Positions 1 through 64,000 of a DNA stretch of 64,000 nt are shown here, piece by piece. The position numbers were made by a program, and so were the translations under genes. The notes below the pieces were generated by a model that made no database searches, was not told the DNA's origin, and saw only the letters and a program-made list of their open reading frames with translations. Origin of the DNA: Lachnospiraceae bacterium (GTDB lineage Bacteria > Bacillota > Clostridia > Lachnospirales > Lachnospiraceae); the NCBI GenBank assembly GCA_017473115.1, contig JAFUNC010000014.1:113448-177447 (forward strand), given 5' to 3'. Every line of letters begins with the position of its first letter. The stretch's first letter is position 1.

Positions 1-197
1 TCTTTGAATCCTACCACTTCCGCCATAATGGAGTTGCTTTTATCTTCCTCCGTATAAATACAACATATATCACCAAGGGTAGCATCCGGTCCTGCTGACT
101 CAATGGTCAGACCAACTACGTTTACTACCCTTCCGAGTTTTTTAAAATAATGTTTACTTTTTAACTTCTGATATTTATCCGGATTAATGGTACTCAT
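1..197 (-). CDS. fliI: Flagellar export ATPase FliI, N-terminal part (cut by window edge)
   Basis: The reading frame starts at an ATG at 197 and stays open to base 1, giving about 65 residues beginning MSTINPDKYQKL and continuing with GRVVNVVGLTIES and a GDICCI stretch. This matches the N-terminal beta-barrel region of FliI/F1-type ATPases that drive export of flagellar subunits. It starts 23 bases after the end of fliH, its regulatory partner, with AGGA about 8 bases upstream of the start. The catalytic Walker motifs lie outside the window, so the name rests on the N-terminal sequence and on the fliF-fliG-fliH-fliI order, which is fixed in flagellated Firmicutes. Confidence 0.85.
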   Translation of the reverse strand, partial: MSTINPDKYQKLKSKHYFKKLGRVVNVVGLTIESAGPDATLGDICCIYTEEDKSNSIMAEVVGFK

Positions 198-220
198 CAA
201 AAATTCCTATGCTTTTATTG

Positions 221-1078
221 TTATTCATAACTTAATAATTTTAACTGTTTACGAAGTTCCTCCAACTGCGTTTTAAAACCACAGTCAAAAATCGCTCCGT
301 CCGTTTCAATGATACACTGACCTTTACGCATACTGAAATCTTCCACAATATCTACATTTTCAGTCGCAATACCGGTGCCTGCCACCAGTTCCTTTTTCTG
401 CATGGAAATATACGGATAATCATCCTTGGATACATGCAGAAGAAACTTTCTGACACCGTCCATTTGAAAAAGAGTTGTATTAATCAAATGTAAAACGATT
501 TCTCTGTGTTCTTCCAATACAACACCAAACACATGCTCATAAACATCTGTAATAACATCCACAAGTTTCGGTTCCAGTTCTTCCACAACAGCGCGATAGT
601 CCGCTTCCAATTCTTGCTTCATGCGTTCGAGTTCCTGTTGTTTATGCGACATTTCATCCGTACCTTTTTTCAGGCCTTCCGCATATCCTTGTTCTTTTCC
701 CGCTTTCGCGGCTTCATCCTTAATTTGTAATGCTTCTTTTTTGGCGCTGTTCAGGATTTGTTCAGCCTCTTCATTTGCCTTTTGGATAATATCACTGGCT
801 GCTTTGCTGGTAATTTGCATGTCAGCCTTGCTGCCTTTATCCAATCCGCCCAAACCATCTTCAAAATGTGAATCCGCTTCTTCATCCTCTGCCAAAAGCA
901 CCGCAACTTCTGTTGCACCGATTCCTTCTGAAAATACATCCTCCAACTCTCCGGCAGTATCCTCTTTTACCATTTGGGCAATAGATTCCAGTTTTTTGGC
1001 AACAATATCATTGCTGTTGATGATACGCACTTCTCTCTCCTGCACAACCGCAGAAGACTTAAAGAAATTACTAGACAA
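221..1078 (-). CDS. fliH: Flagellar assembly protein FliH
   Basis: FliH binds the export ATPase FliI and links it to the C-ring of the flagellar basal body. The protein (285 aa) has an acidic, variable N-terminus, a long Ala/Glu/Lys-rich coiled coil with IIQKANEEAEQILNSAKKEA near residues 98-117, and a C-terminal domain resembling FliH/V-ATPase subunit E with a VHVSKDDY-like segment (LLHVSKDDYPYI). I place the start at a TTG at 1078, because GGAGGTG lies 9 bases upstream of it, inside the end of fliG, giving an 8-base overlap. A GTG at 1096 would add six residues but has no ribosome binding site. The sequence is poorly conserved in the family; position in the operon supports the call. Confidence 0.85.
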   Translation of the reverse strand: MSSNFFKSSAVVQEREVRIINSNDIVAKKLESIAQMVKEDTAGELEDVFSEGIGATEVAVLLAEDEEADSHFEDGLGGLDKGSKADMQITSKAASDIIQKANEEAEQILNSAKKEALQIKDEAAKAGKEQGYAEGLKKGTDEMSHKQQELERMKQELEADYRAVVEELEPKLVDVITDVYEHVFGVVLEEHREIVLHLINTTLFQMDGVRKFLLHVSKDDYPYISMQKKELVAGTGIATENVDIVEDFSMRKGQCIIETDGAIFDCGFKTQLEELRKQLKLLSYE

Positions 1079-2081
1079 TGATTTCGTCACCTCCACCTCT
1101 GGAAATTACAATTTCACCGGCATCTTCTAACTTACGGATCGTATTAACAATTTTCTGCTGAGCCTCTTCTACGTCTTTCATACGAACAGGTCCCATAAAT
1201 TCCATATCTTCCTTAATCATAACCGCAAGACGCTGGGACATATTACGGAATACGGCATTCTGAACTTCTTCATTTGCACCTTTCAACGCAACCGCCAAAT
1301 CATTGTTATCTACATCACGCAACACACGCTGGATTGCACGGTCGTCCAAAAGAAGAATATCTTCGAATACAAACATTTTCTTTCGGATTTCGTCTGCCAG
1401 TTCCGGATCTTCGATTTCCAAAGTCTCCATAATGTGTTTTTCGGTACCGCGGTCTACCGTATTCAAAATTTCCACCACGTGGTCCACACCACCGATAATG
1501 GTGTAATCCTGATTAACAAGATTTGCAAGTTTTGATTCCAGAATCTTCTCCACTTCTTTGATGACATCCGGACTGGTTCTGTCCATGGTTGCAATACGTC
1601 TTGCAACTTCCACCTGTTGTTCCGGTGATAATGCCGAAACAATCATCGCAGACTGACCGGGTCCCAAATAAGATAAAATCAATGCAATGGTCTGAGGATG
1701 TTCGTCTTGGATGAAACTCAATAACTGGCTGGCATCTGTCTTACGTACAAACTCGAAAGGCTTTACCTGGATAGACGCAGTCAGACGATTGAGAACTTCC
1801 ACCGCTTTATCGGCACCCAAGGCCTTTTCCAAAAGTTCCTTAGCGTAGCCGATACCACCCTCTGCGATATACTGCTGCGCAAGACAAACTTCATAAAATT
1901 CATTAATAATACTTTCTTTGATTTGAGGAGTTACACTTCTTGTATTGGCAATTTCCAATGTTAACTCTTCAATTTCATCTTCTTTCAAATGTTTAAAAAT
2001 TAACGCAGACTTCTCCGGCCCCAAAGAAATCAAAAGAATCGCCGCTTTTTGAAGTCCTGTAATTCTATCGTCACCTCTCAT
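1071..2081 (-). CDS. fliG: Flagellar motor switch protein FliG
   Basis: FliG is the C-ring protein that touches the stator and sets torque and rotation direction. The 336-residue protein has the full family length. Visible motifs are the N-terminal LTGLQKAAILLISLG-like start (ITGLQKAAILLISLGPEKSA), the middle-domain EHPQTIALILSYL motif and the C-terminal charged torque helix region (DILLLDDRAIQRVLRDVDNN). It follows fliF after only 6 bases and overlaps the start of fliH. The ATG at 2081 has GGGGGTAGG upstream. Nothing looks broken. Confidence 0.97.
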   Translation of the reverse strand: MRGDDRITGLQKAAILLISLGPEKSALIFKHLKEDEIEELTLEIANTRSVTPQIKESIINEFYEVCLAQQYIAEGGIGYAKELLEKALGADKAVEVLNRLTASIQVKPFEFVRKTDASQLLSFIQDEHPQTIALILSYLGPGQSAMIVSALSPEQQVEVARRIATMDRTSPDVIKEVEKILESKLANLVNQDYTIIGGVDHVVEILNTVDRGTEKHIMETLEIEDPELADEIRKKMFVFEDILLLDDRAIQRVLRDVDNNDLAVALKGANEEVQNAVFRNMSQRLAVMIKEDMEFMGPVRMKDVEEAQQKIVNTIRKLEDAGEIVISRGGGDEIIV

Positions 2082-2087
2082 GACGGC

Positions 2088-3704
2088 CTACCCCCAATCT
2101 TCGTTCAACCAGTTACGCAATAAATTGGCAACGGCTTCCGGATTTTCATCGACAAATTTTTCAATCATCTTTCTGGTTTCGGATTTGGTCTCCAATTCAA
2201 TATCCTCCAAAGGTTCCGAAGGCATAGACTGCAACAAATTTTCAACAGAAAGTTCTTCCGGCTGTTCTTCTTCCACCTTGTCCCTCTTGAAACTGCGAAT
2301 TACAACATAAGCCAAAAGAATAAGAATAATAACAATCAGAATAACCTGTAAAACATCGGTAAATTCAAAGTTAAAAGCAGATTCCTTATCTACGAAGAAA
2401 GGTTCCTCGTAAGCAACAATGGTAATATCTTCTACCGCAATACCGCTGGCATCAGATACAACGGAATATAATTCCGGATCCACTTCCAGTTTCTTTCGGT
2501 CCGAATTTGCCAACTTATATTCATCCCATGTAATTCCGTCAAGAAGCCCCAATTCTTTGGCATCTTCTTCATGAACCACATTATAAGAAATGGCCGTTAC
2601 TGCCACAGATGATTTATCGTAAACAATACTTCCTGCAGGAATTTTTTCAACCGTAGTTTCGGAATTAGGCAGATAATCCTTTTCAAACTGGGATACGGAA
2701 CTGCTTCCGCCTTCTCCTTCACTCCAAACGTAAGTATCATCTCCATTACTGTCGGTACCGGGAACCATGGCAGTACCGCCGTCGGTTTCCGCTTCATATG
2801 AAGACTCATGAGACAACACGCCCTGCATCTGTCCGTCTGCAGGAGTATAATTAATTTCCGTACGTTCGGTTTCCGCAAAATTAACAGTTAAATTACTTGC
2901 CACCTCAATCAAATCAAACTCATTGGTGCCAAGAAGAACCTTTTTCACTTCGCTGCGGATAATGGCTTCTGCCTGCTGTTTTAAACTTAACTGGTTAGAA
3001 GCATTTCCAATGGAAGACGCAGTATCTCCCCCACTGAATAACAGATTTCCCTGAGTGTCCCAAATTACAATATGCTCCGTAGATTCATTACCGATTGCCG
3101 TCTTAATTGCATTCGCAATGGCATTTGCCTGATCACTGCTGCAAGCAGCATTTAATTTTAATAAAATCTGTGCAAAACTTTCTTCCTGATTGGCAATCAA
3201 AGTCCCGTCATCTTTGGGAATATGTAAAGTAACCGTAGCCTCTTCAATGAATTCCACATCTTCCAACATGGTAGTTAATTCGCCTTGAAGATATGCAGTG
3301 TACAACTTTTCTTTGTCTGCTTCTGTCGTAGTAAGGCTACCTGAAACAACATCCGTCAATTTAAACGTTTCCGTAAGGATATTATTGGAATTAATCAGAA
3401 TATTGGCATCTGATAACTGATCTCTGTTGATTTCATATACTAATCCCTGACTGTCAGTCACCTTGTAATCGTATTCGCCTTCCTCCAATAACGATTTTAC
3501 CGTTGCCGACTGGGTTGCCGTTTCGCAGGTAACCAACGGCACATACTGGGGTCTGGAAACCACAGTAATTAAAATTGCAAACGCAACAATAAAACCAAGC
3601 AGAGCTGCAACCATGGCAGTCTTCTGCTTAGAGGAAAATTTATTCCACCACTCCATAAACTTAGGCGGAAATTCTTTTAGTTTATCTAAAAGTTTTTCAA
3701 CCAT
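2088..3704 (-). CDS. fliF: Flagellar MS-ring protein FliF
   Basis: FliF forms the MS ring in the cytoplasmic membrane on which the rotor and export gate are built. The 538-residue protein shows an N-terminal membrane helix (near residues 29-50), ring-building motifs in the periplasmic part including TVTLHIPKDDGTL, a second membrane helix near 443-465, and a C-terminal FliG-binding tail ending in NLLRNWLNEDW, which is typical of the family. The periplasmic domain holds a Ser/Gly/Asp-rich insertion around residues 290-330, a region that varies between species. It lies between fliE and fliG. The ATG at 3704 has an AAGGAGAAG site upstream. Confidence 0.97.
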   Translation of the reverse strand: MVEKLLDKLKEFPPKFMEWWNKFSSKQKTAMVAALLGFIVAFAILITVVSRPQYVPLVTCETATQSATVKSLLEEGEYDYKVTDSQGLVYEINRDQLSDANILINSNNILTETFKLTDVVSGSLTTTEADKEKLYTAYLQGELTTMLEDVEFIEEATVTLHIPKDDGTLIANQEESFAQILLKLNAACSSDQANAIANAIKTAIGNESTEHIVIWDTQGNLLFSGGDTASSIGNASNQLSLKQQAEAIIRSEVKKVLLGTNEFDLIEVASNLTVNFAETERTEINYTPADGQMQGVLSHESSYEAETDGGTAMVPGTDSNGDDTYVWSEGEGGSSSVSQFEKDYLPNSETTVEKIPAGSIVYDKSSVAVTAISYNVVHEEDAKELGLLDGITWDEYKLANSDRKKLEVDPELYSVVSDASGIAVEDITIVAYEEPFFVDKESAFNFEFTDVLQVILIVIILILLAYVVIRSFKRDKVEEEQPEELSVENLLQSMPSEPLEDIELETKSETRKMIEKFVDENPEAVANLLRNWLNEDWG

Positions 3705-3780
3705 TTTCTCTTCTCCTTACTTCAACGGTCGATTTTATGATAAATAGAGTCATACTCTTTCATTCTTATTTTACACAACA

Positions 3781-4092
3781 TTAAATCTGCATCTGCATAA
3801 TTTCCCGATATGCCTGAATAAATTTATCTCTCACAGCCACGGTATATTGCAGTGCCGTAGATGCCTTCTGTAACGAAATCATCAAATCGTGCGTACTTTC
3901 CGTCTCTCCCAGAGCAAACTTAATTTCTTCATTTTCCGCATCAGACAAATAAGCATTTGTGGTCTGCAGATTATCAATGGCAGAATTCAGCATAACCGAA
4001 AACATATCACTGCCTTCTGCAACCTTTGTTTTATTTGTATTATACTGATCCAACGCTTCCGTGTTGATTCGATATACAGCCGAAAGGTCCAT
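3781..4092 (-). CDS. fliE: Flagellar hook-basal body protein FliE
   Basis: FliE is the adaptor between the MS ring and the rod. The protein (103 aa) has the family length, a disordered N-terminus, and the conserved C-terminal half with MISLQKASTALQYTVAVRDK followed by a YREIMQMQI end, which is diagnostic. I choose ATG 4092 (MDLSAVY) because GAGGAG lies 8 bases upstream. A TTG at 4107 and an ATG at 4098 in the same frame have no suitable spacing. It sits 30 bases after flgC and before fliF in the basal-body operon. Confidence 0.95.
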   Translation of the reverse strand: MDLSAVYRINTEALDQYNTNKTKVAEGSDMFSVMLNSAIDNLQTTNAYLSDAENEEIKFALGETESTHDLMISLQKASTALQYTVAVRDKFIQAYREIMQMQI

Positions 4093-4122
4093 TTCCATTC
4101 TCCTCAATTATAAACTCAATTT

Positions 4123-4581
4123 CTAACCTCTACCGATTTCCAATCCCTTTAATGCCATAGACTTACTTGCCGAAAAAGCAGTTGCATTGGCTTCATAACC
4201 TCTTGTGGCATCAATCAGGTTGGTCATTTCGGTAATGGTATTGACATTCGGATACATAACATAACCGGATTCATCTGCGTCCGGATGGGAAGGATCATAT
4301 ACCTTCTTAAGTTCCGACGTATGATCTTCCTGTACCGTAGTTACACGCACACCTTTCCCCACCGCGTTGGTAAAAGAACTTGTTGCATTGCCGAAAACAC
4401 TTGCAAAAGATTCATTTCCGGGTCCTTTCGCCTGGAAAGTAACCACTTTACGACGATAAGGTGTACCGTCTTCTGTTCTTGTTGTATTGGCATTTGCCAC
4501 ATTCTCTGCAATGACATCCATACGATATCTCTGTGCAGTCAACCCGGACGCACTGATATCAAAAGCATCAAACATTCCCAT
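4123..4581 (-). CDS. flgC: Flagellar proximal rod protein FlgC
   Basis: FlgC is a proximal rod subunit exported through the flagellar secretion system. The 152-residue protein starts MGMFDAFDISASGLTAQRYR, has the N-terminal ANANTT rod/hook motif (residues about 29-35) and the C-terminal flagellar-rod domain with NTITEMTNLIDATRGYEANA. Length and both conserved ends fit the family. It follows flgB after 20 bases with an AGGAGG site upstream of the start. No oddities. Confidence 0.97.
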   Translation of the reverse strand: MGMFDAFDISASGLTAQRYRMDVIAENVANANTTRTEDGTPYRRKVVTFQAKGPGNESFASVFGNATSSFTNAVGKGVRVTTVQEDHTSELKKVYDPSHPDADESGYVMYPNVNTITEMTNLIDATRGYEANATAFSASKSMALKGLEIGRG

Positions 4582-4601
4582 ATTACGCTACCTCCTTATC
4601 C

Positions 4602-4994
4602 TTATGATTTCATAACAGTCTGCAGGTTGGTAAATTCCTGCGTAATGCTGTTCAACAAACCGTTGTATTTAATCTGATTCTCCGCCAAATTCACATTTTC
4701 GGTATCGATATCCACATTATTGCCGTCCAAACGATAAGTCACCTCTGCCGAATCGGTATATACCGTAGGATTCAAGGTCTTCAGGTTCACATTGCTTACC
4801 TTGGCATCCATACTGCCACCGCCGGCACCTAAAATCGCATGTCGTAATTCGTTCTCAAACGACACATCCTGTCTTTTATATCCGGGGGTAGCCGCATTGG
4901 CAATATTATTACTGATGGCTTCATTTCTTTTCCATGAAGCATCTGCCGCCTTATCCAGCACATTTATGTAGTCAAACGTATTGGTTCCTAACAT
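4602..4994 (-). CDS. flgB: Flagellar proximal rod protein FlgB
   Basis: FlgB is a proximal rod subunit and here the first gene of the basal-body operon. The 130-residue protein has the N-terminal motif NEAISNNIANAATPGYKRQD and the C-terminal rod domain NVDIDTENVNLAENQIKYN, both typical. I start it at ATG 4994 because AGGAGG lies 6 bases upstream; an in-frame upstream extension to 5024 adds MECAHNRRKK with no binding site. A sigma-A-like promoter lies 43-70 bases upstream. Confidence 0.96.
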   Translation of the reverse strand: MLGTNTFDYINVLDKAADASWKRNEAISNNIANAATPGYKRQDVSFENELRHAILGAGGGSMDAKVSNVNLKTLNPTVYTDSAEVTYRLDGNNVDIDTENVNLAENQIKYNGLLNSITQEFTNLQTVMKS

Positions 4995-5036
4995 CTTTTT
5001 CCTCCTATTATGGGCACACTCCACCCACCTTATTTT

Positions 5037-5064
5037 ATTATAGTTTATTTCAATAAAAACACAA
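5037..5064 (-). promoter_or_regulatory. Sigma-A-type promoter of the flgB-fliI operon
   Basis: On the minus strand, TTGTGT (5064-5059) and a perfect TATAAT (5042-5037) are separated by 16 bases, about 43 bases upstream of the flgB start. The -10 is consensus, so housekeeping sigma factor rather than flagellar sigma-28 is the likely reader. This fits an early-class flagellar operon. It lies in the 371-base gap between flgB and codY. Confidence 0.65.
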
Positions 5065-5075
5065 GGGATTTTTAC

Positions 5076-5103
5076 AAAAAAACACTTTATATTGTGTTTT
5101 TTT
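5076..5103. promoter_or_regulatory. A/T-rich perfect inverted repeat upstream of the flgB promoter
   Basis: Ten-base arms AAAAAAACAC (5076-5085) and its exact complement (5094-5103) flank an 8-base spacer. The centre lies about 26 bases upstream of the -35 box. It could be an operator, an UP-like element, or part of a bidirectional terminator; the long A and T runs allow each reading. I cannot tell which. Confidence 0.4.
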
Positions 5104-5185
5104 ACAAATTATCCACAAAATGTACGATTTATGTAAACGAAGACATGTTTTAGCCCCGAAAACAAATACTTCTATCCATAAAATC

Positions 5186-5222
5186 AAAAAAGGATTTATC
5201 GCATCACACAATAAATCCTTTT
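5186..5222 (-). terminator. Intrinsic terminator of codY
   Basis: A perfect 10-bp stem, AAGGATTTAT at 5190-5199 with its complement at 5211-5220, and an 11-base loop are followed on the minus strand by a run of Ts (As at 5184-5189 on the plus strand). It lies about 145 bases beyond the codY stop and separates codY from the flagellar operon promoter. Confidence 0.8.
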
Positions 5223-5365
5223 ATCTCATACATATGAAACAGCGTCCCTGCCGTATTTTTATCAAAAATGTTTCACATATTATATCGGCATGTTCTCAAC
5301 TTTCCTTAACAGATTCCAAAAGATTACATATCCAATCTTTTCCTGTCCGCTTCCGCATATACCAA

Positions 5366-6148
5366 TCAGTCATTTCCCTGCTTCAAAAGACTGATTTCAT
5401 CAAATACCATATCATTAATTACTTTAATGTAGGTTCCCTTCATACCGGAAGAACGTGATTCGATGACGCCTGCACTTTCCAATTTGCGCAATGCATTTAC
5501 AATTACGGAACGGGTAATGCCTACGCGATCCGCAATTTTGCTGGCAACCAAAACGCCCTCCATACCGCCCAATTCATCAAACACATGAATAATCGCTTCC
5601 ATTTCCGAGCCGGACAAGGTGCTGATGGCTGATTTAGCACCTGCCACACGTCTGGATTCTTCCGCAGTTTCCTCACTGACAGAACGAAGAATTTCAAGTC
5701 CCACCACACTGGTCGCATATTCGCATAAAATAATATCATCAATTTCATATTCGCTGTTATTGCGATACAAAAACAACGTTCCCAGACGTTCTCCCGCAAT
5801 CACAATAGGTGTAATCACGCCACGATATCTGGAACAATCCGTTTCCTCAAATCCCAACGTACTTAAATTCACGTTTTCTTTGGTGGATAAAACCCCAAGA
5901 AAACGTTCATTCAAATCCGCATCGATAAAAACGCCTTTTTTTTCTCCCAAAAGTTCACTGATTGCCGGAACTTTAGAAGTATTGCCCATACCAAGAATCT
6001 TACCTTTACGACTGATTACAAGAACATTGGAGTCCGTCACATCCCGCATCACTTTGCAGATATCGGTAAAAACCACCTTTCCCGCATTGTTGGAATATAA
6101 AAGTTTTACAATTTTTCTGGTCTTGTCTAATAACTGTACGCTACTCAT
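5366..6148 (-). CDS. codY: GTP-sensing transcriptional pleiotropic repressor CodY
   Basis: CodY binds branched-chain amino acids and GTP and represses stationary-phase, motility and nitrogen genes in Firmicutes. At 260 residues it has the family length. The N-terminal GAF domain begins MSSVQLLDKTRKIVKLL; the C-terminal winged helix-turn-helix contains KIADRVGITRSVIVNALRKL followed by ESAGVIESRSSGMKGTYIKV, the DNA-recognition segment. GGAGAG precedes the ATG at 6148. A possible promoter (TTGGTT, 16 bases, TATAAA) overlaps the topA terminator just upstream. Its position directly upstream of the flagellar operon is typical of Lachnospiraceae. Confidence 0.98.
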   Translation of the reverse strand: MSSVQLLDKTRKIVKLLYSNNAGKVVFTDICKVMRDVTDSNVLVISRKGKILGMGNTSKVPAISELLGEKKGVFIDADLNERFLGVLSTKENVNLSTLGFEETDCSRYRGVITPIVIAGERLGTLFLYRNNSEYEIDDIILCEYATSVVGLEILRSVSEETAEESRRVAGAKSAISTLSGSEMEAIIHVFDELGGMEGVLVASKIADRVGITRSVIVNALRKLESAGVIESRSSGMKGTYIKVINDMVFDEISLLKQGND

Positions 6149-6186
6149 GTTCTCTCCATCGTGTCAATATGGTCAATAACCCTTTT

Positions 6187-6234
6187 ATAAAAAAAATGGC
6201 TATGCAACCAACCTAAAGTTACATAACCATTTTA
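6187..6234 (-). terminator. Intrinsic terminator of topA
   Basis: On the minus strand AAAATGGTTATG pairs with CATAGCCATTTT (one G-U pair) around a loop of about 15 bases, and is followed by a run of eight Ts. It lies just beyond the topA stop codon and upstream of codY. Confidence 0.8.
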
Positions 6235-6268
6235 ACACAATTATATAAATTGCGCAACATTTCTCAAA

Positions 6269-8338
6269 CTATTTCTCTTGTTGTCTGACATAACCGCACT
6301 CTTGTTTCGCACAAACAAGTTTATTACCACGCACCAGCAATACTTCTCCGCAATCCGGACACTTTTCGTTGGTCGGACGCTGCCACACCATAAAATCACA
6401 CTCCGGCATTTTTTCACAGCCATAGTAGGTACGACCTTTTTTCGTCTTACGAACCACTACTTCACCGCCGCATTTCGGACATGTAACACCAATTTTTTCC
6501 AAAAAAGTTTTGGTATTACGACATTCCGGGAATCCGGGGCAGGCAAGGAATTTGCCGTGAGGACCATATTTGATAACCATATTACGGCCACAAACCTCAC
6601 AGACCTCATCAGAAACTTCATCGGCAATTTTCACTTCACCGAGTTCCTTTTCCGCCTGTTTTACAGCCTCATCCAAGTCAGGATAGAAATTGGACACCAC
6701 AGTCTTCCACTGCACACTTCCCTCTTCCACCTTATCCAGTAAAGCCTCCATATATGCAGTAAAGTTTACATCCACAATGCTGGGGAAGGCTTCTTTCATC
6801 ATATTATTCACAACCTGGCCAATTTCGGAAACATATAAATTCTTATTTTCTTTGATTACATATCTGCGGGCAATAATCGTGGTAATGGTAGGTGCATAAG
6901 TACTGGGGCGACCGATGCCCAGTTCTTCCAACGCACGCACCAATGCCGCTTCCGTAAAATGCGCCGGCGGCTGGGTAAAATGCTGTTGTTGCTCAAATCC
7001 TGCAAATTCAAGTTTGGTATTTTTATCAATTGCATTTAACAGTGTATTATTCTCTGCTTTTTCGTCTTCATCCTGCATATAAACGCTTCGATAACCATCA
7101 AACGCCACCTTAGATGCACTGACACGGAAAGAATAGTCTCCGCCCTTAATGCGAACCGACACTGTTTCAAATACAGCCGATGCCATCTGGCTTGCTGCAA
7201 AACGCTGCCAAATTAATTTATATAATCTTAACTGATCTCTCGAAAGAGAATCTTTTAATTTATCCGGAGTCATTGCAATGTCCGTAGGACGGATTGCTTC
7301 ATGCGCATCCTGAATACGTTTTTCATCTTTTTTCTTATTTTCGGTTTGCTGCACGTACTTTTCACCATACACGGATGAAATGTAAGATGCTGCCGCAGCC
7401 TTCGCTTCCTCTGAAACACGGGTAGAATCGGTACGTAAATAGGTAATTACACCCACGGTGCCGTTACCCTTAATATCAATACCTTCATATAACTGCTGGG
7501 CAATACGCATGGTTTTCTGTGTTGCAAATCCCAGAACCTTACTCGCCTCCTGCTGTAAAGTAGATGTTGTAAAAGGAAGAGGTGCTTTTTTAGTTCTCTC
7601 TCCTGTTTTTACCTCTTCTACGGAATAAGAAGCACCTTCCAGCGCACTACAAACGTCTTCTACGGCCTTTTTAGAGCCCAATTCCATCTTTTTATCGCCT
7701 TTACCGTAAAAAGATGCCACCAATGGCTTTTTTTCGCCCTGTAAGGCAAATGACGCGTTCAAACTCCAGTACTCCTCAGGGATAAAAGCATCAATTTCCT
7801 CTTCACGGTCACAAATAATACGAAGAGCCACCGATTGTACACGGCCTGCACTTAAACCTCTTTTTACTTTTGCCCAAAGCACGGGAGAAATACGATATCC
7901 CACCATACGATCCAAAATACGTCTGGTTTGCTGGGCATCCACAAGATTCATATCAATTTCCCTTGCATTCTTCAAGGACTCTTTTACCGCATTCTTGGTA
8001 ATTTCATTAAAAGTGATACGATATACTTTTTTATCAGCCAATTTCAAAGCCTCATACAAGTGCCACGAAATCGCTTCTCCTTCACGGTCAGGGTCAGTTG
8101 CAAGATAAATTTTCTCCGCCTTTTTTACTTCCTTACGAAGTGCAGAAAGTACATCCCCTTTGCCGCGGATGGTAATGTATTTGGGTTCATAATCATTCTC
8201 AACGTCAACCCCTAACTGGCTCTTGGGCAAATCCCTTACGTGCCCGTTACTTGCCAGTACCTCATAATTTGTTCCAAGAAATTTTTTGATTGTTTTCACC
8301 TTGGCAGGCGACTCCACAATCACAAGATATTTTGCCAT
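6269..8338 (-). CDS. topA: DNA topoisomerase I (TopA)
   Basis: TopA relaxes negatively supercoiled DNA by a type IA mechanism. The 689-residue protein has the TOPRIM domain at the start (KYLVIVESPAKVKTIKKFLG; later LATDPDREGEAISWHL), the catalytic tyrosine motif GVITYLRTDSTRVS, and three C-terminal zinc ribbons starting CEVCGRNM, CPKCGGEV and CPDCGEVL. I use ATG 8338 (MAKYLV) with GGGGAAGAG upstream; the in-frame extension MNRGRD to 8356 is unlikely. It is a single-gene unit with its own promoter and terminator, ahead of codY. Confidence 0.98.
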   Translation of the reverse strand: MAKYLVIVESPAKVKTIKKFLGTNYEVLASNGHVRDLPKSQLGVDVENDYEPKYITIRGKGDVLSALRKEVKKAEKIYLATDPDREGEAISWHLYEALKLADKKVYRITFNEITKNAVKESLKNAREIDMNLVDAQQTRRILDRMVGYRISPVLWAKVKRGLSAGRVQSVALRIICDREEEIDAFIPEEYWSLNASFALQGEKKPLVASFYGKGDKKMELGSKKAVEDVCSALEGASYSVEEVKTGERTKKAPLPFTTSTLQQEASKVLGFATQKTMRIAQQLYEGIDIKGNGTVGVITYLRTDSTRVSEEAKAAAASYISSVYGEKYVQQTENKKKDEKRIQDAHEAIRPTDIAMTPDKLKDSLSRDQLRLYKLIWQRFAASQMASAVFETVSVRIKGGDYSFRVSASKVAFDGYRSVYMQDEDEKAENNTLLNAIDKNTKLEFAGFEQQQHFTQPPAHFTEAALVRALEELGIGRPSTYAPTITTIIARRYVIKENKNLYVSEIGQVVNNMMKEAFPSIVDVNFTAYMEALLDKVEEGSVQWKTVVSNFYPDLDEAVKQAEKELGEVKIADEVSDEVCEVCGRNMVIKYGPHGKFLACPGFPECRNTKTFLEKIGVTCPKCGGEVVVRKTKKGRTYYGCEKMPECDFMVWQRPTNEKCPDCGEVLLVRGNKLVCAKQECGYVRQQEK

Positions 8339-8392
8339 ATCTCTTCCCCTATTCACTCTGTCCTTTTCCCCTTTTTAGGGTAACCGTTATCG

Positions 8393-8421
8393 ACTATACA
8401 CCAAAAAAAGTGATATGGCAA
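8393..8421 (-). promoter_or_regulatory. Sigma-A promoter of topA
   Basis: TTGCCA (8421-8416), a 17-base spacer and TATAGT (8398-8393) lie on the minus strand, 55 bases upstream of the topA start. Spacing is ideal and both boxes are close to consensus. Confidence 0.65.
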
Positions 8422-8508
8422 GGAATTTTTTTAGAAAACACACAAAATCCACTTTTATATATTCCATAAAATACGGAACAACTTCCTATTTTTTCTTCAC
8501 AGAGAATA

Positions 8509-10245
8509 TTAATTTACCGACAATTGTTCACGAATCGGCCAATCACTTCTTTGCAGATAAATATCTTCTCTGGCATAAATATAACGGTCATTATAGTCTA
8601 TAATGAATTTATCCGGTTTATACACCTCAAATCGATAAACCGGAGCATAAACAGGCATTTCTTCTTCAATCGGAAGCGCATCCACTACAAAGATTAATCC
8701 GATAAAATATTCCGGATAACCATGCGTTGCGTTATTCTCCATAATGCGTTTCTGCCCCTCTTCACCGGGCACGCTTTGTCTGTTGTAAGAAATTTCCCTG
8801 TTTCCTTCGTTATGATTATAAAAAATATTCTCATCAAAATAAGCAAGACAGTCAAAAAACTGGGTTACGGAAGCAATATGGTAATATTTGGAAGCATCCG
8901 CATAATCCGACTGTTCCTCAAAAGGACCAACCGCAGAAATATCCCACTGTAACGCACAATTGTATTGATCGGCACCAATCTCCCGGACCGCGTCTGCCAA
9001 AGTTCTGCTGTACCATGTAGTACGGAACAAATCTGTTCCTCCGCAAAATACGCTCCACGCAATGGACATCCCAAGACAAAGCATCAATGCCAACTTAGGC
9101 AATTTTTTTCCGCCCTTTATTTGCTTGATTCGTTCAAAATAATCCCACACTTTTTTATTTCTCTTGTTCTGTGAGGAATCGCTTTCTTTCTCTGTTCTAT
9201 CCGCATAGTCTTTTACCAATGCAGATGTTGCAATTGTTTTACCTTCTTTCTGCAACGCACACCAGAATACAAAAATCAGATATAAATGAATCAAGCCGAT
9301 ATGATGATACCAAAAATATACCGCCGCCGAAAACAGTGCAAACAAGAAATACGGAATCACGAGCAATAATAATTTACCGTGTTTTTTTGCATAATAAATA
9401 AGAACCGCTACCGTAATCAAACCTATGATAATATTTATGCATGAAACAAAACCGCCGGTCAAAATGCTTTCCGCATAATTTTGCAGCCTTGCGTCCATTC
9501 CCGTATCCAAAAACATGGAATCTGCCGGTCCGATAATAAGCATATATGCCAAACAATATAATATAGTAGAAACAGAGTACGCCACCACCGCATTGGTATC
9601 TTCTTTAGGCATCATCAGAAGAAGTTGCCCGATATTACAAATCAGAAGAATCATTAATGCCGCAATCTGCTTTATGTCATTTTTCTTTTTCTGCGTAAAT
9701 AGTTCTATCAGCCATACAATACAAATCCCCGCCGCAAACGCCATACCGTAAGCACTGCTGGCGCACAACAGCATCAATGCCGCCATATGGCGGAATGGTT
9801 TCTTATCCTTAGTCCCATATGTCATTGCCACAAGAAACAGTCCCAACATTGTCATACAATACGGACGTACCACAATACTGTAACGGAAAAATATGTAATA
9901 TGTAAAAGGCAAAAGACATTTTACCGCTTTCGGAAACGGCGAACGGAAAATCAGAAGCCAAACTGCCGTAAAGCAAAATAACGCGCCCGGAATTCGAAGA
10001 CCGATTTCAAAAGGTACACCGTTCTTAGCAAACACAGCCAGAATCATATGCCAAAAAGGCGGGTGCCCCTCATAATGCGGAATTTCAAATATCAATTCGC
10101 GCCACGATGCATCTCTTGCAATCAACCACGCCTGCGCTTCATCATACATAGGCTCGTGGAATATTGCTATTAAAATATACAATACTGTAAATAAGGCAAA
10201 AGCAAGCCATTCGGCCCGCTTATTGTCTTTGAAAAACTCTTTCAT
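8509..10245 (-). CDS. GT-C-like integral membrane glycosyltransferase, copy 2
   Basis: A polytopic membrane protein (578 aa) of the general GT-C type, which moves sugars from lipid carriers on the outer face of the membrane. After the first helix comes MYDEAQAW, an acidic DE pair in the first extracytoplasmic loop where GT-C enzymes carry catalytic acidic residues, then PHYEGHPPFWH. About ten hydrophobic segments follow, and a soluble C-terminal domain from about residue 400. It is a clear paralogue of the upstream gene (both share the HEPxYDExQAW and EIGLRIP segments and the ending with EDIxL-R-DWPI-EQ). Start ATG 10245 has AAGGA 7 bases upstream; ATG 10251 is too close. The substrate is unknown. 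Confidence 0.7.
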   Translation of the reverse strand: MKEFFKDNKRAEWLAFALFTVLYILIAIFHEPMYDEAQAWLIARDASWRELIFEIPHYEGHPPFWHMILAVFAKNGVPFEIGLRIPGALFCFTAVWLLIFRSPFPKAVKCLLPFTYYIFFRYSIVVRPYCMTMLGLFLVAMTYGTKDKKPFRHMAALMLLCASSAYGMAFAAGICIVWLIELFTQKKKNDIKQIAALMILLICNIGQLLLMMPKEDTNAVVAYSVSTILYCLAYMLIIGPADSMFLDTGMDARLQNYAESILTGGFVSCINIIIGLITVAVLIYYAKKHGKLLLLVIPYFLFALFSAAVYFWYHHIGLIHLYLIFVFWCALQKEGKTIATSALVKDYADRTEKESDSSQNKRNKKVWDYFERIKQIKGGKKLPKLALMLCLGMSIAWSVFCGGTDLFRTTWYSRTLADAVREIGADQYNCALQWDISAVGPFEEQSDYADASKYYHIASVTQFFDCLAYFDENIFYNHNEGNREISYNRQSVPGEEGQKRIMENNATHGYPEYFIGLIFVVDALPIEEEMPVYAPVYRFEVYKPDKFIIDYNDRYIYAREDIYLQRSDWPIREQLSVN

Positions 10246-10300
10246 ACGCATTTCCTTTTATCTCAATTCAAAAATATACTCTATTCAAGTGCTTTTATAA

Positions 10301-12115
10301 TCATTCCGCAAACCCGTTAGAAATCTGCTCATAAATCGGCCAGTCTTCTCTGGTTAGAAATATATCTTCCCGCACATATACAAATTCTCTTGCGTAAATT
10401 GCATTGTATTTGTTGATACGATAACATACAAAAGCATATACCGGAACATAACGATACTCATATACATCAAGTCCCATCATACCAAGCACTTCAGGATTAC
10501 CGATAATCACTTCCGGATACCCCTGTTCTCCCAGTTCTCTAAGATATACAAGACTTTCTTCTTCCGATAACATATCATGGTTTACATAACGATTATTTGC
10601 ATCACCACCATTAAAATTATAAATATAATTTTCTTTGGTATCGGAATATGCAAGAATGTCTACGAAATTACACATTTTTGTATATTGATAATAATCTTCT
10701 GCCTTTAACTGCGGAATTTCCGTTGAAACCATATAACCGTCCTCTTCTTCGGATATGTTTTCCGATTCCATAAGGACTACTTCTTCCACAGTACCCTTTT
10801 CTGCATAAGTCCATTGATTAATAATGCGACAATCCGTCAATTCGTACTCTTCCAACATAGCCGCCAACCCTTTGGCATACCACACCGGTAACTGAATATC
10901 ATTTTTTACTGCCGTCACAGTCCAGAAAATGGACACTCCCAAAACAAGTACCGTAAAGAAATATCCTGTCTTTTTCCAAAAATCCGATACACTCTGATCT
11001 AATTTTTGCAAAAATTTCGGTAATACAATTTCTTTGGGTTGGTCATCGATGGCACACCAGAATACAAAAAGTACAAACAAAGGAATAATACCGATATGAT
11101 GATTATAAAAATATCCCAAAGCCGCATATCCTGCAAATGCAACATACGGTAAAATTAAAATTGCTTTTTTACGGAATATATGCGCAGCAGTAATCATCAC
11201 TACGTACAAAGCAAGCGAAATCATAATACACAATATGGTTGCATAGTCTGCCTGTACAATATAATCATACTGCTGCAACCTTCCGGTTAATGCAATATCG
11301 GACAATAACGCGTCCGCCGGCAAAACAAGGAATGTGTAGATCAGGCATCTTATTTTCGAGAAATCAACCACTCGCACCTGTGCAAACGCATTGTCTGCAG
11401 GCCAGATCAAGGTAAGTATACCGACTGCCAACATTAACATGGTAAATAACAACCAGGTTCTGGAATCCTTTACTGCCTTTTGGATAAAATCCTTTCCTTT
11501 TAATTCTTTGATAATTTCAACCGTCCAAATTACACAGAGTACACCCGCAAACAGAATACCGTATGCGCTACTCACACAAAGCAGGAACAGCGCCGCAAGA
11601 TAACGGGCCGGTTTCTTATTTCTTTCCTTATAAAACATCGCCGCCAAAACAAATCCGAGAAACATCATGGAATAAGGCCGGCAAATTACCGTATACTGAT
11701 AAAACAAATAATAACTGAACGGTATCAGACAACGAATCCATTTTTTGAATGGAGCCTTAAAAATCACCAAAAAAGCCGCAATTGCAGAAAATAACAACGT
11801 CGGAATACGAAGTCCGATCTCCATCGGCACACCGGTCTTTGCAAAAATCGAAAGAAGCAATGTCCAAATGGGCGGATGTCCTTCATAATGCGGCAATGTA
11901 AAAATCATTTCACCGAAAGATGCATCCGATGCCACCATCCATGCCTGTATTTCATCATACCAGGGTTCGTGATATACAAACATCACAACGGATAAAATCA
12001 AAAATACCCCAAAGGCTGTGATTTCCACCAAGTACTTGGGCACATTCATTTTACTTGACTTTGTCTGCTGTTCACTCCCCGTTTGCATGGTTTTATTCAA
12101 ATTCTCTGCCTGCAT
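10301..12115 (-). CDS. GT-C-like integral membrane glycosyltransferase, copy 1
   Basis: A 604-residue polytopic membrane protein, first of a tandem pair. After a short cytoplasmic N-terminus and a helix at about 28-47 it has EPWYDEIQAWM (DE at 54-55), then PHYEGHPPIWT and EIGLRIP, followed by about ten membrane segments and a C-terminal soluble domain. The DE motif in the first outer loop and the topology fit the GT-C superfamily (ArnT/PMT-like fold), an inference from fold pattern rather than a recognised family name. GAGGAA precedes the ATG at 12115, and a strong promoter lies 41 bases upstream. The second copy follows after 55 bases, so both are probably co-transcribed. Substrate unknown. 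Confidence 0.7.
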   Translation of the reverse strand: MQAENLNKTMQTGSEQQTKSSKMNVPKYLVEITAFGVFLILSVVMFVYHEPWYDEIQAWMVASDASFGEMIFTLPHYEGHPPIWTLLLSIFAKTGVPMEIGLRIPTLLFSAIAAFLVIFKAPFKKWIRCLIPFSYYLFYQYTVICRPYSMMFLGFVLAAMFYKERNKKPARYLAALFLLCVSSAYGILFAGVLCVIWTVEIIKELKGKDFIQKAVKDSRTWLLFTMLMLAVGILTLIWPADNAFAQVRVVDFSKIRCLIYTFLVLPADALLSDIALTGRLQQYDYIVQADYATILCIMISLALYVVMITAAHIFRKKAILILPYVAFAGYAALGYFYNHHIGIIPLFVLFVFWCAIDDQPKEIVLPKFLQKLDQSVSDFWKKTGYFFTVLVLGVSIFWTVTAVKNDIQLPVWYAKGLAAMLEEYELTDCRIINQWTYAEKGTVEEVVLMESENISEEEDGYMVSTEIPQLKAEDYYQYTKMCNFVDILAYSDTKENYIYNFNGGDANNRYVNHDMLSEEESLVYLRELGEQGYPEVIIGNPEVLGMMGLDVYEYRYVPVYAFVCYRINKYNAIYAREFVYVREDIFLTREDWPIYEQISNGFAE

Positions 12116-12155
12116 ATTGTTTCCTCACATATCTTTTATAATTATTAACAGACCC

Positions 12156-12184
12156 ATTATAGCGAATTTAGTCTTAAAATGCAA
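12156..12184 (-). promoter_or_regulatory. Sigma-A promoter of the glycosyltransferase pair
   Basis: TTGCAT (12184-12179), 17 bases, and a perfect TATAAT (12161-12156) on the minus strand. The -35 box lies next to the terminator of the pilus operon, a compact arrangement. Confidence 0.7.
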
Positions 12185-12185
12185 T

Positions 12186-12216
12186 AAAAGGAACTGTCCG
12201 CAAACAGTTCCTTTTA
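12186..12216 (-). terminator. Intrinsic terminator of the type IV pilus operon
   Basis: A perfect 12-bp stem, AAAAGGAACTGT at 12186-12197 with its complement at 12204-12215, has a 6-base loop and a T-rich tail on the minus strand. It is 24 bases beyond the last pilin gene. Confidence 0.85.
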
Positions 12217-12239
12217 TAATACTTAAAAAATATTTCTAA

Positions 12240-13838
12240 TTACCACAATGACGCAACCGGTGCATAAGAACTACCACCCGCATAATTAGCAAAACTTCCG
12301 TTTGCGGTCTGTCCGGCGGTACTCTGTACTACAACTGCCATATCAAATACAACATCATAAGTTGCAGTTGCATCTGCCGAAGATACACCAATCATACATG
12401 CCATTCTCATATCGCCGTTATTGGATGCTGTGGTTGCCGCTGCGGCATCGTTACCCTGCATAATAGATAAATCACCGGTTAACGGGTCAATTCTGACACC
12501 AATCATATATTTCGGTTGATCCAATACCTGCTTACAATCCAATGTAGACGCAGAAGTTAAGGAATCAGATACGATAGAAGCCGTTTTATCACCGATTTTA
12601 CGTTCTGCCGTGCTGTCATACTGATTTGCAACAGTACCGACACTGTCATCATACAAAGTCAACTTATAATTCAACTTCATATTCACACCACCAACCGGAT
12701 ATTCTACCATGTGGCAGAAATTGATACCTTCTACTTCTACCCAGTTATCACGTCCGGGGTCACCATCATTGGGTGACATCAGAAGTGCGCCGGTACCTGC
12801 CGGTTTTTCATTCACGGTTCCGTCTACCTTATAACTAACCGCCTTCGTAATTACTTTGTATTTTACGGATTTACCATCGTGAGTCGTTCCGGAAATCCAA
12901 CATTTACCATCATCAGCAGAGGTTTCCGGTACGGTTAAATCAAAATCCGTATTCAATGTTGTTGTGGTTGTAACAAACGCCGTCGGCTTCGGAACCGTAA
13001 TATCATTTCCTGCGCCATCCTGAACAATCTGTGTGCTGGTACTGATACCGGCAGTCATATCAAACATCTTATTGGGAAGATAGTTCCCCTTATTATATTT
13101 TGCATCTACAAAACGATAATTCGTTGCAAATTCACCGTTTGAGTCAATCGTAACAGGCTTACTGAGGTCGAAGTTATACTCTCTTTCCAAATCCACAATT
13201 TCATAACGATCAATTTCAATGGTTCCTGCAAATTCACTTTCTTCTTCATCACCCGATGTGTCACCGCCATTGATTAACTGCACATTCGGATTCTCGATAT
13301 CGTTACGGAAATATACTTCTTTTACTGCAGAATATTTATAACCGGTCTTATCCATATCAATTTCAACCTGAACCATATTATCGCAATTCTGCAATGTGGT
13401 ATTGGTGGTATACCCTAAAATTCTGAAGTCAGATACATATTCTCCCATCAAAGACCATTGAGTAGGATCATTTGTCAAACTATTCACCTGCATATACATT
13501 CTCTTCTCGGCACTGTTAAATAAAAGATAATATGTCCAGTTATCATCTGTAATACCGGTTGAATTATATGTTTCAATTTTATAACAAACATCAATGCTGT
13601 CAGGCAAAGCATCTCCGGTAATCTGAGAAAACGAAGCAGCATCCACAAGCAATTCCTCTACCTGGTTTGCAAGAATCTGTGCTTCCGTCTGCATTGTTAC
13701 TTCTGCATTACCACTCTTGTAGGATGCAGATGTTGTTCGCATAATCATTCCGACACCAACCATAACAAGACCGAAAATAAATAAGGTCAGCATCAATTCT
13801 ACTAAGGAATAACCCTTATTGTTTAATTTCATTCTCAT
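12240..13838 (-). CDS. Prepilin-like protein, PilW type (large minor pilin)
   Basis: The protein (532 aa) has a type III signal: NNKGYSLVELMLTLFI, where prepilin peptidase would cut after Gly and the Glu at +5 is present, followed by the hydrophobic pilin helix. The body is large, Ser/Thr/Asp/Asn-rich and beta-like, much longer than the 150-250 residues of usual minor pilins. This resembles PilW/ComGF-type minor pilins with an expanded surface domain. GGAGGGAG lies just upstream of the ATG at 13838; the next in-frame ATG (MKLNNKG) is also possible. It is the last gene of the pilus cluster and is followed by a strong terminator. Confidence 0.75.
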   Translation of the reverse strand: MRMKLNNKGYSLVELMLTLFIFGLVMVGVGMIMRTTSASYKSGNAEVTMQTEAQILANQVEELLVDAASFSQITGDALPDSIDVCYKIETYNSTGITDDNWTYYLLFNSAEKRMYMQVNSLTNDPTQWSLMGEYVSDFRILGYTTNTTLQNCDNMVQVEIDMDKTGYKYSAVKEVYFRNDIENPNVQLINGGDTSGDEEESEFAGTIEIDRYEIVDLEREYNFDLSKPVTIDSNGEFATNYRFVDAKYNKGNYLPNKMFDMTAGISTSTQIVQDGAGNDITVPKPTAFVTTTTTLNTDFDLTVPETSADDGKCWISGTTHDGKSVKYKVITKAVSYKVDGTVNEKPAGTGALLMSPNDGDPGRDNWVEVEGINFCHMVEYPVGGVNMKLNYKLTLYDDSVGTVANQYDSTAERKIGDKTASIVSDSLTSASTLDCKQVLDQPKYMIGVRIDPLTGDLSIMQGNDAAAATTASNNGDMRMACMIGVSSADATATYDVVFDMAVVVQSTAGQTANGSFANYAGGSSYAPVASLW

Positions 13839-13853
13839 ATCTCCCTCCTACAA

Positions 13854-14381
13854 TTATTTAATTTCGACCTTACCGGTCGGTGTATAACACTGAATGGTTC
13901 TCATCTGATCGCCTTTTAAAAAGATAAAACTATTGATAAAATCTGCTCCGGATACCGCATCTACCGGAACGCTAGACATATAAAACGCTCCGCTGGAAGG
14001 ATAATATCTTACAACAATCATATCACCGTCGGACATACTGTACATCACATCCGCACCGGAATTAATTGTAAATTTTAATTCTACCGGAGAAGAAACCAAC
14101 TCGGTCTTCTTCTCATCAAACTCCGAATCATAGGGACTTCCGATATAATAGTAATACGTATCATCTTCAAACTCGATGCAAAGCGAACCATCATCCATTC
14201 CCTTTGCCATAGTTTCACTTCTTGCCTGCGATAACAAAGTTGCGAGGTTATCACATGCCTTATTTACATTGGTACGGCTAACCAATCCGATTGACAGCGC
14301 CATAACACTTAACATCACCGCAATAATACCAAGTACAAGCACCAATTCAATATAGGAAAAGCCTTTATTATTCTTCTTCAT
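13854..14381 (-). CDS. Prepilin-like protein, GspH/FimT type
   Basis: A 175-residue minor pilin. The N-terminus MKKNNKGFSYIELVLVLGII contains the prepilin peptidase site after Gly, with Glu at +5, and a hydrophobic helix to about residue 35. The remaining ~140 residues form a small beta-rich domain with LATLLSQARSETMAKG, a helix typical of GspH/FimT pseudopilins. It is 15 bases upstream of the PilW-like gene and 9 bases after the PilX-like one, so it is translated from the same message. GGAGG-type site present at the ATG. Confidence 0.8.
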   Translation of the reverse strand: MKKNNKGFSYIELVLVLGIIAVMLSVMALSIGLVSRTNVNKACDNLATLLSQARSETMAKGMDDGSLCIEFEDDTYYYYIGSPYDSEFDEKKTELVSSPVELKFTINSGADVMYSMSDGDMIVVRYYPSSGAFYMSSVPVDAVSGADFINSFIFLKGDQMRTIQCYTPTGKVEIK

Positions 14382-14390
14382 AAGCGCCTC

Positions 14391-16196
14391 CTATTCTTTG
14401 TGCCAGTTTTCATAACCGATTGCAGTATGTATGATCGTTTCTGCGGAACTACCGTTGGAAGACAAACCAAGTACTTTATTGACAACTTCGTTTGATTTAT
14501 TTCCTTCCTGGAACAAGGATGCAATGGTTGTATTGTTTGCTGTCACACCCTGTCCATCAATAATCATATGAGTCTGTGCATCATACTCCATATAAGACTG
14601 GGAACCGGAATTATTAATCTGACCCTTAGAACCTTCCGGTGTCAACATAAAGTTAAACACTTCCGAACCAACCTGTGAGAATCGCAGTGACTTCGTATTG
14701 GTCAATTTAATATCTTCCAAACAAATAAACGTAGTATTTAAATTCTGTGATGTACCGTTTACAGCCGCGTCACCAAACGTACAACCGGAACCTACCATAA
14801 AGCAAAGATTATTGGAAAGGTTACCATCGTTAATGGGCTGATTGTCTTTTACCCAGACTGTAGTATTGTATTTAATACCGAACATATCAATTGCTTTCTG
14901 TGTCTTAGCATGATCACCGGTACTGAAAGCATTTAACTTCTGTCTGCCGTCCGCCGACAAAATTTGATTCAAGATACCATCATTGTTAGTACTATTATCC
15001 GTCAAACCTAAGGTAGTAAGTAAATCCAAATACTTATCAGAATCAACCGTCAATGTTTTGGTCATTAAACTCTGAGGAAGTACATTGGTGGAACCCGGAG
15101 TAAGAATCTTATACTTTTCACCTGCTACTCCGCCCGGCTTGTCATCTGCAGGGAAATATACGTTTCCGGTACAAATCAAACCGGAACCTGCACCTTCCAA
15201 AATAATATCGCCGTATACGGTAAGATTACCGCCTACAACCTGCAAAATGGCTCTGTCTTTCAAACGTATATTACCAAATACTACCATATAATCGCCATAT
15301 GCGGTAAACACGGTATCACCGTCCAATACAAGCGCATCTTTTCCGCCGGGATTAATTTTTCCTCCTGAATAAGCATATTCACCATCCTCAGGTCCCAAGA
15401 ATACATTACCGTACATTTCAATACGTGTACCGTCTGAACCGGAAGGAGTAGAAACACCACTGTCTGACAATACGCTGAACTTACCGATACCGCCGGCATC
15501 CTTAACGGGAGTTTCTTCCTTCACGCGGAATACCATATCAGTAACAATTGTATTTTCGTACTTTCCGTCCAAATCAACCTGTGAAATCTTAATATCATTC
15601 AAGGTAATCTTGGTAACACCGGTTTTTTTATACACCTGTGCTCCGGTATCGTCTAATTTAGGTGTTCCGTCAGGATTGAATTCCTGTACGATTTCATCTT
15701 CAATAGAAAAAGTAGGATTATCGCTGGAATATGTCACCTTATATGCATTTGCATTACCGGTACCGTAATTACGGTCTGCATCAATGTTAACCATTGCGGT
15801 TGCAGTACTTTTTAACGTAAGCACATCTACATCATCTTTGTAATCCTGTCCGTACACTACTGCCGCAAGTTTGTTCGGGCTATAGTAATTTCCGACATAC
15901 TTCCCGGTTGCTTCATCAAAAGTAAGAGCATCCGCCGAACCAACCACTTCATATAATTTCTCTACGGGGTTTCCGGTCGCCTTTGCCACCTCATTACGGA
16001 TGTTGGTTGACAATACTGTCATATCATGTTCCGTACCATAGAAATTCACTTTTGCTTCATAGTTTACGACTTTCATCTTATAATTGGAATACGCCATATA
16101 AAGCAACGTACTCGCAAGAATCGCGATAAACGCAACAGCAATCATAACTGAGACTAATGCAGCACCTCTGTTATCTTTTAACCATCTCTTTTTCAT
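14391..16196 (-). CDS. PilX-like pilus assembly protein with beta-repeat body
   Basis: The 601-residue protein begins MKKRWLKDNRGAALVSVMIA. It has a prepilin-like helix but no Glu at +5 (the residue there is Val/Ser), which is typical of PilX N-terminal proteins. The centre (about residues 270-345) has short repeats such as GNVFLG, GNIRLK, GGNLTVYGDIIL and GNVYFP, a pattern that suggests a bactofilin-like or beta-helical stack. I take ATG 16196 because AGGAGGGG is 4-8 bases upstream; the extension MRLPTNRRGK to 16226 runs into the preceding gene. Its role as a tip or minor pilin is inferred from the neighbours. Confidence 0.7.
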   Translation of the reverse strand: MKKRWLKDNRGAALVSVMIAVAFIAILASTLLYMAYSNYKMKVVNYEAKVNFYGTEHDMTVLSTNIRNEVAKATGNPVEKLYEVVGSADALTFDEATGKYVGNYYSPNKLAAVVYGQDYKDDVDVLTLKSTATAMVNIDADRNYGTGNANAYKVTYSSDNPTFSIEDEIVQEFNPDGTPKLDDTGAQVYKKTGVTKITLNDIKISQVDLDGKYENTIVTDMVFRVKEETPVKDAGGIGKFSVLSDSGVSTPSGSDGTRIEMYGNVFLGPEDGEYAYSGGKINPGGKDALVLDGDTVFTAYGDYMVVFGNIRLKDRAILQVVGGNLTVYGDIILEGAGSGLICTGNVYFPADDKPGGVAGEKYKILTPGSTNVLPQSLMTKTLTVDSDKYLDLLTTLGLTDNSTNNDGILNQILSADGRQKLNAFSTGDHAKTQKAIDMFGIKYNTTVWVKDNQPINDGNLSNNLCFMVGSGCTFGDAAVNGTSQNLNTTFICLEDIKLTNTKSLRFSQVGSEVFNFMLTPEGSKGQINNSGSQSYMEYDAQTHMIIDGQGVTANNTTIASLFQEGNKSNEVVNKVLGLSSNGSSAETIIHTAIGYENWHKE

Positions 16197-16206
16197 CTTT
16201 CCCCTC

Positions 16207-16875
16207 CTATTCGTTGGCAATCGCACCGGTCATGGAAACTAACTTCGTTGTAAAATTACGCATTTCCGTAGTTTCATTTCCGGCTCCGTCCGTAACCGTC
16301 ACTTCATCCATTACATATACATCCAAAGTCACATCATATATAAAAAACTTATCACTGGCATCTTTCTTATCCGGAACAAACGACATCAATATATCAAACA
16401 TATAGTTATCATACTTAACATTAAAAATAGCAACTCCGAAATAGGAAGACTGGTCAACGTAATATGCCTGTGTTCCGGTTGCGGTAATACTTGCAGACTT
16501 TAATGCACTCTCAAACTGGGCATGGTTTGCAATTGAGGCCGCTCCCGGTGCCTCGGCAGTTTTGCAAGTGGAACCGCTAAGCCCTTGGATTCTGGTCGCT
16601 ACCTTATTGGGATCATCCTTATCCGGCATCAATTCTGCTTTCACACCGGTCTTCGATACATCAAAAGCACTACCCGTAACATACTCCATCGTAATGTTTG
16701 CCACATCCGTAGCAGCCAATAATTCTTTCGAATTTCTGGAAATATTGGCAGATGTGATAAACAACTGCAGAATCGGTGTCGCCACCAATCCCAAAATCAC
16801 AATGGCAAGTAAAACTTCGATCAAAGAGAATCCTTTTTCTCTGCCTTTTGCTTTCTTTTTCATCATTTTCCTCAT
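16207..16875 (-). CDS. Prepilin-like protein, PilV type
   Basis: A 222-residue prepilin. The signal GREKGFSLIEVLLAIVILGL carries the cleavage Gly and Glu +5, followed by a helix ending near residue 40 and a ~180-residue beta-type domain. I take ATG 16875 (MRKMMKKK) because GGAGGG is 7 bases upstream; an upstream ATG at 16902 has none. It is the first pilin of the cluster, 137 bases downstream of pilO, with a strong hairpin in between. PilV/PulI-like minor pilin is the best match by pattern. Confidence 0.75.
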   Translation of the reverse strand: MRKMMKKKAKGREKGFSLIEVLLAIVILGLVATPILQLFITSANISRNSKELLAATDVANITMEYVTGSAFDVSKTGVKAELMPDKDDPNKVATRIQGLSGSTCKTAEAPGAASIANHAQFESALKSASITATGTQAYYVDQSSYFGVAIFNVKYDNYMFDILMSFVPDKKDASDKFFIYDVTLDVYVMDEVTVTDGAGNETTEMRNFTTKLVSMTGAIANE

Positions 16876-16970
16876 TTTATCCCTCCACAACATACTAAAC
16901 ATTTAAGTCCTTATCATAAGATAACCTATATGATGCTGTCCTATCATAAACACTCAAACAACGAATAATA

Positions 16971-17002
16971 TCCTTTGTGGCACAATAAAGTGCCACAAAG
17001 GA
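16971..17002. promoter_or_regulatory. Perfect 13-bp hairpin between pilO and the pilin genes
   Basis: TCCTTTGTGGCAC at 16971-16983 pairs exactly with 16990-17002, leaving a 6-base loop. On the minus strand it is followed by GATATTATT, not a clean T run, so it is either a weak terminator or an mRNA-stabilising or processing hairpin. Confidence 0.6.
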
Positions 17003-17012
17003 ACAAAATATA

Positions 17013-17744
17013 CTATTCTTCTTCTGTTTCGGCTTCGTCTGATGTTTCGCCTGCCGCTTCTTCCAATGCTGCTTTTAACTCTTCATCGGTAATATATGTA
17101 CCAAAGATACTTTCATTACCATGCATCATAGAAGGAATCTTAGCCTCATCCAATTCTCTTCCGTCACCGGTAATTGCAAACTGATTCAACACAAAACTAC
17201 CTGAATAAAGTCCGGTTGCTCCATCATAAGAAATAGACATTGAAGGAATGACCATTCTGTCAGGATACTTCGCAATGAATTCCAACAAAGACTTAACTGC
17301 TTCATAATCACAAACATAAACTACAGAAGTCTGTGCTTTCAAACCATCTGCTGCACCGGTTACATTTCCGTTCTCATCTACGGAACCGGCACTTAAAGGT
17401 GTCACCATTGTACCCGCAAAACTTACAGTTTCCATGAACATGGGAATATCAAATTCAATACCTCTTAAGAACATAATGGTATTCTCAATCTTAACACCTT
17501 CTGCATATCCCTTGGTAATCTCTTCCATCTCAGCATTCATTTTGGCAATGCCATCTATGAAATCCTGTTCCTGATCATATAAAACTTTCAATTCATCACG
17601 TCTGGTTGTTAACTGAGCGATTTCACCTTCCAAGCCTTCTGTTTTTTCGTTGGTCGGCTTAATGATTAAAAGGAACGGCAAAGCCACAATAAGCGCAATC
17701 GCAACAATAAGTATAATCTTTTTTTCTCTATCACTGATTTTCAT
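17013..17744 (-). CDS. pilO: Type IV pilus inner-membrane protein PilO
   Basis: PilO pairs with PilN to form the inner-membrane alignment subcomplex. The 243-residue protein has a short cytoplasmic N-terminus, a membrane helix at about 9-28 (IILIVAIALIVALPFLLII), a coiled coil at about 33-75 and a C-terminal ferredoxin-like domain (VVYVCDYEAVKSLLEFIAKY). The C-terminus is very acidic. It overlaps the pilM-pilN fusion by one base (ATG of pilO shares its A with the stop). The domain pattern, not strong sequence identity, supports the name. Confidence 0.75.
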   Translation of the reverse strand: MKISDREKKIILIVAIALIVALPFLLIIKPTNEKTEGLEGEIAQLTTRRDELKVLYDQEQDFIDGIAKMNAEMEEITKGYAEGVKIENTIMFLRGIEFDIPMFMETVSFAGTMVTPLSAGSVDENGNVTGAADGLKAQTSVVYVCDYEAVKSLLEFIAKYPDRMVIPSMSISYDGATGLYSGSFVLNQFAITGDGRELDEAKIPSMMHGNESIFGTYITDEELKAALEEAAGETSDEAETEEE

Positions 17745-19441
17745 TACTGTGCTCCTCCTTCCTGTGTTGTTGCCGCAGGCACTTCACCATACAAAGTACA
17801 CTGGAATTCATATGTTACAAAAGTAATACCGCCGCCGTATGTATAATCTACAGCCTCTTCATCAACTACATACTCTTCACCGTTGAGAGAAATGACATTA
17901 CCTTCGTCATCCAATTCGGCTTCCCAACTGGGAATAACGCCAACTTCTTCCATATAAGAAGGAAGAACTACATCCTTCACATAAGGAAGTTCAGAAACAG
18001 CAACATACATATCTGCAACCGCTTCTTTGTTCGGTGCCTTAACACTAAATTTAACCACACCGTCTGTTGCTACTAAATCATTCACAATCAAATCTTTCGG
18101 CAAAATCCGCTCCAAATCGGTAATGAACTTAAGCAACTGTTCATTTTCAGAAATGGTTGCAGTATCAAATGCGATATACGCTGCATGCTCTGCAACAACC
18201 GCATCATATTCCGCCTTCAACGTTTCGATAGGCTCCATCTTCTGAATTTCTGCATTCAGCAAATCACGCTCTGCCACTTTGCCGTAATAAATGATTAATA
18301 CCCAAGCAGTCCATCCTACGGTAACCAAAAGAGCAACGATAAGCAATGCATACAAAATCTTATCTGCAGTCTTAGATACGTTTTCCTTGCTCTTACCACG
18401 GTTCAGATTCAAACCGATAGGATTTAATACCGCACCAAAGTTTGCCAGATAACGAAGTGCTGTTTCACTTGTCAAGTAAGACTTACTTCCTGCCTTAATA
18501 CCCTGCAAAGTTGAGAAGTGAGTAACCTGTGCGCCCAACTCCTGTCTTAAGACATCATCAATACCTGCAATCGCAGAACCTTCACCGAATACACGGATAC
18601 CGTCAATGATACGATCCGGATTACGACTTCTGTGGTACTCTACGATACGTCCGATACTACTGATTAAGTAACGAACTGCTTCTGCATATTCTTCTTCCGT
18701 AACCTGACGATCCAACATATCTCTGTTAGAAAGTAAGGTCTTTGCTTCTTTTTCTGTTAACTTCTTAATCTCCATCATGGAGTTAATAACAGCATTTTTA
18801 CCATAAGGTACGCTACGCTGTAAGATGACTGACTTACCGCTCATAACGTTAACGAAAGTCATATCTTTTTCAATCTGCAATACGAGTTCAGTGTCGCCTT
18901 CTTTCATCTGCAAACTTAACAACTGAAGTACTGAGTTACCTACATAGTCGATATCTTCTACGGTAAGTCTTAATTCATCTGCTAATTCATAATAACATTC
19001 AACCAAATCACGAGGAGCAGCTACTGCTGTCAAACGCAATTTCTTGCCTTCCACGTCCTGGAATGTTTCCATAATACTGTGCGCAAAAAGGAAATCTCCT
19101 GTAGTACTCATAGGGAAGTACTCGCTTGAGTTTGCCTCCAAAATTGCTGCAACTTTCTTGTCTCCGCGAACGTAAGGAATTACAACTTCCTTATTCGCAA
19201 TTTTCTTGGAAGAAATTGTAAAGATAACTTTACTTGCTGAGAATCCTCTTCCAAATACGCAACCCCTGATTGCTTCTGCAATTGCCGGAACATCAGTAAG
19301 ATAACCGTCGTCCACAGCACCTGTCGGTGTGGCAACTTCTGTTGCATTGTTAACTACAACCATGGTTGCAGACTTCTTAACAACTTCACAGACACGAGTT
19401 ACTTCGTTTCCAACGTAAATGGACAATAATTTCTGTTCCAT
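17744..19441 (-). CDS. PilM-PilN fusion protein
   Basis: One 565-residue protein appears to join two pilus proteins. Residues 1-330 look like PilM, the actin-like cytoplasmic protein: LLSIYVGNEVTRVCEV, KEVVIPYVRGDKK, an FPM segment and VFGEGSAIAGIDDVL. At 339-349 comes LNPIGLNLNRG, which resembles the N-terminal IN-L motif by which PilN binds PilM, then a membrane helix at 362-386, a coiled coil and a ferredoxin-like domain as in PilN. The protein would tie cytoplasm to membrane without needing the PilM-PilN docking. PilO follows with a one-base overlap. The start at 19441 has AACGAGAG upstream. Confidence 0.75.
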   Translation of the reverse strand: MEQKLLSIYVGNEVTRVCEVVKKSATMVVVNNATEVATPTGAVDDGYLTDVPAIAEAIRGCVFGRGFSASKVIFTISSKKIANKEVVIPYVRGDKKVAAILEANSSEYFPMSTTGDFLFAHSIMETFQDVEGKKLRLTAVAAPRDLVECYYELADELRLTVEDIDYVGNSVLQLLSLQMKEGDTELVLQIEKDMTFVNVMSGKSVILQRSVPYGKNAVINSMMEIKKLTEKEAKTLLSNRDMLDRQVTEEEYAEAVRYLISSIGRIVEYHRSRNPDRIIDGIRVFGEGSAIAGIDDVLRQELGAQVTHFSTLQGIKAGSKSYLTSETALRYLANFGAVLNPIGLNLNRGKSKENVSKTADKILYALLIVALLVTVGWTAWVLIIYYGKVAERDLLNAEIQKMEPIETLKAEYDAVVAEHAAYIAFDTATISENEQLLKFITDLERILPKDLIVNDLVATDGVVKFSVKAPNKEAVADMYVAVSELPYVKDVVLPSYMEEVGVIPSWEAELDDEGNVISLNGEEYVVDEEAVDYTYGGGITFVTYEFQCTLYGEVPAATTQEGGAQ

Positions 19442-19591
19442 TCTCTCGTTCCCCTTTCATGTAAGAATCTTAGTATATTTTGACTAAACCGGCAAAGCCG
19501 AATTTATTCCGTAAGTTATCGGAGTGAATCTTTCAAATTATGACCACTCCCTTTTATCGTCGGTTTCTGTCGAATCCGCCTGTCTCAGAAC
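19442..19591 (-). other. Leader between pilD and pilM-pilN with several short hairpins
   Basis: This 150-base gap holds three short dyads: CGGC/GCCG at 19490-19500, TCCG/CGGA at 19508-19523, and GGAGTG/CACTCC at 19521-19550. The second and third overlap, so they cannot form together. I recognise no known riboswitch and no convincing promoter. Confidence 0.35.
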
Positions 19592-20377
19592 TTAAAACTG
19601 AAACAATGATAAATACCATCGGATGATGGGTTCTCCAAATAAAATGGTAAGGTAAATACCTGCGCAGAGATAAGGACCAAACGCAAGAACATGTTCTTTC
19701 TTCTTATTAAAAATCATTTTACAAATATGTATTACCGAACCGAGTACACATCCAATCATCATAGCAAGAATAATTGCTTTCCATCCGAGAAGCAATCCTG
19801 CCGCCGCCATCAGTTTTACATCTCCGCCGCCCATTCCGCGACCTTTGGTAATCCAAACAATCAGCAGGAAGAATAAACTGACGGTAAAAAAACCTATCAC
19901 ATACTCATACCAGTGCGGATAATCAATAATAACTCTGGCAACACCCAATACCGCAATAAAAACATTACAGCCAAAAGGAATTTCCATAGTTCTCTCATCA
20001 ATGACCGTAATGACAATTAGTACCGACGCGCATAAACAAAACAGAATCGTTTCCCACTGCAGTCCGTGAACCAGTAAAACCGCAATCCAAAGCAATCCGT
20101 TTAAGGCTTCCACGATGGGATACTGCCACGAAATCTTCTTCTTACAACTACGGCATTTGCCGCCCTGGATTAAAAAACTGAACAAAGGAATCAGTTCATA
20201 CCATTGGAGCACATGTCCGCAATGCATACAATGAGAACGTTCTACCGCTATATCCTCTTTCTTCGGTATTCTGTAAATACACACATTCAGAAAACTACCG
20301 ATCACTATTCCCAACAAACCAACCATAACAAACAAAACGATGGTTCCGTTTGTTCCAAGCATTGTAAAATCAGCCAT
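19592..20377 (-). CDS. pilD: Prepilin peptidase PilD (A24 aspartic protease/N-methyltransferase)
   Basis: PilD cuts the leader of prepilins and methylates the new N-terminus. The 261-residue membrane protein starts with GIVIGSFLNVCIYRIPKKED, then the zinc-binding N-terminal domain with paired CxxC motifs (CMHCG and CRSCK) about 25 residues apart. The peptidase domain has an aspartate in the first loop (VIDERTMEIP) and the GMGGGDVKLMAA motif with the second catalytic Asp. I choose ATG 20377 because AGGAG lies 5 bases upstream; a start at 20407 is the alternative. It heads the pilus cluster and has its own promoter. Confidence 0.93.
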   Translation of the reverse strand: MADFTMLGTNGTIVLFVMVGLLGIVIGSFLNVCIYRIPKKEDIAVERSHCMHCGHVLQWYELIPLFSFLIQGGKCRSCKKKISWQYPIVEALNGLLWIAVLLVHGLQWETILFCLCASVLIVITVIDERTMEIPFGCNVFIAVLGVARVIIDYPHWYEYVIGFFTVSLFFLLIVWITKGRGMGGGDVKLMAAAGLLLGWKAIILAMMIGCVLGSVIHICKMIFNKKKEHVLAFGPYLCAGIYLTILFGEPIIRWYLSLFQF

Positions 20378-20435
20378 AGTATCTCCTGCCAAGATAGGTA
20401 TTTTCATTTTTTTACACACCTATCCAGTTATACGA

Positions 20436-20464
20436 ATTATAACAAATTCGCCCATTATCAGCAA
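20436..20464 (-). promoter_or_regulatory. Sigma-A promoter of pilD and the pilus cluster
   Basis: TTGCTG (20464-20459), 17 bases and a perfect TATAAT (20441-20436) on the minus strand. The predicted leader to the pilD start is about 50 bases. Confidence 0.65.
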
Positions 20465-20560
20465 GCAAAAATAGTATTTTTCTAAAAGAGTGTTTTATCT
20501 TTGTAAAATATTCACAATTTATTCATATTTTTTTTGTTAATTAGTGACATCCCAAAAGGA

Positions 20561-21325
20561 TTATAATACTTTGTTCATGACATCCGCAATCAACGACATC
20601 GGCAAAACCTTAGCCAAAATACGAAAAACACCGATATGCGGCCCATCCACTGATACAGCCTTGTGCAATGCCGCATCTCCCAATGCACGCCGCACTACTG
20701 TTTCCGGCTTATTCATCATTGCTTTTTTAAACGGACTGATTCCTGTGCCGTATCGTTCGCTGACATCAAAGAACGGCGTATTGACCGGTCCGGGGCACAC
20801 TGCCATAACATAGATTTTTTTCGGTTTTAATTCCGCACGGATTGCTCTTGAAAAATTAAGCACATATGCCTTGCTTGCACCATATACGGAATAGCCCGGA
20901 AAAGGCATAAAGCCCGCACTGGATGCCACATGAATGATATGACTGCCTTTTTTCATAAAAGGAATACATACCGAAGTCAAATGCGTCAGTGCCTCACAAT
21001 TCAGGCGTACCATAGCAGTCTGGTCTTTTGCCGTCATATCCGCAAACTTCCCATGCAGTCCCATCCCGGCACTTTGAAACAACATTCTGATGTTTGGATT
21101 CAAACGATATAAAACATCCTCGAACTCCTTCATATCTTTCTCGTCCGTCACATCCATAACAAAAGTACGTACGCTTCTCGTCAATTTCTTCTGCAATTCC
21201 AAAAGTTTATCTTCTCTTCTTCCAAGAATCCATATTTCATCCAAACTATGAAATCTTCTGTCAATTTGAATTGCCGCTTCCCAACCAATCCCGGAAGTCG
21301 CACCTGTAATAATCGCCACTTTCAT
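20561..21325 (-). CDS. Short-chain dehydrogenase/reductase
   Basis: A 254-residue classical SDR. TGATSGIGWEAA at residues 7-18 is the NAD(P) glycine motif; DVTD near 59-62 marks the adenine pocket; SSAGFMPFPGYSVYGASK carries the catalytic Ser, Tyr and Lys (YxxxK); CPGPVNTPF follows. An SDR of the YqjQ/DltE kind acting on an unknown carbonyl substrate is likely. GGAGATAAC lies upstream of the ATG at 21325. It stands between yitT-like and pilD with no visible functional link. Confidence 0.88.
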   Translation of the reverse strand: MKVAIITGATSGIGWEAAIQIDRRFHSLDEIWILGRREDKLLELQKKLTRSVRTFVMDVTDEKDMKEFEDVLYRLNPNIRMLFQSAGMGLHGKFADMTAKDQTAMVRLNCEALTHLTSVCIPFMKKGSHIIHVASSAGFMPFPGYSVYGASKAYVLNFSRAIRAELKPKKIYVMAVCPGPVNTPFFDVSERYGTGISPFKKAMMNKPETVVRRALGDAALHKAVSVDGPHIGVFRILAKVLPMSLIADVMNKVL

Positions 21326-21390
21326 ATGTTATCTCCTTTCATTTCGCCCGCTCAATTCTCAAGCAAATCCTTCAAACACCCAATGCCTGC

Positions 21391-22269
21391 CTAAAAGCGT
21401 TCCGCAAAATAACTTTTATATCCTTGTCCAAAAATTTCATTGGCACTTGTTACAATCATAAAAGCACCGCTGTCAATTGATTTTACTACTTCTTCTACCT
21501 TTGGTGCAACACGTTTTCTCACCACACACATAATGATTTTTTTCTTTTTATCCGTATATGCTCCCGTTCCTTCCAAATAAGTCACTCCCACATCCAAATC
21601 TTCCAACAGTTGTTGGGCAATCCGGGCCGGTTCATCGCTGATGATATAAATAAGTTTGGCTTCATCCTTGCCGTACAGAACCAGATCCAAAACCCAACTG
21701 GTAATCATAATGGCAATCACGGCATACATCGCCTTTTCAAAATCCCGAAACACCAATAGAGAACCCGATATTACAATCAAATCCACAATCAGGAATAAGG
21801 ATCCGGTTTTTAAATGCGGATGCTTGATACGAAGCAAACGTACCACAATATCCGTTCCTCCGGTTGTAAGACCGTTTTTTAGGACCATTCCCAGACCTAC
21901 CGCAATACAGATACCGCCTGCCACAGCCGCCAAAAGCATATCTGTTGTTATTGGTTCTATTTTTTCGAACAGATTTGTAAAAACCGAAATCAACACCAGC
22001 GCAGATAATGTTCCGGCTACAAACCGCAGACCAAACTTTTTCCACGCAATGATCAGAAGCGGTATATTCAATAACAAAATTAACGTGCCGGTCTCCACAT
22101 GAATCAATCGGTTTAAAAGAATGGACACCCCCGTAACACCTCCCGGTGCCAGATTGTTCGGGTCTAAAAACAATGCCACTCCGGCAGAATACAGACATGT
22201 CGCAAGAATCACCTTAAAAATCTTATACAGTATCTTGGCAATTTTATTCGTCTTTTTCGCTTCTTTCAT
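21391..22269 (-). CDS. YitT family membrane protein
   Basis: The 292-residue protein has five to six membrane helices and a C-terminal DUF2179 domain (VTYLEGTGAYTDKKKKIIMCVV), the layout of YitT/YpjC proteins of Firmicutes. The sequence DPNNLAPGGVTGVSILLNR early in the protein and NGLTTGGTDIVVRLL later are typical. A transport role is suspected but not established for the family. The start is either ATG 22269 (MKEAKK) or 22281; neither has a strong binding site. Confidence 0.85.
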   Translation of the reverse strand: MKEAKKTNKIAKILYKIFKVILATCLYSAGVALFLDPNNLAPGGVTGVSILLNRLIHVETGTLILLLNIPLLIIAWKKFGLRFVAGTLSALVLISVFTNLFEKIEPITTDMLLAAVAGGICIAVGLGMVLKNGLTTGGTDIVVRLLRIKHPHLKTGSLFLIVDLIVISGSLLVFRDFEKAMYAVIAIMITSWVLDLVLYGKDEAKLIYIISDEPARIAQQLLEDLDVGVTYLEGTGAYTDKKKKIIMCVVRKRVAPKVEEVVKSIDSGAFMIVTSANEIFGQGYKSYFAERF

Positions 22270-22297
22270 AAAAAACACCATCTCTTTTTATAATATT

Positions 22298-22336
22298 AAA
22301 AACAGGCAGCCCATATTCTTTAGCATACCTGTTTTT
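22298..22336 (-). terminator. Intrinsic terminator of the plsX-ftsY operon
   Basis: AAAAACAGG at 22298-22306 pairs with its complement at 22328-22336, and on the minus strand the stem ends in five Ts. It lies 16 bases beyond the ftsY stop. The loop is long (21 bases) but contains extra pairing. Confidence 0.65.
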
Positions 22337-22351
22337 ATTATAAAATATTCT

Positions 22352-23281
22352 TTACTCAATTTCAAACAATGCATTCACAAACTGCTCGCTGTCGAACTTC
22401 TGTAAGTCTTCAATGGTTTCACCCACACCGATATATTTAACCGGCACTTTAAGTTCTGATTGGATTGCCACGGCAATACCGCCTTTGGCTGTGCCGTCCA
22501 TCTTCGTCAAAATAATACCGGTAAGATTGGTTACTTCCCCAAACTCTCTGGCCTGCATCAAGGCATTCTGACCCGTAGTTCCGTCCAAAACAATCAAGTT
22601 CTCGCGATGGGCATTGGGAAACTCTCTCTCAATGATGCGGTTAATCTTTTTTAACTCTTCCATCAAATTTCGCTTATTATGCAGACGTCCTGCAGTATCA
22701 CAAATTAAAACATCCACGTTTCTGGACTTTGCTGCGCTTACCGCATCATAAATGACACTGGCCGGATCGGAACCTGTATTGGCCTTAATAATTTCCACAC
22801 CGGCTCTGTTGGACCATTCTTCCAACTGCTCCACCGCAGCCGCACGGAAGGTATCCGCAGCCGCAATCAGCACACGCTTGCCGTTATCTTTTAACTTACC
22901 CGCAAGTTTTCCCACGGAAGTAGTTTTTCCTACGCCGTTCACACCGATTACCAGAATGACAGACTGGGTATTTTCAAATTCATAGGCAGTCTCTCCCACT
23001 CTCATCTGTTCCCGGATATTTTCAATCAGAAGTTCCCGGCACTCATGGGGTTCACGGATATGCTGCTCCTTTACCTGTTTACGCAGACGCTCCATAATTT
23101 CACCGGTAGCATTCACACCGATATCGCCCATAATAAGTACTTCTTCCAGTTCTTCATAAAAATCTTCATCAATATGTGAGTAACCTTTAAAAACAGAATC
23201 CATGCTATGCACAATATTATTTCTTGTCTTTGTAAGTCCCTGTTTTAACCGGCTAAAAAATCCCTTTTTCTCCTCACTCAT
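22352..23281 (-). CDS. ftsY: Signal recognition particle receptor FtsY
   Basis: FtsY is the SRP-family GTPase that receives ribosome-SRP complexes at the membrane. The 309-residue protein has a short charged A domain, then the NG domain: GVNGVGKTTSVGKLA (P-loop), DTFRAAAVEQLEEW, DTAGRLHNKRNLMEEL, and TKMDGTAKGG (specificity motif). I take ATG 23281 (MSEEKKGFF); the in-frame extension to 23311 adds ten residues without a binding site. It is the last gene of the smc operon, 73 bases downstream of smc. Confidence 0.97.
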   Translation of the reverse strand: MSEEKKGFFSRLKQGLTKTRNNIVHSMDSVFKGYSHIDEDFYEELEEVLIMGDIGVNATGEIMERLRKQVKEQHIREPHECRELLIENIREQMRVGETAYEFENTQSVILVIGVNGVGKTTSVGKLAGKLKDNGKRVLIAAADTFRAAAVEQLEEWSNRAGVEIIKANTGSDPASVIYDAVSAAKSRNVDVLICDTAGRLHNKRNLMEELKKINRIIEREFPNAHRENLIVLDGTTGQNALMQAREFGEVTNLTGIILTKMDGTAKGGIAVAIQSELKVPVKYIGVGETIEDLQKFDSEQFVNALFEIE

Positions 23282-23354
23282 AAAAAGACCAACCTTTCCC
23301 AAGTAACTCATTCCTGATTTTTATCATTTTCAAGTCAGAGTCTGATTCATTCTG

Positions 23355-26300
23355 TTATTCACTCTTCTGCAAATCCACACTCACCAAAGTAGAGACACCT
23401 TTCTCCTGCATGGTAATACCGTACAACTGGTTTGCCTGGTCCATAGTGCCGCGTCTGTGGGTGATTACGATGAACTGTGTAGACTTTGTCATCTTATGAA
23501 GATATTTTGCAAAACGGTCTACGTTGCTTTCATCCAGCGCCGCCTCAATTTCGTCCAAAAGGCAGAACGGCGAAGGCTTTAAATTCTGGATGGCAAACAA
23601 CAATGAAATTGCCGTCAACGCCTTTTCACCACCGGACAACTGCATCATATTCTGCAATTTCTTTCCGGGAGGCTGTGCAATAATTTTAATGCCCGCTTCC
23701 AAAATATCATCATCATCCATAAGTTCAAGATTTGCCTGACCGCCACCAAACAGTTCCTTAAATACCTTGTCAAATTCATGATCAATCTCTGCAAAACGTT
23801 CCCTGAACTGTTTACGCATCAATTCATCCAAATCCACAATAATCTTCTGGAGACTCTTCTCCGCTTCAATCAAATCTTCATGTTGCTTATGTAAGAACGT
23901 ATAACGTTCCATCACATTTTTGTAATCTTCGATTGCATTAACGTTAACATCCCCGAGTCGTTTAATCTTATCTTTCAAAGAAGCAACTTCCTTCTTCATT
24001 GCAGGCAAATCATTTAATTCCTCATTACGCAAACTTTGGGCGTCACGAAGGGTAATTTCATACTCCTGCCACATATAACTGCTCTGGGAAGCCATGGATT
24101 CTTCCGCACGTTCCTTCTGGGACTTCAAACGGAAAATTTCCTTGTCCAAATCGTTAATCTGCTTACTTAATTTATCTCTTTCTTCAAAGAAATTCTTCTG
24201 TTTTGCGTTTAATTCGTCTCTCTTGGCAATTGCCGCATCCAACTTAATTTGTGTATCGGATTTGGCAGTATGGGAAGCCGCAATGGTTTTCTCAATTTCC
24301 GCAATGCTTTCGGTCTTATGCTGAATATCACTTGTGCCGGAATTGATACCTTCTACAATTTCCTGCTTTTCATTCTCGTGACGGGCAATTTCACCATCCA
24401 CACGATCCAGATTCTGTTGCTCAAATCCCTGTCTCTGCAGAAGTTTTTCCACTTCCACATCCAATTCGGCAACCTTATTTAACTTCAGTGTTTCTTCTGC
24501 TCTTGCTTCCTCCAGTTTTTTCTGGTTTACGCTGATTGCTTCCGTTTCACGCTGTTCCAGTGCTTGCGAATCCGCAAATTCTTTCTGGATTGCTTCCTTT
24601 TCCTCCGTAATATGCTGTAAAGATTCTCTCAAATCTTCTTCTTCCAGTTTTAACTCGTCAAAACCTTTCTGCACATCGCCTTTCTTTTCCTGGGCCTGCA
24701 TTACGTTCAAACGTGCTGTATTCTGTCGGATAAAAGCACCCTGCAGATTATCTTTGGCATCTGCCATATTCTTACGAAGTTCATTACGTTCTTTTTTTAA
24801 TTTCTCGATATCGTCTAAAATAACATCGATTTCTTTTAAAAGTGCCTTAACTTTCTTCTCCAGTTCGTCCATTTCACGACGGCGACCCAGAAGGTTACTG
24901 TTGTTCCGGAACGCACCACCGCTAATGGCACCGCCGGGCACCAAAAGTTCACCTTCCAACGTAACCATACGAATGCCGTACTCAAACTTCTTGGCAATTT
25001 TTAACGCATTGTCCACGGTATCCACTACCACAATACGACCAAGCATTGCCTTGGCAACATCTTTATATTTGGCTTCCAGATTTACCAGTGCATCCGCCAT
25101 ACCGATAACACCGGGCTCCTTTAACGCCTCAGGATTCTTAAACTCCTGCGGATTGGTAATGCTTGTCAAAGGTAAAAACGTCGCACGGCCGTGCTTATTA
25201 TCTTTCAGGAACTGAATCATCTTTTTCGCGGTTGCTTCATTGTCGGTAACAATGTTCTGAATATTACCGCCAAGGGCTGTCTCAATAGCCGTTTCATACT
25301 TGGCATCCACCTTGATAATATCTGCTACCACACCGCAAATTCCGGGATTAGACGCTTTTTGCTCCATAACCTTTTTGACACTGCTTCCGTAGCCTTCATA
25401 ACGTTCGGTCAAATTGGTAATCGCGTCCAATTTGGACTTTTCCTGATGATAAAGCACCTGGGTGTCGCGGAGTTTTTTATCCATCTCACCCAAATCGTCG
25501 TGTATTTTACCGGCACGTTCTTCCATCACACGGATTTCATGGTTACGGTCTTCAATCTCCTTGGTAACCGCCTGAAATGCCTCCTCCAATTTAGCAATCA
25601 CATCATCCTGCTCCGCCTCTTCGGTTTTCGCCTTCAGGATGCGGGCATTCAATTCAGACAGACGGATATTATTCTGCTCTGTCATGGAATCCAAGCGGCT
25701 GATTTTTGCCTTAATGGTTGCACGCTCGTTTAAAAGTTCAATAATACAGTTCTTGCTCTTCTCAACACTGAAATTTAAGGTCTCGATATTAGTCTGGCAT
25801 ACGAGTAATTCTTCTCTCGCCGCATCACGCAACGCAACACCTTCTGCGGTTTTGGCATCAATCTCACCTTTTGCTTCCAGAATCACTGTTCTTTCTGCTT
25901 CTTTGGCCGCCAACTGCTCATCCACGGAAGCAAGGCGGGCATTCATATGCTCTTTATTGCCTTCAGCAGAATGAATCTGTTCTTTTAAAAGTTTGATTTC
26001 ACCTTCTAGTTTTTCACGCATAACGTCGGTATTTGCAAGGCTGGAACGTGACTCTTCAATCTCTTTCTCCAACTCTGCAAGAATACCTTCTATTTCATCA
26101 TATTCTGCTTTTAATTTTTCATTCGCTTCATTTGCAATGTTAAAATCATTTTCCGCAATAATGGCTTTTTTATCCAGTTCTTCCAACTGTTCACGGACAC
26201 GCTTGCTCTCCAAAAGAAAAACATTCACGTCCAATGTTTTCAATTCTTCTTTATGTTTTAAATAAACTTTTGCTTTTTCGGACTGCTTCTCCAAAGGCCC

Positions 26301-26906
26301 GATTTGTTTTTCGAGTTCGGACAAAATATCACTGACGCGGACAAGGTTCTGCTGTTCGGCCTCTAATTTACGGCACGCTTCCACCTTACGTCTTTTATAC
26401 TTCACGATACCTGCTGCCTCATCAAAAAGTTCACGACGGTCTTCCGGCTTGGAACTTAAAATCTTATCAATCTGACCCTGACCGATGATAGAATAGCCTT
26501 CCTTACCGATACCGGTATCATAAAAGAGTTCGTTCACATCCTTCAAACGGCAAACCGTACCGTTGATTAAGTACTCACTTTCGCCGGAACGGTAAATACG
26601 TCTGGCAACGGTTACTTCATCATAGTCAATAGCAAGAGAATGATCAGAGTTGTCCAAAGTAATGGCAACATAAGCAGAACCTACAGGTTTACGCATCTGA
26701 GTACCCGAAAAGATAACATCCTGCATGGATGCGCCACGTAACTGCTTAATTCTCTGCTCACCGAGAACCCAGCGCACCGCATCGGCAACATTACTTTTAC
26801 CACTGCCGTTCGGACCTACAATACCGGTGATACCGTTGTTGAATTTAAATACAATTTTATTTGCAAAAGACTTAAAGCCCTGTACTTCTATACTTTTTAA
26901 ATACAT
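23355..26906 (-). CDS. smc: Chromosome segregation protein SMC
   Basis: SMC is the condensin ATPase that compacts and separates chromosomes. The 1183-residue protein has the N-terminal Walker A (GPNGSGKSNVADA, about 32-44), a first coiled coil, the hinge (about 500-680, with GGAISGGAFRN), a second coiled coil, and the C-terminal head with signature LSGGEKALTAISLLFA and Walker B CLLDEIEAALDESN. Length fits the family. It lies between rnc and ftsY, the usual Firmicute arrangement. Confidence 0.98.
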   Translation of the reverse strand: MYLKSIEVQGFKSFANKIVFKFNNGITGIVGPNGSGKSNVADAVRWVLGEQRIKQLRGASMQDVIFSGTQMRKPVGSAYVAITLDNSDHSLAIDYDEVTVARRIYRSGESEYLINGTVCRLKDVNELFYDTGIGKEGYSIIGQGQIDKILSSKPEDRRELFDEAAGIVKYKRRKVEACRKLEAEQQNLVRVSDILSELEKQIGPLEKQSEKAKVYLKHKEELKTLDVNVFLLESKRVREQLEELDKKAIIAENDFNIANEANEKLKAEYDEIEGILAELEKEIEESRSSLANTDVMREKLEGEIKLLKEQIHSAEGNKEHMNARLASVDEQLAAKEAERTVILEAKGEIDAKTAEGVALRDAAREELLVCQTNIETLNFSVEKSKNCIIELLNERATIKAKISRLDSMTEQNNIRLSELNARILKAKTEEAEQDDVIAKLEEAFQAVTKEIEDRNHEIRVMEERAGKIHDDLGEMDKKLRDTQVLYHQEKSKLDAITNLTERYEGYGSSVKKVMEQKASNPGICGVVADIIKVDAKYETAIETALGGNIQNIVTDNEATAKKMIQFLKDNKHGRATFLPLTSITNPQEFKNPEALKEPGVIGMADALVNLEAKYKDVAKAMLGRIVVVDTVDNALKIAKKFEYGIRMVTLEGELLVPGGAISGGAFRNNSNLLGRRREMDELEKKVKALLKEIDVILDDIEKLKKERNELRKNMADAKDNLQGAFIRQNTARLNVMQAQEKKGDVQKGFDELKLEEEDLRESLQHITEEKEAIQKEFADSQALEQRETEAISVNQKKLEEARAEETLKLNKVAELDVEVEKLLQRQGFEQQNLDRVDGEIARHENEKQEIVEGINSGTSDIQHKTESIAEIEKTIAASHTAKSDTQIKLDAAIAKRDELNAKQKNFFEERDKLSKQINDLDKEIFRLKSQKERAEESMASQSSYMWQEYEITLRDAQSLRNEELNDLPAMKKEVASLKDKIKRLGDVNVNAIEDYKNVMERYTFLHKQHEDLIEAEKSLQKIIVDLDELMRKQFRERFAEIDHEFDKVFKELFGGGQANLELMDDDDILEAGIKIIAQPPGKKLQNMMQLSGGEKALTAISLLFAIQNLKPSPFCLLDEIEAALDESNVDRFAKYLHKMTKSTQFIVITHRRGTMDQANQLYGITMQEKGVSTLVSVDLQKSE

Positions 26907-26975
26907 TTTATTACCCTTCGTATGAATTTACATTCATTTCTTTCCAAATCTGCCCTCTTACACAACACAGATAAG

Positions 26976-27668
26976 TTATTCTTCCTTCATTTTTTTAAGG
27001 ACAAGATACGCTGCCTGTTGCTCCGCATCTTTTTTGTTATGACCGGTAGCGGTTGTCACGCATTCCTCATTAACATACACTGCCACTTCAAAAGTTTTAT
27101 CATGCTCCGGTCCCGACTCCGAAACCAACTCATAACGAAGCGTTTTACCGCTCTGTGCCTGGATTTTTTCCTGTAAAATACTTTTACTGTCAACGAACAA
27201 CTGATTTTCTTCCACATCATCCAAAACAAACTTATGAATGAATTTTCTCGCCTCTTCCAAGCCACCATCCTGATAAATCGCACCGATAATTGCCTCGAAG
27301 ACATCAGAAAGAATGGAATTACGTTCACGCCCGCCACCGGTTTCTTCACCTTTACCAAGTAAAATCAATTCACCGAGATGAAATTTTCTTGCACAAAATG
27401 CCAAAGCAGGTTCACATACCATAGACGCTCTTACCTTAGACATTTTTCCTTCGGACATTACGGAATTACCCGCATAGAGAAATTCACTGCTGACCAGTTC
27501 CAGGACCGCATCGCCCAAAAATTCCAAACGCTGGTAACTCTCCCATTTATTAATCTTTAATTCATTTACAAAAGAACTGTGCGTCAATGCACATTTAACC
27601 AGTTCCTTATTATTGAAAACGTAAGAAATACGTTTCTCAAGTTCTGCGATATTCGCATCTACGTTCAT
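26976..27668 (-). CDS. rnc: Ribonuclease III
   Basis: RNase III cuts double-stranded RNA during rRNA and mRNA processing. The 230-residue protein has the catalytic signature RLEFLGDAVLELV (about 44-56), the second acidic cluster SDVFEAIIGAIY, and a C-terminal double-stranded RNA binding domain (about 155-228) with the ATGHNKKDAEQQAA helix. It follows acpP after 45 bases that contain a small terminator-like hairpin. Confidence 0.97.
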   Translation of the reverse strand: MNVDANIAELEKRISYVFNNKELVKCALTHSSFVNELKINKWESYQRLEFLGDAVLELVSSEFLYAGNSVMSEGKMSKVRASMVCEPALAFCARKFHLGELILLGKGEETGGGRERNSILSDVFEAIIGAIYQDGGLEEARKFIHKFVLDDVEENQLFVDSKSILQEKIQAQSGKTLRYELVSESGPEHDKTFEVAVYVNEECVTTATGHNKKDAEQQAAYLVLKKMKEE

Positions 27669-27685
27669 ACTCAGTCTCCGTCCAT

Positions 27686-27706
27686 AGAAAAAGCCCGCCC
27701 GGGCTC
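27686..27706 (-). terminator. Attenuator-like terminator between acpP and rnc
   Basis: On the minus strand AGCCC (27705-27701) pairs with GGGCT (27696-27692) around a 4-base loop and is followed by five Ts. The stem is short but entirely G/C in its core. It would let much of the transcript end after acpP. Confidence 0.55.
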
Positions 27707-27713
27707 TTCCTGT

Positions 27714-27950
27714 TTATACATTCTTTAATGCTTTTTCAATTACCTCTACCGCTTCGCCCACGTTCGTAATTTTCTCAACATCTTCTGCCGTAATGGTAAT
27801 ATTCAATTCCTCTTCCACACCGCTCACAATCTGGTAAACATCCAGAGAATCCGCGCCCAAATCTCCCAAAAACGTAGTTTCCTCGGTTATTTCATTGGGA
27901 TCTACCTTGAGAATGTTTGATATGGCTGTTTTTAGTACTTCAAGTTCCAT
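27714..27950 (-). CDS. acpP: Acyl carrier protein
   Basis: ACP carries growing fatty acids on a phosphopantetheine arm. The 78-residue acidic protein has GDLGADSLDVYQIV, in which the Ser of DSL (about residue 37) is the attachment site. Family length and charge are normal. It lies between plsX and rnc, with GGAGAAA upstream of the ATG. Confidence 0.97.
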   Translation of the reverse strand: MELEVLKTAISNILKVDPNEITEETTFLGDLGADSLDVYQIVSGVEEELNITITAEDVEKITNVGEAVEVIEKALKNV

Positions 27951-28016
27951 TTTTTCTCCAATCTTTCTCCTATAAAAGTACTTTAAGATACAAATTGTAT
28001 TTTATAAAATAATTTT

Positions 28017-29042
28017 TTACTGTTCTTCCGTTTCGGAAGTTTTGCTTAAACTTTCGCTTATCTTACGGTTAATATCCTGCTCCTTAAACTCAATACATTG
28101 CAGGATGGAGTTTTTTACTTCTTCCGACTTGGAACTGCCGTGTGATTTCACAACCAGACCTTTCAATCCGAGAAGAGGAGCTCCGCCGTATTCATCGGTA
28201 GAAAACTTCTTCAACACCTGCTTCATGCTGGGTTTTACAAGAGCACCGCCGATTTTTCCTCTGGTAGAGGACATCATGGCATCCTTAATCATTTTTACAA
28301 GGGTCATACCCACGCCTTCGTATAACTTAAGAATTACGTTACCAACGAATGCATCACAAACAATAACGTCTACATCGCCATTGGGAATATCTCTTGCTTC
28401 CACACTGCCTACAAAGTTAATATCGGGACATGCCTTTAACAAGGGGAAGGTTTCTTTTACAAGGGCATTTCCCTTCTCTTCCTCTGCGCCGTTGTTTACG
28501 ATACCGACTCTGGGATTCTCGATACCCATAATATTCTTCATATAAACAGTACCCATCTTGGCAAACTGCACAAGATAAGCAGGCTTCGCATCTACATTGG
28601 CACCACAGTCAATCAAAAGCGCCATACCCTTTGCTGTAGGTAAAAGTGGTGCCAAAGGTGGTCTCTGTACGCCGGGAAGACGTCCGATTAAAACCTGTCC
28701 GCCAACCAGAACCGCACCGGTACTTCCGCATGAAACGAAAGCATCCGCCTGTCCTTCTTTCACAAGTCCCATACCTTTTACAATGGAAGAATCCTTCTTG
28801 GTACGGATTGCATTTACGGGAGGCTCTGCCATTTCAATGACTTCTCTGGCATCTACGATTTCAACCTGTTCTTTGTTGTACTCGTACTGCTTTAATTCTT
28901 CTTCAATCACTTCCTGCTTACCGGTAAGAAGAACCTTAACCGTTTCATTTGCATTGATTGCGCCGACAGCACCTTTTATGATTTCCACAGGGGCATTATC
29001 GCCACCCATGGCATCAACAACTACTTTTACATATTCTGACAT
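28017..29042 (-). CDS. plsX: Phosphate acyltransferase PlsX
   Basis: PlsX makes acyl-phosphate from acyl-ACP, the first step of phospholipid synthesis with PlsY. The 341-residue protein begins with VKVVVDAMGGDNAPVEIIKG and has FVSCGSTGAVLVGGQVLIGR and IDCGANVDAKP, all typical. It is the first gene of the plsX-acpP-rnc-smc-ftsY operon and has its own promoter. Nothing unusual. Confidence 0.97.
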   Translation of the reverse strand: MSEYVKVVVDAMGGDNAPVEIIKGAVGAINANETVKVLLTGKQEVIEEELKQYEYNKEQVEIVDAREVIEMAEPPVNAIRTKKDSSIVKGMGLVKEGQADAFVSCGSTGAVLVGGQVLIGRLPGVQRPPLAPLLPTAKGMALLIDCGANVDAKPAYLVQFAKMGTVYMKNIMGIENPRVGIVNNGAEEEKGNALVKETFPLLKACPDINFVGSVEARDIPNGDVDVIVCDAFVGNVILKLYEGVGMTLVKMIKDAMMSSTRGKIGGALVKPSMKQVLKKFSTDEYGGAPLLGLKGLVVKSHGSSKSEEVKNSILQCIEFKEQDINRKISESLSKTSETEEQ

Positions 29043-29141
29043 AATAATTCTCCATTCTCTACGCAGGTTTCAATACGTCCGTTCTACTATGTATAAAAAA
29101 GCATCTTCCTGTATAAGGACACAAACCCACACTCGTCTAAT

Positions 29142-29170
29142 ACTATACTAAAATTGCAAGTAAAAATCAA
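29142..29170 (-). promoter_or_regulatory. Sigma-A promoter of the plsX operon
   Basis: TTGATT (29170-29165), 17 bases and TATAGT (29147-29142) on the minus strand, 100 bases upstream of plsX. It lies in the 303-base divergent region shared with rpmF. Confidence 0.6.
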
Positions 29171-29263
29171 GATTTCATATAAAAAAGAACTTTTACGCTT
29201 TTTCCCGCAAAAACATATAACCCCTCCTATTTTTCATCTGAAAATAAAATGATAAAATTTTTG

Positions 29264-29292
29264 TTGACAAAGTATCCTCCTGCTTGTATAAT
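29264..29292 (+). promoter_or_regulatory. Consensus sigma-A promoter of rpmF
   Basis: A perfect TTGACA (29264-29269), 17-base spacer and perfect TATAAT (29287-29292). This is the best promoter in the window and fits a ribosomal protein gene. The leader is about 48 bases. Confidence 0.9.
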
Positions 29293-29345
29293 TCATAAAG
29301 TACGAATATTTCCGGCATCGGTTTATGATATGGAGGTGTAACACA

Positions 29346-29528
29346 ATGTCTATTTGTCCTAAGAATAAATCTTCCAAAGGTAGAAGAGATAAAAGACGCG
29401 CAAACTGGAAAATGAGCGCTCCTACATTAGTAAAGTGCAGCAAGTGTGGTGCTTTAACAGTTCCTCACAGAGTTTGTAAGGCTTGCGGTTCTTATAACAA
29501 AAAAGAAATCGTTAAAGTTGAAGATTAA
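29346..29528 (+). CDS. rpmF: 50S ribosomal protein L32
   Basis: L32 is a small zinc-binding protein of the large ribosomal subunit. The 60-residue product starts MSICPKNKSSKGRRDKRRAN and has two CxxC pairs, CSKCG and CKACG, forming the zinc ribbon. I start at ATG 29346 with GGAGGTG 8 bases upstream. In many bacteria rpmF precedes plsX on the same strand; here it is divergent from plsX. Confidence 0.96.
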   Translation: MSICPKNKSSKGRRDKRRANWKMSAPTLVKCSKCGALTVPHRVCKACGSYNKKEIVKVED

Positions 29529-29533
29529 TTTTA

Positions 29534-29576
29534 GAGCAAAAAGACTTTCGGTTACGAAGGTCTTTTTTATTGCTCA
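29534..29576 (+). terminator. Intrinsic terminator of rpmF
   Basis: AAAAAGACTTT pairs with AAGGTCTTTTT (one G-U) around an 8-base loop, starting 10 bases after the stop codon. Outer bases GAGCAA/TTGCTC extend the stem. Confidence 0.8.
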
Positions 29577-29592
29577 GACGCAAAAAATAAAA

Positions 29593-29634
29593 ATTCCCCC
29601 TTGCTTATTTCATTTCACCTAAGCAAAGGGGATT
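29593..29634 (-). terminator. Intrinsic terminator of the LRR gene
   Basis: On the minus strand AATCCCCTTTGCTT pairs with AAGCAAGGGGGAATT (one mismatch) and is followed by ATTTTTATTTTTT. It starts 7 bases after the stop of the leucine-rich-repeat gene. Confidence 0.8.
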
Positions 29635-29641
29635 CTGTTTC

Positions 29642-31252
29642 CTACTCTTCTTCCACATATTTTATATCGGATTCATCCACTCCGATTACCGGAACGCCCA
29701 TATCACATTCTACAGTATGTACATCCGTACAACCTGCAAAATTTAACAGTTTAAAATTATTTCCGTAACAATCCACGGAATATAAGTTTTCATTTTGCCC
29801 AAACACAAGATTGTTCATCTCATTGTACTCACAATGTAACCACTCAAGTTCCGGGTTGCAACTCAAATCCAATTCTGATAACTGATTATACTCACAATAC
29901 AATTCATACAATTTAGGATTGTCCGTAAGCACCAGTTCCGTCATTTGATTTGCCCCGCAATACAACCGTGTCAACATGACATTTCCGCCAAGATCCAATG
30001 TCTGTAACTGATTTGCCGAACAATCCAATATCTCAAGGAAAATATGATTATCTATATCAAGTTCCGCCAATTGATTGTCCCCGCATTCCAGTTTCTTTAA
30101 ATAGGTCAACTCCGTCACATCCAACGATGTTAAAAGATTCTGCCCGCATTGTAACGTTTCCAGTTTTGTCAGATGGTTCACATTCAATTGAGTCAGTTCA
30201 TTATGGGAACAATCCAATTCCTTTAAATTTACATTTGCCGACAAATCCAATTCCTTTAATTCCATCCAACCGCATTTTAACGTCTCCAGTTTTATATTCT
30301 GACTTACATCCACATTCTGCACATCGGAAGCAGAAAGTTCCAAATAAACCAATTCCGGATTCATGCTGACATCCGCTTCTGCAATGCCTGCCGCATACGC
30401 CCTAAGGATTTTCAATTTCGGAAATACACTAAAATCATAATGAATCAATTTTACACAGGAAATATCCAGTTCCTCCAACAAAGGACTGTTGGCTATATTT
30501 AATTTCCGTACCTGCTGTCCCGCAACATTCACGGACTGCAACGCCGGATGATTCGCAAACTCCAAAGTCGTCAGTTCATTGTATCCCCCACAAAAACGAA
30601 TCAGTTGCATGTTATTGCTTACATCAATCTTCGTAAGCATGTTATTACTGAAATTCAGTTCTTCCAATTTCGCATTGGCACTGATATCCAATTCCTTCAA
30701 TTGATTCTGCTCACAATCCAAATAACGTAATTCCGGATTGTTTATCAAATGCAATGACATTATCTTATTCCAATTACAATCCAGATACTCCAAATCCTGA
30801 TTGTAACTGACAATGATTCGCTCAATTTCACAATGATCACATATAATACTTCTCAAGGCATCCAGTCCTTCAAAAGAAACCGTTCCCGTTAAGCCTTCAT
30901 GGGACCAGTCAATTTCGACCAATCTTCCGTTTTCCCATACATACTGTGCAGATGTGATATCTTCATCCAAATTGGCCCCCAATGCGTTCTGCGTTTCAAT
31001 CAGTTCCCACAAAACACGCTCATCCACATCATCATAACCGTTACGGTCAGAATCCTTGTGTTCCGTACCATACTCCGTTCCATCCGCTTCAGGCCTTAAG
31101 GAAAACCAACGGATTCCCACATAAAGAATTGCCAAAAACAACATCAAAAACATACATGCCAAAGCAATTACAATGACTACAGCATATTTTTTGCTTACTT
31201 TTCCGGTATGCTCTTCTGACACATTTTTATTTGGATTATTATTCTGCTCCAT
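29642..31252 (-). CDS. Membrane-anchored leucine-rich repeat protein
   Basis: The 536-residue protein has a cytoplasmic N-terminus of about 22 residues, one membrane helix (about 23-46), a short D-x-D-x-N-G-Y-x-D loop (KDSDRNGYDDVDER, near 66-79) that looks like a calcium-binding dockerin or thrombospondin-type loop, and then about 18 leucine-rich repeats of 20-24 residues with the pattern LKELDCSHNELTQLNV. Cys replaces the hydrophobic residue in many repeats. No signal peptidase or sortase site is seen, so it is anchored by its N-terminus. I use ATG 31252, where GGAGGAG lies 4 bases upstream. It follows pta after 86 bases. Function unknown; adhesion or sensing is possible. Confidence 0.75.
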   Translation of the reverse strand: MEQNNNPNKNVSEEHTGKVSKKYAVVIVIALACMFLMLFLAILYVGIRWFSLRPEADGTEYGTEHKDSDRNGYDDVDERVLWELIETQNALGANLDEDITSAQYVWENGRLVEIDWSHEGLTGTVSFEGLDALRSIICDHCEIERIIVSYNQDLEYLDCNWNKIMSLHLINNPELRYLDCEQNQLKELDISANAKLEELNFSNNMLTKIDVSNNMQLIRFCGGYNELTTLEFANHPALQSVNVAGQQVRKLNIANSPLLEELDISCVKLIHYDFSVFPKLKILRAYAAGIAEADVSMNPELVYLELSASDVQNVDVSQNIKLETLKCGWMELKELDLSANVNLKELDCSHNELTQLNVNHLTKLETLQCGQNLLTSLDVTELTYLKKLECGDNQLAELDIDNHIFLEILDCSANQLQTLDLGGNVMLTRLYCGANQMTELVLTDNPKLYELYCEYNQLSELDLSCNPELEWLHCEYNEMNNLVFGQNENLYSVDCYGNNFKLLNFAGCTDVHTVECDMGVPVIGVDESDIKYVEEE

Positions 31253-31275
31253 GTTCTCCTCCGAAGTCCCTATGG

Positions 31276-31312
31276 CAAAACCGCCACCCGCGAAAGCAAT
31301 CACGGATGGCGA
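31276..31312 (-). terminator. Weak terminator-like hairpin after pta
   Basis: On the minus strand GCCATCCG pairs with CGGGTGGC (one G-U) around a 12-base loop, followed by GGTTTTG. The T run is short, so read-through into the LRR gene is likely. Confidence 0.5.
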
Positions 31313-31338
31313 ATTTAAATAACTTAATTCTATTCTGT

Positions 31339-32340
31339 TTAGTTCAACTGAGCCTGCGCTACCGTAATGGCAATAACACCAACGATATCTTCCGCAGAAC
31401 ATCCTCTTGATAAATCATTTACAGGCTTTGCAATACCCTGAAGGATGGGGCCGTATGCATCTGCCTTAGCAAGTCTCTGTACAATCTTGTATGAAATGTT
31501 ACCGGCATCAAGGTTGGGGAAAATAAGTACGTTTGCCTTACCTGCAACATCGCTGTTCGGAGCCTTGGAAGCCGCTACGGAAGGAACGATTGCCGCATCT
31601 AACTGGAATTCACCGTCTACAGTGATTTCAGGATACTGTTCCTTAGCGATTCTTGTAGCCTCTACCATCTTGTCAACCAATGCATGCTTTGCGCTGCCTA
31701 CGGTTGAATGTGAAAGCATTGCACAAACTGCCTTCTCTCCTACCAATGCTTCGAAACTTTCTGCAGAAGATGCTGCGATGGCTGCCAACTCTTCGGGATT
31801 GGGATCCTGGTTCAAACCGCTGTCTGCAAAGATAAAAGTACCGTTTGCACCGAATTCGCAGTTGGGAACGTCCATTACGAAGAATGCGGATACCAATTTA
31901 CAGCCTGCCTTAGTCTTAAGAATCTGTAAGGAAGGTCTTAAAGTATCTGCTGTAGAGTGACAAGCACCTGCTACCAAACCGTCTGCATCATCTGCCTTTA
32001 ACATTACGATACCGAAGGTGATGGTATCTTTTAAAAGGATATCCTTTGCCTGTTCCAAAGTCATTCCTTTTGCTTTTCTTGTTTCGTATAAAAGATTTGC
32101 ATAATCTTCAAACTTATCGCAATTTGCAGGGTCGATTACCTTTGCTGCACTGATATCTACACCTGTGCTCTTTACATGCTCATCAATCTCTGCCTGGCTG
32201 CCGATTAAAACGATGTCAGCCAAGTCTTCCTTGATTGCCTGCGCTGCTGCATAATAAGTTCTGTCATCCATTGTTTCCGGAAGAAGGATTGTCTTCTTAC
32301 ACTGTTTTGCTTTTTCTTTGATTCTGTCTACAAATGCCAT
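31339..32340 (-). CDS. pta: Phosphate acetyltransferase
   Basis: Pta converts acetyl-CoA and phosphate to acetyl phosphate in acetate fermentation. The 333-residue protein has the length of the short PTA form. It begins MAFVDRIKEKAKQCKKTILL and contains DADGLVAGACHSTADTLRPS, SGLNQDPNPEELAAIA and ANVLIFPNLDAGNISYKIVQ, all typical of the PTA/PTB domain. GGAGAG lies upstream of the ATG. The usual partner ackA is not next to it here; the downstream gene is an LRR protein. Confidence 0.97.
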   Translation of the reverse strand: MAFVDRIKEKAKQCKKTILLPETMDDRTYYAAAQAIKEDLADIVLIGSQAEIDEHVKSTGVDISAAKVIDPANCDKFEDYANLLYETRKAKGMTLEQAKDILLKDTITFGIVMLKADDADGLVAGACHSTADTLRPSLQILKTKAGCKLVSAFFVMDVPNCEFGANGTFIFADSGLNQDPNPEELAAIAASSAESFEALVGEKAVCAMLSHSTVGSAKHALVDKMVEATRIAKEQYPEITVDGEFQLDAAIVPSVAASKAPNSDVAGKANVLIFPNLDAGNISYKIVQRLAKADAYGPILQGIAKPVNDLSRGCSAEDIVGVIAITVAQAQLN

Positions 32341-32449
32341 TTTGCTTCTCTCCTTTATATGTTTGGGGTTGTCCCTCTAACATAAAGGGGGGCCGCTCCA
32401 ATATTTGATAGTAATGTAATTATTGCATTTCTTTCAATAATCCTCAAAT

Positions 32450-32479
32450 ATTATACATAAAAATTTTCAAATCCACAAG
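32450..32479 (-). promoter_or_regulatory. Promoter of pta
   Basis: TTGTGG (32479-32474), 18 bases and a perfect TATAAT (32455-32450) on the minus strand. The leader to pta is about 103 bases. It lies in the 329-base divergent gap (32341-32669) with tmcAL, which otherwise shows only A/T-rich DNA. Confidence 0.55.
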
Positions 32480-32589
32480 AGTATACGATGCTTTTTACTA
32501 AAATTCATCTTTTTTATGTTTAACGGTTCTTCGCAAAAATTACTTTTATAAAAAATAATATATTTTTAAAATTTTTTACATAATTTAAA

Positions 32590-32618
32590 TTGTCACTGTC
32601 TTTCAAAAATGTTAAGTT
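32590..32618 (+). promoter_or_regulatory. Possible promoter of tmcAL
   Basis: TTGTCA (32590-32595), 17 bases and TAAGTT (32613-32618). The -35 is good and the -10 weak. No better candidate is visible in the A/T-rich region upstream of tmcAL. Confidence 0.4.
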
Positions 32619-32669
32619 TAAAGATAAGGAAAAACAAATTGGGGAAATTTCTTCGAAAGGGGGCTTACA

Positions 32670-33908
32670 ATGAAAGTAGCCGGTATTGTAGCAGAATACA
32701 ATCCGTTCCACAACGGACATGCATATCATATGCAAAAAGTAAAAGAATTAACAGGCGCAGACTACCTTGTAGTTGTAATGAGCGGTAATTTTACCCAAAG
32801 AGGTGTTCCTGCCCTGATTGATAAATATACCCGTACGAAAATGGCTTTGGATGCCGGTGCCGATTTGGTTCTGGAACTTCCGCTCTATTATGCAGCAGGC
32901 AGTGCAGAATACTTCGCTTCCGGTGCAGTTGCTTTACTGGATAAGTTAGGCGTTGTCGACACTCTCTGCTTCGGCAGCGAATGCGGTGACATTAAAACAT
33001 TAACGGAAATTGCCATTCTTTTATCAAAAGAAGATGAGGCATTCTCTAACGCCATTAAATCCAAAATGAAACAGGGTCTCACCTATCCCCGCGCAAGAAT
33101 GCAGGTCATCGAAGAAACTTTGCCTGACTCTTTTATGCACGTGGATGCCATGAGTTATCCTAACAACATTTTAGGTATCGAATATATTAAGGCAATCATT
33201 CAGCGCGACAGTAAGATTCTGCCCCAGACCACAAGACGTATGGGCGCAGGCTATCATGATCGTATGGTAACCGAGGTGATGAGTTCCGCACTCTCCATCC
33301 GTGAATCTTTGAAATCTGCTGATTCTTTGGATATGATTAAAAGTTCCGTGCCCGATTATGTATACAAAATGATGAAACAGGACTTCCACAAGACCTTCCC
33401 GATCTTCCACGAAGATATTTCAAGTCTGTTGAAGTACAAACTTCTTTTGGATGCACCGAAGGGCTTCACGGAATATGTAGATATTTCACAGGATTTCTCT
33501 GATAAAATTGTCAAAAACCTTAGAAACTACGAAAGTTACTCGCAATTCTGTGATTTATTAAAAACCAAGGACATTACCTATGCCCGCGTAAGCCGTTGTC
33601 TCTTACACATTCTTTTAAATCTCCGTAAAGATGCCCTTCAGCATTATGTTGATAAGGATTACATCTTCTACGGCAGGATTCTCGGACTTCGCAAGAGTTC
33701 CAACGAATTAACCTCAGCCATTAAAAAAGTGTCCAAAATCCCTATGATTTCCAAGTTAGCGGATGCAAGAGAATTCTTAACTTCTACCGGCATGGAAATG
33801 CTGGAATGCGACATTCAGGCATCTCACATCTATGACTCTCTCGTTACCGAGAAGTTCGGCAATAAGCCGATGAGTGAGTTCAGCCGCGAAATTGTAATTG
33901 TAGAATAA
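32670..33908 (+). CDS. tmcAL: tRNA(Met) cytidine acetate ligase TmcAL
   Basis: TmcAL (YlbM family) activates acetate with ATP and makes N4-acetylcytidine at the wobble position of elongator tRNA-Met. The 412-residue protein begins MKVAGIVAEYNPFHNGHAYH, with the HNGH nucleotidyl-transferase motif, and continues with VVMSGNFTQRGVPAL and DLVLELPLYYAAGSAEYFA, all family hallmarks. AAAGGGGG precedes the ATG. It is divergent from pta, an acetate-pathway gene, which may be more than chance since the enzyme uses acetate. Confidence 0.95.
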   Translation: MKVAGIVAEYNPFHNGHAYHMQKVKELTGADYLVVVMSGNFTQRGVPALIDKYTRTKMALDAGADLVLELPLYYAAGSAEYFASGAVALLDKLGVVDTLCFGSECGDIKTLTEIAILLSKEDEAFSNAIKSKMKQGLTYPRARMQVIEETLPDSFMHVDAMSYPNNILGIEYIKAIIQRDSKILPQTTRRMGAGYHDRMVTEVMSSALSIRESLKSADSLDMIKSSVPDYVYKMMKQDFHKTFPIFHEDISSLLKYKLLLDAPKGFTEYVDISQDFSDKIVKNLRNYESYSQFCDLLKTKDITYARVSRCLLHILLNLRKDALQHYVDKDYIFYGRILGLRKSSNELTSAIKKVSKIPMISKLADAREFLTSTGMEMLECDIQASHIYDSLVTEKFGNKPMSEFSREIVIVE

Positions 33909-33933
33909 AATTGTTCTATTCTTTTATAAAACA

Positions 33934-33972
33934 AACAGGTCACCTTATTTTAGGTGACCTGTTATTTTTTTT
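33934..33972 (+). terminator. Intrinsic terminator of tmcAL
   Basis: A perfect 12-bp stem, AACAGGTCACCT at 33934-33945 with its complement at 33952-33963, a 6-base loop and an ATTTTTTTT tail. Confidence 0.9.
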
Positions 33973-34003
33973 ATTTTATTGCAATAGACCGCAAATCCAT
34001 TTA

Positions 34004-34228
34004 CTACATATTATACAACTGAAATGCAATGATAAAATGCCCAATCCAACTTAAAATTCCTGTAGTAAAAGCAATCGCAAATGCTATGGTAAGATTTCGG
34101 TTCCGCTTCTTATCCAGTTTATTCGTAATCTTAAAAATAACCGCTGCTACTGCAATCGCTACAGTAGCCATCAACGCCAGAAAAAATATGATTCCAACAA
34201 TTCCTTTTAATATTTCCAAAAAAGACAT
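34004..34228 (-). CDS. Small two-helix membrane protein
   Basis: A 74-residue protein with a hydrophobic helix at about 7-33, a basic loop (NKLDKKRNRN) and a second helix at about 46-68. I do not recognise a family. GGAGGAAATC lies directly upstream of the ATG, so it is probably translated. It follows the YhfC-type protease gene after 62 bases and is the last gene of the merR-yhfC unit, so a link to that system is possible. Confidence 0.6.
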   Translation of the reverse strand: MSFLEILKGIVGIIFFLALMATVAIAVAAVIFKITNKLDKKRNRNLTIAFAIAFTTGILSWIGHFIIAFQLYNM

Positions 34229-34290
34229 CCGATTTCCTCCAAAACAGTTACTGTAATTTAAGAATATAATACATTACACTTCAAGTCAAA

Positions 34291-35142
34291 CTATGCTTCT
34301 TTCTTCCACTTCTTCCCAACCATCACAATAACAACAAATGATGCAATCGCAACCACTGTCAGGAAACTGTAAATAATCACATAAGCCGTTCCTTCTGTAA
34401 TCAAGCTTCCAAGGTAAGGCGTTGCCAATCCGTTAATCAATGGTGACACAAAATCCACCAGAAAATGTGACACAAACGCAATACTCACTCCAAGAATCGC
34501 TTTCTTTTTATTGACGAGATAACAAACCAGCAAACTCATAGCAGTATGGAAAATCACGGTAAGCACACGTTCATAACCTGCAAGATAAAAGAGATAACTT
34601 GGTGTTTCAACCAAAGAATCCATAACCATTATCAACTGCTCTGCCACTTCCGGTCCGCCGGTTCTTGCCGCGTCCTGAATCATCCCTTGGAAACTGCCGG
34701 TATTAATCATAATCGCATACAACAAATTGTTAATATATGTCATACCTACAATTAATATTGCTTCAATACCGCCATGACCCAAGCCGGCCGCAACACCCTG
34801 TTCATAATTCATCTTCTTTTGCAGGATTTTAGCCACACCGAAACGTGCCACCACTTCAAACAAAGCCGCCGTAATAGCAAGAATCAGGCAATACACCACA
34901 TAATACTCCGCTACGAAAGTTCCAAATCCCGGAATCAAACTTACAATATTAAGAATCGGCAACCGGATAATCATCTGAAGCAGAACAAAACCTGCCGCAC
35001 CCAAAGCCAGCGCCTTCCACACACCTTTTCCTTTATTTTTCACACCATACATAATCCAAACAACTACCGGCGCAATCAAGGTAATGAAAAGCGTAATAAT
35101 AATTGCAATCATTGATGCTGTACTAACGATTTCTTTATACAT
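34291..35142 (-). CDS. YhfC-type intramembrane protease (CPBP/ABI-like)
   Basis: The 283-residue protein has seven to eight membrane helices. In the middle, FEVVARFGVAKIL and GLGHGGIEAILIVG carry the acidic and histidine residues expected of the YhfC branch of CPBP-type intramembrane proteases, followed by VSHFLVDFVSPL with another His/Asp set. Members are thought to cut membrane-bound substrates, but none is known for this protein. It follows the membrane-anchored MerR regulator after 98 bases and probably shares its promoter. The regulator has membrane helices and could be a substrate; that is inference. Confidence 0.75.
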   Translation of the reverse strand: MYKEIVSTASMIAIIITLFITLIAPVVVWIMYGVKNKGKGVWKALALGAAGFVLLQMIIRLPILNIVSLIPGFGTFVAEYYVVYCLILAITAALFEVVARFGVAKILQKKMNYEQGVAAGLGHGGIEAILIVGMTYINNLLYAIMINTGSFQGMIQDAARTGGPEVAEQLIMVMDSLVETPSYLFYLAGYERVLTVIFHTAMSLLVCYLVNKKKAILGVSIAFVSHFLVDFVSPLINGLATPYLGSLITEGTAYVIIYSFLTVVAIASFVVIVMVGKKWKKEA

Positions 35143-35240
35143 TTCCGTTCACCTTTCTAAACTCTATATCTGCTATAGAACATCATAATCCTATTTCTTC
35201 TTTCCCGCAAGAACAAGCAAAAAAATTACCATCCCTTAAT

Positions 35241-35972
35241 TTAGGCCTCCGTTTTCTCTTGCGCATAGGTTTCTACACAGAAACCCTTATGTCCGCAACA
35301 GGTACATGTCAATCTTCTTGTTGTAGGTGTATGACTTGCCCAAAACATCTCACTAAACTTTGGCTTAAAAACAGTGTGGCACTGCGGACAGATATAATCG
35401 ACTTTTTTATAGTAAAAATGAACCATCCAGGCAGCACCTGCTATTTCTATCAACAGTCCTAATATAAAAGGCCACCAAATACCGATATTTAACGCAAGTA
35501 CAAACGTACCCACTTCAATGATTTCTAACGGAATCCCTACTGAAAGCATAATTGTTCTGACTTTTCTTAGTTGTTTTTTATTCTTCATAAGATAAGCAAT
35601 GTCACCTATGGATTCAACCGAGAAATGCTCAACATCCTTAAGTCCGGAAGCCAAATCTTCCAACTTCTTAAGTCGTTCTTCACGCTCGCCGATTTCTTCT
35701 TTCAGCTGTTTTCTCTGCTGTTCCAAAAGAAGAGAAATAACGCTTCCCGGGTCCTCTTCTTTTAACAAGTCGGCAATGCTGTTGATGGGTAAATCCAACT
35801 CACGTAAAAAACAGATGATTTTCATCTTGCGAAGATCTTCATCATTATAAAGACGCCTTCCTCCCTCCGTTAATTCACTGGGTACAAGAATGCCTCTCGT
35901 ATCATAATATTGAACGGTACGGACCGTTACTTCGCATAGTTTGGCAATTTCTCCTGTTGTGTATTTTGACAT
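35241..35972 (-). CDS. MerR family regulator with membrane and zinc-ribbon domains
   Basis: The 243-residue protein starts with a MerR winged helix (YTTGEIAKLCEVTVRTVQYY, then GILVPSELTEGGRRLYNDED), followed by a coiled coil (about 75-110), two hydrophobic helices (about 137-175) and a C-terminal zinc ribbon with CPQCH and CTCCG pairs about 38 residues apart. The regulator is thus likely tied to the membrane, a rare layout for MerR proteins, which are usually soluble. GGAGG precedes the ATG. Its own promoter has a MerR-type operator in a 19-base spacer, so it is probably autoregulated. Confidence 0.85.
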   Translation of the reverse strand: MSKYTTGEIAKLCEVTVRTVQYYDTRGILVPSELTEGGRRLYNDEDLRKMKIICFLRELDLPINSIADLLKEEDPGSVISLLLEQQRKQLKEEIGEREERLKKLEDLASGLKDVEHFSVESIGDIAYLMKNKKQLRKVRTIMLSVGIPLEIIEVGTFVLALNIGIWWPFILGLLIEIAGAAWMVHFYYKKVDYICPQCHTVFKPKFSEMFWASHTPTTRRLTCTCCGHKGFCVETYAQEKTEA

Positions 35973-35996
35973 TGCTCTCGCCTCCTTTCAACGCCC

Positions 35997-36027
35997 ATTT
36001 TAGGACGTTACGCAACGTCACAATCAA
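35997..36027 (-). promoter_or_regulatory. MerR-type operator-promoter of the merR-yhfC operon
   Basis: On the minus strand TTGATT (36027-36022) and TAAAAT (36002-35997) are 19 bases apart. The spacer contains a perfect dyad, GACGTT-GCGT-AACGTC (36019-36004), centred within one base of the spacer middle. An over-long 19-base spacer with a central dyad is the hallmark of MerR-controlled promoters, where the activator twists the DNA to align the boxes. Confidence 0.8.
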
Positions 36028-36074
36028 TAGGTGACGCAGGGGGATTTTTTGTTTTTTTATAAAAATAATGCATT

Positions 36075-38414
36075 TTAGACGTATTTTGATAAGGTTTTTT
36101 CCATTTTCTCCACATCAATGGGTTTAGACAAGTATCCGTCAAAGCCTTCTTCCAAATATTGCGCTTCCACATCGCCTACCGCATTTGCCGTCAAAACAAT
36201 TACAGGTGTCTCAAGATTCTTATTATCCTGATCTGTCCGTAAAAGATGCAGGGTCTCCACGCCGTCCGGCTCCGGCATCATATGGTCCATAAGAATAATG
36301 TCGTACTTCTTCTCTTTGGTCATCTCCAGACACTGATTTCCGTCATTTGCAAAATCCACCTGCATTTCCGTACGTTTCAGAAGGTTTCCGATTACTTTTA
36401 AATTCATTTTATTATCATCTACCACCAGCACTTTTGCATCCGGTGCTTTGAACGTTTTCGCCGGACTTTCCGCCTCTATGGGTGTATTTACGTTTTTGCT
36501 TTCCAAACTTCCCATAGCAGTTTCATCAATGATGGTCTGCGGAATCTCTACCGTAAAGCAGCTGCCCATTCCGACTTCGCTGGTAACCGTAATACTACCG
36601 CCCATATTCTCCACAAGTTGCTTCGTAATGCTGAGTCCCAAACCGGTTCCTTCAATATTCTGATTCTTCTTTAAATCCAATCGTACAAAGGTATCAAAAA
36701 GACGTTCAATATCTTCCTTTGCGATGCCCATGCCTGTGTCCGCAACCGCTAACTGCAGGAAAAATCCGTTTTCTTTACGTATTCCTTTCGCCGTCAGTGT
36801 AACAGAACCTGTCTCTGTATACTTCACTGCATTGGATAACAAATTAATTAAAATCTGCTTAATACGAATCTCATCTCCGTTTAAAACAGCAGGAAGCGTT
36901 TCATCGATATCCTTTTTTATCTCCAGATTTTTACGCTTTGCACGCATTTCTATGCCGGAAATAACTGCTCTCAGCATGTTGGATGTGGAATAATCAGCGT
37001 CCAAAATCTGCAATTTTCCGGCCTCAATTTTAGACAAATCCAATACATCATTAATAAGGCCCAGAAGCATTTCACTGGCCCGATTGATGTTATCCGCATA
37101 CTCTCTTGTATTCTCTTCCTTGCTTTCGCGTAAAATCATCTCATTCATACCCATGATTGTGTTAATCGGCGTACGAATTTCATGTGACATACTTGCAAGA
37201 AACTGAGACTTGGATTCACTGACAGCAATGGCAAGATTTCGTTCTTGATTTACCGCACGGACATTTTTGGCAGTCCTCATTCCTGCTGTAATCAAAAAGA
37301 CCACAAGCCCTAAACAAAGGGGAATTCCGTTATACTGCGAACTGTTGATATATACCATAACAATTTCGCCGATTCCACCCAGCATCAAAGCCACAAAACC
37401 AATTGCAATCGCCCAATATTCCTTTACATATCCGCGAATAATATCCAAAATAATCGTTACAGTCATTATGACAATCAACACTCCGATGATAATGTGAGAT
37501 GCCAGCATCGTTTCAAAGAAGTCTTTTATCTGCAAAACCTGCAACGTCGTTCCCAGCACACAATTCACGACTACAGCAATATAAATTGCCAGATACGCAA
37601 TCCGGTAACGACACTTTTGCACCTTATTCATATATGCAGCTATGGGATAAGGTAAAAGCATAATCATAAAAAATCCCAGATATACTGCCATCGTACTGTT
37701 CGGAAATATAAACTGTCGCATTCTTGATTCTGCAATCATCCAGGAAGACGCCAAAATAATACCATTTCCCATATGTAATAATTCCACTTCCGTCTTATAC
37801 ATAAAGCGGACAATGATGCTCAAAACGGAAACACTGATTCCTACCAGCAACATAAACATTGCAATCACAAGAGAAGGTGCATAGTTTTTAATAATATTCT
37901 GCCAAAGCGCAACATGCTCGCCCATATAAACTTCACTTACATAGCCTGCATAGGAAGAGTCACTCATAAACTCAATTCTTAGTGTTTTGCCACCATCTGC
38001 CTTGTACACTTCAAAAAACACATAGGTAATCGTACTGGTTTTACCAAAAGGCTGTGTATCAATGGTAGAATATTCCTTGCGCAATTCATCTCCCACATAG
38101 ATTTTGAAATCCTGCTGCATACTGCGGATTGCGAAACTGATATCCGAAATATCTTCCGGCAAAACTGTTTCAATCGTAACCCATTCGCCCTGTTCCGTCT
38201 TGCATTCTCCGGGCACTTCTATCGCCTCTGTTGTGCCATCATCCAAGACTTGAACCCACTCGCCTTCATAAAGACCGAATTCGCCGATGTCTTCCAAATT
38301 TTCCGGCGGTAAAACTACTTCTCCAATGAAGAAAAATACAAAGGCTGCGATTATCATCAACCCTAATATCCACTGTAAAATATTCGATGCACCAAAATCT
38401 TTCTTTTCTTTCAT
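36075..38414 (-). CDS. Hybrid sensor histidine kinase with 7TM sensor
   Basis: The 779-residue protein has a first membrane helix (about 11-32), an extracytoplasmic jelly-roll-like domain (about 35-170), seven helices (about 178-375) as in 7TMR-DISM sensors, a HisKA domain with [17 protein letters not shown] (His 411), an HATPase_c domain with NAVKYTETGSVTL and GTGLGLSITKQLV, and a C-terminal receiver with LVVDDNKMNLKV and ILMDHMMPEPDG carrying the phosphorylated Asp. No HPt domain or output regulator is nearby, so the phosphate target is unknown. It follows the hydrolase gene by 15 bases. Confidence 0.9.
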   Translation of the reverse strand: MKEKKDFGASNILQWILGLMIIAAFVFFFIGEVVLPPENLEDIGEFGLYEGEWVQVLDDGTTEAIEVPGECKTEQGEWVTIETVLPEDISDISFAIRSMQQDFKIYVGDELRKEYSTIDTQPFGKTSTITYVFFEVYKADGGKTLRIEFMSDSSYAGYVSEVYMGEHVALWQNIIKNYAPSLVIAMFMLLVGISVSVLSIIVRFMYKTEVELLHMGNGIILASSWMIAESRMRQFIFPNSTMAVYLGFFMIMLLPYPIAAYMNKVQKCRYRIAYLAIYIAVVVNCVLGTTLQVLQIKDFFETMLASHIIIGVLIVIMTVTIILDIIRGYVKEYWAIAIGFVALMLGGIGEIVMVYINSSQYNGIPLCLGLVVFLITAGMRTAKNVRAVNQERNLAIAVSESKSQFLASMSHEIRTPINTIMGMNEMILRESKEENTREYADNINRASEMLLGLINDVLDLSKIEAGKLQILDADYSTSNMLRAVISGIEMRAKRKNLEIKKDIDETLPAVLNGDEIRIKQILINLLSNAVKYTETGSVTLTAKGIRKENGFFLQLAVADTGMGIAKEDIERLFDTFVRLDLKKNQNIEGTGLGLSITKQLVENMGGSITVTSEVGMGSCFTVEIPQTIIDETAMGSLESKNVNTPIEAESPAKTFKAPDAKVLVVDDNKMNLKVIGNLLKRTEMQVDFANDGNQCLEMTKEKKYDIILMDHMMPEPDGVETLHLLRTDQDNKNLETPVIVLTANAVGDVEAQYLEEGFDGYLSKPIDVEKMEKTLSKYV

Positions 38415-38429
38415 ACGTTTTCCCCTATA

Positions 38430-39227
38430 TTACTCCATTATCAAGAAATCATAGACTCTTTGATTAAAATCCTTCGCCTCTTCATAGGCAGCATGCCCCA
38501 AATCCTCATACATATAAATCTCACAGCCAAGTTTCTCTGCAATTTCTACAGACGACTGTCCTGTGGTAACTTTATCCTGACTTCCGCCAAGCACAAGTAC
38601 GGGGCACTTGATTTGCTCCAACTCTTCATATGCATTACAGGTAAGGCAGGCTTTCGCCAATGTAATAAAACGCTCCTTATCCTTTGGCTTTTGTACCGCT
38701 GTCAGAAGGGGCATAAAAGGTTTATAGCGCTTCACATACGCATCTGAGTACATTTTAACCGCCATATCCGCAACCAATTCTTTATAGTTCGCCTGCCTTG
38801 TTATCTCAATCCAGTTGTTTATAATCTCTTTTACCACATTATTGTTCCGTGAAAGCGTTACCGCCAGCACCATTTTATGTACCAAATCAGGCCTGTCGAT
38901 GGCAAGGTACTGTCCAATCATTCCGCCCTGGGAGACCGCAAACACATCTGCATTCGCTAACCCCAAAGAATCCATAGCCTCGGCAATATCTTTCGCTAAT
39001 TCCCGGACTGTAATGCCATCATAGACTTCCGTTCTCCTGTCAAAAAGATACACTGTATAATCCTTGGCAAAAATACGATACATATAGGCCAAGGAATTCG
39101 CGGCACCTTGGATACCGTTAGTATTTAAACCTTGAATCATAATCAAGGATTTGGAACCCTTGCCGAAGGTTATATAGTTAATTTGTTTGTTGTTTAGAGT
39201 TAGTTTTAATTCTTTGGCGTTGTACAT
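38430..39227 (-). CDS. Alpha/beta hydrolase
   Basis: The 265-residue protein has the alpha/beta-hydrolase fold: GKGSKSLIMIQGLNTNG (oxyanion region), AVSQGGMIGQYLA with the nucleophile Ser in the S-x-G elbow, a late Asp (GGSQDKVTT) and the catalytic His in LGHAAYEE. I take ATG 39227 because AAGGAG lies 8 bases upstream; an in-frame GTG/ATG-type start at 39245 is less likely. It is co-transcribed with the downstream hybrid kinase, so its product or substrate might relate to the kinase signal, which is speculation. Confidence 0.85.
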   Translation of the reverse strand: MYNAKELKLTLNNKQINYITFGKGSKSLIMIQGLNTNGIQGAANSLAYMYRIFAKDYTVYLFDRRTEVYDGITVRELAKDIAEAMDSLGLANADVFAVSQGGMIGQYLAIDRPDLVHKMVLAVTLSRNNNVVKEIINNWIEITRQANYKELVADMAVKMYSDAYVKRYKPFMPLLTAVQKPKDKERFITLAKACLTCNAYEELEQIKCPVLVLGGSQDKVTTGQSSVEIAEKLGCEIYMYEDLGHAAYEEAKDFNQRVYDFLIME

Positions 39228-39252
39228 TCCAAACTCCTTCTGCAATCACACT

Positions 39253-39447
39253 TTACTCATCTTTTTTGGACCGAACCAAATGAATAATCGATAGAATCAC
39301 CGCTACCCAAAACGAAACACCAATCAAAGGCATAGTAATTGAAAATACCGTCCAAGTAGTCTGCGTACTTGACGTAAAAATAGAAATAACAAATGCCAAA
39401 ATTGAAATTACAAATACTCCCCAAGAACCAATAATTGCTATTTTCAT
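39253..39447 (-). CDS. Small two-helix membrane protein
   Basis: A 64-residue protein made of two hydrophobic helices (about 5-26 and 35-58) and a charged tail RSKKDE, resembling the short two-helix transporter-regulator or PLDc_N-type proteins but without a diagnostic motif. AAAGGAGAT lies directly before the ATG. It stands between two membrane protein and hydrolase genes in one run. Family unknown. Confidence 0.6.
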   Translation of the reverse strand: MKIAIIGSWGVFVISILAFVISIFTSSTQTTWTVFSITMPLIGVSFWVAVILSIIHLVRSKKDE

Positions 39448-39470
39448 TTTATCTCCTTTTACACTTTAAA

Positions 39471-39887
39471 TTAACGTTTCCTTTTCGCCTCATTCCCGAT
39501 TCTGAAATATGCTTTCATAACAAATCCTGTCAGCGTTAGGGATACTGTTGATATCACAATCTTATTTCTCATAAACTCAAACTTTAAGAACAGCAGAACT
39601 CCGATTGCTACAGCAATTGCAACAACACAAAGCACAATAACAATCCCATACCATGGCATTCCTGACACCTTGCACATATGTATTATCTCAAACACACACA
39701 TTAATACAATGCAAAGAATAACAACACCAAAGAAGAAGATCATCGGCGCCGTAAACCACCAGTTAATTTTCGGATCAATTCCCAAGGTCTCCTGTTGATA
39801 AACCATATTTCCAAGAAATACAAAGATCCCAATCACCATAAATAACAATGAACCATTTAAAATTTTTCTGACAATTATTTCTACCAT
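39471..39887 (-). CDS. Unknown membrane protein
   Basis: A 138-residue protein with four hydrophobic segments (about 12-30, 43-66, 77-101 and 107-125), a W-W pair in the first outer loop (KINWWFTAP) and a basic C-terminus ending in NEAKRKR. I do not recognise a family. AAGGGGTG is upstream of the ATG. It appears to be the first gene of a unit with the small membrane protein, hydrolase and hybrid kinase. Confidence 0.6.
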   Translation of the reverse strand: MVEIIVRKILNGSLLFMVIGIFVFLGNMVYQQETLGIDPKINWWFTAPMIFFFGVVILCIVLMCVFEIIHMCKVSGMPWYGIVIVLCVVAIAVAIGVLLFLKFEFMRNKIVISTVSLTLTGFVMKAYFRIGNEAKRKR

Positions 39888-39916
39888 TCTACACCCCTTT
39901 TATAATAAAATCACTC

Positions 39917-39953
39917 CTAAAAAAACAAAAAGGGGATTTTTCAATCCCCTTAA
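39917..39953 (-). terminator. Intrinsic terminator of the symporter gene
   Basis: On the minus strand AAGGGGAT pairs with ATCCCCTT around a 6-base loop and is followed by TTTTGTTTTTTT. It lies 17 bases beyond the symporter stop. Confidence 0.85.
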
Positions 39954-39969
39954 TATTAATATATAATTC

Positions 39970-41526
39970 TTATTTTGCACGTACTGCTTCAAAGTCCTCT
40001 TCAATTTCCTTAGAAGGCGGTGCAGTCAATAAAGACACAACCACGATACAAAGAGATGCAAAAAGGAATGCCGGAAGCAATTCATAAATAGCAAACACTC
40101 CACCGAGTTTGCTGATGACAAGTTTCCAAAGGAATACCATTCCGCCACCGCCAATCATACCTGCAATTGCACCCGGAATGTTGGTTCTCTTCCAGAACAG
40201 TGAGAACAGCATCAAAGGGCCAAAAGTTGCACCGAAACCAGCCCATGCAAAAGATACTACGTTAAAGATAACACTGTCTTCATCCAATGCAATGATAACA
40301 GCAATCAATGCAATTGCAAGCAAAGTAATTCTGGTAGCAATCATAACTTGCCTATCTGTTGCCTTTTTCTTAATTACACCCTGAAAAATATTCTTTGCAA
40401 ATGCAGATGCCGCAATTAATAAATAAGAGTCAGAAGAACTGATGGTTGCAGCAAGAATACCCGCCATAACAAAACCTGCCAAAAGTGCCGGTAATGAACT
40501 GGTTGCAAGAGTGATAAAAATATTCTCCGCAGCGGCCTTTGTTAAATGTACGGTAGGATACAATGCTCTTCCCGCGATACCGATGAATACTGCCACTGCA
40601 AGGGAAATAACCACCCAAACCATAGCGATTCTTCTGGAATACTTTAATTCTTCTTCCTTACGGATTGCCATAAAACGAAGAAGTACCTGAGGCATACCGA
40701 AATAACCAAGTCCCCATGCCAACATAGAAGCAACACTTAAGAAACCGTATTTCGCAGCATCTCCAAATACCGGTGCACCTGATTCCACAAGTTGTATACC
40801 ATCTTCATTTACGACCGGACTTGCCAAACCAAAAAATTCAAAAAAACCGGGAATTGACTTTGCATTCTCGATTACTGCACCAAAACCGCCTGCATTCACC
40901 GTACTAACAATTACAATCACCGTCAATGCCACAATCATAACAATACCCTGCATAAAATCAGATGCACTCTCTGCAAGGAAACCACCTAAAATGGTATATA
41001 ACAATACGAAAACAGCACCTAAAATCATCATTATTTCGTACTTTGCGCCAAACAAAGTAGAAAATAACTTTCCACAGGTTACAAAACAACTTGCAGCATA
41101 AACCGTAAAGAAAATCAATATAAATGCTGCAGCAATTGTCATAATCACCTTCTTCTTCTCACGAAAACGATTTGAGAAAAAGTCAGGAAGTGTAATAGAA
41201 TTATTGGCTCTGATGCTGTAACGGCGAAGTCTTTTCGAAACAATCAACCAATTCAAATAGGTACCGATAGCAAGACCGACTGCAGTCCACATAGCATCTG
41301 CCAAACCACACCAATAAGCCACGCCCGGCAAGCCCATCAAAAGCCAACCGCTCATGTCAGAAGCTTCCGCACTCATTGCGGTCACCCAAGGGCCTAATGT
41401 TCTTCCACCAAGAAAATAATCGTCTGAACTTTGATTTGCTTTTTTTGCAAATAAAACTCCGATCGCAATAACGATAGCCATATATATAATCATGGCAATT
41501 AAAATTTGCAATGTCTGTGCATCCAC
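39970..41526 (-). CDS. putP: Sodium/proline-type symporter (SSS family)
   Basis: A 518-residue protein with about 13 membrane helices of the sodium:solute symporter family. Motifs include SSDDYFLGGRTLGPWVTAMS, EASDMSGWLLMGLPG, the FGMPQVLLRFMAI stretch and SSDSYLLIAAS. PutP (proline) is the closest type by these motifs. The start is a GTG at 41526 with AGGAGGAAC 10 bases upstream; there is no better ATG. It is a single-gene unit between two terminators. Confidence 0.93.
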   Translation of the reverse strand: MDAQTLQILIAMIIYMAIVIAIGVLFAKKANQSSDDYFLGGRTLGPWVTAMSAEASDMSGWLLMGLPGVAYWCGLADAMWTAVGLAIGTYLNWLIVSKRLRRYSIRANNSITLPDFFSNRFREKKKVIMTIAAAFILIFFTVYAASCFVTCGKLFSTLFGAKYEIMMILGAVFVLLYTILGGFLAESASDFMQGIVMIVALTVIVIVSTVNAGGFGAVIENAKSIPGFFEFFGLASPVVNEDGIQLVESGAPVFGDAAKYGFLSVASMLAWGLGYFGMPQVLLRFMAIRKEEELKYSRRIAMVWVVISLAVAVFIGIAGRALYPTVHLTKAAAENIFITLATSSLPALLAGFVMAGILAATISSSDSYLLIAASAFAKNIFQGVIKKKATDRQVMIATRITLLAIALIAVIIALDEDSVIFNVVSFAWAGFGATFGPLMLFSLFWKRTNIPGAIAGMIGGGGMVFLWKLVISKLGGVFAIYELLPAFLFASLCIVVVSLLTAPPSKEIEEDFEAVRAK

Positions 41527-41562
41527 TCTAATAGTTCCTCCTATGTATTAAACTCTTCACTT

Positions 41563-41606
41563 TTAAAAAAAATAGAGGGAAATTGTTTGTTCCCTCTATT
41601 TTTCTT
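41563..41606 (-). terminator. Intrinsic terminator of the NAD-epimerase gene
   Basis: A perfect 11-bp stem, AATAGAGGGAA at 41571-41581 with its complement at 41590-41600, with a T run on the minus strand. It is 120 bases beyond the stop of the epimerase gene, and A and T runs on both sides make it look bidirectional. Confidence 0.75.
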
Positions 41607-41723
41607 TGCTAATCCTTTACCGTATTAAATCATATCTTATAATGTCCTAATTGTCAAGAAAAAGCGAAAATACCGTTCAATTCATACACACTGCATTTTA
41701 TATTTTACAAAAAGTAAGCGACT

Positions 41724-42620
41724 TCAAAAATATTCGTCAATAAAAGCAATAAATTCCTTTCGTTTCACTTCACTTTTATTGCTTTGATACCAATCATACG
41801 CCTCTTGTAACCCTTCGCATAAATCCGTTGTCTTATCAAGCAACGCTTTTTGACGGCTCATATCCAACTTATACTCATAATCATAAAAACTGAAATACTT
41901 CCGTTGCTCAATGCTTTCATCCACATTAGCAATTTCCAACGGTGCTCCTACCACATCATAACACATTTTAACCCAATCTAAAACATTGACCGTCCCTTCA
42001 TTTCCCACATTTATAATATGTTCCGCAGGCTCCTTCGCAAGAATCGCATCCATCACCTTACACAAGTCTCCCACATAAAAGAACTGCAACTGCATACTGC
42101 CATCCTTCGGAACGTAGAATTTTCGCTTTTTTTCAGCGCACTCAAAGACAAAGGCTTCGCGGTATACATTATTCATCGGTCCGTAAAGATAAGGCGGCCT
42201 TAAAATATATGCCTTTGGCACAGCCTGTAAAAGTGCCTCTTCAGCACCGATTTTATCTGTTCCGTACTGTCCCCAGAACTTATTAAGCCCTACGCTCTGC
42301 CCTTCCGTAAAAGGTTGCGAGTTTTTCTCCGGATATACCGCACTGGAACTAATCATAATATACTGTCCAAAGCCTTCCAATCCTGCCAGCAAATCCTTAA
42401 CATCCTCCGCCGTATAAGCCGTCACATCCAGCACTGCGTCAAAATAATGTCCTTTTAAAACTTCCTTACAATTATGCCGGTCCGCCTCCAGCAAATGTAC
42501 ATCTTCCACCTGCGGTCTGCTATTACGGTTTAACACATAAACCTCACAACCTTTGTTTACATAATATTGCGCCACATACTTGCTGACAAACACGGTTCCA
42601 CCGGTAACGAGAATCTTCAT
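41724..42620 (-). CDS. NAD-dependent epimerase/dehydratase family protein
   Basis: A 298-residue extended SDR. It starts MKILVTGGTVFVSKYVAQYY with the Rossmann glycine motif (GGTxxxS form, found in divergent members), has ISSSAVYPE as the Ser motif, and a YGTDKIGAEE segment with the Tyr and Lys of the YxxxK site. PYLYGPMNNVYRE follows. Substrates may be nucleotide sugars or similar. I choose ATG 42620 with GGAGGG 4 bases upstream; the 38-residue extension to 42734 runs through an inverted-repeat element and is not real. Confidence 0.88.
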   Translation of the reverse strand: MKILVTGGTVFVSKYVAQYYVNKGCEVYVLNRNSRPQVEDVHLLEADRHNCKEVLKGHYFDAVLDVTAYTAEDVKDLLAGLEGFGQYIMISSSAVYPEKNSQPFTEGQSVGLNKFWGQYGTDKIGAEEALLQAVPKAYILRPPYLYGPMNNVYREAFVFECAEKKRKFYVPKDGSMQLQFFYVGDLCKVMDAILAKEPAEHIINVGNEGTVNVLDWVKMCYDVVGAPLEIANVDESIEQRKYFSFYDYEYKLDMSRQKALLDKTTDLCEGLQEAYDWYQSNKSEVKRKEFIAFIDEYF

Positions 42621-42640
42621 ATTGCCCTCCTTTTGTTTGT

Positions 42641-42850
42641 TATCATTTTCTTTCGGACCGTTATCTTCGCATATTGTGTGGATATTTCTATTCCATAAAG
42701 AACCGTTTTGAATGCGTCGGCACTTAATGAGCAAGGATACTTCCTTGCGAATTTAGTACCGTTACGTATTCAACCGAGCGAGAGCGCGTTCTGTTGGAAT
42801 ATAAAATAATCCACACTATTTCATATTATAATCTCCGAAAGAAAATGATA
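42641..42850. repeat. 210-bp element with perfect 17-bp terminal inverted repeats
   Basis: TATCATTTTCTTTCGGA (42641-42657) is repeated as its exact complement at 42834-42850. Inside, GTGTGGAT...TATTCCA (42676-42695) matches 42795-42816 in reverse; TTGAATGCGT (42708-42717) matches 42764-42773; and GCAAGGA/TCCTTGC (42731-42737, 42742-42748) forms the apex. The transcript of either strand would fold into one long branched hairpin. A MITE-like element or a structured RNA are both possible. There is no coding frame. Confidence 0.7.
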
Positions 42851-42856
42851 TATCAC

Positions 42857-42887
42857 AAAAGCCCGCAACATTGAGTTACAGGCTTTT
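42857..42887 (-). terminator. Intrinsic terminator of the UPF0210 gene
   Basis: On the minus strand AAAAGCCTG pairs with CGGGCTTTT (one G-U) around a 13-base loop; the tail is the T run within the stem followed by GTGATAT. It lies 12 bases beyond the stop. Confidence 0.65.
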
Positions 42888-42899
42888 AGGTTTACATAA

Positions 42900-44264
42900 T
42901 TAATTTTTAAAACTGTGAATCGGTGCAGGAATTCTTCCGCCACGATTTACAAAAGCATCACAAGAAAACTGATTTACAGGCATAATAGGCGCATAACCAA
43001 GCAAACCGCCGAATTCCACGGTCTCGCCAACTCCCTTGCCGATTACGGGGATAATACGCACTGCCGTGGTCTTTTGGTTAATCATACCGATTGCAAGTTC
43101 ATCCGCAATAATACCGGAAATGGTGGTTGCTTTGGTATCGCCGGGAATTGCAATCATATCAAGACCAACCGAACATACGCAGGTCATCGCCTCTAACTTC
43201 TCTAAAGTAAGGGCTCCCGCCGTTACCGCATCAATCATACCTTGGTCTTCGCTGACAGGGATAAACGCACCGCTCAACCCGCCTACGTAAGAAGACGCCA
43301 TAACGCCACCCTTCTTCACCTGATCGTTAAGAAGTGCCAAAGCCGCCGTAGTACCGGGCGCACCCGCATATTCCAAACCAATCTCACAGAGAATATCCGC
43401 AACACTGTCGCCAACTGCCGGTGTGGGTGCCAAAGACAAGTCTACGATACCAAAAGGCACACCCAATCGCTTAGATGCTTCCTTTGCCACCAACTGGCCT
43501 ACTCTCGTTACCTTAAAAGCAGTCTTTTTAATGGTTTCGCAAAGTACTTCGAAATTCTTGCCGCGAACCTTTTCCAATGCGGTTTTTACAACGCCGGGGC
43601 CGCTGACACCAACGTGAATTACACAATCCGCCTCGGTAACACCGTGGAACGCACCCGCCATAAAAGGATTGTCATCCGGTGCATTACAGAATACCACAAG
43701 TTTAGCACAGCCTAAGGAATCCTTTTCTTTGGTTGCCTCTGCAGTTTCTTTGATGATTTCACCCACCATTTTAACCGCATCCATATTGATACCTGTCTTG
43801 GTAGAACCTAAATTAATGGAACTGCACACTCTGTCTGTCGTGGAAAGTGCCAAAGGCACGGATTGAATCAATAATTCTTCCGCAGGGGTCATACCCTTAG
43901 ACACCAATGCGGAATATCCGCCGATAAAATTAACGCCGACTACTTTTGCTGCATCATCCAAAGTCTTTGCAATGGTTGCAAAATCTTCGGGAGTTTTACA
44001 AGCCGCACCGCCCACCAATGCAATGGGTGTTACGGATATTCTTTTATTTACAATGGGAATACCGAACTCGCGCTCAATATCCTTACCGGTCTGCACCAAA
44101 TCCTTAGCGCAGGTAGTGATTTTCTTAAAAATCTTCTCGTTACATACCTTCAAATCCGGGTCCGCACAGTCCAAAAGGCTGATACCCATGGTGATGGTAC
44201 GCACATCAAGATTCTCTTTCTCAATCATCTGATTTGTCTCAGATACTTCATATATGTTAATCAT
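42900..44264 (-). CDS. PFL family protein (UPF0210)
   Basis: A 454-residue member of the UPF0210 (DUF711-related) family, which is fold-related to pyruvate formate-lyase/glycyl-radical enzymes but has no known activity. It begins [20 protein letters not shown] and includes [40 protein letters not shown] and [19 protein letters not shown] is upstream of ATG 44264. An ACT-domain gene lies 23 bases upstream; this pair is conserved in Firmicutes, so the ACT protein probably regulates or partners it. Confidence 0.92.
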
Positions 44265-44287
44265 GATTGCCTCCAAAGTTATGTTTT

Positions 44288-44560
44288 TTAGATACGGTGC
44301 ATTGAGTCAAAAATCTCTTCGCGCTGACACTTAACCACAACGCCGATTTCTTCTCCAATCTGCTCCAATTCGCTTGCAATATCCGCAAAAGGCTTAGATG
44401 CCTCATTCATATCCGTAATCATCATCATGTTAAAATATCCCTGCACGATGGTCTGAGAAATATCCTCAATGTTAATGTGATTGTTTGCAAGGTAAGTACA
44501 AATTTTAGCGATAATACCAACGCCGTCCTTACCTACTACTGTAATAATTGTCTTTTTCAT
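44288..44560 (-). CDS. ACT domain protein (UPF0237)
   Basis: A 90-residue single-ACT protein starting [20 protein letters not shown], followed by [20 protein letters not shown], which is typical of UPF0237. ACT domains bind small ligands such as amino acids. AAAGGAAAC precedes the ATG at 44560. It is paired with the UPF0210 gene 23 bases downstream. Confidence 0.93.
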
Positions 44561-44596
44561 AATGTTTCCTTTCTATGTGAAAAATAATTTTATTTT

Positions 44597-45022
44597 TTAT
44601 TGCACTCCATTAAAATCTGTTTTGCTCTCAAAGGGACGATTAAAAGAACCTATCTCAATCAAATTCCCCTCCGGGTCCGCAATATAACAGGTCCTCTGTC
44701 CCCAAGGCTCTGTCGTCGGCTCCAATATAGATTGCGCACCTTTTTCAATTGCCTTCGCATATTCCAAATCGACCTCTTCAAATGTGTCAACATACAATGC
44801 AATTTCAAAATGGCCATTAAAGCCTTTTATGTATTCATATTTTCTACTTGTCATTTTCTCGAAGTTCTTTCGCTCATAAAGCATGAAAAGGGTTCCGTCT
44901 TTTATCAGATATACATTCTCTGCATTTTCGCTTTCCCGAATTTCAAATCCAAGAACATCTCTGTAAAAGCGAACCATTGTCGGCATATCTTCAACAAATA
45001 ATCCAAAACCATCAAGTTTCAT
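44597..45022 (-). CDS. VOC family protein (glyoxalase/bleomycin-resistance fold)
   Basis: The 141-residue protein has two beta-alpha-beta-beta-beta modules of the VOC fold: MVRFYRDVLGFEIRESE near the start and IADPEGNLIEIGSFNRP near the end, where Glu is a typical metal ligand. It could bind or modify a small metabolite; the substrate is unknown. I choose ATG 45022 with GGAGG 8 bases upstream. Confidence 0.85.
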   Translation of the reverse strand: MKLDGFGLFVEDMPTMVRFYRDVLGFEIRESENAENVYLIKDGTLFMLYERKNFEKMTSRKYEYIKGFNGHFEIALYVDTFEEVDLEYAKAIEKGAQSILEPTTEPWGQRTCYIADPEGNLIEIGSFNRPFESKTDFNGVQ

Positions 45023-45043
45023 TTTGATTACCTCCAAATTTTC

Positions 45044-45682
45044 TCAACTGTCTGCAACCGTTTCCACAACTCCGCTTTTTACGCACAACTTATAAAAAGT
45101 ATTCTTCCCTTTGCAGATTTCCGAATTCCATTTCTTTGAATCCTGCAAACGCTCATTTGCATTTTCCAAATCTTCAAAAATAAACTGAATTCCTTCATCC
45201 AATGCCTGTCTATCCTGATGCACAACATATTCCGGAAGTACTGCTGTACCAAGCACAACATCCCTTATGGACTTAATATCCGTATGGCAGTACATATCAT
45301 AATTGCTAATAAGTCGATGGCAACGGAAACTATCATGATAAAATAGCAATAACGCCTTTCCTGCCTCTGTATTATGCAATACCATCGTATATAAAATTTT
45401 CTTTTCTATTGTCTTATTTAGTTGCGGAATAAAAGTACTTTCTCCTTTTATTTCCAATTCCATAACCAATTTATTATATGTTCCGCCCAACGAATCACGC
45501 AATAATTGCGTCACAAGTTCTTTCGATAACTGTTCTTTGGAATATACACTCTTCTCTTCACACTTCCATATACTGATGGAATTTATATATTCTACAATTT
45601 GGGCAGTCCCATAATCATTATTGGAAGACTCAATACTTTTTGCCTTTGATGACTTACCAAATAAGTTCTGAAAAAAACTCAT
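45044..45682 (-). CDS. Unknown protein
   Basis: A 212-residue, probably soluble protein of no family I recognise. It opens with MSFFQNLFGKSSKAKS and is mixed alpha/beta by composition with no membrane helix or metal motif. I choose ATG 45682 because AAGGAG lies 8 bases upstream; the ORF extension to 45742 overlaps the preceding gene. The upstream membrane protein gene ends at 45718, 36 bases away, so the two may act together. Confidence 0.55.
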   Translation of the reverse strand: MSFFQNLFGKSSKAKSIESSNNDYGTAQIVEYINSISIWKCEEKSVYSKEQLSKELVTQLLRDSLGGTYNKLVMELEIKGESTFIPQLNKTIEKKILYTMVLHNTEAGKALLLFYHDSFRCHRLISNYDMYCHTDIKSIRDVVLGTAVLPEYVVHQDRQALDEGIQFIFEDLENANERLQDSKKWNSEICKGKNTFYKLCVKSGVVETVADS

Positions 45683-45717
45683 TGCATTCTCCTTACCTTC
45701 TCTAATGCAATTGCACT

Positions 45718-46536
45718 CTACGCATTCTCCCCACTCAAACACTTTAAAATCATATCCCTATATTCCTCGTGACGGGGCATACCGCCGCCAAATCCGCCGG
45801 TCTTAGGAATCATAATTTTAAAATAATCGCCGTTTTTCATGGTAATCACGCAGTTTAAAGAACCTGCCATACCGTTCTTTACCTTACAGTTTTCAACATC
45901 TTCCAATGCAAAGCATTTGCATAAACTGCCCAAAGAAACGGGTTCTGTCAGGGTCCGGATTTTTAAATCACTGGAAACGGGAACCTTATTAAACTCATAA
46001 TAATATTTATATGCACCACAATCTGCCACTACAAGGGAACGCTCTGTAACACCAAGATACATATCGTAAGTTGCTAACTTTTTCTTGCGCACCGATACAA
46101 TTTTACCATCTTCTGCCGGACGTATATCATCTGCCGTAAGAACACATTTATCAAATACGCAACTTGCGGAAGATTCTTTGGTCACAACGCGTATTGCTGC
46201 AACTAGGGTTTCACCTGCAGGAACATACTTTCCCAAAGCAACACGCATGTTTGCCTCGTTAAAAATGTCGTTTTCGTCGGTTACCACAGTACCACCTTGG
46301 CTTTTCTTGCCTCGAATAATCATAGGCAATGAATGACCAAAGGCCATAACAAGAAAAAATACGCCTATAAAAACAATAATCTTTGAAATTTCAACAATTC
46401 TGTCATCTACCGGCGTCGGACCTTTGGTTGACATATAGACAAGAACAAACACACCGAAACACACCAACGCCATTAAAATGCTCACTATAAAAGAAACAAC
46501 TGCTCTTTTTCCGCCTTGATTTTTATTTTGACTCAT
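45718..46536 (-). CDS. Unknown membrane protein
   Basis: A 272-residue protein with two hydrophobic helices near the N-terminus (about 13-35 and 48-68) and a soluble cytoplasmic remainder that includes two beta-rich PH-like stretches (VALGKYVPAGETLVAAIRVV and NCVITMKNGDYFKIMIPKTG). I do not recognise the family. It precedes an unknown gene and follows yycJ after 82 bases. The start at 46536 is preceded by GAGGAAGTT. Confidence 0.6.
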   Translation of the reverse strand: MSQNKNQGGKRAVVSFIVSILMALVCFGVFVLVYMSTKGPTPVDDRIVEISKIIVFIGVFFLVMAFGHSLPMIIRGKKSQGGTVVTDENDIFNEANMRVALGKYVPAGETLVAAIRVVTKESSASCVFDKCVLTADDIRPAEDGKIVSVRKKKLATYDMYLGVTERSLVVADCGAYKYYYEFNKVPVSSDLKIRTLTEPVSLGSLCKCFALEDVENCKVKNGMAGSLNCVITMKNGDYFKIMIPKTGGFGGGMPRHEEYRDMILKCLSGENA

Positions 46537-46618
46537 TTTCTAACTTCCTCACAATCTCTTCTTTATAAATCACATTCTATGAAGGTTTTATCATTATCCC
46601 TCAGAACATTCACTCACC

Positions 46619-47416
46619 TTAAAACTCCAACTTCGGAAACGTCCCGTCCCTCTTAGCCACAAGAATCGGGAAATCGTTGCCGTCATAAGGATTATCGCCC
46701 ATGGTCACTTCCAATTTCACTGTCTCATAAGCCAATTCCGGCAAGTTGTTTTCCTTACTCAAATGTCCAAGCACAACAGCCTTCATATCGTCATGTAAGA
46801 CCTTGGATAAAAGTCTTCCGCCGGCCTCATTGGACAAATGCCCGTGACTTCCCAGAATACGCTGTTTTAAGGGGTAAGGGTAAGGTCCCACCTGTAACAT
46901 ATTGATATCGTGGTTTGCTTCCAAAAGAAGCACATCCAAGCCTTTTAAACAATCTACGATGTAATCGTCATATGTGCCCATATCCGTCGCAATCGCGGCA
47001 CTTTTATCACCACTCCGAAAACGATACGCCACAGGATCTCTTGCATCGTGGCTGATGCGCATGGAATTAATTTCCATATCTTTTATCATAAAAGGACTGT
47101 CCGCCTGAATACTCTCAAAAAGCGATACATCAATGTCCCCTAAGTTTTTTTTCTGTAAAATTTCCTGAATCGTGCCACGGGTGGCATAAATTGGGATACC
47201 ATATTTACGTGCCATAACACCGATGCCTTGAATGTGGTCGGAATGTTCGTGAGTAATCAAAATGCCGTCCAAATCTTTGCCGCAAAGGTCAATTTCTTTT
47301 AACCCTGCTTCAATTTTCTTAGCACTGATGCCCACGTCCACCAAAAGATGGGTGTTATCGTTTCCCACATAAATACAGTTTCCGCTGCTACCGCTGGCAA
47401 TACTGACCAGTCTCAT
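46619..47416 (-). CDS. MBL-fold hydrolase, YycJ/WalJ type
   Basis: A 265-residue metallo-beta-lactamase-fold hydrolase. It starts LVSIASGSSGNCIYVGN, has the metal motif THEHSDHIQG (HxHxDH), an NHD-like ANHDINMLQ and a late GHLSKENN segment. This matches YycJ (WalJ) proteins, thought to be nucleases acting in DNA or mRNA metabolism. It follows the FtsA-like gene after 6 bases and lies in the polA-coaE run, which favours a DNA-related role. The ATG has GGAAAG upstream. Confidence 0.92.
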   Translation of the reverse strand: MRLVSIASGSSGNCIYVGNDNTHLLVDVGISAKKIEAGLKEIDLCGKDLDGILITHEHSDHIQGIGVMARKYGIPIYATRGTIQEILQKKNLGDIDVSLFESIQADSPFMIKDMEINSMRISHDARDPVAYRFRSGDKSAAIATDMGTYDDYIVDCLKGLDVLLLEANHDINMLQVGPYPYPLKQRILGSHGHLSNEAGGRLLSKVLHDDMKAVVLGHLSKENNLPELAYETVKLEVTMGDNPYDGNDFPILVAKRDGTFPKLEF

Positions 47417-47422
47417 TTGTTT

Positions 47423-49705
47423 TTATCTTTCCTTCCAATAAATTTCAATCACATCGCCCGGTGTCAAGGGTTCCATATACTGTGCCTGTCTGCCGTTTAA
47501 CTGCGTTACAATGGAACGGCCGTTGGCGTGTGACAAATCAAAATTAATATAATCAAATACTTCTACAAACACGTATGAAGATTTGCCTTTTAAGGTAATA
47601 GGCGCGCCATTTACCATAACCATCATCTCAACTGCCGCAGGCTTAGGCGCCTCCTGCACTTCTGCATCCGCGCTTGTATTTGCGGTAGCATTTGCAGAAG
47701 AAGTTCCTGTTGTTTCTATCACATTTTCTTCCTCTGCCATGGTTTCTTCTACGTCAGCAAGATAATCCGACATATCATCCGCAAAAGCATCTGCTTTCAT
47801 TTCTACGTCATCAGTTACGCTCTTATTTGCATTTGCCTTTGTGTCTGCATTTTTATCGTTGTCCGCACTGCCTGCCTTACCGCTCTTACTTTCTGCTCCG
47901 GCAGACTTACTTCCGACCTTGCTCTTCGTCGTCTTTTTCTTCTTCGGCGGTGTTGCTTTCACAATATCAAAGGTGAAATTATCATACACCTTTGTTCTCT
48001 TGTCAGCCTTCTTGTTATTGACATTGACGCACTTGCTCTTGTCTAAAATAATGTCCATAAACTCAAGAATCTGCGGTACGGTGTAGTAATTAAGCATCTC
48101 TATTTCATCGCCCTCCTGCACCACATAAGCCGGGGAACGGAGTTCGCCGTTTACGCTTGCAAATTTCGGGAACTGTACCGGTGTTTTATCTACGATTACC
48201 GTAATACTTTCCTTCATTTCCGCAAGACTGCCGAGTTCTACCACAGCATCTTCGCCCGCAGTAGACTCAAGCAAACGCACAATATCGTTTGCGTGGATAT
48301 AACTATGTAAATCCGCAGGTTCGCCGTTTAAATAGAATTCTGCCGCTTCACCCTGATTACCGCGAATGGTCTTGGACTTACCGTTCAATGTAAAAGTAAC
48401 GCCTGCGCCACGTCTCGGGAACAAAGCCTCATTGGGAATGCCTGCCTGCATTACCACATCCACAATGGTCAATTTGCCGTTATCGTATAACTTCATTCTC
48501 TCATCGTTAAAAGATACGAAAATAAAGTTGTTATTCTGCTCATAGAAGTTCAAACAAATACCAAGGGGTGTTACCAACAGTGAATCCTTCTTTAAGGAAT
48601 CGTCCTGGAAAATAATCTTCTGCATTACTTCCTCGCCACGCAAAGCAACACGTTGTACCTGGATACCGATTTTATCAGCCAGATGATTGGTATACCCTTC
48701 GATTTTACCGCCACCGCCGACAACAAATACCGCACTGACAGGCTTGTCACCGTTTAACTTCATAATGCACTCTGCCACCTGGGTGGTCATTTTATCAAGT
48801 TCAGGTTCTAAAAGTTGCAAAACCTCGTCCTTGGTAATAGACTGGGGAAGACCGATAATATCTTCATACTCAGCCACACCATTTTCGGTAACGTTTCTTT
48901 TAATCTCTTCCGCCACATTGAAATCAACAAGACAATGCTGGGCAATCATCTCTGTCAGACAATCCCCCGCTGTAGGAATCATTCCGTAAGCCGCAATGCT
49001 TCCGTCCTTGGTGATACAGATATCAGAAGTACCTGCACCAACGTCCACAAGGGCAATGTTTAGCATACGGTACTTCTCAGGGATAGCAACCTCAATTGCA
49101 GCAATAGGCTCCAAAGTAAGGTTTGCAACGGTCAAATCCGCCATTTCCACTGCAGTATACAAACCATCTACCACATCGCTGGGAAGGAAGGTCGCAATCA
49201 AATCCATACCAATCTGCTTTGCCTTATGGTTCTCAAGATTGGTCATAACATTACCGTTCATATAATAACGGATTACGCTGTGGCCAACGCAATAAAACTT
49301 CTCATCAGGTCCCAAATTCTTGTTAAAAGCCGCATAAGCCTTCTCAACTCCGGCACCGTCCAAATCATAAATATGCTCATCTGTAATGGTGGTCTCTACC
49401 TCAAAATCTTTCTCCACATAGGCATACTCTGTGCGCAGAACACGACCTGCCGCAGCGATACATACTTCTTTTAGTTTACGCTTGGTCTTCTCTTCCAAAA
49501 TTGCTTTTACCTCTTTGATGGTTCCGGCAACCTTGGCAATGTCATGAATCTGTCCGTCAATCATTGCACGGGTTTCATGTTCCTTGACTGCCTGTGCCAC
49601 TACATAAAAGCAATCTCCGTCCTTATATCCAACTGTTCCTACTATGCTTCTGGTTCCGATATCAAGACCGAATACCAGAGACGCGGGATATTTTACTCCT
49701 GCCAT
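47423..49705 (-). CDS. FtsA-like actin-fold protein with long C-terminal extension
   Basis: The 760-residue protein begins with an FtsA-type actin ATPase domain: SLVFGLDIGTRSIVGTVGY (phosphate 1), VALVDVGAGTSDICI-like IALVDVGAGTSDICITKDG (phosphate 2) and VFVVGGGGKIEGY (adenosine). After about residue 370 it continues with a ubiquitin-like/SLBB-like region, then a low-complexity Lys/Ala/Asp/Ser linker (about 585-690) and a second small beta domain. True FtsA is about 420 residues, so this is a larger cousin known in Clostridia whose partners are not established. It lacks an obvious membrane helix at the C-terminus. It overlaps coaE by 13 bases and is followed by yycJ. Confidence 0.8.
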   Translation of the reverse strand: MAGVKYPASLVFGLDIGTRSIVGTVGYKDGDCFYVVAQAVKEHETRAMIDGQIHDIAKVAGTIKEVKAILEEKTKRKLKEVCIAAAGRVLRTEYAYVEKDFEVETTITDEHIYDLDGAGVEKAYAAFNKNLGPDEKFYCVGHSVIRYYMNGNVMTNLENHKAKQIGMDLIATFLPSDVVDGLYTAVEMADLTVANLTLEPIAAIEVAIPEKYRMLNIALVDVGAGTSDICITKDGSIAAYGMIPTAGDCLTEMIAQHCLVDFNVAEEIKRNVTENGVAEYEDIIGLPQSITKDEVLQLLEPELDKMTTQVAECIMKLNGDKPVSAVFVVGGGGKIEGYTNHLADKIGIQVQRVALRGEEVMQKIIFQDDSLKKDSLLVTPLGICLNFYEQNNNFIFVSFNDERMKLYDNGKLTIVDVVMQAGIPNEALFPRRGAGVTFTLNGKSKTIRGNQGEAAEFYLNGEPADLHSYIHANDIVRLLESTAGEDAVVELGSLAEMKESITVIVDKTPVQFPKFASVNGELRSPAYVVQEGDEIEMLNYYTVPQILEFMDIILDKSKCVNVNNKKADKRTKVYDNFTFDIVKATPPKKKKTTKSKVGSKSAGAESKSGKAGSADNDKNADTKANANKSVTDDVEMKADAFADDMSDYLADVEETMAEEENVIETTGTSSANATANTSADAEVQEAPKPAAVEMMVMVNGAPITLKGKSSYVFVEVFDYINFDLSHANGRSIVTQLNGRQAQYMEPLTPGDVIEIYWKER

Positions 49706-50316
49706 AAATAGTCCCCCATAATGTTATCTATCTGTTCTTTTAATTCTTCAATGGTCCCGTCATTTACAATTACACGGTGGGCATATTTACGAAATTCTTC
49801 CTCCGTAAGTTGTTGCTCCATTATGCCTTCGATACGCTCCGTGGAATATCCTCTGGCTTCCATTAAGCGCTTTGCACGCAAACTTTCGCCTGCACATACA
49901 TACCAAAGTTCATCTAACTCCGGCAAATATCCGGCTTCAATCAGAAGTGCTGCTTCGATAAAAACAAAGCCAACCTTGCATTCTTCCCTTGCCTTAGCGG
50001 TACGTTCACGCACCTCATCTTTTACCGCCGGATGAATCAAAGCATTGACTTCGTCTAATAAGGCATCATCCGCAAAAATTTTCTCTGCCGCCTTTGCCCT
50101 GTCAATGGTGCCGTCCTCCAAGACAATATCTTCACCTACCAATTCGATAAACGCCTCATAACATCTGCCTCCGGGCATTTTTACCTCATTGCCGATATCA
50201 TCCGCCACCAAAATCTCGCAAGGATATTTTTCTTTTAAATAGTTTAAAACCACCGATTTGCCGGCTCCGACACCACCGGTAATTCCAATCACCCTGAAAG
50301 GTTTATTTCGTTTCAT
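49693..50316 (-). CDS. coaE: Dephospho-CoA kinase
   Basis: CoaE catalyses the last step of coenzyme A synthesis. The 207-residue protein starts MKRNKPFRVIGITGGVGAGK, with the P-loop GGVGAGKS, then VADDIGNE, the LIHPAVKDEV motif and the lid region ARGYSTERIEGIMEQQ. I choose ATG 50316, which overlaps the end of polA by 14 bases; GGGAG lies upstream. It overlaps the FtsA-like gene by 13 bases, so translation of the three is likely coupled. Confidence 0.96.
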   Translation of the reverse strand: MKRNKPFRVIGITGGVGAGKSVVLNYLKEKYPCEILVADDIGNEVKMPGGRCYEAFIELVGEDIVLEDGTIDRAKAAEKIFADDALLDEVNALIHPAVKDEVRERTAKAREECKVGFVFIEAALLIEAGYLPELDELWYVCAGESLRAKRLMEARGYSTERIEGIMEQQLTEEEFRKYAHRVIVNDGTIEELKEQIDNIMGDYLWQE

Positions 50317-53035
50317 ACCAGTTATCTCCCGTATGCAAATCCACATCCAAGGATACCGCTAACTGCGCTGCATTCTCCATTTCCGTACGAAGAATTTCTT
50401 CCACCTTGGATACTTCTTCTTTCTCTACTTCCAGAAGCAGTTCATCGTGCACCTGCAGAAGTACTTTGGACTTGCAATTTTCTTCCACCAAACGGTCTCT
50501 GACACGAATCATGGCAATCTTCATAATGTCTGCAGCGGTTCCCTGTATAGGGGCATTCATTGCCACACGCTCACCAAAACTTCTCTGCATAAAATTTGAT
50601 GAAGAAAGTTCAGGGATTGGTCTCCTTCTGCCAAACATCGTCAAAGAATATCCATTCTTCTTCGCATCTTTTACCGCATTATCCAAGAAAGCCTTAATTC
50701 CGGGATACGTGTTAAAATACTCATCAATATAAACCTTGGCTTCCTTGGGACTGATACTCAAGTCCTGGCTCAACCCAAAAGAACTGATGCCGTATACAAT
50801 ACCGAAGTTTACTGCCTTGGCATTTCTTCTCTGTAACGCCGTAACCTCCTCAAAAGGCACATGAAATACTTTAGACGCCGTAATTCTGTGAATATCTTCT
50901 GCCGATTTATATGCTTCAATCAACTGTTCATCTTCCGACATATGCGCAAGGATACGAAGTTCAATCTGCGAGTAGTCCGCATCCATAAACACACAACCGC
51001 TCTTCGGTACAAAAACCTTACGAATCAGGCGTCCCATCTCCATTCGGATGGGGATATTCTGTAAATTCGGCTCTGTGGAACTGATACGTCCTGTTGCGGT
51101 AATGGTCTGGTGGAAGGTGGTATGAATTCTGCCGTCTTCCGCGATTTCCCCTGCCAAACCGTCCGCATAAGTGGATTTTAACTTAGCAAGGCCTCTGTAT
51201 TCCAACACGTCCGCCACAATCGGGTGTTCCTTAGCTAAACCTTCCAAAACATCAGCCGCCGTAGAATATCCGGTCTTGGTCTTTTTACCGCCCGGAAGAG
51301 CCATTTTATCAAATAAAATCTCACCTAACTGCTTGGGGGAATTAATATTAAAATCTTCCCCTGCCGCTTCGTGAATCCGTTTTTCCAAAACTTCTATTTT
51401 TTCCTGCAGTTCATCACCGTAGGCTTTTAACTCGTCAGGTTTTACAATGACGCCTTCTGCTTCCATTTCGCCTAAAACTACCGATAAGGGCATTTCGATT
51501 TTCTCAAAGAGTTCAAGCATATTGGTATTCTTAAGTTTTTCCTGCAATACGGGATACGCATCAAATGCAACGCCCGCGAGGTCACAATAATATGACACCA
51601 AAGCATCCCGCTTCTCATTGTAGGCTTTTGCCGGAGTCATTTTGGGAAACTCCTGTTTGAATGTCGGCATCACCCTGTCCAAATGTTCCGAAGCAATATC
51701 CTCTACGGTATAATCACTTTTTAACGGATATAAAAGATAGGCTCCGATTAAAATATCAAAGAATCGTCCCGAAATCGCTTTGGATGATTTCTTACGCATC
51801 TTGTCTGACACCATAAAAGGATATATATTTTTGCTGTCATATACCGAAATTACAGGTCCGCTCTCATCTTCCGCAAGAATCTGCAAATTTTTCAGTAAAA
51901 ACTCTTCACTGATTTCATCGTTCTTTGCAACCCAAATCAATTGTTTTGCATTATATGCCAAAGCCAAACCAATGATTTTACTTTCTTGTGCCTCGGGTGC
52001 AAACAAAGACAACTGCTCAAAAGACGCAACCGTTTCCCCCGACTCTGCCGGCAACAATGCCACACCTAAGTGTTTCGCTTTCATTGCCGCATCAAAATGC
52101 TTCTTGGCATCTTTACAGGTAGTAACGGCAATTTTTTCTACTTTTCGGTCTTGCTTTACCACGCCGGCAGCAAAACGGTTCAAAAAGGACTTTAATTCCA
52201 GTTTTTGGAACAAAGCATATGCATCAGCATTATAAAAATCACCTATGACACCATCTTTTATCTCAAATGGAATCTCGGCATTAATCTCTATCGTTGCAAG
52301 TTTCAAACTCAGTTCCGCCAAATCCTGATTCTCTTCCAAGGTTTTACGGATGGCAGGCTTGGTCACTTCTTCAATATGCTCATACACCCCTGCCACACTG
52401 CCGAAATTCACAATCAAATCCGTAGCGGTCTTTTCACCGACTTTCGGCACGCCGGGAATGTTATCCGCGGTATCACCCATTAATGCCTTTAATTCAATAA
52501 ATTGCTTGGGATTCACCTGATATTTGGCCACCACATCCGCAGGATAATAATCTTCCACTTCGGTTTTACCGCCGCCCTTGGTCTTGGGAATACGGATTTT
52601 AACATGTTCGTCTGCAATCTGCAACAAATCGCGGTCTCCGGAAATCAAAACGACCTCCATACCCTGACTCTGGGCACGTTTTGCCATGGTTCCCAAAATA
52701 TCATCTGCTTCCAGCCCCGGCTGTTCCATAATCAGAATTCCCATCGCCTGTAATACTTCTTTCATTACAGGCACCTGCTCATGCAACTCCGCAGGCATAG
52801 GCTTTCTTGTGCCCTTATATTCTGCGAACATCTCATGTCGGAAGGTCTTTGCTTTTACATCAAAAGCAACCGCCAAATACTGCGGCTTCTCTTCCTCTAA
52901 AATTTTGAACATAATATTTAGAAAGCCATAAACCGCATTGGTATGAAGTCCGCTGCTGTTACTAAGCAAGGGCACCCCGTAAAAGGCTCTGTTTAATATA
53001 CTGTGTCCGTCTATTAAAACTATTTTTTCACTCAT
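50303..53035 (-). CDS. polA: DNA polymerase I
   Basis: PolA fills gaps and removes RNA primers. The 910-residue protein has the 5'-3' exonuclease domain (IVLIDGHSILNRAFYGV; GDTADNIPGVPKVGEKTA), a middle 3'-5' exonuclease-like domain in which I see no DxE motif, so proofreading is probably lost as in Bacillus Pol I, and the polymerase domain with FMDADYSQIELRILAHM, RRNAKAVNFGIVYGIS and QVHDELLLEV. ATG 53035 has GATGAGG 9 bases upstream; the upstream extension to 53050 is unlikely. coaE overlaps its 3' end. Confidence 0.97.
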   Translation of the reverse strand: MSEKIVLIDGHSILNRAFYGVPLLSNSSGLHTNAVYGFLNIMFKILEEEKPQYLAVAFDVKAKTFRHEMFAEYKGTRKPMPAELHEQVPVMKEVLQAMGILIMEQPGLEADDILGTMAKRAQSQGMEVVLISGDRDLLQIADEHVKIRIPKTKGGGKTEVEDYYPADVVAKYQVNPKQFIELKALMGDTADNIPGVPKVGEKTATDLIVNFGSVAGVYEHIEEVTKPAIRKTLEENQDLAELSLKLATIEINAEIPFEIKDGVIGDFYNADAYALFQKLELKSFLNRFAAGVVKQDRKVEKIAVTTCKDAKKHFDAAMKAKHLGVALLPAESGETVASFEQLSLFAPEAQESKIIGLALAYNAKQLIWVAKNDEISEEFLLKNLQILAEDESGPVISVYDSKNIYPFMVSDKMRKKSSKAISGRFFDILIGAYLLYPLKSDYTVEDIASEHLDRVMPTFKQEFPKMTPAKAYNEKRDALVSYYCDLAGVAFDAYPVLQEKLKNTNMLELFEKIEMPLSVVLGEMEAEGVIVKPDELKAYGDELQEKIEVLEKRIHEAAGEDFNINSPKQLGEILFDKMALPGGKKTKTGYSTAADVLEGLAKEHPIVADVLEYRGLAKLKSTYADGLAGEIAEDGRIHTTFHQTITATGRISSTEPNLQNIPIRMEMGRLIRKVFVPKSGCVFMDADYSQIELRILAHMSEDEQLIEAYKSAEDIHRITASKVFHVPFEEVTALQRRNAKAVNFGIVYGISSFGLSQDLSISPKEAKVYIDEYFNTYPGIKAFLDNAVKDAKKNGYSLTMFGRRRPIPELSSSNFMQRSFGERVAMNAPIQGTAADIMKIAMIRVRDRLVEENCKSKVLLQVHDELLLEVEKEEVSKVEEILRTEMENAAQLAVSLDVDLHTGDNWYETK

Positions 53036-53105
53036 GAATGAAAACCTCATCTGTTACAGGCCACAATTGACCTTTTATTGATTAACACTTCTTATTGTCA
53101 CAATT

Positions 53106-53429
53106 TTACATATAAAACAACATCGACACATAATATCCTGCTATTACGGCAATAAATATGAGAAGCCAAAATCCGATTCGTGACATTTTTTTACGACGCA
53201 GCGCATTCTCCTCGTTGGTTTTAATTTTATCTTCCAATTCACGCTGTAAATCAAAGGCTTCCGCATCGTCCAATCGTTGCAAACCTGTCACTACCAGGAA
53301 TTCTATCGACAACTCTTCCTTACAATTCGGACATTTTTTGATATGCTCAATAAAAGCAAGACTTTCCTTACTGTCTAACTGATCATCTATGAAACTATGA
53401 ATATTTTTCTGAACCTCTTTACATTCCAT
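53106..53429 (-). CDS. Putative anti-sigma factor with zf-HC2 domain
   Basis: The 107-residue protein has a zinc-finger-like anti-sigma domain: a His followed by CPNCKEEL (HxxxCxxC arrangement: HIKKCPNC) in the first 50 residues, a helical middle and one membrane helix (about 86-104) near the C-terminus. This resembles ZAS-domain anti-sigma factors, but no sigma gene lies next to it. I place the start at ATG 53429 with GAGG upstream; the ORF to 53654 runs across a tRNA gene and is false. It may be expressed ahead of polA, 70 bases away. Confidence 0.75.
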   Translation of the reverse strand: MECKEVQKNIHSFIDDQLDSKESLAFIEHIKKCPNCKEELSIEFLVVTGLQRLDDAEAFDLQRELEDKIKTNEENALRRKKMSRIGFWLLIFIAVIAGYYVSMLFYM

Positions 53430-53464
53430 AGTAATTACCTCATCAAATATCCCAAAATACACAC

Positions 53465-53493
53465 ATGATACACTATTATCTATCATACACCAA
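53465..53493 (-). promoter_or_regulatory. Candidate promoter of the zf-HC2 gene
   Basis: TTGGTG (53493-53488), 17 bases and TATCAT (53470-53465) on the minus strand, 36 bases upstream of the start. Confidence 0.45.
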
Positions 53494-53552
53494 ATCATAT
53501 TATTTTTAAAGTGGAACAAAAAAATATATTTTATAAAAAATGCAAATTTTCC

Positions 53553-53581
53553 TTGCAAGAATCTTAATTTTATGATAGTAT
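53553..53581 (+). promoter_or_regulatory. Promoter of tRNA-Leu
   Basis: TTGCAA (53553-53558), 17 bases and TAGTAT (53576-53581), ending 21 bases before the tRNA. Confidence 0.55.
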
Positions 53582-53602
53582 ATACAACGGTTGATAACTT
53601 AT

Positions 53603-53685
53603 GCCGGTGTGTCGGAATGGCAGACGAGGCAGACTCAAAATCTGTTGTGGGCAACCACGTGTGGGTTCAAGTCCCACCGCCGGCA
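53603..53685 (+). tRNA. tRNA-Leu (anticodon CAA)
   Basis: The 83-base gene folds as a class II tRNA: acceptor GCCGGTG pairs with CGCCGGC (one G-U), anticodon loop CTCAAAA gives CAA for UUG, a long variable arm TGTGGGCAACCACG as in leucine tRNAs, and T-arm GTGGG-TTCAAGT-CCCAC. Discriminator A at 53685; CCA is not encoded. Confidence 0.95.
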
Positions 53686-53779
53686 GTTACTTTTTCAATT
53701 TTTAAAAGAGGAAATGCGAGCAATCGTGTTTCTTTTTTTATTATATTGATATAAAATCAGGTGGAAAGGAGCAAGCGTT

Positions 53780-54418
53780 ATGTCGTCAGATTACTTACAT
53801 GAAATATTCATCTTTTTCCGCAATCAGCTGGCTACTGCTGCGGTTATCGGTCCTGTTATCTTTATCTTTTGGAAGTTAGAACACCATGAACGCAGACAGG
53901 CAAACCCTTCAGCCTATGCACTTCCGGAATCCTATCGTCAACAATTAACCGATACGAATCATTTGGAAGAACTGCCTGCATCTGTTCGTTTTTTTCATTG
54001 CGGTAAAACTTTTCTGTACGGTTTAATCATTTATTTTTTTATTATGATTTTGGGCACAATATCATTATCCTTACATAACCGGCTTAATTCCTTCTCGGAT
54101 TTATTAATATCATCATCACCGATTCTTGCCGTGATACTTTTTTTTACATTATTCAGTTGGTTTAAAGTCGGTCCCTGGTTTAAAATATACCGAACCACCG
54201 CTTACATCAGCAATCCAAGCGGTCTGGATCATTTGATGCGTTATGTGGTCTTTTATGACTATAAAAATCAGGAATACTCTACAGGAAGAATCCATATGTA
54301 TGAACTTTTACTTTCCGGTTTACATAAAGATTGTGAGGTAGTTGACATAATTGTATATGAAACGCCAAAGAAAATAAAAGTAGCAGGTGTATATCATCGT
54401 AATTTATATATAAAATAA
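53780..54418 (+). CDS. Unknown membrane protein downstream of tRNA-Leu
   Basis: A 212-residue protein with one helix near the N-terminus (about 18-33), two more at about 78-98 and 108-128, and a C-terminal soluble region of about 85 residues. No family recognised. AAAGGAGC lies 8 bases before the ATG, and a strong terminator follows. It is one of few plus-strand genes and may be read from the tRNA promoter. Confidence 0.7.
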   Translation: MSSDYLHEIFIFFRNQLATAAVIGPVIFIFWKLEHHERRQANPSAYALPESYRQQLTDTNHLEELPASVRFFHCGKTFLYGLIIYFFIMILGTISLSLHNRLNSFSDLLISSSPILAVILFFTLFSWFKVGPWFKIYRTTAYISNPSGLDHLMRYVVFYDYKNQEYSTGRIHMYELLLSGLHKDCEVVDIIVYETPKKIKVAGVYHRNLYIK

Positions 54419-54437
54419 GACTTTCCACTCATCCGCA

Positions 54438-54481
54438 AAAACGGCAACACAGAATTTTATTCTCTGCGTTGCCGTTTTTTA
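54438..54481 (+). terminator. Bidirectional intrinsic terminator
   Basis: AACGGCAACACAGA (54441-54454) pairs with TCTGCGTTGCCGTT (54464-54477) with one mismatch. T runs follow on the plus strand and A runs precede, so it can serve the plus-strand gene and the converging signalling operon. Confidence 0.85.
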
Positions 54482-54505
54482 TGTATAAAATTATATCTTA
54501 AATCC

Positions 54506-55873
54506 TTATTTTGCCTTCAGTGGCTGAATATCAAAAGTCACTTTAACGTCCGATGCTTTTACGTTTTCATTCTGATTAAATTTCTCAAGCACACGTCCGG
54601 CTACCGCTTTTCCATTCTCTACATCCGTATCCATCAAAAGTACGATGTACTGGCTACAACTATACTTTGTACCGGTATCAACTGAGCGTAAAGACGTAAT
54701 TACTGCCTGTTTTAAAATCTCCATAATATCATCCATGGAAACATCCGTCCCTGACTCACCGGAACTCAAAGTAAACAAAAGTGTCTGGACATTACGATTG
54801 CTGCGTCCCACCGTACGCATGGCAAAGTCATATAATTTCTTAAATTCATCATATTCCACATGAAAGGCACCCTTATCCTTCTCCTGCTCTTCCGAAATCA
54901 TACGATGAATATCTTCCAATTCCGCATCCGTATCAATTGCCTCCAATACAACATCAGATACCGCTCCGTCTTTGCTCCAGAAATGATAAGAATTCTTTCC
55001 GTTTTCTTTGACGAAATACAGAGTGTCATCCGCATCACTGTATAAACTTTCAAATGTTTCGCCACTTTCTGCAATTTTAGCACCGATAGATACCGAAACA
55101 ATACCGGCATATCCCATAGCGCCCATTTTTTCGGCAAATGTTTTAATCACACCTGCTGCTTTCTCAGACGCTGCATTCCTATCCGTCACATCCGTAAAAA
55201 AGGCAACAAATTCATCACCACCCAATCGGCAAAGAATATCATCCTCCTTTGAATACAGTTTTAACGTGTCCGCAAAATTCTGTAGAACCGAATCGCCTAC
55301 CATATGTCCATAGGTATCATTCATGGACTTAAAATTATCAAGGTCCGTCATAAATAAGGTACCTCTGTGCCCGCCTTCCAATAATTTTTTTAATTCTTTT
55401 TCCAGATAAGCCCTGTTTTTCAGTCCGGTAAGCGCATCCGTATAAGATTTGATTGTTTCCTGATCCAACGCCTGTTCCAAATCTTTACGGACATCATGTG
55501 CCTCCAACACCCTTGCAACGCGGCTTTTCATAACATCTACCACGAAAGGCTTGGTAATAAAATCGTCCGCACCGCATTGCAGACAGTCTGCTTCCGTAAT
55601 CGGACTGGAATCCGCCGTTAAAAACACCACCGGAATCTTATTCCAGGCTTCACATGCCTTGATTTTTTTCACGACCGTCTTACCGTCCATTTCCGGCATT
55701 TCGATATCCATTAAAATCAAATCCGGTATTTCATTCTCCAAAAAATTCAATGCTGCCGCACCGGAATTTACCGTCTCAACACTATAGTCACCGGCAAGTG
55801 CATGTTTTGCCAATAAGCAATTGATACCATCATCATCTACTATCAGTACCTTTTTCATTCCTTCGTTCTCCAT
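54506..55873 (-). CDS. Response regulator with GGDEF domain (diguanylate cyclase)
   Basis: The 455-residue protein has a receiver domain (LIVDDDGINCL; LILMDIEMPEMDG with Asp 56; ITKPF) and a GGDEF domain with the intact active site LGGDEF (218-222) and the KNRAYLEKEL start, so it likely makes cyclic-di-GMP. The inhibitory I-site has Lys in place of the usual Arg (KEDD, 209-212). Residues about 310-455 look like a second, degenerate GGDEF-like fold without the motif. It abuts the HD-GYP gene (its ATG follows the TAA directly), so it is the last gene of the signalling operon. ATG 55858 is an alternative start. Confidence 0.93.
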   Translation of the reverse strand: MENEGMKKVLIVDDDGINCLLAKHALAGDYSVETVNSGAAALNFLENEIPDLILMDIEMPEMDGKTVVKKIKACEAWNKIPVVFLTADSSPITEADCLQCGADDFITKPFVVDVMKSRVARVLEAHDVRKDLEQALDQETIKSYTDALTGLKNRAYLEKELKKLLEGGHRGTLFMTDLDNFKSMNDTYGHMVGDSVLQNFADTLKLYSKEDDILCRLGGDEFVAFFTDVTDRNAASEKAAGVIKTFAEKMGAMGYAGIVSVSIGAKIAESGETFESLYSDADDTLYFVKENGKNSYHFWSKDGAVSDVVLEAIDTDAELEDIHRMISEEQEKDKGAFHVEYDEFKKLYDFAMRTVGRSNRNVQTLLFTLSSGESGTDVSMDDIMEILKQAVITSLRSVDTGTKYSCSQYIVLLMDTDVENGKAVAGRVLEKFNQNENVKASDVKVTFDIQPLKAK

Positions 55874-56953
55874 TTATTTTTCCCTAAAACTATACTCTGT
55901 ATCTTCCTCGATTATCTCTATCATAATTGCGGCAATCTCCGGATCAAACTGCGAACCGGCACATTTTTGAATTTCATTTCGAATCACTTCCTGGGGCAAT
56001 ACACCTCGATAACTTCTTGTGGAACTCATTGCATCATATGCATCTGCCACACCTATAATCCTTGCCACTAACGGAATGTCTTCTCCAGCCAGCCCGTCCG
56101 GATATCCTTTGCCGTCATATCGTTCATGGTGCCACCTCGCTCCAACCATAATATCCGGCAATTCCGACATTTTTTCCAAAATCTCCGAACCGATTACGGG
56201 ATGCGTTTTAATAATTGCATACTCTTCATCGGTAAGTTTTGATGTCTTATTGATAATCTCATCCGGAATGCCAATCTTTCCGATATCATGCAACAGACCA
56301 ATATAATAAATATTATCAATCTCTTCCGGTGCCATATTCATTTTAGCCGCAATCATTGCCGAATAATCTGCCACACGTACAGAATGTCCGTTTGTATATT
56401 TGTCTTTGGCATCGATGGTCCCCGCAAGTGTTTGCATTACCTGCACCGTCATTCGTTTTAACTGACGACTGCGCTTTTCCAGTTTCCTTGTTTTATATTC
56501 CACTTCATTCTGTAATGATTTTTGTAAATGTGACAACTCCAAGGTACGACTTGTACGCTGAAACATAATTTCATCAATAAAAGGCTTGGTAATAAAGTCA
56601 ACCGCCCCCAATTCGAAGCATTTTACTTCAGATTCCTGTTCATCATCCGCCGTCAAACAAATAATCGGTATTTCTTTTAAAATCGGTTTTTCTTTTATCA
56701 GTTTCATAAAAGTAAAACCATCCATCTCCGGCATACAAATGTCCAACAATATTAAATCTGTTTCGTTTTTCTCCAAATAGGAAAAAGCCTCTTTTCCGGA
56801 AGAAACCGTGTCTACCTCAAATTTGGCAGAAAGAATACGTTTCGCAACAAACAAATTCATGGCGTCATCATCTACCACCAAAATACGGCTTTTTCCGGTA
56901 TTCATATCATCTTCTTCTGCATTATGCAGCTTCGCCTTATTGCTCTGCTCCAT
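55874..56953 (-). CDS. Response regulator with HD-GYP domain (c-di-GMP phosphodiesterase)
   Basis: The 359-residue protein has an N-terminal receiver (LVVDDDAMNLFVAKRIL; LILLDICMPEMDG with Asp 71; ITKPF), a coiled coil (about 143-170) and an HD-GYP domain with LLHDIGKIGIPDEI (HD at 222-223) and WHHERYDGKGYPDGL (275-287), so the metal site and GYP motif are intact. It is expected to break down cyclic-di-GMP. It overlaps the hybrid kinase by one base (TAATG) and abuts the GGDEF gene. Confidence 0.95.
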   Translation of the reverse strand: MEQSNKAKLHNAEEDDMNTGKSRILVVDDDAMNLFVAKRILSAKFEVDTVSSGKEAFSYLEKNETDLILLDICMPEMDGFTFMKLIKEKPILKEIPIICLTADDEQESEVKCFELGAVDFITKPFIDEIMFQRTSRTLELSHLQKSLQNEVEYKTRKLEKRSRQLKRMTVQVMQTLAGTIDAKDKYTNGHSVRVADYSAMIAAKMNMAPEEIDNIYYIGLLHDIGKIGIPDEIINKTSKLTDEEYAIIKTHPVIGSEILEKMSELPDIMVGARWHHERYDGKGYPDGLAGEDIPLVARIIGVADAYDAMSSTRSYRGVLPQEVIRNEIQKCAGSQFDPEIAAIMIEIIEEDTEYSFREK

Positions 56954-59511
56954 TATACATCTACCCCTTCCTGCGTAAGATATGCCTTAACCGCTTCAAT
57001 TACATTTAAGTACAAACACATCGTTGTCTCATGATTTTTTAAAATATACGCTTTGCTTTCTTCCTCATCCGTATTCTCACGAAGTTTTTTTCCTGCTTTT
57101 TCCAATTGCAGGCATTCTTCTGCAAAAACTTCGCATCCCACGTTTAATGCATTTGTTTTTAACGAATGTATTACAACCGTGTAATCATTCCAATTTTCAC
57201 TTCCGTAATATCGCTCCAAATCAGCCTTTTTACTCTCATACTGGTCATAAAACATCTTAAGCACCTCAAGGTACATTTCCTTGATACCCGCGCAATACTT
57301 CATACCCATATCCGGATTCAAAAGACTGTTCTCTGTTTTTTCAACCATACATTCCGGTTCTTTGTTTTGAATCGAATCGACCATATTTTCAGAAGTTTTC
57401 TCCTCGTTTTCCGCTTCCATAAAATAGATTTTTTCTGCCGGAATATATTTTACCAGTTCATCTTCCAAAACCTTACCCACAATGGGTTTGCCCATATAAT
57501 TAGTGAAGCCTTCCCTCATATACATTTCTTTGGCACCCGAAATGGTATTGGCCGTTAATGCGATTACCGGCACATCCCGGTTTTTGTTCTCGGCAAGTTC
57601 TTTTGACTTTTTCAAAGTTTCAATACCATCCATACCGGACATCATATGATCCAGCAAAATTACATCATAGCGCTCTTGACACATCAATTCCAGCGCCTCA
57701 GCACCATTTGTACAGGTTGTAATCCGGATACAGGTTTTTTTCAAAAGATTTTTAACCACCTGCAGATTAATTTGATTATCATCCACTACCAAAACAGATG
57801 CCTCCGGTGCAGTATAACCGGTTTGATATTTCTGCAAACGGCCGGTAGACATACAATAGTTTTTTTTAAAATCACCGATTGTACCGGTACTACGGATGTT
57901 CTGCGTTAAAAATACCGTAAAAACAGAACCTTTTCCATACGTACTTTCCACCTCTATTTTACCGCCCATCATATGCACCAGATTATTACTGATTGCCAAG
58001 CCGAGGCCGGTACCTTCCACGTTTCGGTTTGCCTTCAAATCCAAACGCTGAAAATGTTCAAATAATCCTTCGATATCTTCTTTCCGGATGCCGATTCCCG
58101 TATCTTCCACCGACATCTTAAGCGTTACATTTTCCTTTGCAACATCAAATTCACCGTCTACGCTCAATGTTACAAGGCCTTTCGCCGTATATTTTACCGC
58201 ATTGTTCAATAGATTTAATAAAACCTGCTTCATACGGATATCATCACCATATAAAATATCAGGAAGTTCGCCATTTACACTTACATTAAACTGTAAGCCT
58301 TTTTGTTTTGCCTTCAATTCAATCATGGATACGACATCATACAATGATTCGCCCAACTTATACTCATTGTTAACAATTTCCATTTTTCCGGATTCAATTT
58401 TTGAGAAGTCCAGAATATCATTAATAATGGATAAAAGACTCTGACTGGCTATATCAATATTGCCTGCATATTCCAAAATTGTTTCATCATCACTCTCACG
58501 TAATATCATCTCATTCATACCGATTACTGCGTTAATCGGCGTACGGATTTCATGAGACATATTTGCAAGAAAGTCTGATTTTGCATGATTTGCCTGTTCT
58601 GCAACCAATTTAGCATGACGAAGTTCATCACTTTCTCTCGCCTTCTTTTCCGCACTTAACAGATAAATTGTTACAATAACCAAAAGTAACCATAATAAAC
58701 CAAAGCACCATAATACAAGAGGAATTAAAAGTGTAACATCGCCGGCCACAGCCTCCTTGGGCACACAACCGATAACATACAAACCACTGTATTCGGTTTC
58801 CGATGCAAAAAATACTTTGTCTTCCTGTCCGGTTTTACATACGGAAGCCGCGGAAACACTGATATTCATTTTAGAACGAATCTTCTCAAATGTTTGAATA
58901 TAACTTTCATTTGTGAAGAAATCTCCTTCCAAAGGTGTTTCTTCCATTTCCAGCAGAATTTTACCATCAATGTCAATCACCGCACATACACCGTTTCCGT
59001 CATAACATGAAATATCAATTTTTTCTGCCAAAACATCGCCTTCATACAATTTGTACAAGACATATTTCACATTATCTCCGCTGTATACGGGTACACTAAA
59101 TAATACGGTAGCATCTTTACCACAACTTACTGCCGCATTCCCGTGAATTGACTCAAAAATGCCGCTGTATTCCGAAATATCAAGTGTTTTTCCATAAGTT
59201 GCCGTGCCATCAATCTTCAGTACACCGTAGGAAACACCGGTTTCTTCACTCAGAAAATCTTCCATTTTACCGGTTTCCATATCAATAAAAAAAGTTACTT
59301 CACTTAACAAACGTAATTCTTCACTAAAACTGTTATTCACAACTTTTGCAATAGATTTACTCTGTTCCGCAACCTGGTGCTCTAATTGAACATCAATAAT
59401 ATCCTGCATCTTCCACCACATGGCGGCACAAACAATAATCAGAATAATAAAACTGACACTGACAACCCATATATTATTTTTAATCAACTTGAATTCAGGT
59501 TTATTCTTCAT
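56953..59511 (-). CDS. Hybrid histidine kinase with Cache-like sensor, receiver and HPt
   Basis: The 852-residue protein has two membrane helices (about 14-32 and 261-286) around a Cache-like extracytoplasmic domain, then HisKA with [17 protein letters not shown] (His 320), HATPase_c with [13 protein letters not shown] and [13 protein letters not shown], a receiver with [11 protein letters not shown] (Asp 621), and a C-terminal HPt domain with [13 protein letters not shown] (His 782). HPt gives a His-Asp-His-Asp relay, and two receiver proteins lie directly downstream. It overlaps the upstream BMP-like gene by 11 bases and the HD-GYP gene by one. Confidence 0.94.
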
Positions 59512-60601
59512 AAATTACTACTCCATCTACAAACCAATCCATTTTTTTCAGCAAGATATCATCGCTTATGGACTCACCCTCATTACATTGAAGCACTCCT
59601 TTATTATCATATATTACACCAGAAAAAATTTGATTACCTTCTGACATTTTATGCTTTGCCGTTTCAATCTGTTGCAAAATATCTTCGCCTACCAGCGGTG
59701 AACATTCTGACAATGCCACCACGCCTGTATCAAGACTGAACCAATGACGTTCTACGGAATTTCCTTTTCCCTGCAGGTATTCACGAATAATCTGATAATA
59801 TAAGGCATTCCAATCCCACACAGCCGCTGTCAGATACTTTTCGGATAACCCTTGTGCAACTGCATTATAACCGATTGAATATACTCCGGCCTCATCTGCT
59901 TTTTGTGCAACATAATGTTGATTTTGATGATAGGTCAAAACATCAGCACCAACTTCATTCATTAAAAGTTCTGCCGCTTCTGTTTCTTTTTCTTCATTTT
60001 CCCATTCATTGGTCCAAACTACATTGACGGTTGCATCCGGATTTACACTTTTTACGCCTAAAGTAAATGCATTAATTCCCCTGTTAACTTCGTTGTTAGG
60101 CATTGCTGCAACATAACCGATTACATTGTTTTCGGTTTTCATGCCGGCCACAATACCCGCCAAATATCTCGCCTGATACATTCTGCCAAAATATGATGTC
60201 ATATTATCAGCAGTATATTCTGCCGAAATACCGTAAAAAGAAACCTGAGGATACTGCTGAATTGTCTCTCGAACCTCCGTAGGATACGCATAACTGGATA
60301 AAATAATCATACTTACATCTTCTTTTACCAGTTCATCAATGGCACTCTTACATTGTCCGCTTCCTTCAGCAACATTCTCTTTTACAACCAGTTCAACGTC
60401 CAGTGTTTCACAGGCCAAACTGACACCCTGATAATGCATTCCGTTCCAGCCTTCATCTGTGGTTGCCCCGGTTAATATCAAACCAATTTTAACAGTGTCT
60501 TCCTTTTTCATATTAATTGTGAATATGGAAACAATAATCACAATCAGCAGCATCGCTGCCACAATAAGCAACAAATACTGTTTGTTTTTAATATTCTTCA
60601 T
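59501..60601 (-). CDS. Membrane-anchored BMP/PnrA-like binding protein, copy 2
   Basis: The 366-residue protein has an uncleaved-looking N-terminal helix (about 10-30) rather than a lipobox, then a BMP/Med-type ligand-binding domain: [54 protein letters not shown]. This fold binds nucleosides in PnrA and Med proteins. No ABC permease or ATPase is nearby, which argues for sensing rather than uptake. I choose ATG 60601 with AAGGGG upstream. It overlaps the first copy by 14 bases and the kinase by 11. Confidence 0.88.
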
Positions 60602-61685
60602 CACTTACAACCCCTTCAACATACCAGTTAAATTCATTTAACATGGCGTTATCAGTCATGCATTCTCCCTCTTCGACCCGAAGATTACCTTCGTTGTCGT
60701 AAATAGGGCCATAAAATACATCATAAGTACCGCTACTTATTTTTTCCATTTCCTGCTGTATAATTGCTTCCGTTTCTTTATCCACTTTATCCGTAAGCGG
60801 TGCTAGGAAAACCATACCGGTTTCAATTCCTTCCCAATAATGTTTACCTACAAATTTGCCTTGAAGACATTTTAAAATTACGGGTGTATAAAAAGCATCC
60901 CAGTCCCATACCGCTGCGGTCAAATATGTATTGGGATAATATTGGCTGTTATCTAAATTATATCCAATGGACATAATTCCTTCCTGTTCCGCTATTTCAA
61001 GTGCCATCAATGAATCCGTATGCATTGCAAGAACATCAATGTTATGCTGGTCAAGAAGTCTGTGCGTCGCGTCCGCAGTTGCTTCATCATCATTCCATGA
61101 ATTTATCCAACTGACATATACCGTAGCCTCACTGTTTACACTTCTGACGCCCAAAGTAAATGCATTAATGCCTCGATTTACTTCCGAAATCGGAAAGGCT
61201 GCAACATATCCGATTTCATTCGTTTCAGTCTGCAAACCTGCTACAATTCCGCTTATATATCGAATTTGATATATTCTGCCAAAATAAGTAGATAAGTTTT
61301 TGTCTTCTCCCACTCCTGTAGCGTGTAGAAAATAGATTTCCGGATATTCTTCTGCCGCTTCATTGATATACTCACCAAATTCAAAAGAATTGGCTATAAT
61401 CACCTTACAATCCGCTTCCGCAAATTCATCAATAATCTGCGGAATTTCTTCCGGAACAACATTTTCCTTATAAATAACCGACAAATTCAGTTCTTGTGCA
61501 GTTGCTTCCAATCCCTCATAATGAGACTGACTCCAACTGCGATCATCAATACTGCCGTTTAAAATCACTCCCACTTTCGTGGTTTCTTTTGTAACCTCTG
61601 TATCCGCTTCATATATGTTTATAACAAATATACCGACAATAATTGCCGCAATAATAATTCCTGCCACAATAAATATCTTTTTCAT
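60588..61685 (-). CDS. Membrane-anchored BMP/PnrA-like binding protein, copy 1
   Basis: A 365-residue protein with an N-terminal membrane helix (about 5-23) and a BMP/Med domain ([56 protein letters not shown]). It is a clear paralogue of the next gene; both lack a lipobox Cys after the helix. The start is ATG 61685; a GTG at 61694 is possible but too close to GGGAG. It is the first gene of the five-gene signalling operon and follows a good promoter. Confidence 0.88.
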   Translation of the reverse strand: MKKIFIVAGIIIAAIIVGIFVINIYEADTEVTKETTKVGVILNGSIDDRSWSQSHYEGLEATAQELNLSVIYKENVVPEEIPQIIDEFAEADCKVIIANSFEFGEYINEAAEEYPEIYFLHATGVGEDKNLSTYFGRIYQIRYISGIVAGLQTETNEIGYVAAFPISEVNRGINAFTLGVRSVNSEATVYVSWINSWNDDEATADATHRLLDQHNIDVLAMHTDSLMALEIAEQEGIMSIGYNLDNSQYYPNTYLTAAVWDWDAFYTPVILKCLQGKFVGKHYWEGIETGMVFLAPLTDKVDKETEAIIQQEMEKISSGTYDVFYGPIYDNEGNLRVEEGECMTDNAMLNEFNWYVEGVVSDEEY

Positions 61686-61744
61686 TTGTAACACTTCTCC
61701 CTATATGTTTCAGATGTTTTACATTAATAGTATTATCACAATTT

Positions 61745-61773
61745 ATTTTAACACACTATAGGACTTGTGTAAA
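61745..61773 (-). promoter_or_regulatory. Promoter of the BMP-kinase-c-di-GMP operon
   Basis: TTTACA (61773-61768), 17 bases and TAAAAT (61750-61745) on the minus strand. The leader to the first gene is about 55 bases. No internal promoter is needed, as all five genes overlap or touch. Confidence 0.6.
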
Positions 61774-61842
61774 AGTAGGTTAAAAATATTTTATAAACAA
61801 CTTTTTATAAAAGGATATAATGATGCATCTTTCAGCCATACT

Positions 61843-63162
61843 TTAATCTACTATATACTCCTGTAGGCGCATATAATCTTCTTTCAAAAGTTTGCCTTTG
61901 ATATGAATCCCCTCTTCCGCGTACTCTTCTTCCACAATCTGCGCATTCTGTTTTATACGACCATAACTAGCTCCGTCTTTATACGGAATCAATAATTCAC
62001 ACGGAATATAATTCTTCATAAAAATTTCCTGAATCATCTGAAGTAACTCTTCCATACCGATTTGCATGGAGGCACTCATATATATTTTATTGCCGATACG
62101 TTTAGGCAACTCTTTCGGTGCAAAAAGAACATCAGCCTTATTATATACATAAATTGCAGGAATACTGCCGGACTCCAAATCTTTCAGTACTTCTCTTGTA
62201 ATATCAATCTGTTCCTCATGATTTACGTCAGAAGCATCCACCACATGCAATAAAACATCCGCATCCTTGGTTTCTTCCAAGGTAGAATGAAAAGCTTCTA
62301 CCAGGGCATGCGGCAAATGACTGACAAATCCTACGGTATCCGTTAAAAGAAACGGTATCATTCCATCCGGTTCAATTCTGCGCACCGTTGTATCCAAAGT
62401 TGCAAAAAGCATATCTTTTTCAAATACTTTCTTCTCATCTTTGTCATACTCATCGCCCTTTTTTCCATAATCAATAAAAGCATTCATCAGCGTAGATTTT
62501 CCTGCGTTGGTATAACCTACCAATGCAACACGAAAAACACCGTTTTTATCACGGCGTTTACGTTGCACCTGACGATTTTCTTCCAAATCTTTTAACTCCC
62601 TGCGCAATTGCGCTAAACGGTTCTCTAAATAACGTCTGTCGAGTTCCAGTTTCTTTTCACCGGCACCCTTATTACTCATACTTCCGCTTCCGCCGCCCTG
62701 ACGGCTTAAAGCCTCATGCAAACCTACGAGTCTTGGCAATGTATACTGTAAACGTGCCACTTCTACCTGAATCTTAGCCTCACGGGTTCTGGCTCTTTTC
62801 GAAAATATCTCCAAAATAAGCGATGTCCTGTCCATAATGGCAATATGCAACTGATTCTGAAGATTGCGAAGTTGAGAAGGCGATAATGTCTGGGCAAAGA
62901 TGACAATATCCGCATCCAACATAACCGCAGACTCTTTCACCTCTTCTACTTTGCCGGGGCCGATTAACGTCGCCTTGTTTGGCATATCAAGTTTCTGCGT
63001 AATAATACAAACCACTTCCATATTGCAGGCTCTTGCCAACTGTTTTAATTCGTCCATATAAAGGTCAAAATCCTCCATATTATCAAAGTCGGCACCTACC
63101 AAAATCGCACGTTCTTTTTGCTCTTCTTCATTTATATCCATATAAAACTTCTGTTCTGACAT
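61843..63162 (-). CDS. hflX: GTPase HflX
   Basis: HflX is a ribosome-binding GTPase that splits stalled ribosomes. The 439-residue protein has the N-terminal HflX domain (LDADIVIFAQTLSPSQLRNL), the glycine-rich loop RQGGGSGSMSNKGAGEKKLE, and the G domain with P-loop VGYTNAGKSTLMNAF, DTVGFVSHLPH and NKAD. All family features are present. It has the start ATG 63162 with GGAGCC upstream. Downstream is the signalling operon with its own promoter. Confidence 0.97.
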   Translation of the reverse strand: MSEQKFYMDINEEEQKERAILVGADFDNMEDFDLYMDELKQLARACNMEVVCIITQKLDMPNKATLIGPGKVEEVKESAVMLDADIVIFAQTLSPSQLRNLQNQLHIAIMDRTSLILEIFSKRARTREAKIQVEVARLQYTLPRLVGLHEALSRQGGGSGSMSNKGAGEKKLELDRRYLENRLAQLRRELKDLEENRQVQRKRRDKNGVFRVALVGYTNAGKSTLMNAFIDYGKKGDEYDKDEKKVFEKDMLFATLDTTVRRIEPDGMIPFLLTDTVGFVSHLPHALVEAFHSTLEETKDADVLLHVVDASDVNHEEQIDITREVLKDLESGSIPAIYVYNKADVLFAPKELPKRIGNKIYMSASMQIGMEELLQMIQEIFMKNYIPCELLIPYKDGASYGRIKQNAQIVEEEYAEEGIHIKGKLLKEDYMRLQEYIVD

Positions 63163-63266
63163 TTACGGCTCCATTATTCTATCATTATTTATATTGTTCA
63201 TCTAATATGTTTTATCAACTGAAAATCTACTGCTATTTGTTAATTATATCACCTTTTTAAAAAATA

Positions 63267-63653
63267 TTAGCGATACATTGCTAATTCTATGCTGTCCAAA
63301 TACTGACACAGAGATTTATTAAACTTTTCATAATCTGTTACAGTGAATTCGTCAGTCATTTTCGCCACATTTACATCCACAATATTTGTCTGGTTGTAAA
63401 ATGTAATCATAATCGGCATCTTTATAATATTTGAATTTCCGCGAATTGTCAGTCCGCCTCTCTCAGGCAATGTCAATACATCGTCTTTCTTTGTCACAGT
63501 GGCAATTTCGTTCTCAAGCAATACTTCCTGTTGTGTATAAAAATCATAAACCGAATAAACTGCCTTACAAATATGTTCCCAACCTACTGAATAAGTCAAA
63601 TTCCATCTTGATAATACCCATCCGTTATTTTCTTTTATACCAACTAACAACAT
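63267..63653 (-). CDS. Unknown small protein
   Basis: A 128-residue soluble protein of no recognised family, with GGLTIRGNSNIIKMPIMITF in the middle. I place the start at ATG 63653 because AAGGAG lies 9 bases upstream, inside an in-frame ATG at 63674 that has no binding site. A consensus-like promoter lies about 70 bases upstream. It stands alone between hflX and the rRNA operon. Confidence 0.6.
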   Translation of the reverse strand: MLLVGIKENNGWVLSRWNLTYSVGWEHICKAVYSVYDFYTQQEVLLENEIATVTKKDDVLTLPERGGLTIRGNSNIIKMPIMITFYNQTNIVDVNVAKMTDEFTVTDYEKFNKSLCQYLDSIELAMYR

Positions 63654-63722
63654 ATCGCTCTTCTCCTTTTTCATTGTTTACAAATTTAATCAAGTTTCAT
63701 ATTGTAAATCACTATGTTAAAT

Positions 63723-63751
63723 ATTATATAAATTTTTTATATACAACACAA
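63723..63751 (-). promoter_or_regulatory. Promoter of the small unknown gene
   Basis: TTGTGT (63751-63746), 17 bases and a perfect TATAAT (63728-63723) on the minus strand, 70 bases upstream of the start at 63653. Confidence 0.6.
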
Positions 63752-63812
63752 TTCAAAAATAACTCCCCGCACACAATTTTATAATCTAATATTCAGTATG
63801 ATATTTTTAAAC

Positions 63813-63842
63813 ATAAAAAAAACTGATTGTCTCCAATCAGCC
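63813..63842 (-). terminator. Intrinsic terminator of the rRNA operon
   Basis: On the minus strand GCTGATTG pairs with CAATCAG around a 4-base GAGA loop and is followed by eight Ts. It ends the transcript about 85 bases beyond the 23S gene. Confidence 0.85.
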
Positions 63843-63926
63843 GTCTATATAAAAAGGTTTCAAACCTTCAAAACCGAACACAGATACTTCTTACCACCAA
63901 GCGATTCCTTCCACACTACTCCTTAC

Positions 63927-64000
63927 CTGGATAAGCTTTCGACCTATTAGTAACCATCAGCTGAATGCATTACTGCACTTACACCTTGGCCCTATCTACC
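63927..64000 (-). rRNA. 23S ribosomal RNA, 3' end (partial)
   Basis: The minus strand reads GGTAGATAGGGCC, GTGTAAGTGCAGTAATGCAT, CAGCTGA, ACTAATAGGTCGAAAGCTTA, a pattern characteristic of the last 75 bases of 23S rRNA in Clostridia. The exact 3' end is uncertain by a few bases. No 5S gene follows before the terminator. Confidence 0.9.

Follow-up and report, generated by a model that had tools for sequence, protein, structure and literature searches.

A conserved gene unit of tandem BMP/PnrA-type binding proteins and a hybrid sensor kinase, joined to c-di-GMP enzymes in a Lachnospiraceae operon

Results and discussion

In a stretch of 64,000 nucleotides from a Lachnospiraceae bacterium (hereafter the window) we studied a minus-strand operon of five genes (54506-61685), of which two BMP/PnrA-type binding proteins and a hybrid kinase (BMP1-BMP2-kinase) form a conserved unit. 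Gut bacteria from several phyla carry this sensing unit, often next to c-di-GMP enzymes. The best interpretation of the unit is a three-component sensor comparable to XylFII-LytS and TorTS, usually with two BMPs per kinase, in which the BMPs are dedicated sensor proteins and not importer parts. We assign a probability of roughly 0.73 to the whole reading, namely a transporter-independent three-component sensor in which BMPs, likely binding a purine, act on the kinase and, through a relay, on c-di-GMP in this organism. The open-licence PMC literature yielded nothing relevant on a BMP-kinase system.

The operon and its flanks

A reading of the window made from its letters alone (the sequence-only reading) had described two BMP/PnrA proteins, an HPt-bearing hybrid kinase, a REC-HD-GYP protein and a REC-GGDEF protein, and all five genes are present (Table 1). 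Neighboring genes overlap or abut, and the junctions it gave, overlaps of 14, 11 and 1 bases and one abutment, are correct with ATG starts, the 14-base overlap being that between BMP1 and BMP2; in the gene-overlap count the possible start codon nearest the BMP1 stop was used, which favors short gaps. It had also placed the operon behind a single promoter. A candidate promoter does lie 60 bases upstream of BMP1, with a TG preceding its second hexamer, but promoter-like matches in the region (24 found, 25.9 expected) show no excess over shuffles, and this part of the claim stands as a consensus match. At gathering thresholds no riboswitch or other RNA was found in the leader, and the one tRNA in the whole window is located elsewhere. 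A likely terminator hairpin, read from the sequence and not among the results of the region scan, lies between the operon end and a convergent gene (53780-54418, plus strand).

Table 1. Features of the operon and its flanks (positions in the window)
Feature	Coordinates	Strand	Description
BMP1	60588..61685	-	BMP/PnrA-type binding protein; Pfam Bmp about 8.8e-55
BMP2	59501..60601	-	second BMP/PnrA-type binding protein; Pfam Bmp 9.4e-53
Hybrid sensor kinase	56953..59511	-	dCache-like sensor, HisKA (H320), HATPase, REC (D621), HPt (H782)
REC-HD-GYP response regulator	55874..56953	-	predicted c-di-GMP phosphodiesterase; Pfam and motifs
REC-GGDEF response regulator	54506..55873	-	predicted diguanylate cyclase; Pfam and motif
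Candidate promoter TTTACA-17-TAAAAT	61745..61773	-	consensus match only
Likely terminator hairpin	54438..54479	-	AACGGCAAC ... GTTGCCGTTTTT

Coupling of the binding proteins to the kinase

We classified 115 other non-duplicate BMP loci (duplicates L113, L117, L124, L126 and L128 were removed before counting) by their neighbors, calling a locus kinase-linked when a sensor kinase of the same type lies no more than 1.5 kb from the BMP gene on the same strand. By this measure 81 loci are kinase-linked, 22 carry a BMP-type importer, none carries both and 12 carry neither, at least five of the latter being cut by contig ends. The partner is thus the kinase and not an importer, as the sequence-only reading had proposed, and the opposite arrangement, homologs beside ABC genes with the kinase adjacent by chance, did not hold for this clade. 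Both BMP copies are conserved in 68 of the 81 kinase-linked loci; the other 13 carry one BMP, so that two are not required everywhere.

The coupling is also seen from the side of the sensor. A sensor-first search of 398 genomes of the phylum (E<=1e-25) found a BMP gene directly upstream in 9/9 fetched matches outside the window, two further matches standing outside this count. In 392 genomes of the order, all five matches below 1e-100 are module loci, the window's own included, which brings the total to 14 of 14 strong matches examined.

The family sample had a BMP match in 182 of 299 genomes. Beyond its 1.5-kb loci 51 further regions were fetched, and module genomes besides that of the window therefore number at least 15. 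Among a named set comprising the best 80 of 583 confirmed stretches, and hence leaning towards BMP1-like sequences, carriers belong to Bacillota, Fibrobacterota, Synergistota, Spirochaetota and Pseudomonadota. Two copies of the module, L138 and L151, occur in Selenomonas ruminantium ATCC 12561. A seeming Chloroflexota carrier was rejected: the 'Thermoflexaceae' row (L107) nests inside Lachnospiraceae, and we therefore take it as a label error that adds no phylum.

Both binding proteins of the window pass the cut-off of the Pfam Bmp family (PF02608; 186.3 and 179.6 bits against 24.1) and share 41% identity. BMP1 begins with a predicted transmembrane anchor and has no lipobox, and BMP2 is of the same type; the lipoprotein anchor expected of the binding protein of a BMP-type ABC importer is thus absent from both. 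The distinction extends to their homologs. The lipobox pattern is unmatched in 156 of 160 kinase-linked BMPs (duplicates kept in), the pattern's cysteine sitting within the hydrophobic helix in the remaining four, whereas 30 of 31 importer-linked BMPs have a lipobox (29 via the pattern, one by eye). Furthermore, the distance from anchor to core is 14 residues in 148 kinase-linked proteins against 30.5 in 26 importer-linked ones. In a phylogenetic tree the BMP1 and BMP2 proteins of kinase-linked loci form two separate groups, the joining of which is not well supported. Distances within the two groups are correlated (0.85 over 62 loci, short rows L094, L109 and L145 left out).

Domains of the kinase

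The kinase gave clear Pfam matches to HisKA (9e-20), HATPase (2.2e-26) and REC (1.2e-21), and a motif check found all three phosphorelay residues. TorS, LuxQ and BarA models are among its best NCBIfam matches, all under their cut-offs. The HPt domain proposed earlier around His 782 matched Pfam Hpt at just 0.013 (16.2 bits, below the 24.6-bit cut-off). The domain is nevertheless genuine: a profile built from the C-termini of 17 homologs reached solved HPt domains (3myf at 7.6e-07, 7c1i, plant HPts, and LuxU at 0.0095), and the histidine is kept in 16 of the 17 homologs. The HPt is not universal among module kinases. An HPt-like histidine motif past residue 690 is found in 67 of 75 module kinases uncut by contig ends; among the eight others, L159 is a frame artefact and five are short (688-756 aa), and the L095 kinase lacks the motif yet obtained an HPt match.

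The sensor region is flanked by two predicted TM helices. It had been called Cache-like, and this stands by transitivity: the window sensor itself has no Pfam match, dCache_1 included, but 7 of its 17 homologs match dCache_1 weakly (best 0.0037), and of six sensors found with the window-sensor profile three lie above the dCache_1 cut-off (71, 61 and 50 against 45 bits), one lies below it (31 bits) and two have no dCache match. An AlphaFold2 model (mean pLDDT 82, pTM 0.71) shows a long helix followed by two alpha/beta modules in succession and then another long helix. Together, intermediate sequences and model topology point to a divergent dCache-like domain. In a comparison that took 41 of the 65 BMP-linked sensors, two residues mark those coupled to BMPs, N147 (40 of 41, against 2 of 15 related sensors unlinked to BMP) and G248 (41 of 41, against 1 of 15).

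The ligand-binding cleft

The closest solved relatives of the BMPs are 3s99 from Brucella (1.1e-72) and AtzT (6pi5; 7.5e-70), both purine-bound and with similar pocket residues. AtzT binds guanine with a KD of 0.11 uM and adenine with one of 2.5 uM (PMC6834077). Taking its guanine-contact residues from the same report, we counted the equivalents of the side-chain contacts in 148 kinase-linked BMPs, a set that leaves out 3'-cut, short and over-long proteins and 18 identical cores. Position 51 is aromatic in 148, S100 occurs in 147, E168 in 132 (with Q in 16), W197 in 148, H222 in 145, and D or N at 224 in 147. This conservation makes the purine-like signal proposed by the sequence-only reading plausible, and the ligands are most likely purine nucleobases, held in the cleft used in AtzT and 3s99. 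Importer-linked BMPs largely keep the same residues, and consequently the pocket cannot separate sensor from transporter. Ten neighbors of importer-linked relatives that we scanned for a ligand clue gave one link to nucleotide metabolism, a carbamoyltransferase beside two Clostridium importers, which is not decisive.

The position of AtzT Asn220 differs between the copies: it is D in 63 of 77 BMP1 proteins, as in adenine-bound 3s99, and N in 47 of 71 BMP2 proteins, as in guanine-bound AtzT, and 49 of 66 tandem pairs combine the two. Complementarity within pairs was considered and rejected, since the raw Fisher p of 0.013 is unsupported by independent pairs on the tree. One may speculate that BMP1 and BMP2 hold different purines, that an asymmetric kinase dimer reads both or their ratio to set c-di-GMP, and that herbivore-gut bacteria of different phyla have passed the cassette among themselves as a portable sensor of purines. 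As the tree-aware test shows no correlated D/N change, this extension draws on lineage-wide differences only, and we regard it as tentative and rather unlikely.

Regulators and output

The REC-HD-GYP protein (REC 9.4e-28, HD_5 2.5e-35) has the receiver aspartate, HDIGK and HHERYDGKGYP, and is a predicted phosphodiesterase; the REC-GGDEF protein (REC 7.5e-25, GGDEF 7e-41) has the receiver aspartate and the GGDEF motif, and is a predicted cyclase with a C-terminal extension of ~155 aa. Where the RxxD inhibitory site would be expected, the latter has KEDD. The tie of c-di-GMP enzymes to the module, part of the sequence-only reading, is upheld by their enrichment: a gene for a GGDEF or HD-GYP protein is found no more than 5 kb away in 44/81 kinase-linked against 1/22 importer-linked loci (Fisher p 1.6e-5, with mutually related rows and 17 of the 22 importer-linked loci from hand-picked, non-random regions).

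The five-gene circuit with opposing enzymes does not generalise, and as a conserved unit it was rejected: its exact order is found in a single locus (L094) among the 81, and both enzyme types occur within 5 kb in six. Elsewhere a single enzyme, an isolated receiver or different neighbors accompany the module. Since 37 of the 81, some of them cut short, have neither gene within 5 kb, c-di-GMP is not an obligatory output of the module. Within the window's genome the receiver of the HD-GYP protein is equally close to that of the operon's REC-GGDEF protein and to that of another REC-GGDEF protein elsewhere (46% each), and thus gives no sign of an exclusive circuit.

Alternative explanations

BMP proteins normally feed ABC importers, and those of the module could serve a permease and ATPase encoded elsewhere, with the adjoining kinase regulating uptake. 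That 22 of the 115 related loci are importers, and that 13 of 15 other module genomes carry 1-16 BPD_transp_2 permeases somewhere, fits such a role. Yet no ABC ATPase or permease is among the five genes, as the sequence-only reading had said, no BMP-type importer gene adjoins any of the 81 module loci, and the kinase-linked BMPs are without the lipobox. The BPD_transp_2 family, which includes both permeases of one BMP importer, has no member in the source genome (85% complete) or in two others that are 96-97% complete (G212 and G221), whose sole BMPs are the two module copies. For this clade we therefore reject importer function, which we consider highly improbable. A different objection accepts the module as a sensor and has both c-di-GMP regulators driven by other kinases, the true receiver lying elsewhere. 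The genome does contain 24 receiver matches (the query counted), and the order and presence of the regulators vary between loci, many of which have neither enzyme nearby. Against this are the 1-base overlap and the abutment here, the enrichment described above, and the recurrence of REC-HD-GYP, REC-GGDEF or hybrid proteins to either side of the module across different families. We find this arrangement quite unlikely.

A genuine sensor module might instead bind a non-purine ligand such as a sugar, another nucleobase or nucleoside, a B6 vitamer or another heterocycle. The sole NCBIfam match of the BMPs is to a B6-binding BMP family, far under its cut-off (53.7 and 61.8 against 400 bits), and a survey predicts that nearly all members of the Bmp family in its model bacteria bind sugars (PMC9602780). 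Moreover, AtzT accepts triazines as well (PMC6834077), its Asn218 is replaced by H in the module proteins, and the Asn220 position varies between D and N. On the other side, the two purine-bound structures are far ahead of the next best match (9e-38), and the sandwiching aromatics and the serine are nearly invariant. A non-purine ligand is possible, though somewhat unlikely.

Proposed mechanism and known systems

In the three-component sensor that we favor, BMP1 and BMP2 would lie on the outer membrane face, each held by its own transmembrane helix. A small ligand, most likely a purine nucleobase, would enter the cleft, and the BMPs would act as co-receptors docked on the dCache-like domain of a kinase dimer; by comparison with known systems, which form 2:2 complexes, each dimer would probably carry a single BMP1 and a single BMP2. 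Binding would alter autophosphorylation at H320, and phosphate would pass to D621, to H782 and on to receivers, which here may be those of the REC-HD-GYP and REC-GGDEF proteins. Were it to reach both regulators, the external signal would set c-di-GMP.

LuxP-LuxQ, which responds to AI-2, and TorT-TorS, which responds to TMAO, are alike in that a binding protein docks on a hybrid kinase, as we infer here; they differ from the module in that its output is c-di-GMP enzymes. LuxP and TorT themselves come from other families of binding proteins, with one kind per kinase. In the Clostridia, the three-component systems XylFII-LytS and CuaD-CuaS-CuaR likewise dedicate a binding protein to a kinase. Their ligands, however, are sugars, each has one binding protein instead of two paralogs, and the output of CuaR is a helix-turn-helix domain. 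The LuxP-LuxQ and TorT-TorS complexes are named in PMC6321045, and a 2:2 complex with the sensor domain has been solved for XylFII-LytS and modelled for CuaD, a predicted lipoprotein in contrast to the TM-anchored BMPs of the module (PMC10384115). AtzT is thought to serve uptake, the accessible part of its report describing no link to a kinase (PMC6834077). The dCache_1PU receptors also couple purine sensing to kinases and c-di-GMP enzymes, but their Cache domain binds the purine directly, through a motif that uses W (PMC11245519), whereas here the purine-type pocket would reside in separate BMP proteins. The Cache-like domain of the module lacks a conserved extracellular Trp: across 65 sensors, W never exceeds 15% of any extracellular column, in a comparison covering the Trp of the purine motif Y-R-W-F-D/N.

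Significance

If this reading is true, the BMP/PnrA family, usually taken as importer parts, joins the binding proteins that drive sensor kinases, and a transporter name based on the BMP domain alone would mislead for such genes. The presence of two paralogous binding proteins per kinase would bear on how one receptor dimer integrates two signals. The reading would also predict that purines feed into c-di-GMP signaling in bacteria of the rumen and hind gut, among them Selenomonas ruminantium ATCC 12561.

The operon in the window genome

The window genome (2.23 Mb in 23 contigs, 85% complete) carries an operon of BMP1, BMP2, hybrid kinase, REC-HD-GYP and REC-GGDEF genes, in that order, and the junctions described in the sequence-only reading, overlaps of 14, 11 and 1 bases followed by direct abutment, all match. 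The phosphate-carrying and catalytic motifs are all there (H320, D621, H782, the receiver aspartates, HD, GYP and GGDEF), the kinase HPt being weak by Pfam (0.013) and clear by profile. BMP1 and BMP2 are the sole BMPs found in this 85% complete genome. The REC-GGDEF protein has a C-terminal extension, kept in module-linked REC-GGDEF proteins, which gives a faint GGDEF match (0.069) and is perhaps a degenerate second GGDEF domain.

Coordinates of the operon and of other features discussed in the text
Feature	Sequence	Position	Strand
Five-gene operon	window	61685 to 54506	minus
C-terminal part of REC-GGDEF	window	54506-54976	
Second REC-GGDEF protein	G000:C23 (window genome)	136318-137166	
HD-GYP domain protein and BMP	L066	1878-8331	

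Conservation of the BMP-kinase unit

BMP1 was searched against 299 family genomes, from which 51 regions were taken, and a further set was drawn from sequences spanning 84,980 species. The scored set of 115 loci comprised 40 family regions and the best 80 of 583 named loci, minus 5 duplicates. Among these 115 loci (best 80 of 583 named included), a kinase of the same sensor type lies beside the BMP at 81, a BMP-type ABC importer is found at 22, and 12 have neither, five or more of these lying at the end of a contig; kinase and BMP-type importer occur together at none. The ABC hits close to kinase loci L046, L098 and L099 had 23–29% identity, were single-cassette or exporter-like, and were taken as unrelated. 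What is conserved is the unit BMP1-BMP2-kinase; the five-gene order itself did not hold up, recurring exactly only in L094. Both BMPs are present at 68 of the 81 kinase-linked loci (13 have a single BMP), and in 52 of these 68 tandem pairs, again with the best 80 of 583 included, a BMP2 start is available 4–14 bases ahead of the BMP1 stop. This module is patchy even inside the genus, as G120, a 100% complete genome from the genus of the window genome, gave no BMP match at 1e-20 and no sensor match at 1e-10.

The coupling of BMP and kinase holds from the sensor side too. When a profile built from just the sensor (A1) was used to search 392 genomes of the order, five loci matched below 1e-100, among them the window's own, and all five are module loci; none of the 16 weaker matches (9e-22 and weaker, 13 of them GGDEF proteins) had a BMP match within 1.5 kb on either side. 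Across 398 genomes of the phylum, 12 loci matched at E<=1e-25, namely the window's own and 11 in a different family, f62, spread over five genomes with up to four per genome, and a BMP gene lies directly upstream at all nine of the 11 f62 loci examined. Two f62 genomes of ~3 Mb each, G661 and G900, have four and three sensor-kinase matches respectively, with a BMP upstream at the five loci examined (L185, L187, L190, L192 and L193); at L193 an HD-GYP gene directly precedes the BMP.

Module BMPs compared with importer BMPs, and the kinase sensor

Kinase-linked BMPs have an N-terminal hydrophobic helix, and the lipobox pattern is unmatched in 156 of 160 (duplicates kept), the pattern cysteine sitting inside the helix in the other four; importer-linked BMPs match it in 29 of 31, with one more by eye. 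The median distance from anchor to core is 14 residues in kinase-linked (n=148) versus 30.5 in importer-linked BMPs (n=26). Both permeases of the one BMP importer examined are BPD_transp_2 proteins; this family was found in 12 of 14 control genomes, and no member was found in the 85% complete window genome. Two of the 15 further module genomes searched, G212 and G221 (96–97% complete), likewise gave none, and the module BMPs are the only BMPs of each; in the remaining 13, between one and sixteen permeases of this family are present per genome. By these sequence features the module BMPs are unlike components of an importer.

The predicted structure of kinase residues 1–300 (pLDDT 82, pTM 0.71) has two alpha/beta modules in succession, preceded and followed by a long helix, the layout expected of a double-Cache sensor. 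A dCache_1 scan of six related sensors placed three above the cut-off and one below, with two unmatched. We infer that the Cache domain would listen to the BMPs and not to a small molecule. When 41 of the 65 BMP-linked sensors were compared with 15 non-BMP-linked ones, the BMP-linked group was distinguished by N147, Y150, Y153, G248 and an acidic residue at 238; these are candidates for a docking surface, a pattern that could also come from shared ancestry alone.

Ligand

The closest solved relatives of the BMPs are 3s99 from Brucella (1.1e-72) and AtzT, 6pi5 (7.5e-70); AtzT is described as holding guanine, with adenine as the modelled ligand of 3s99, and the AtzT guanine is contacted by Tyr45, Ser97, Phe98 (backbone only), Glu165, Trp194, Asn218 and Asn220 (PMC6834077). 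The side-chain contacts align with W51, S100, E168, W197, H222 and D224 of BMP1 and with W, S, E, W, H and N in BMP2, position 224 being D as in 3s99 or N as in AtzT. Save for this D/N split and Q for E in 16, these positions are near-invariant over 148 kinase-linked BMPs, which points to a ligand that is probably a purine. The pocket is much alike in importer-linked relatives and therefore informs on ligand class, not on role. The ligand may also be something other than a purine, since a survey predicts sugars for almost all Bmp proteins in the model bacteria it treats (PMC9602780).

Output and phosphorelay

A GGDEF or HD-GYP gene lies within 5 kb at 44 of 81 kinase-linked versus 1 of 22 importer-linked loci (best 80 of 583 named included), the Fisher p of 1.6e-5 serving as a guide only, because the loci share ancestry and hand-picked regions supplied 17 of the 22 controls. 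With full flanks only, the counts in this set (same 80 of 583) are 29/50 versus 1/15. Both enzyme types occur at six of the 81 kinase-linked loci. Other module loci have as neighbours a stand-alone receiver, HD-GYP proteins of hybrid type or unrelated genes, and given this variability c-di-GMP appears to be a frequent but non-obligatory output. The HPt step is likewise not universal: an HPt-like His motif is found in 67 of 75 uncut module kinases (best 80 of 583 included) and absent from eight, five of them short.

The nearest receivers in the genome to that of the HD-GYP protein are those of the operon REC-GGDEF and of another on contig C23 (46% each), a likeness that fits, though it does not prove, a common phosphate donor. 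The C23 protein, a 456-aa frame, is a possible further relay target. At L112, L120, L138 and L155, in different families, the module is followed by 260–269-aa response regulators whose receiver is C-terminal and whose N-terminal half matches no Pfam family at 1e-4.

Other BMP arrangements

A second, distinct class occurs in four genomes of the window's family (L066, L174, L175 and L176), where the gene immediately upstream of a TM-anchored BMP lacking a lipobox encodes an HD-GYP domain protein; in L066 this protein has 1195 aa and includes Y_Y_Y domains and a Reg_prop propeller. Since the tree places the L066 BMP with the importer-linked ones, c-di-GMP signalling may have gained BMPs on two occasions. 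The ~650-aa proteins of L053, L054, L055 and L056 carry a C-terminal BMP domain behind ~300 residues, have no N-terminal hydrophobic stretch and are apparently cytoplasmic BMP fusions; the two scanned, L053 and L055, gave no other Pfam domains.

Evolution and distribution

In an unrooted tree of 104 BMPs, the kinase-linked BMP2 proteins form one side of a branch with support of 100, and kinase-linked BMP1 proteins with four contig-end copies split off with 94. The change between kinase- and importer-linked states takes one step on the best tree, in which the branch joining BMP1 and BMP2 is weak and the importer row L065 very long. Distance correlations over 62 loci (BMP1-BMP2 0.85, BMP1-sensor 0.62, sensor-own kinase core 0.54) agree with joint inheritance as one unit.

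The 65 non-duplicate module loci from the best 80 of 583 are labelled Bacillota (51), Fibrobacterota (7), Spirochaetota (2), Synergistota (2), Pseudomonadota (1), Chloroflexota (1, likely a label error) and none (1). Most of the named loci in these best 80 are metagenome-assembled; Selenomonas ruminantium ATCC 12561 (two copies) and S137, as well as Lachnospiraceae C10 and XBB2008, are without such a label, and many records name herbivore rumen, caecum or rectum as source. The Selenomonas, Synergistaceae and Succinivibrionaceae copies form one group in the trees, suggesting transfer of the module between phyla; contamination of single bins may lie behind apparent cross-phylum copies.

Place among known systems

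Binding proteins that act through a kinase are known from LuxP-LuxQ, TorT-TorS and XylFII-LytS (PMC6321045) and from CuaD-CuaS-CuaR (PMC10384115), a principle that the module would share. One survey counts 13 of the 22 binding-protein families that it found as having known signalling roles, and puts the characterised cases with a kinase at about ten (PMC9602780). In open-licence publications we found no report of a BMP-kinase system, so that the module would extend a known principle to a binding-protein family that, as far as found, has no earlier description as a kinase partner. As read from the genomes, it usually has two TM-anchored BMP paralogues per kinase, often with a probable c-di-GMP output, and occurs across phyla.
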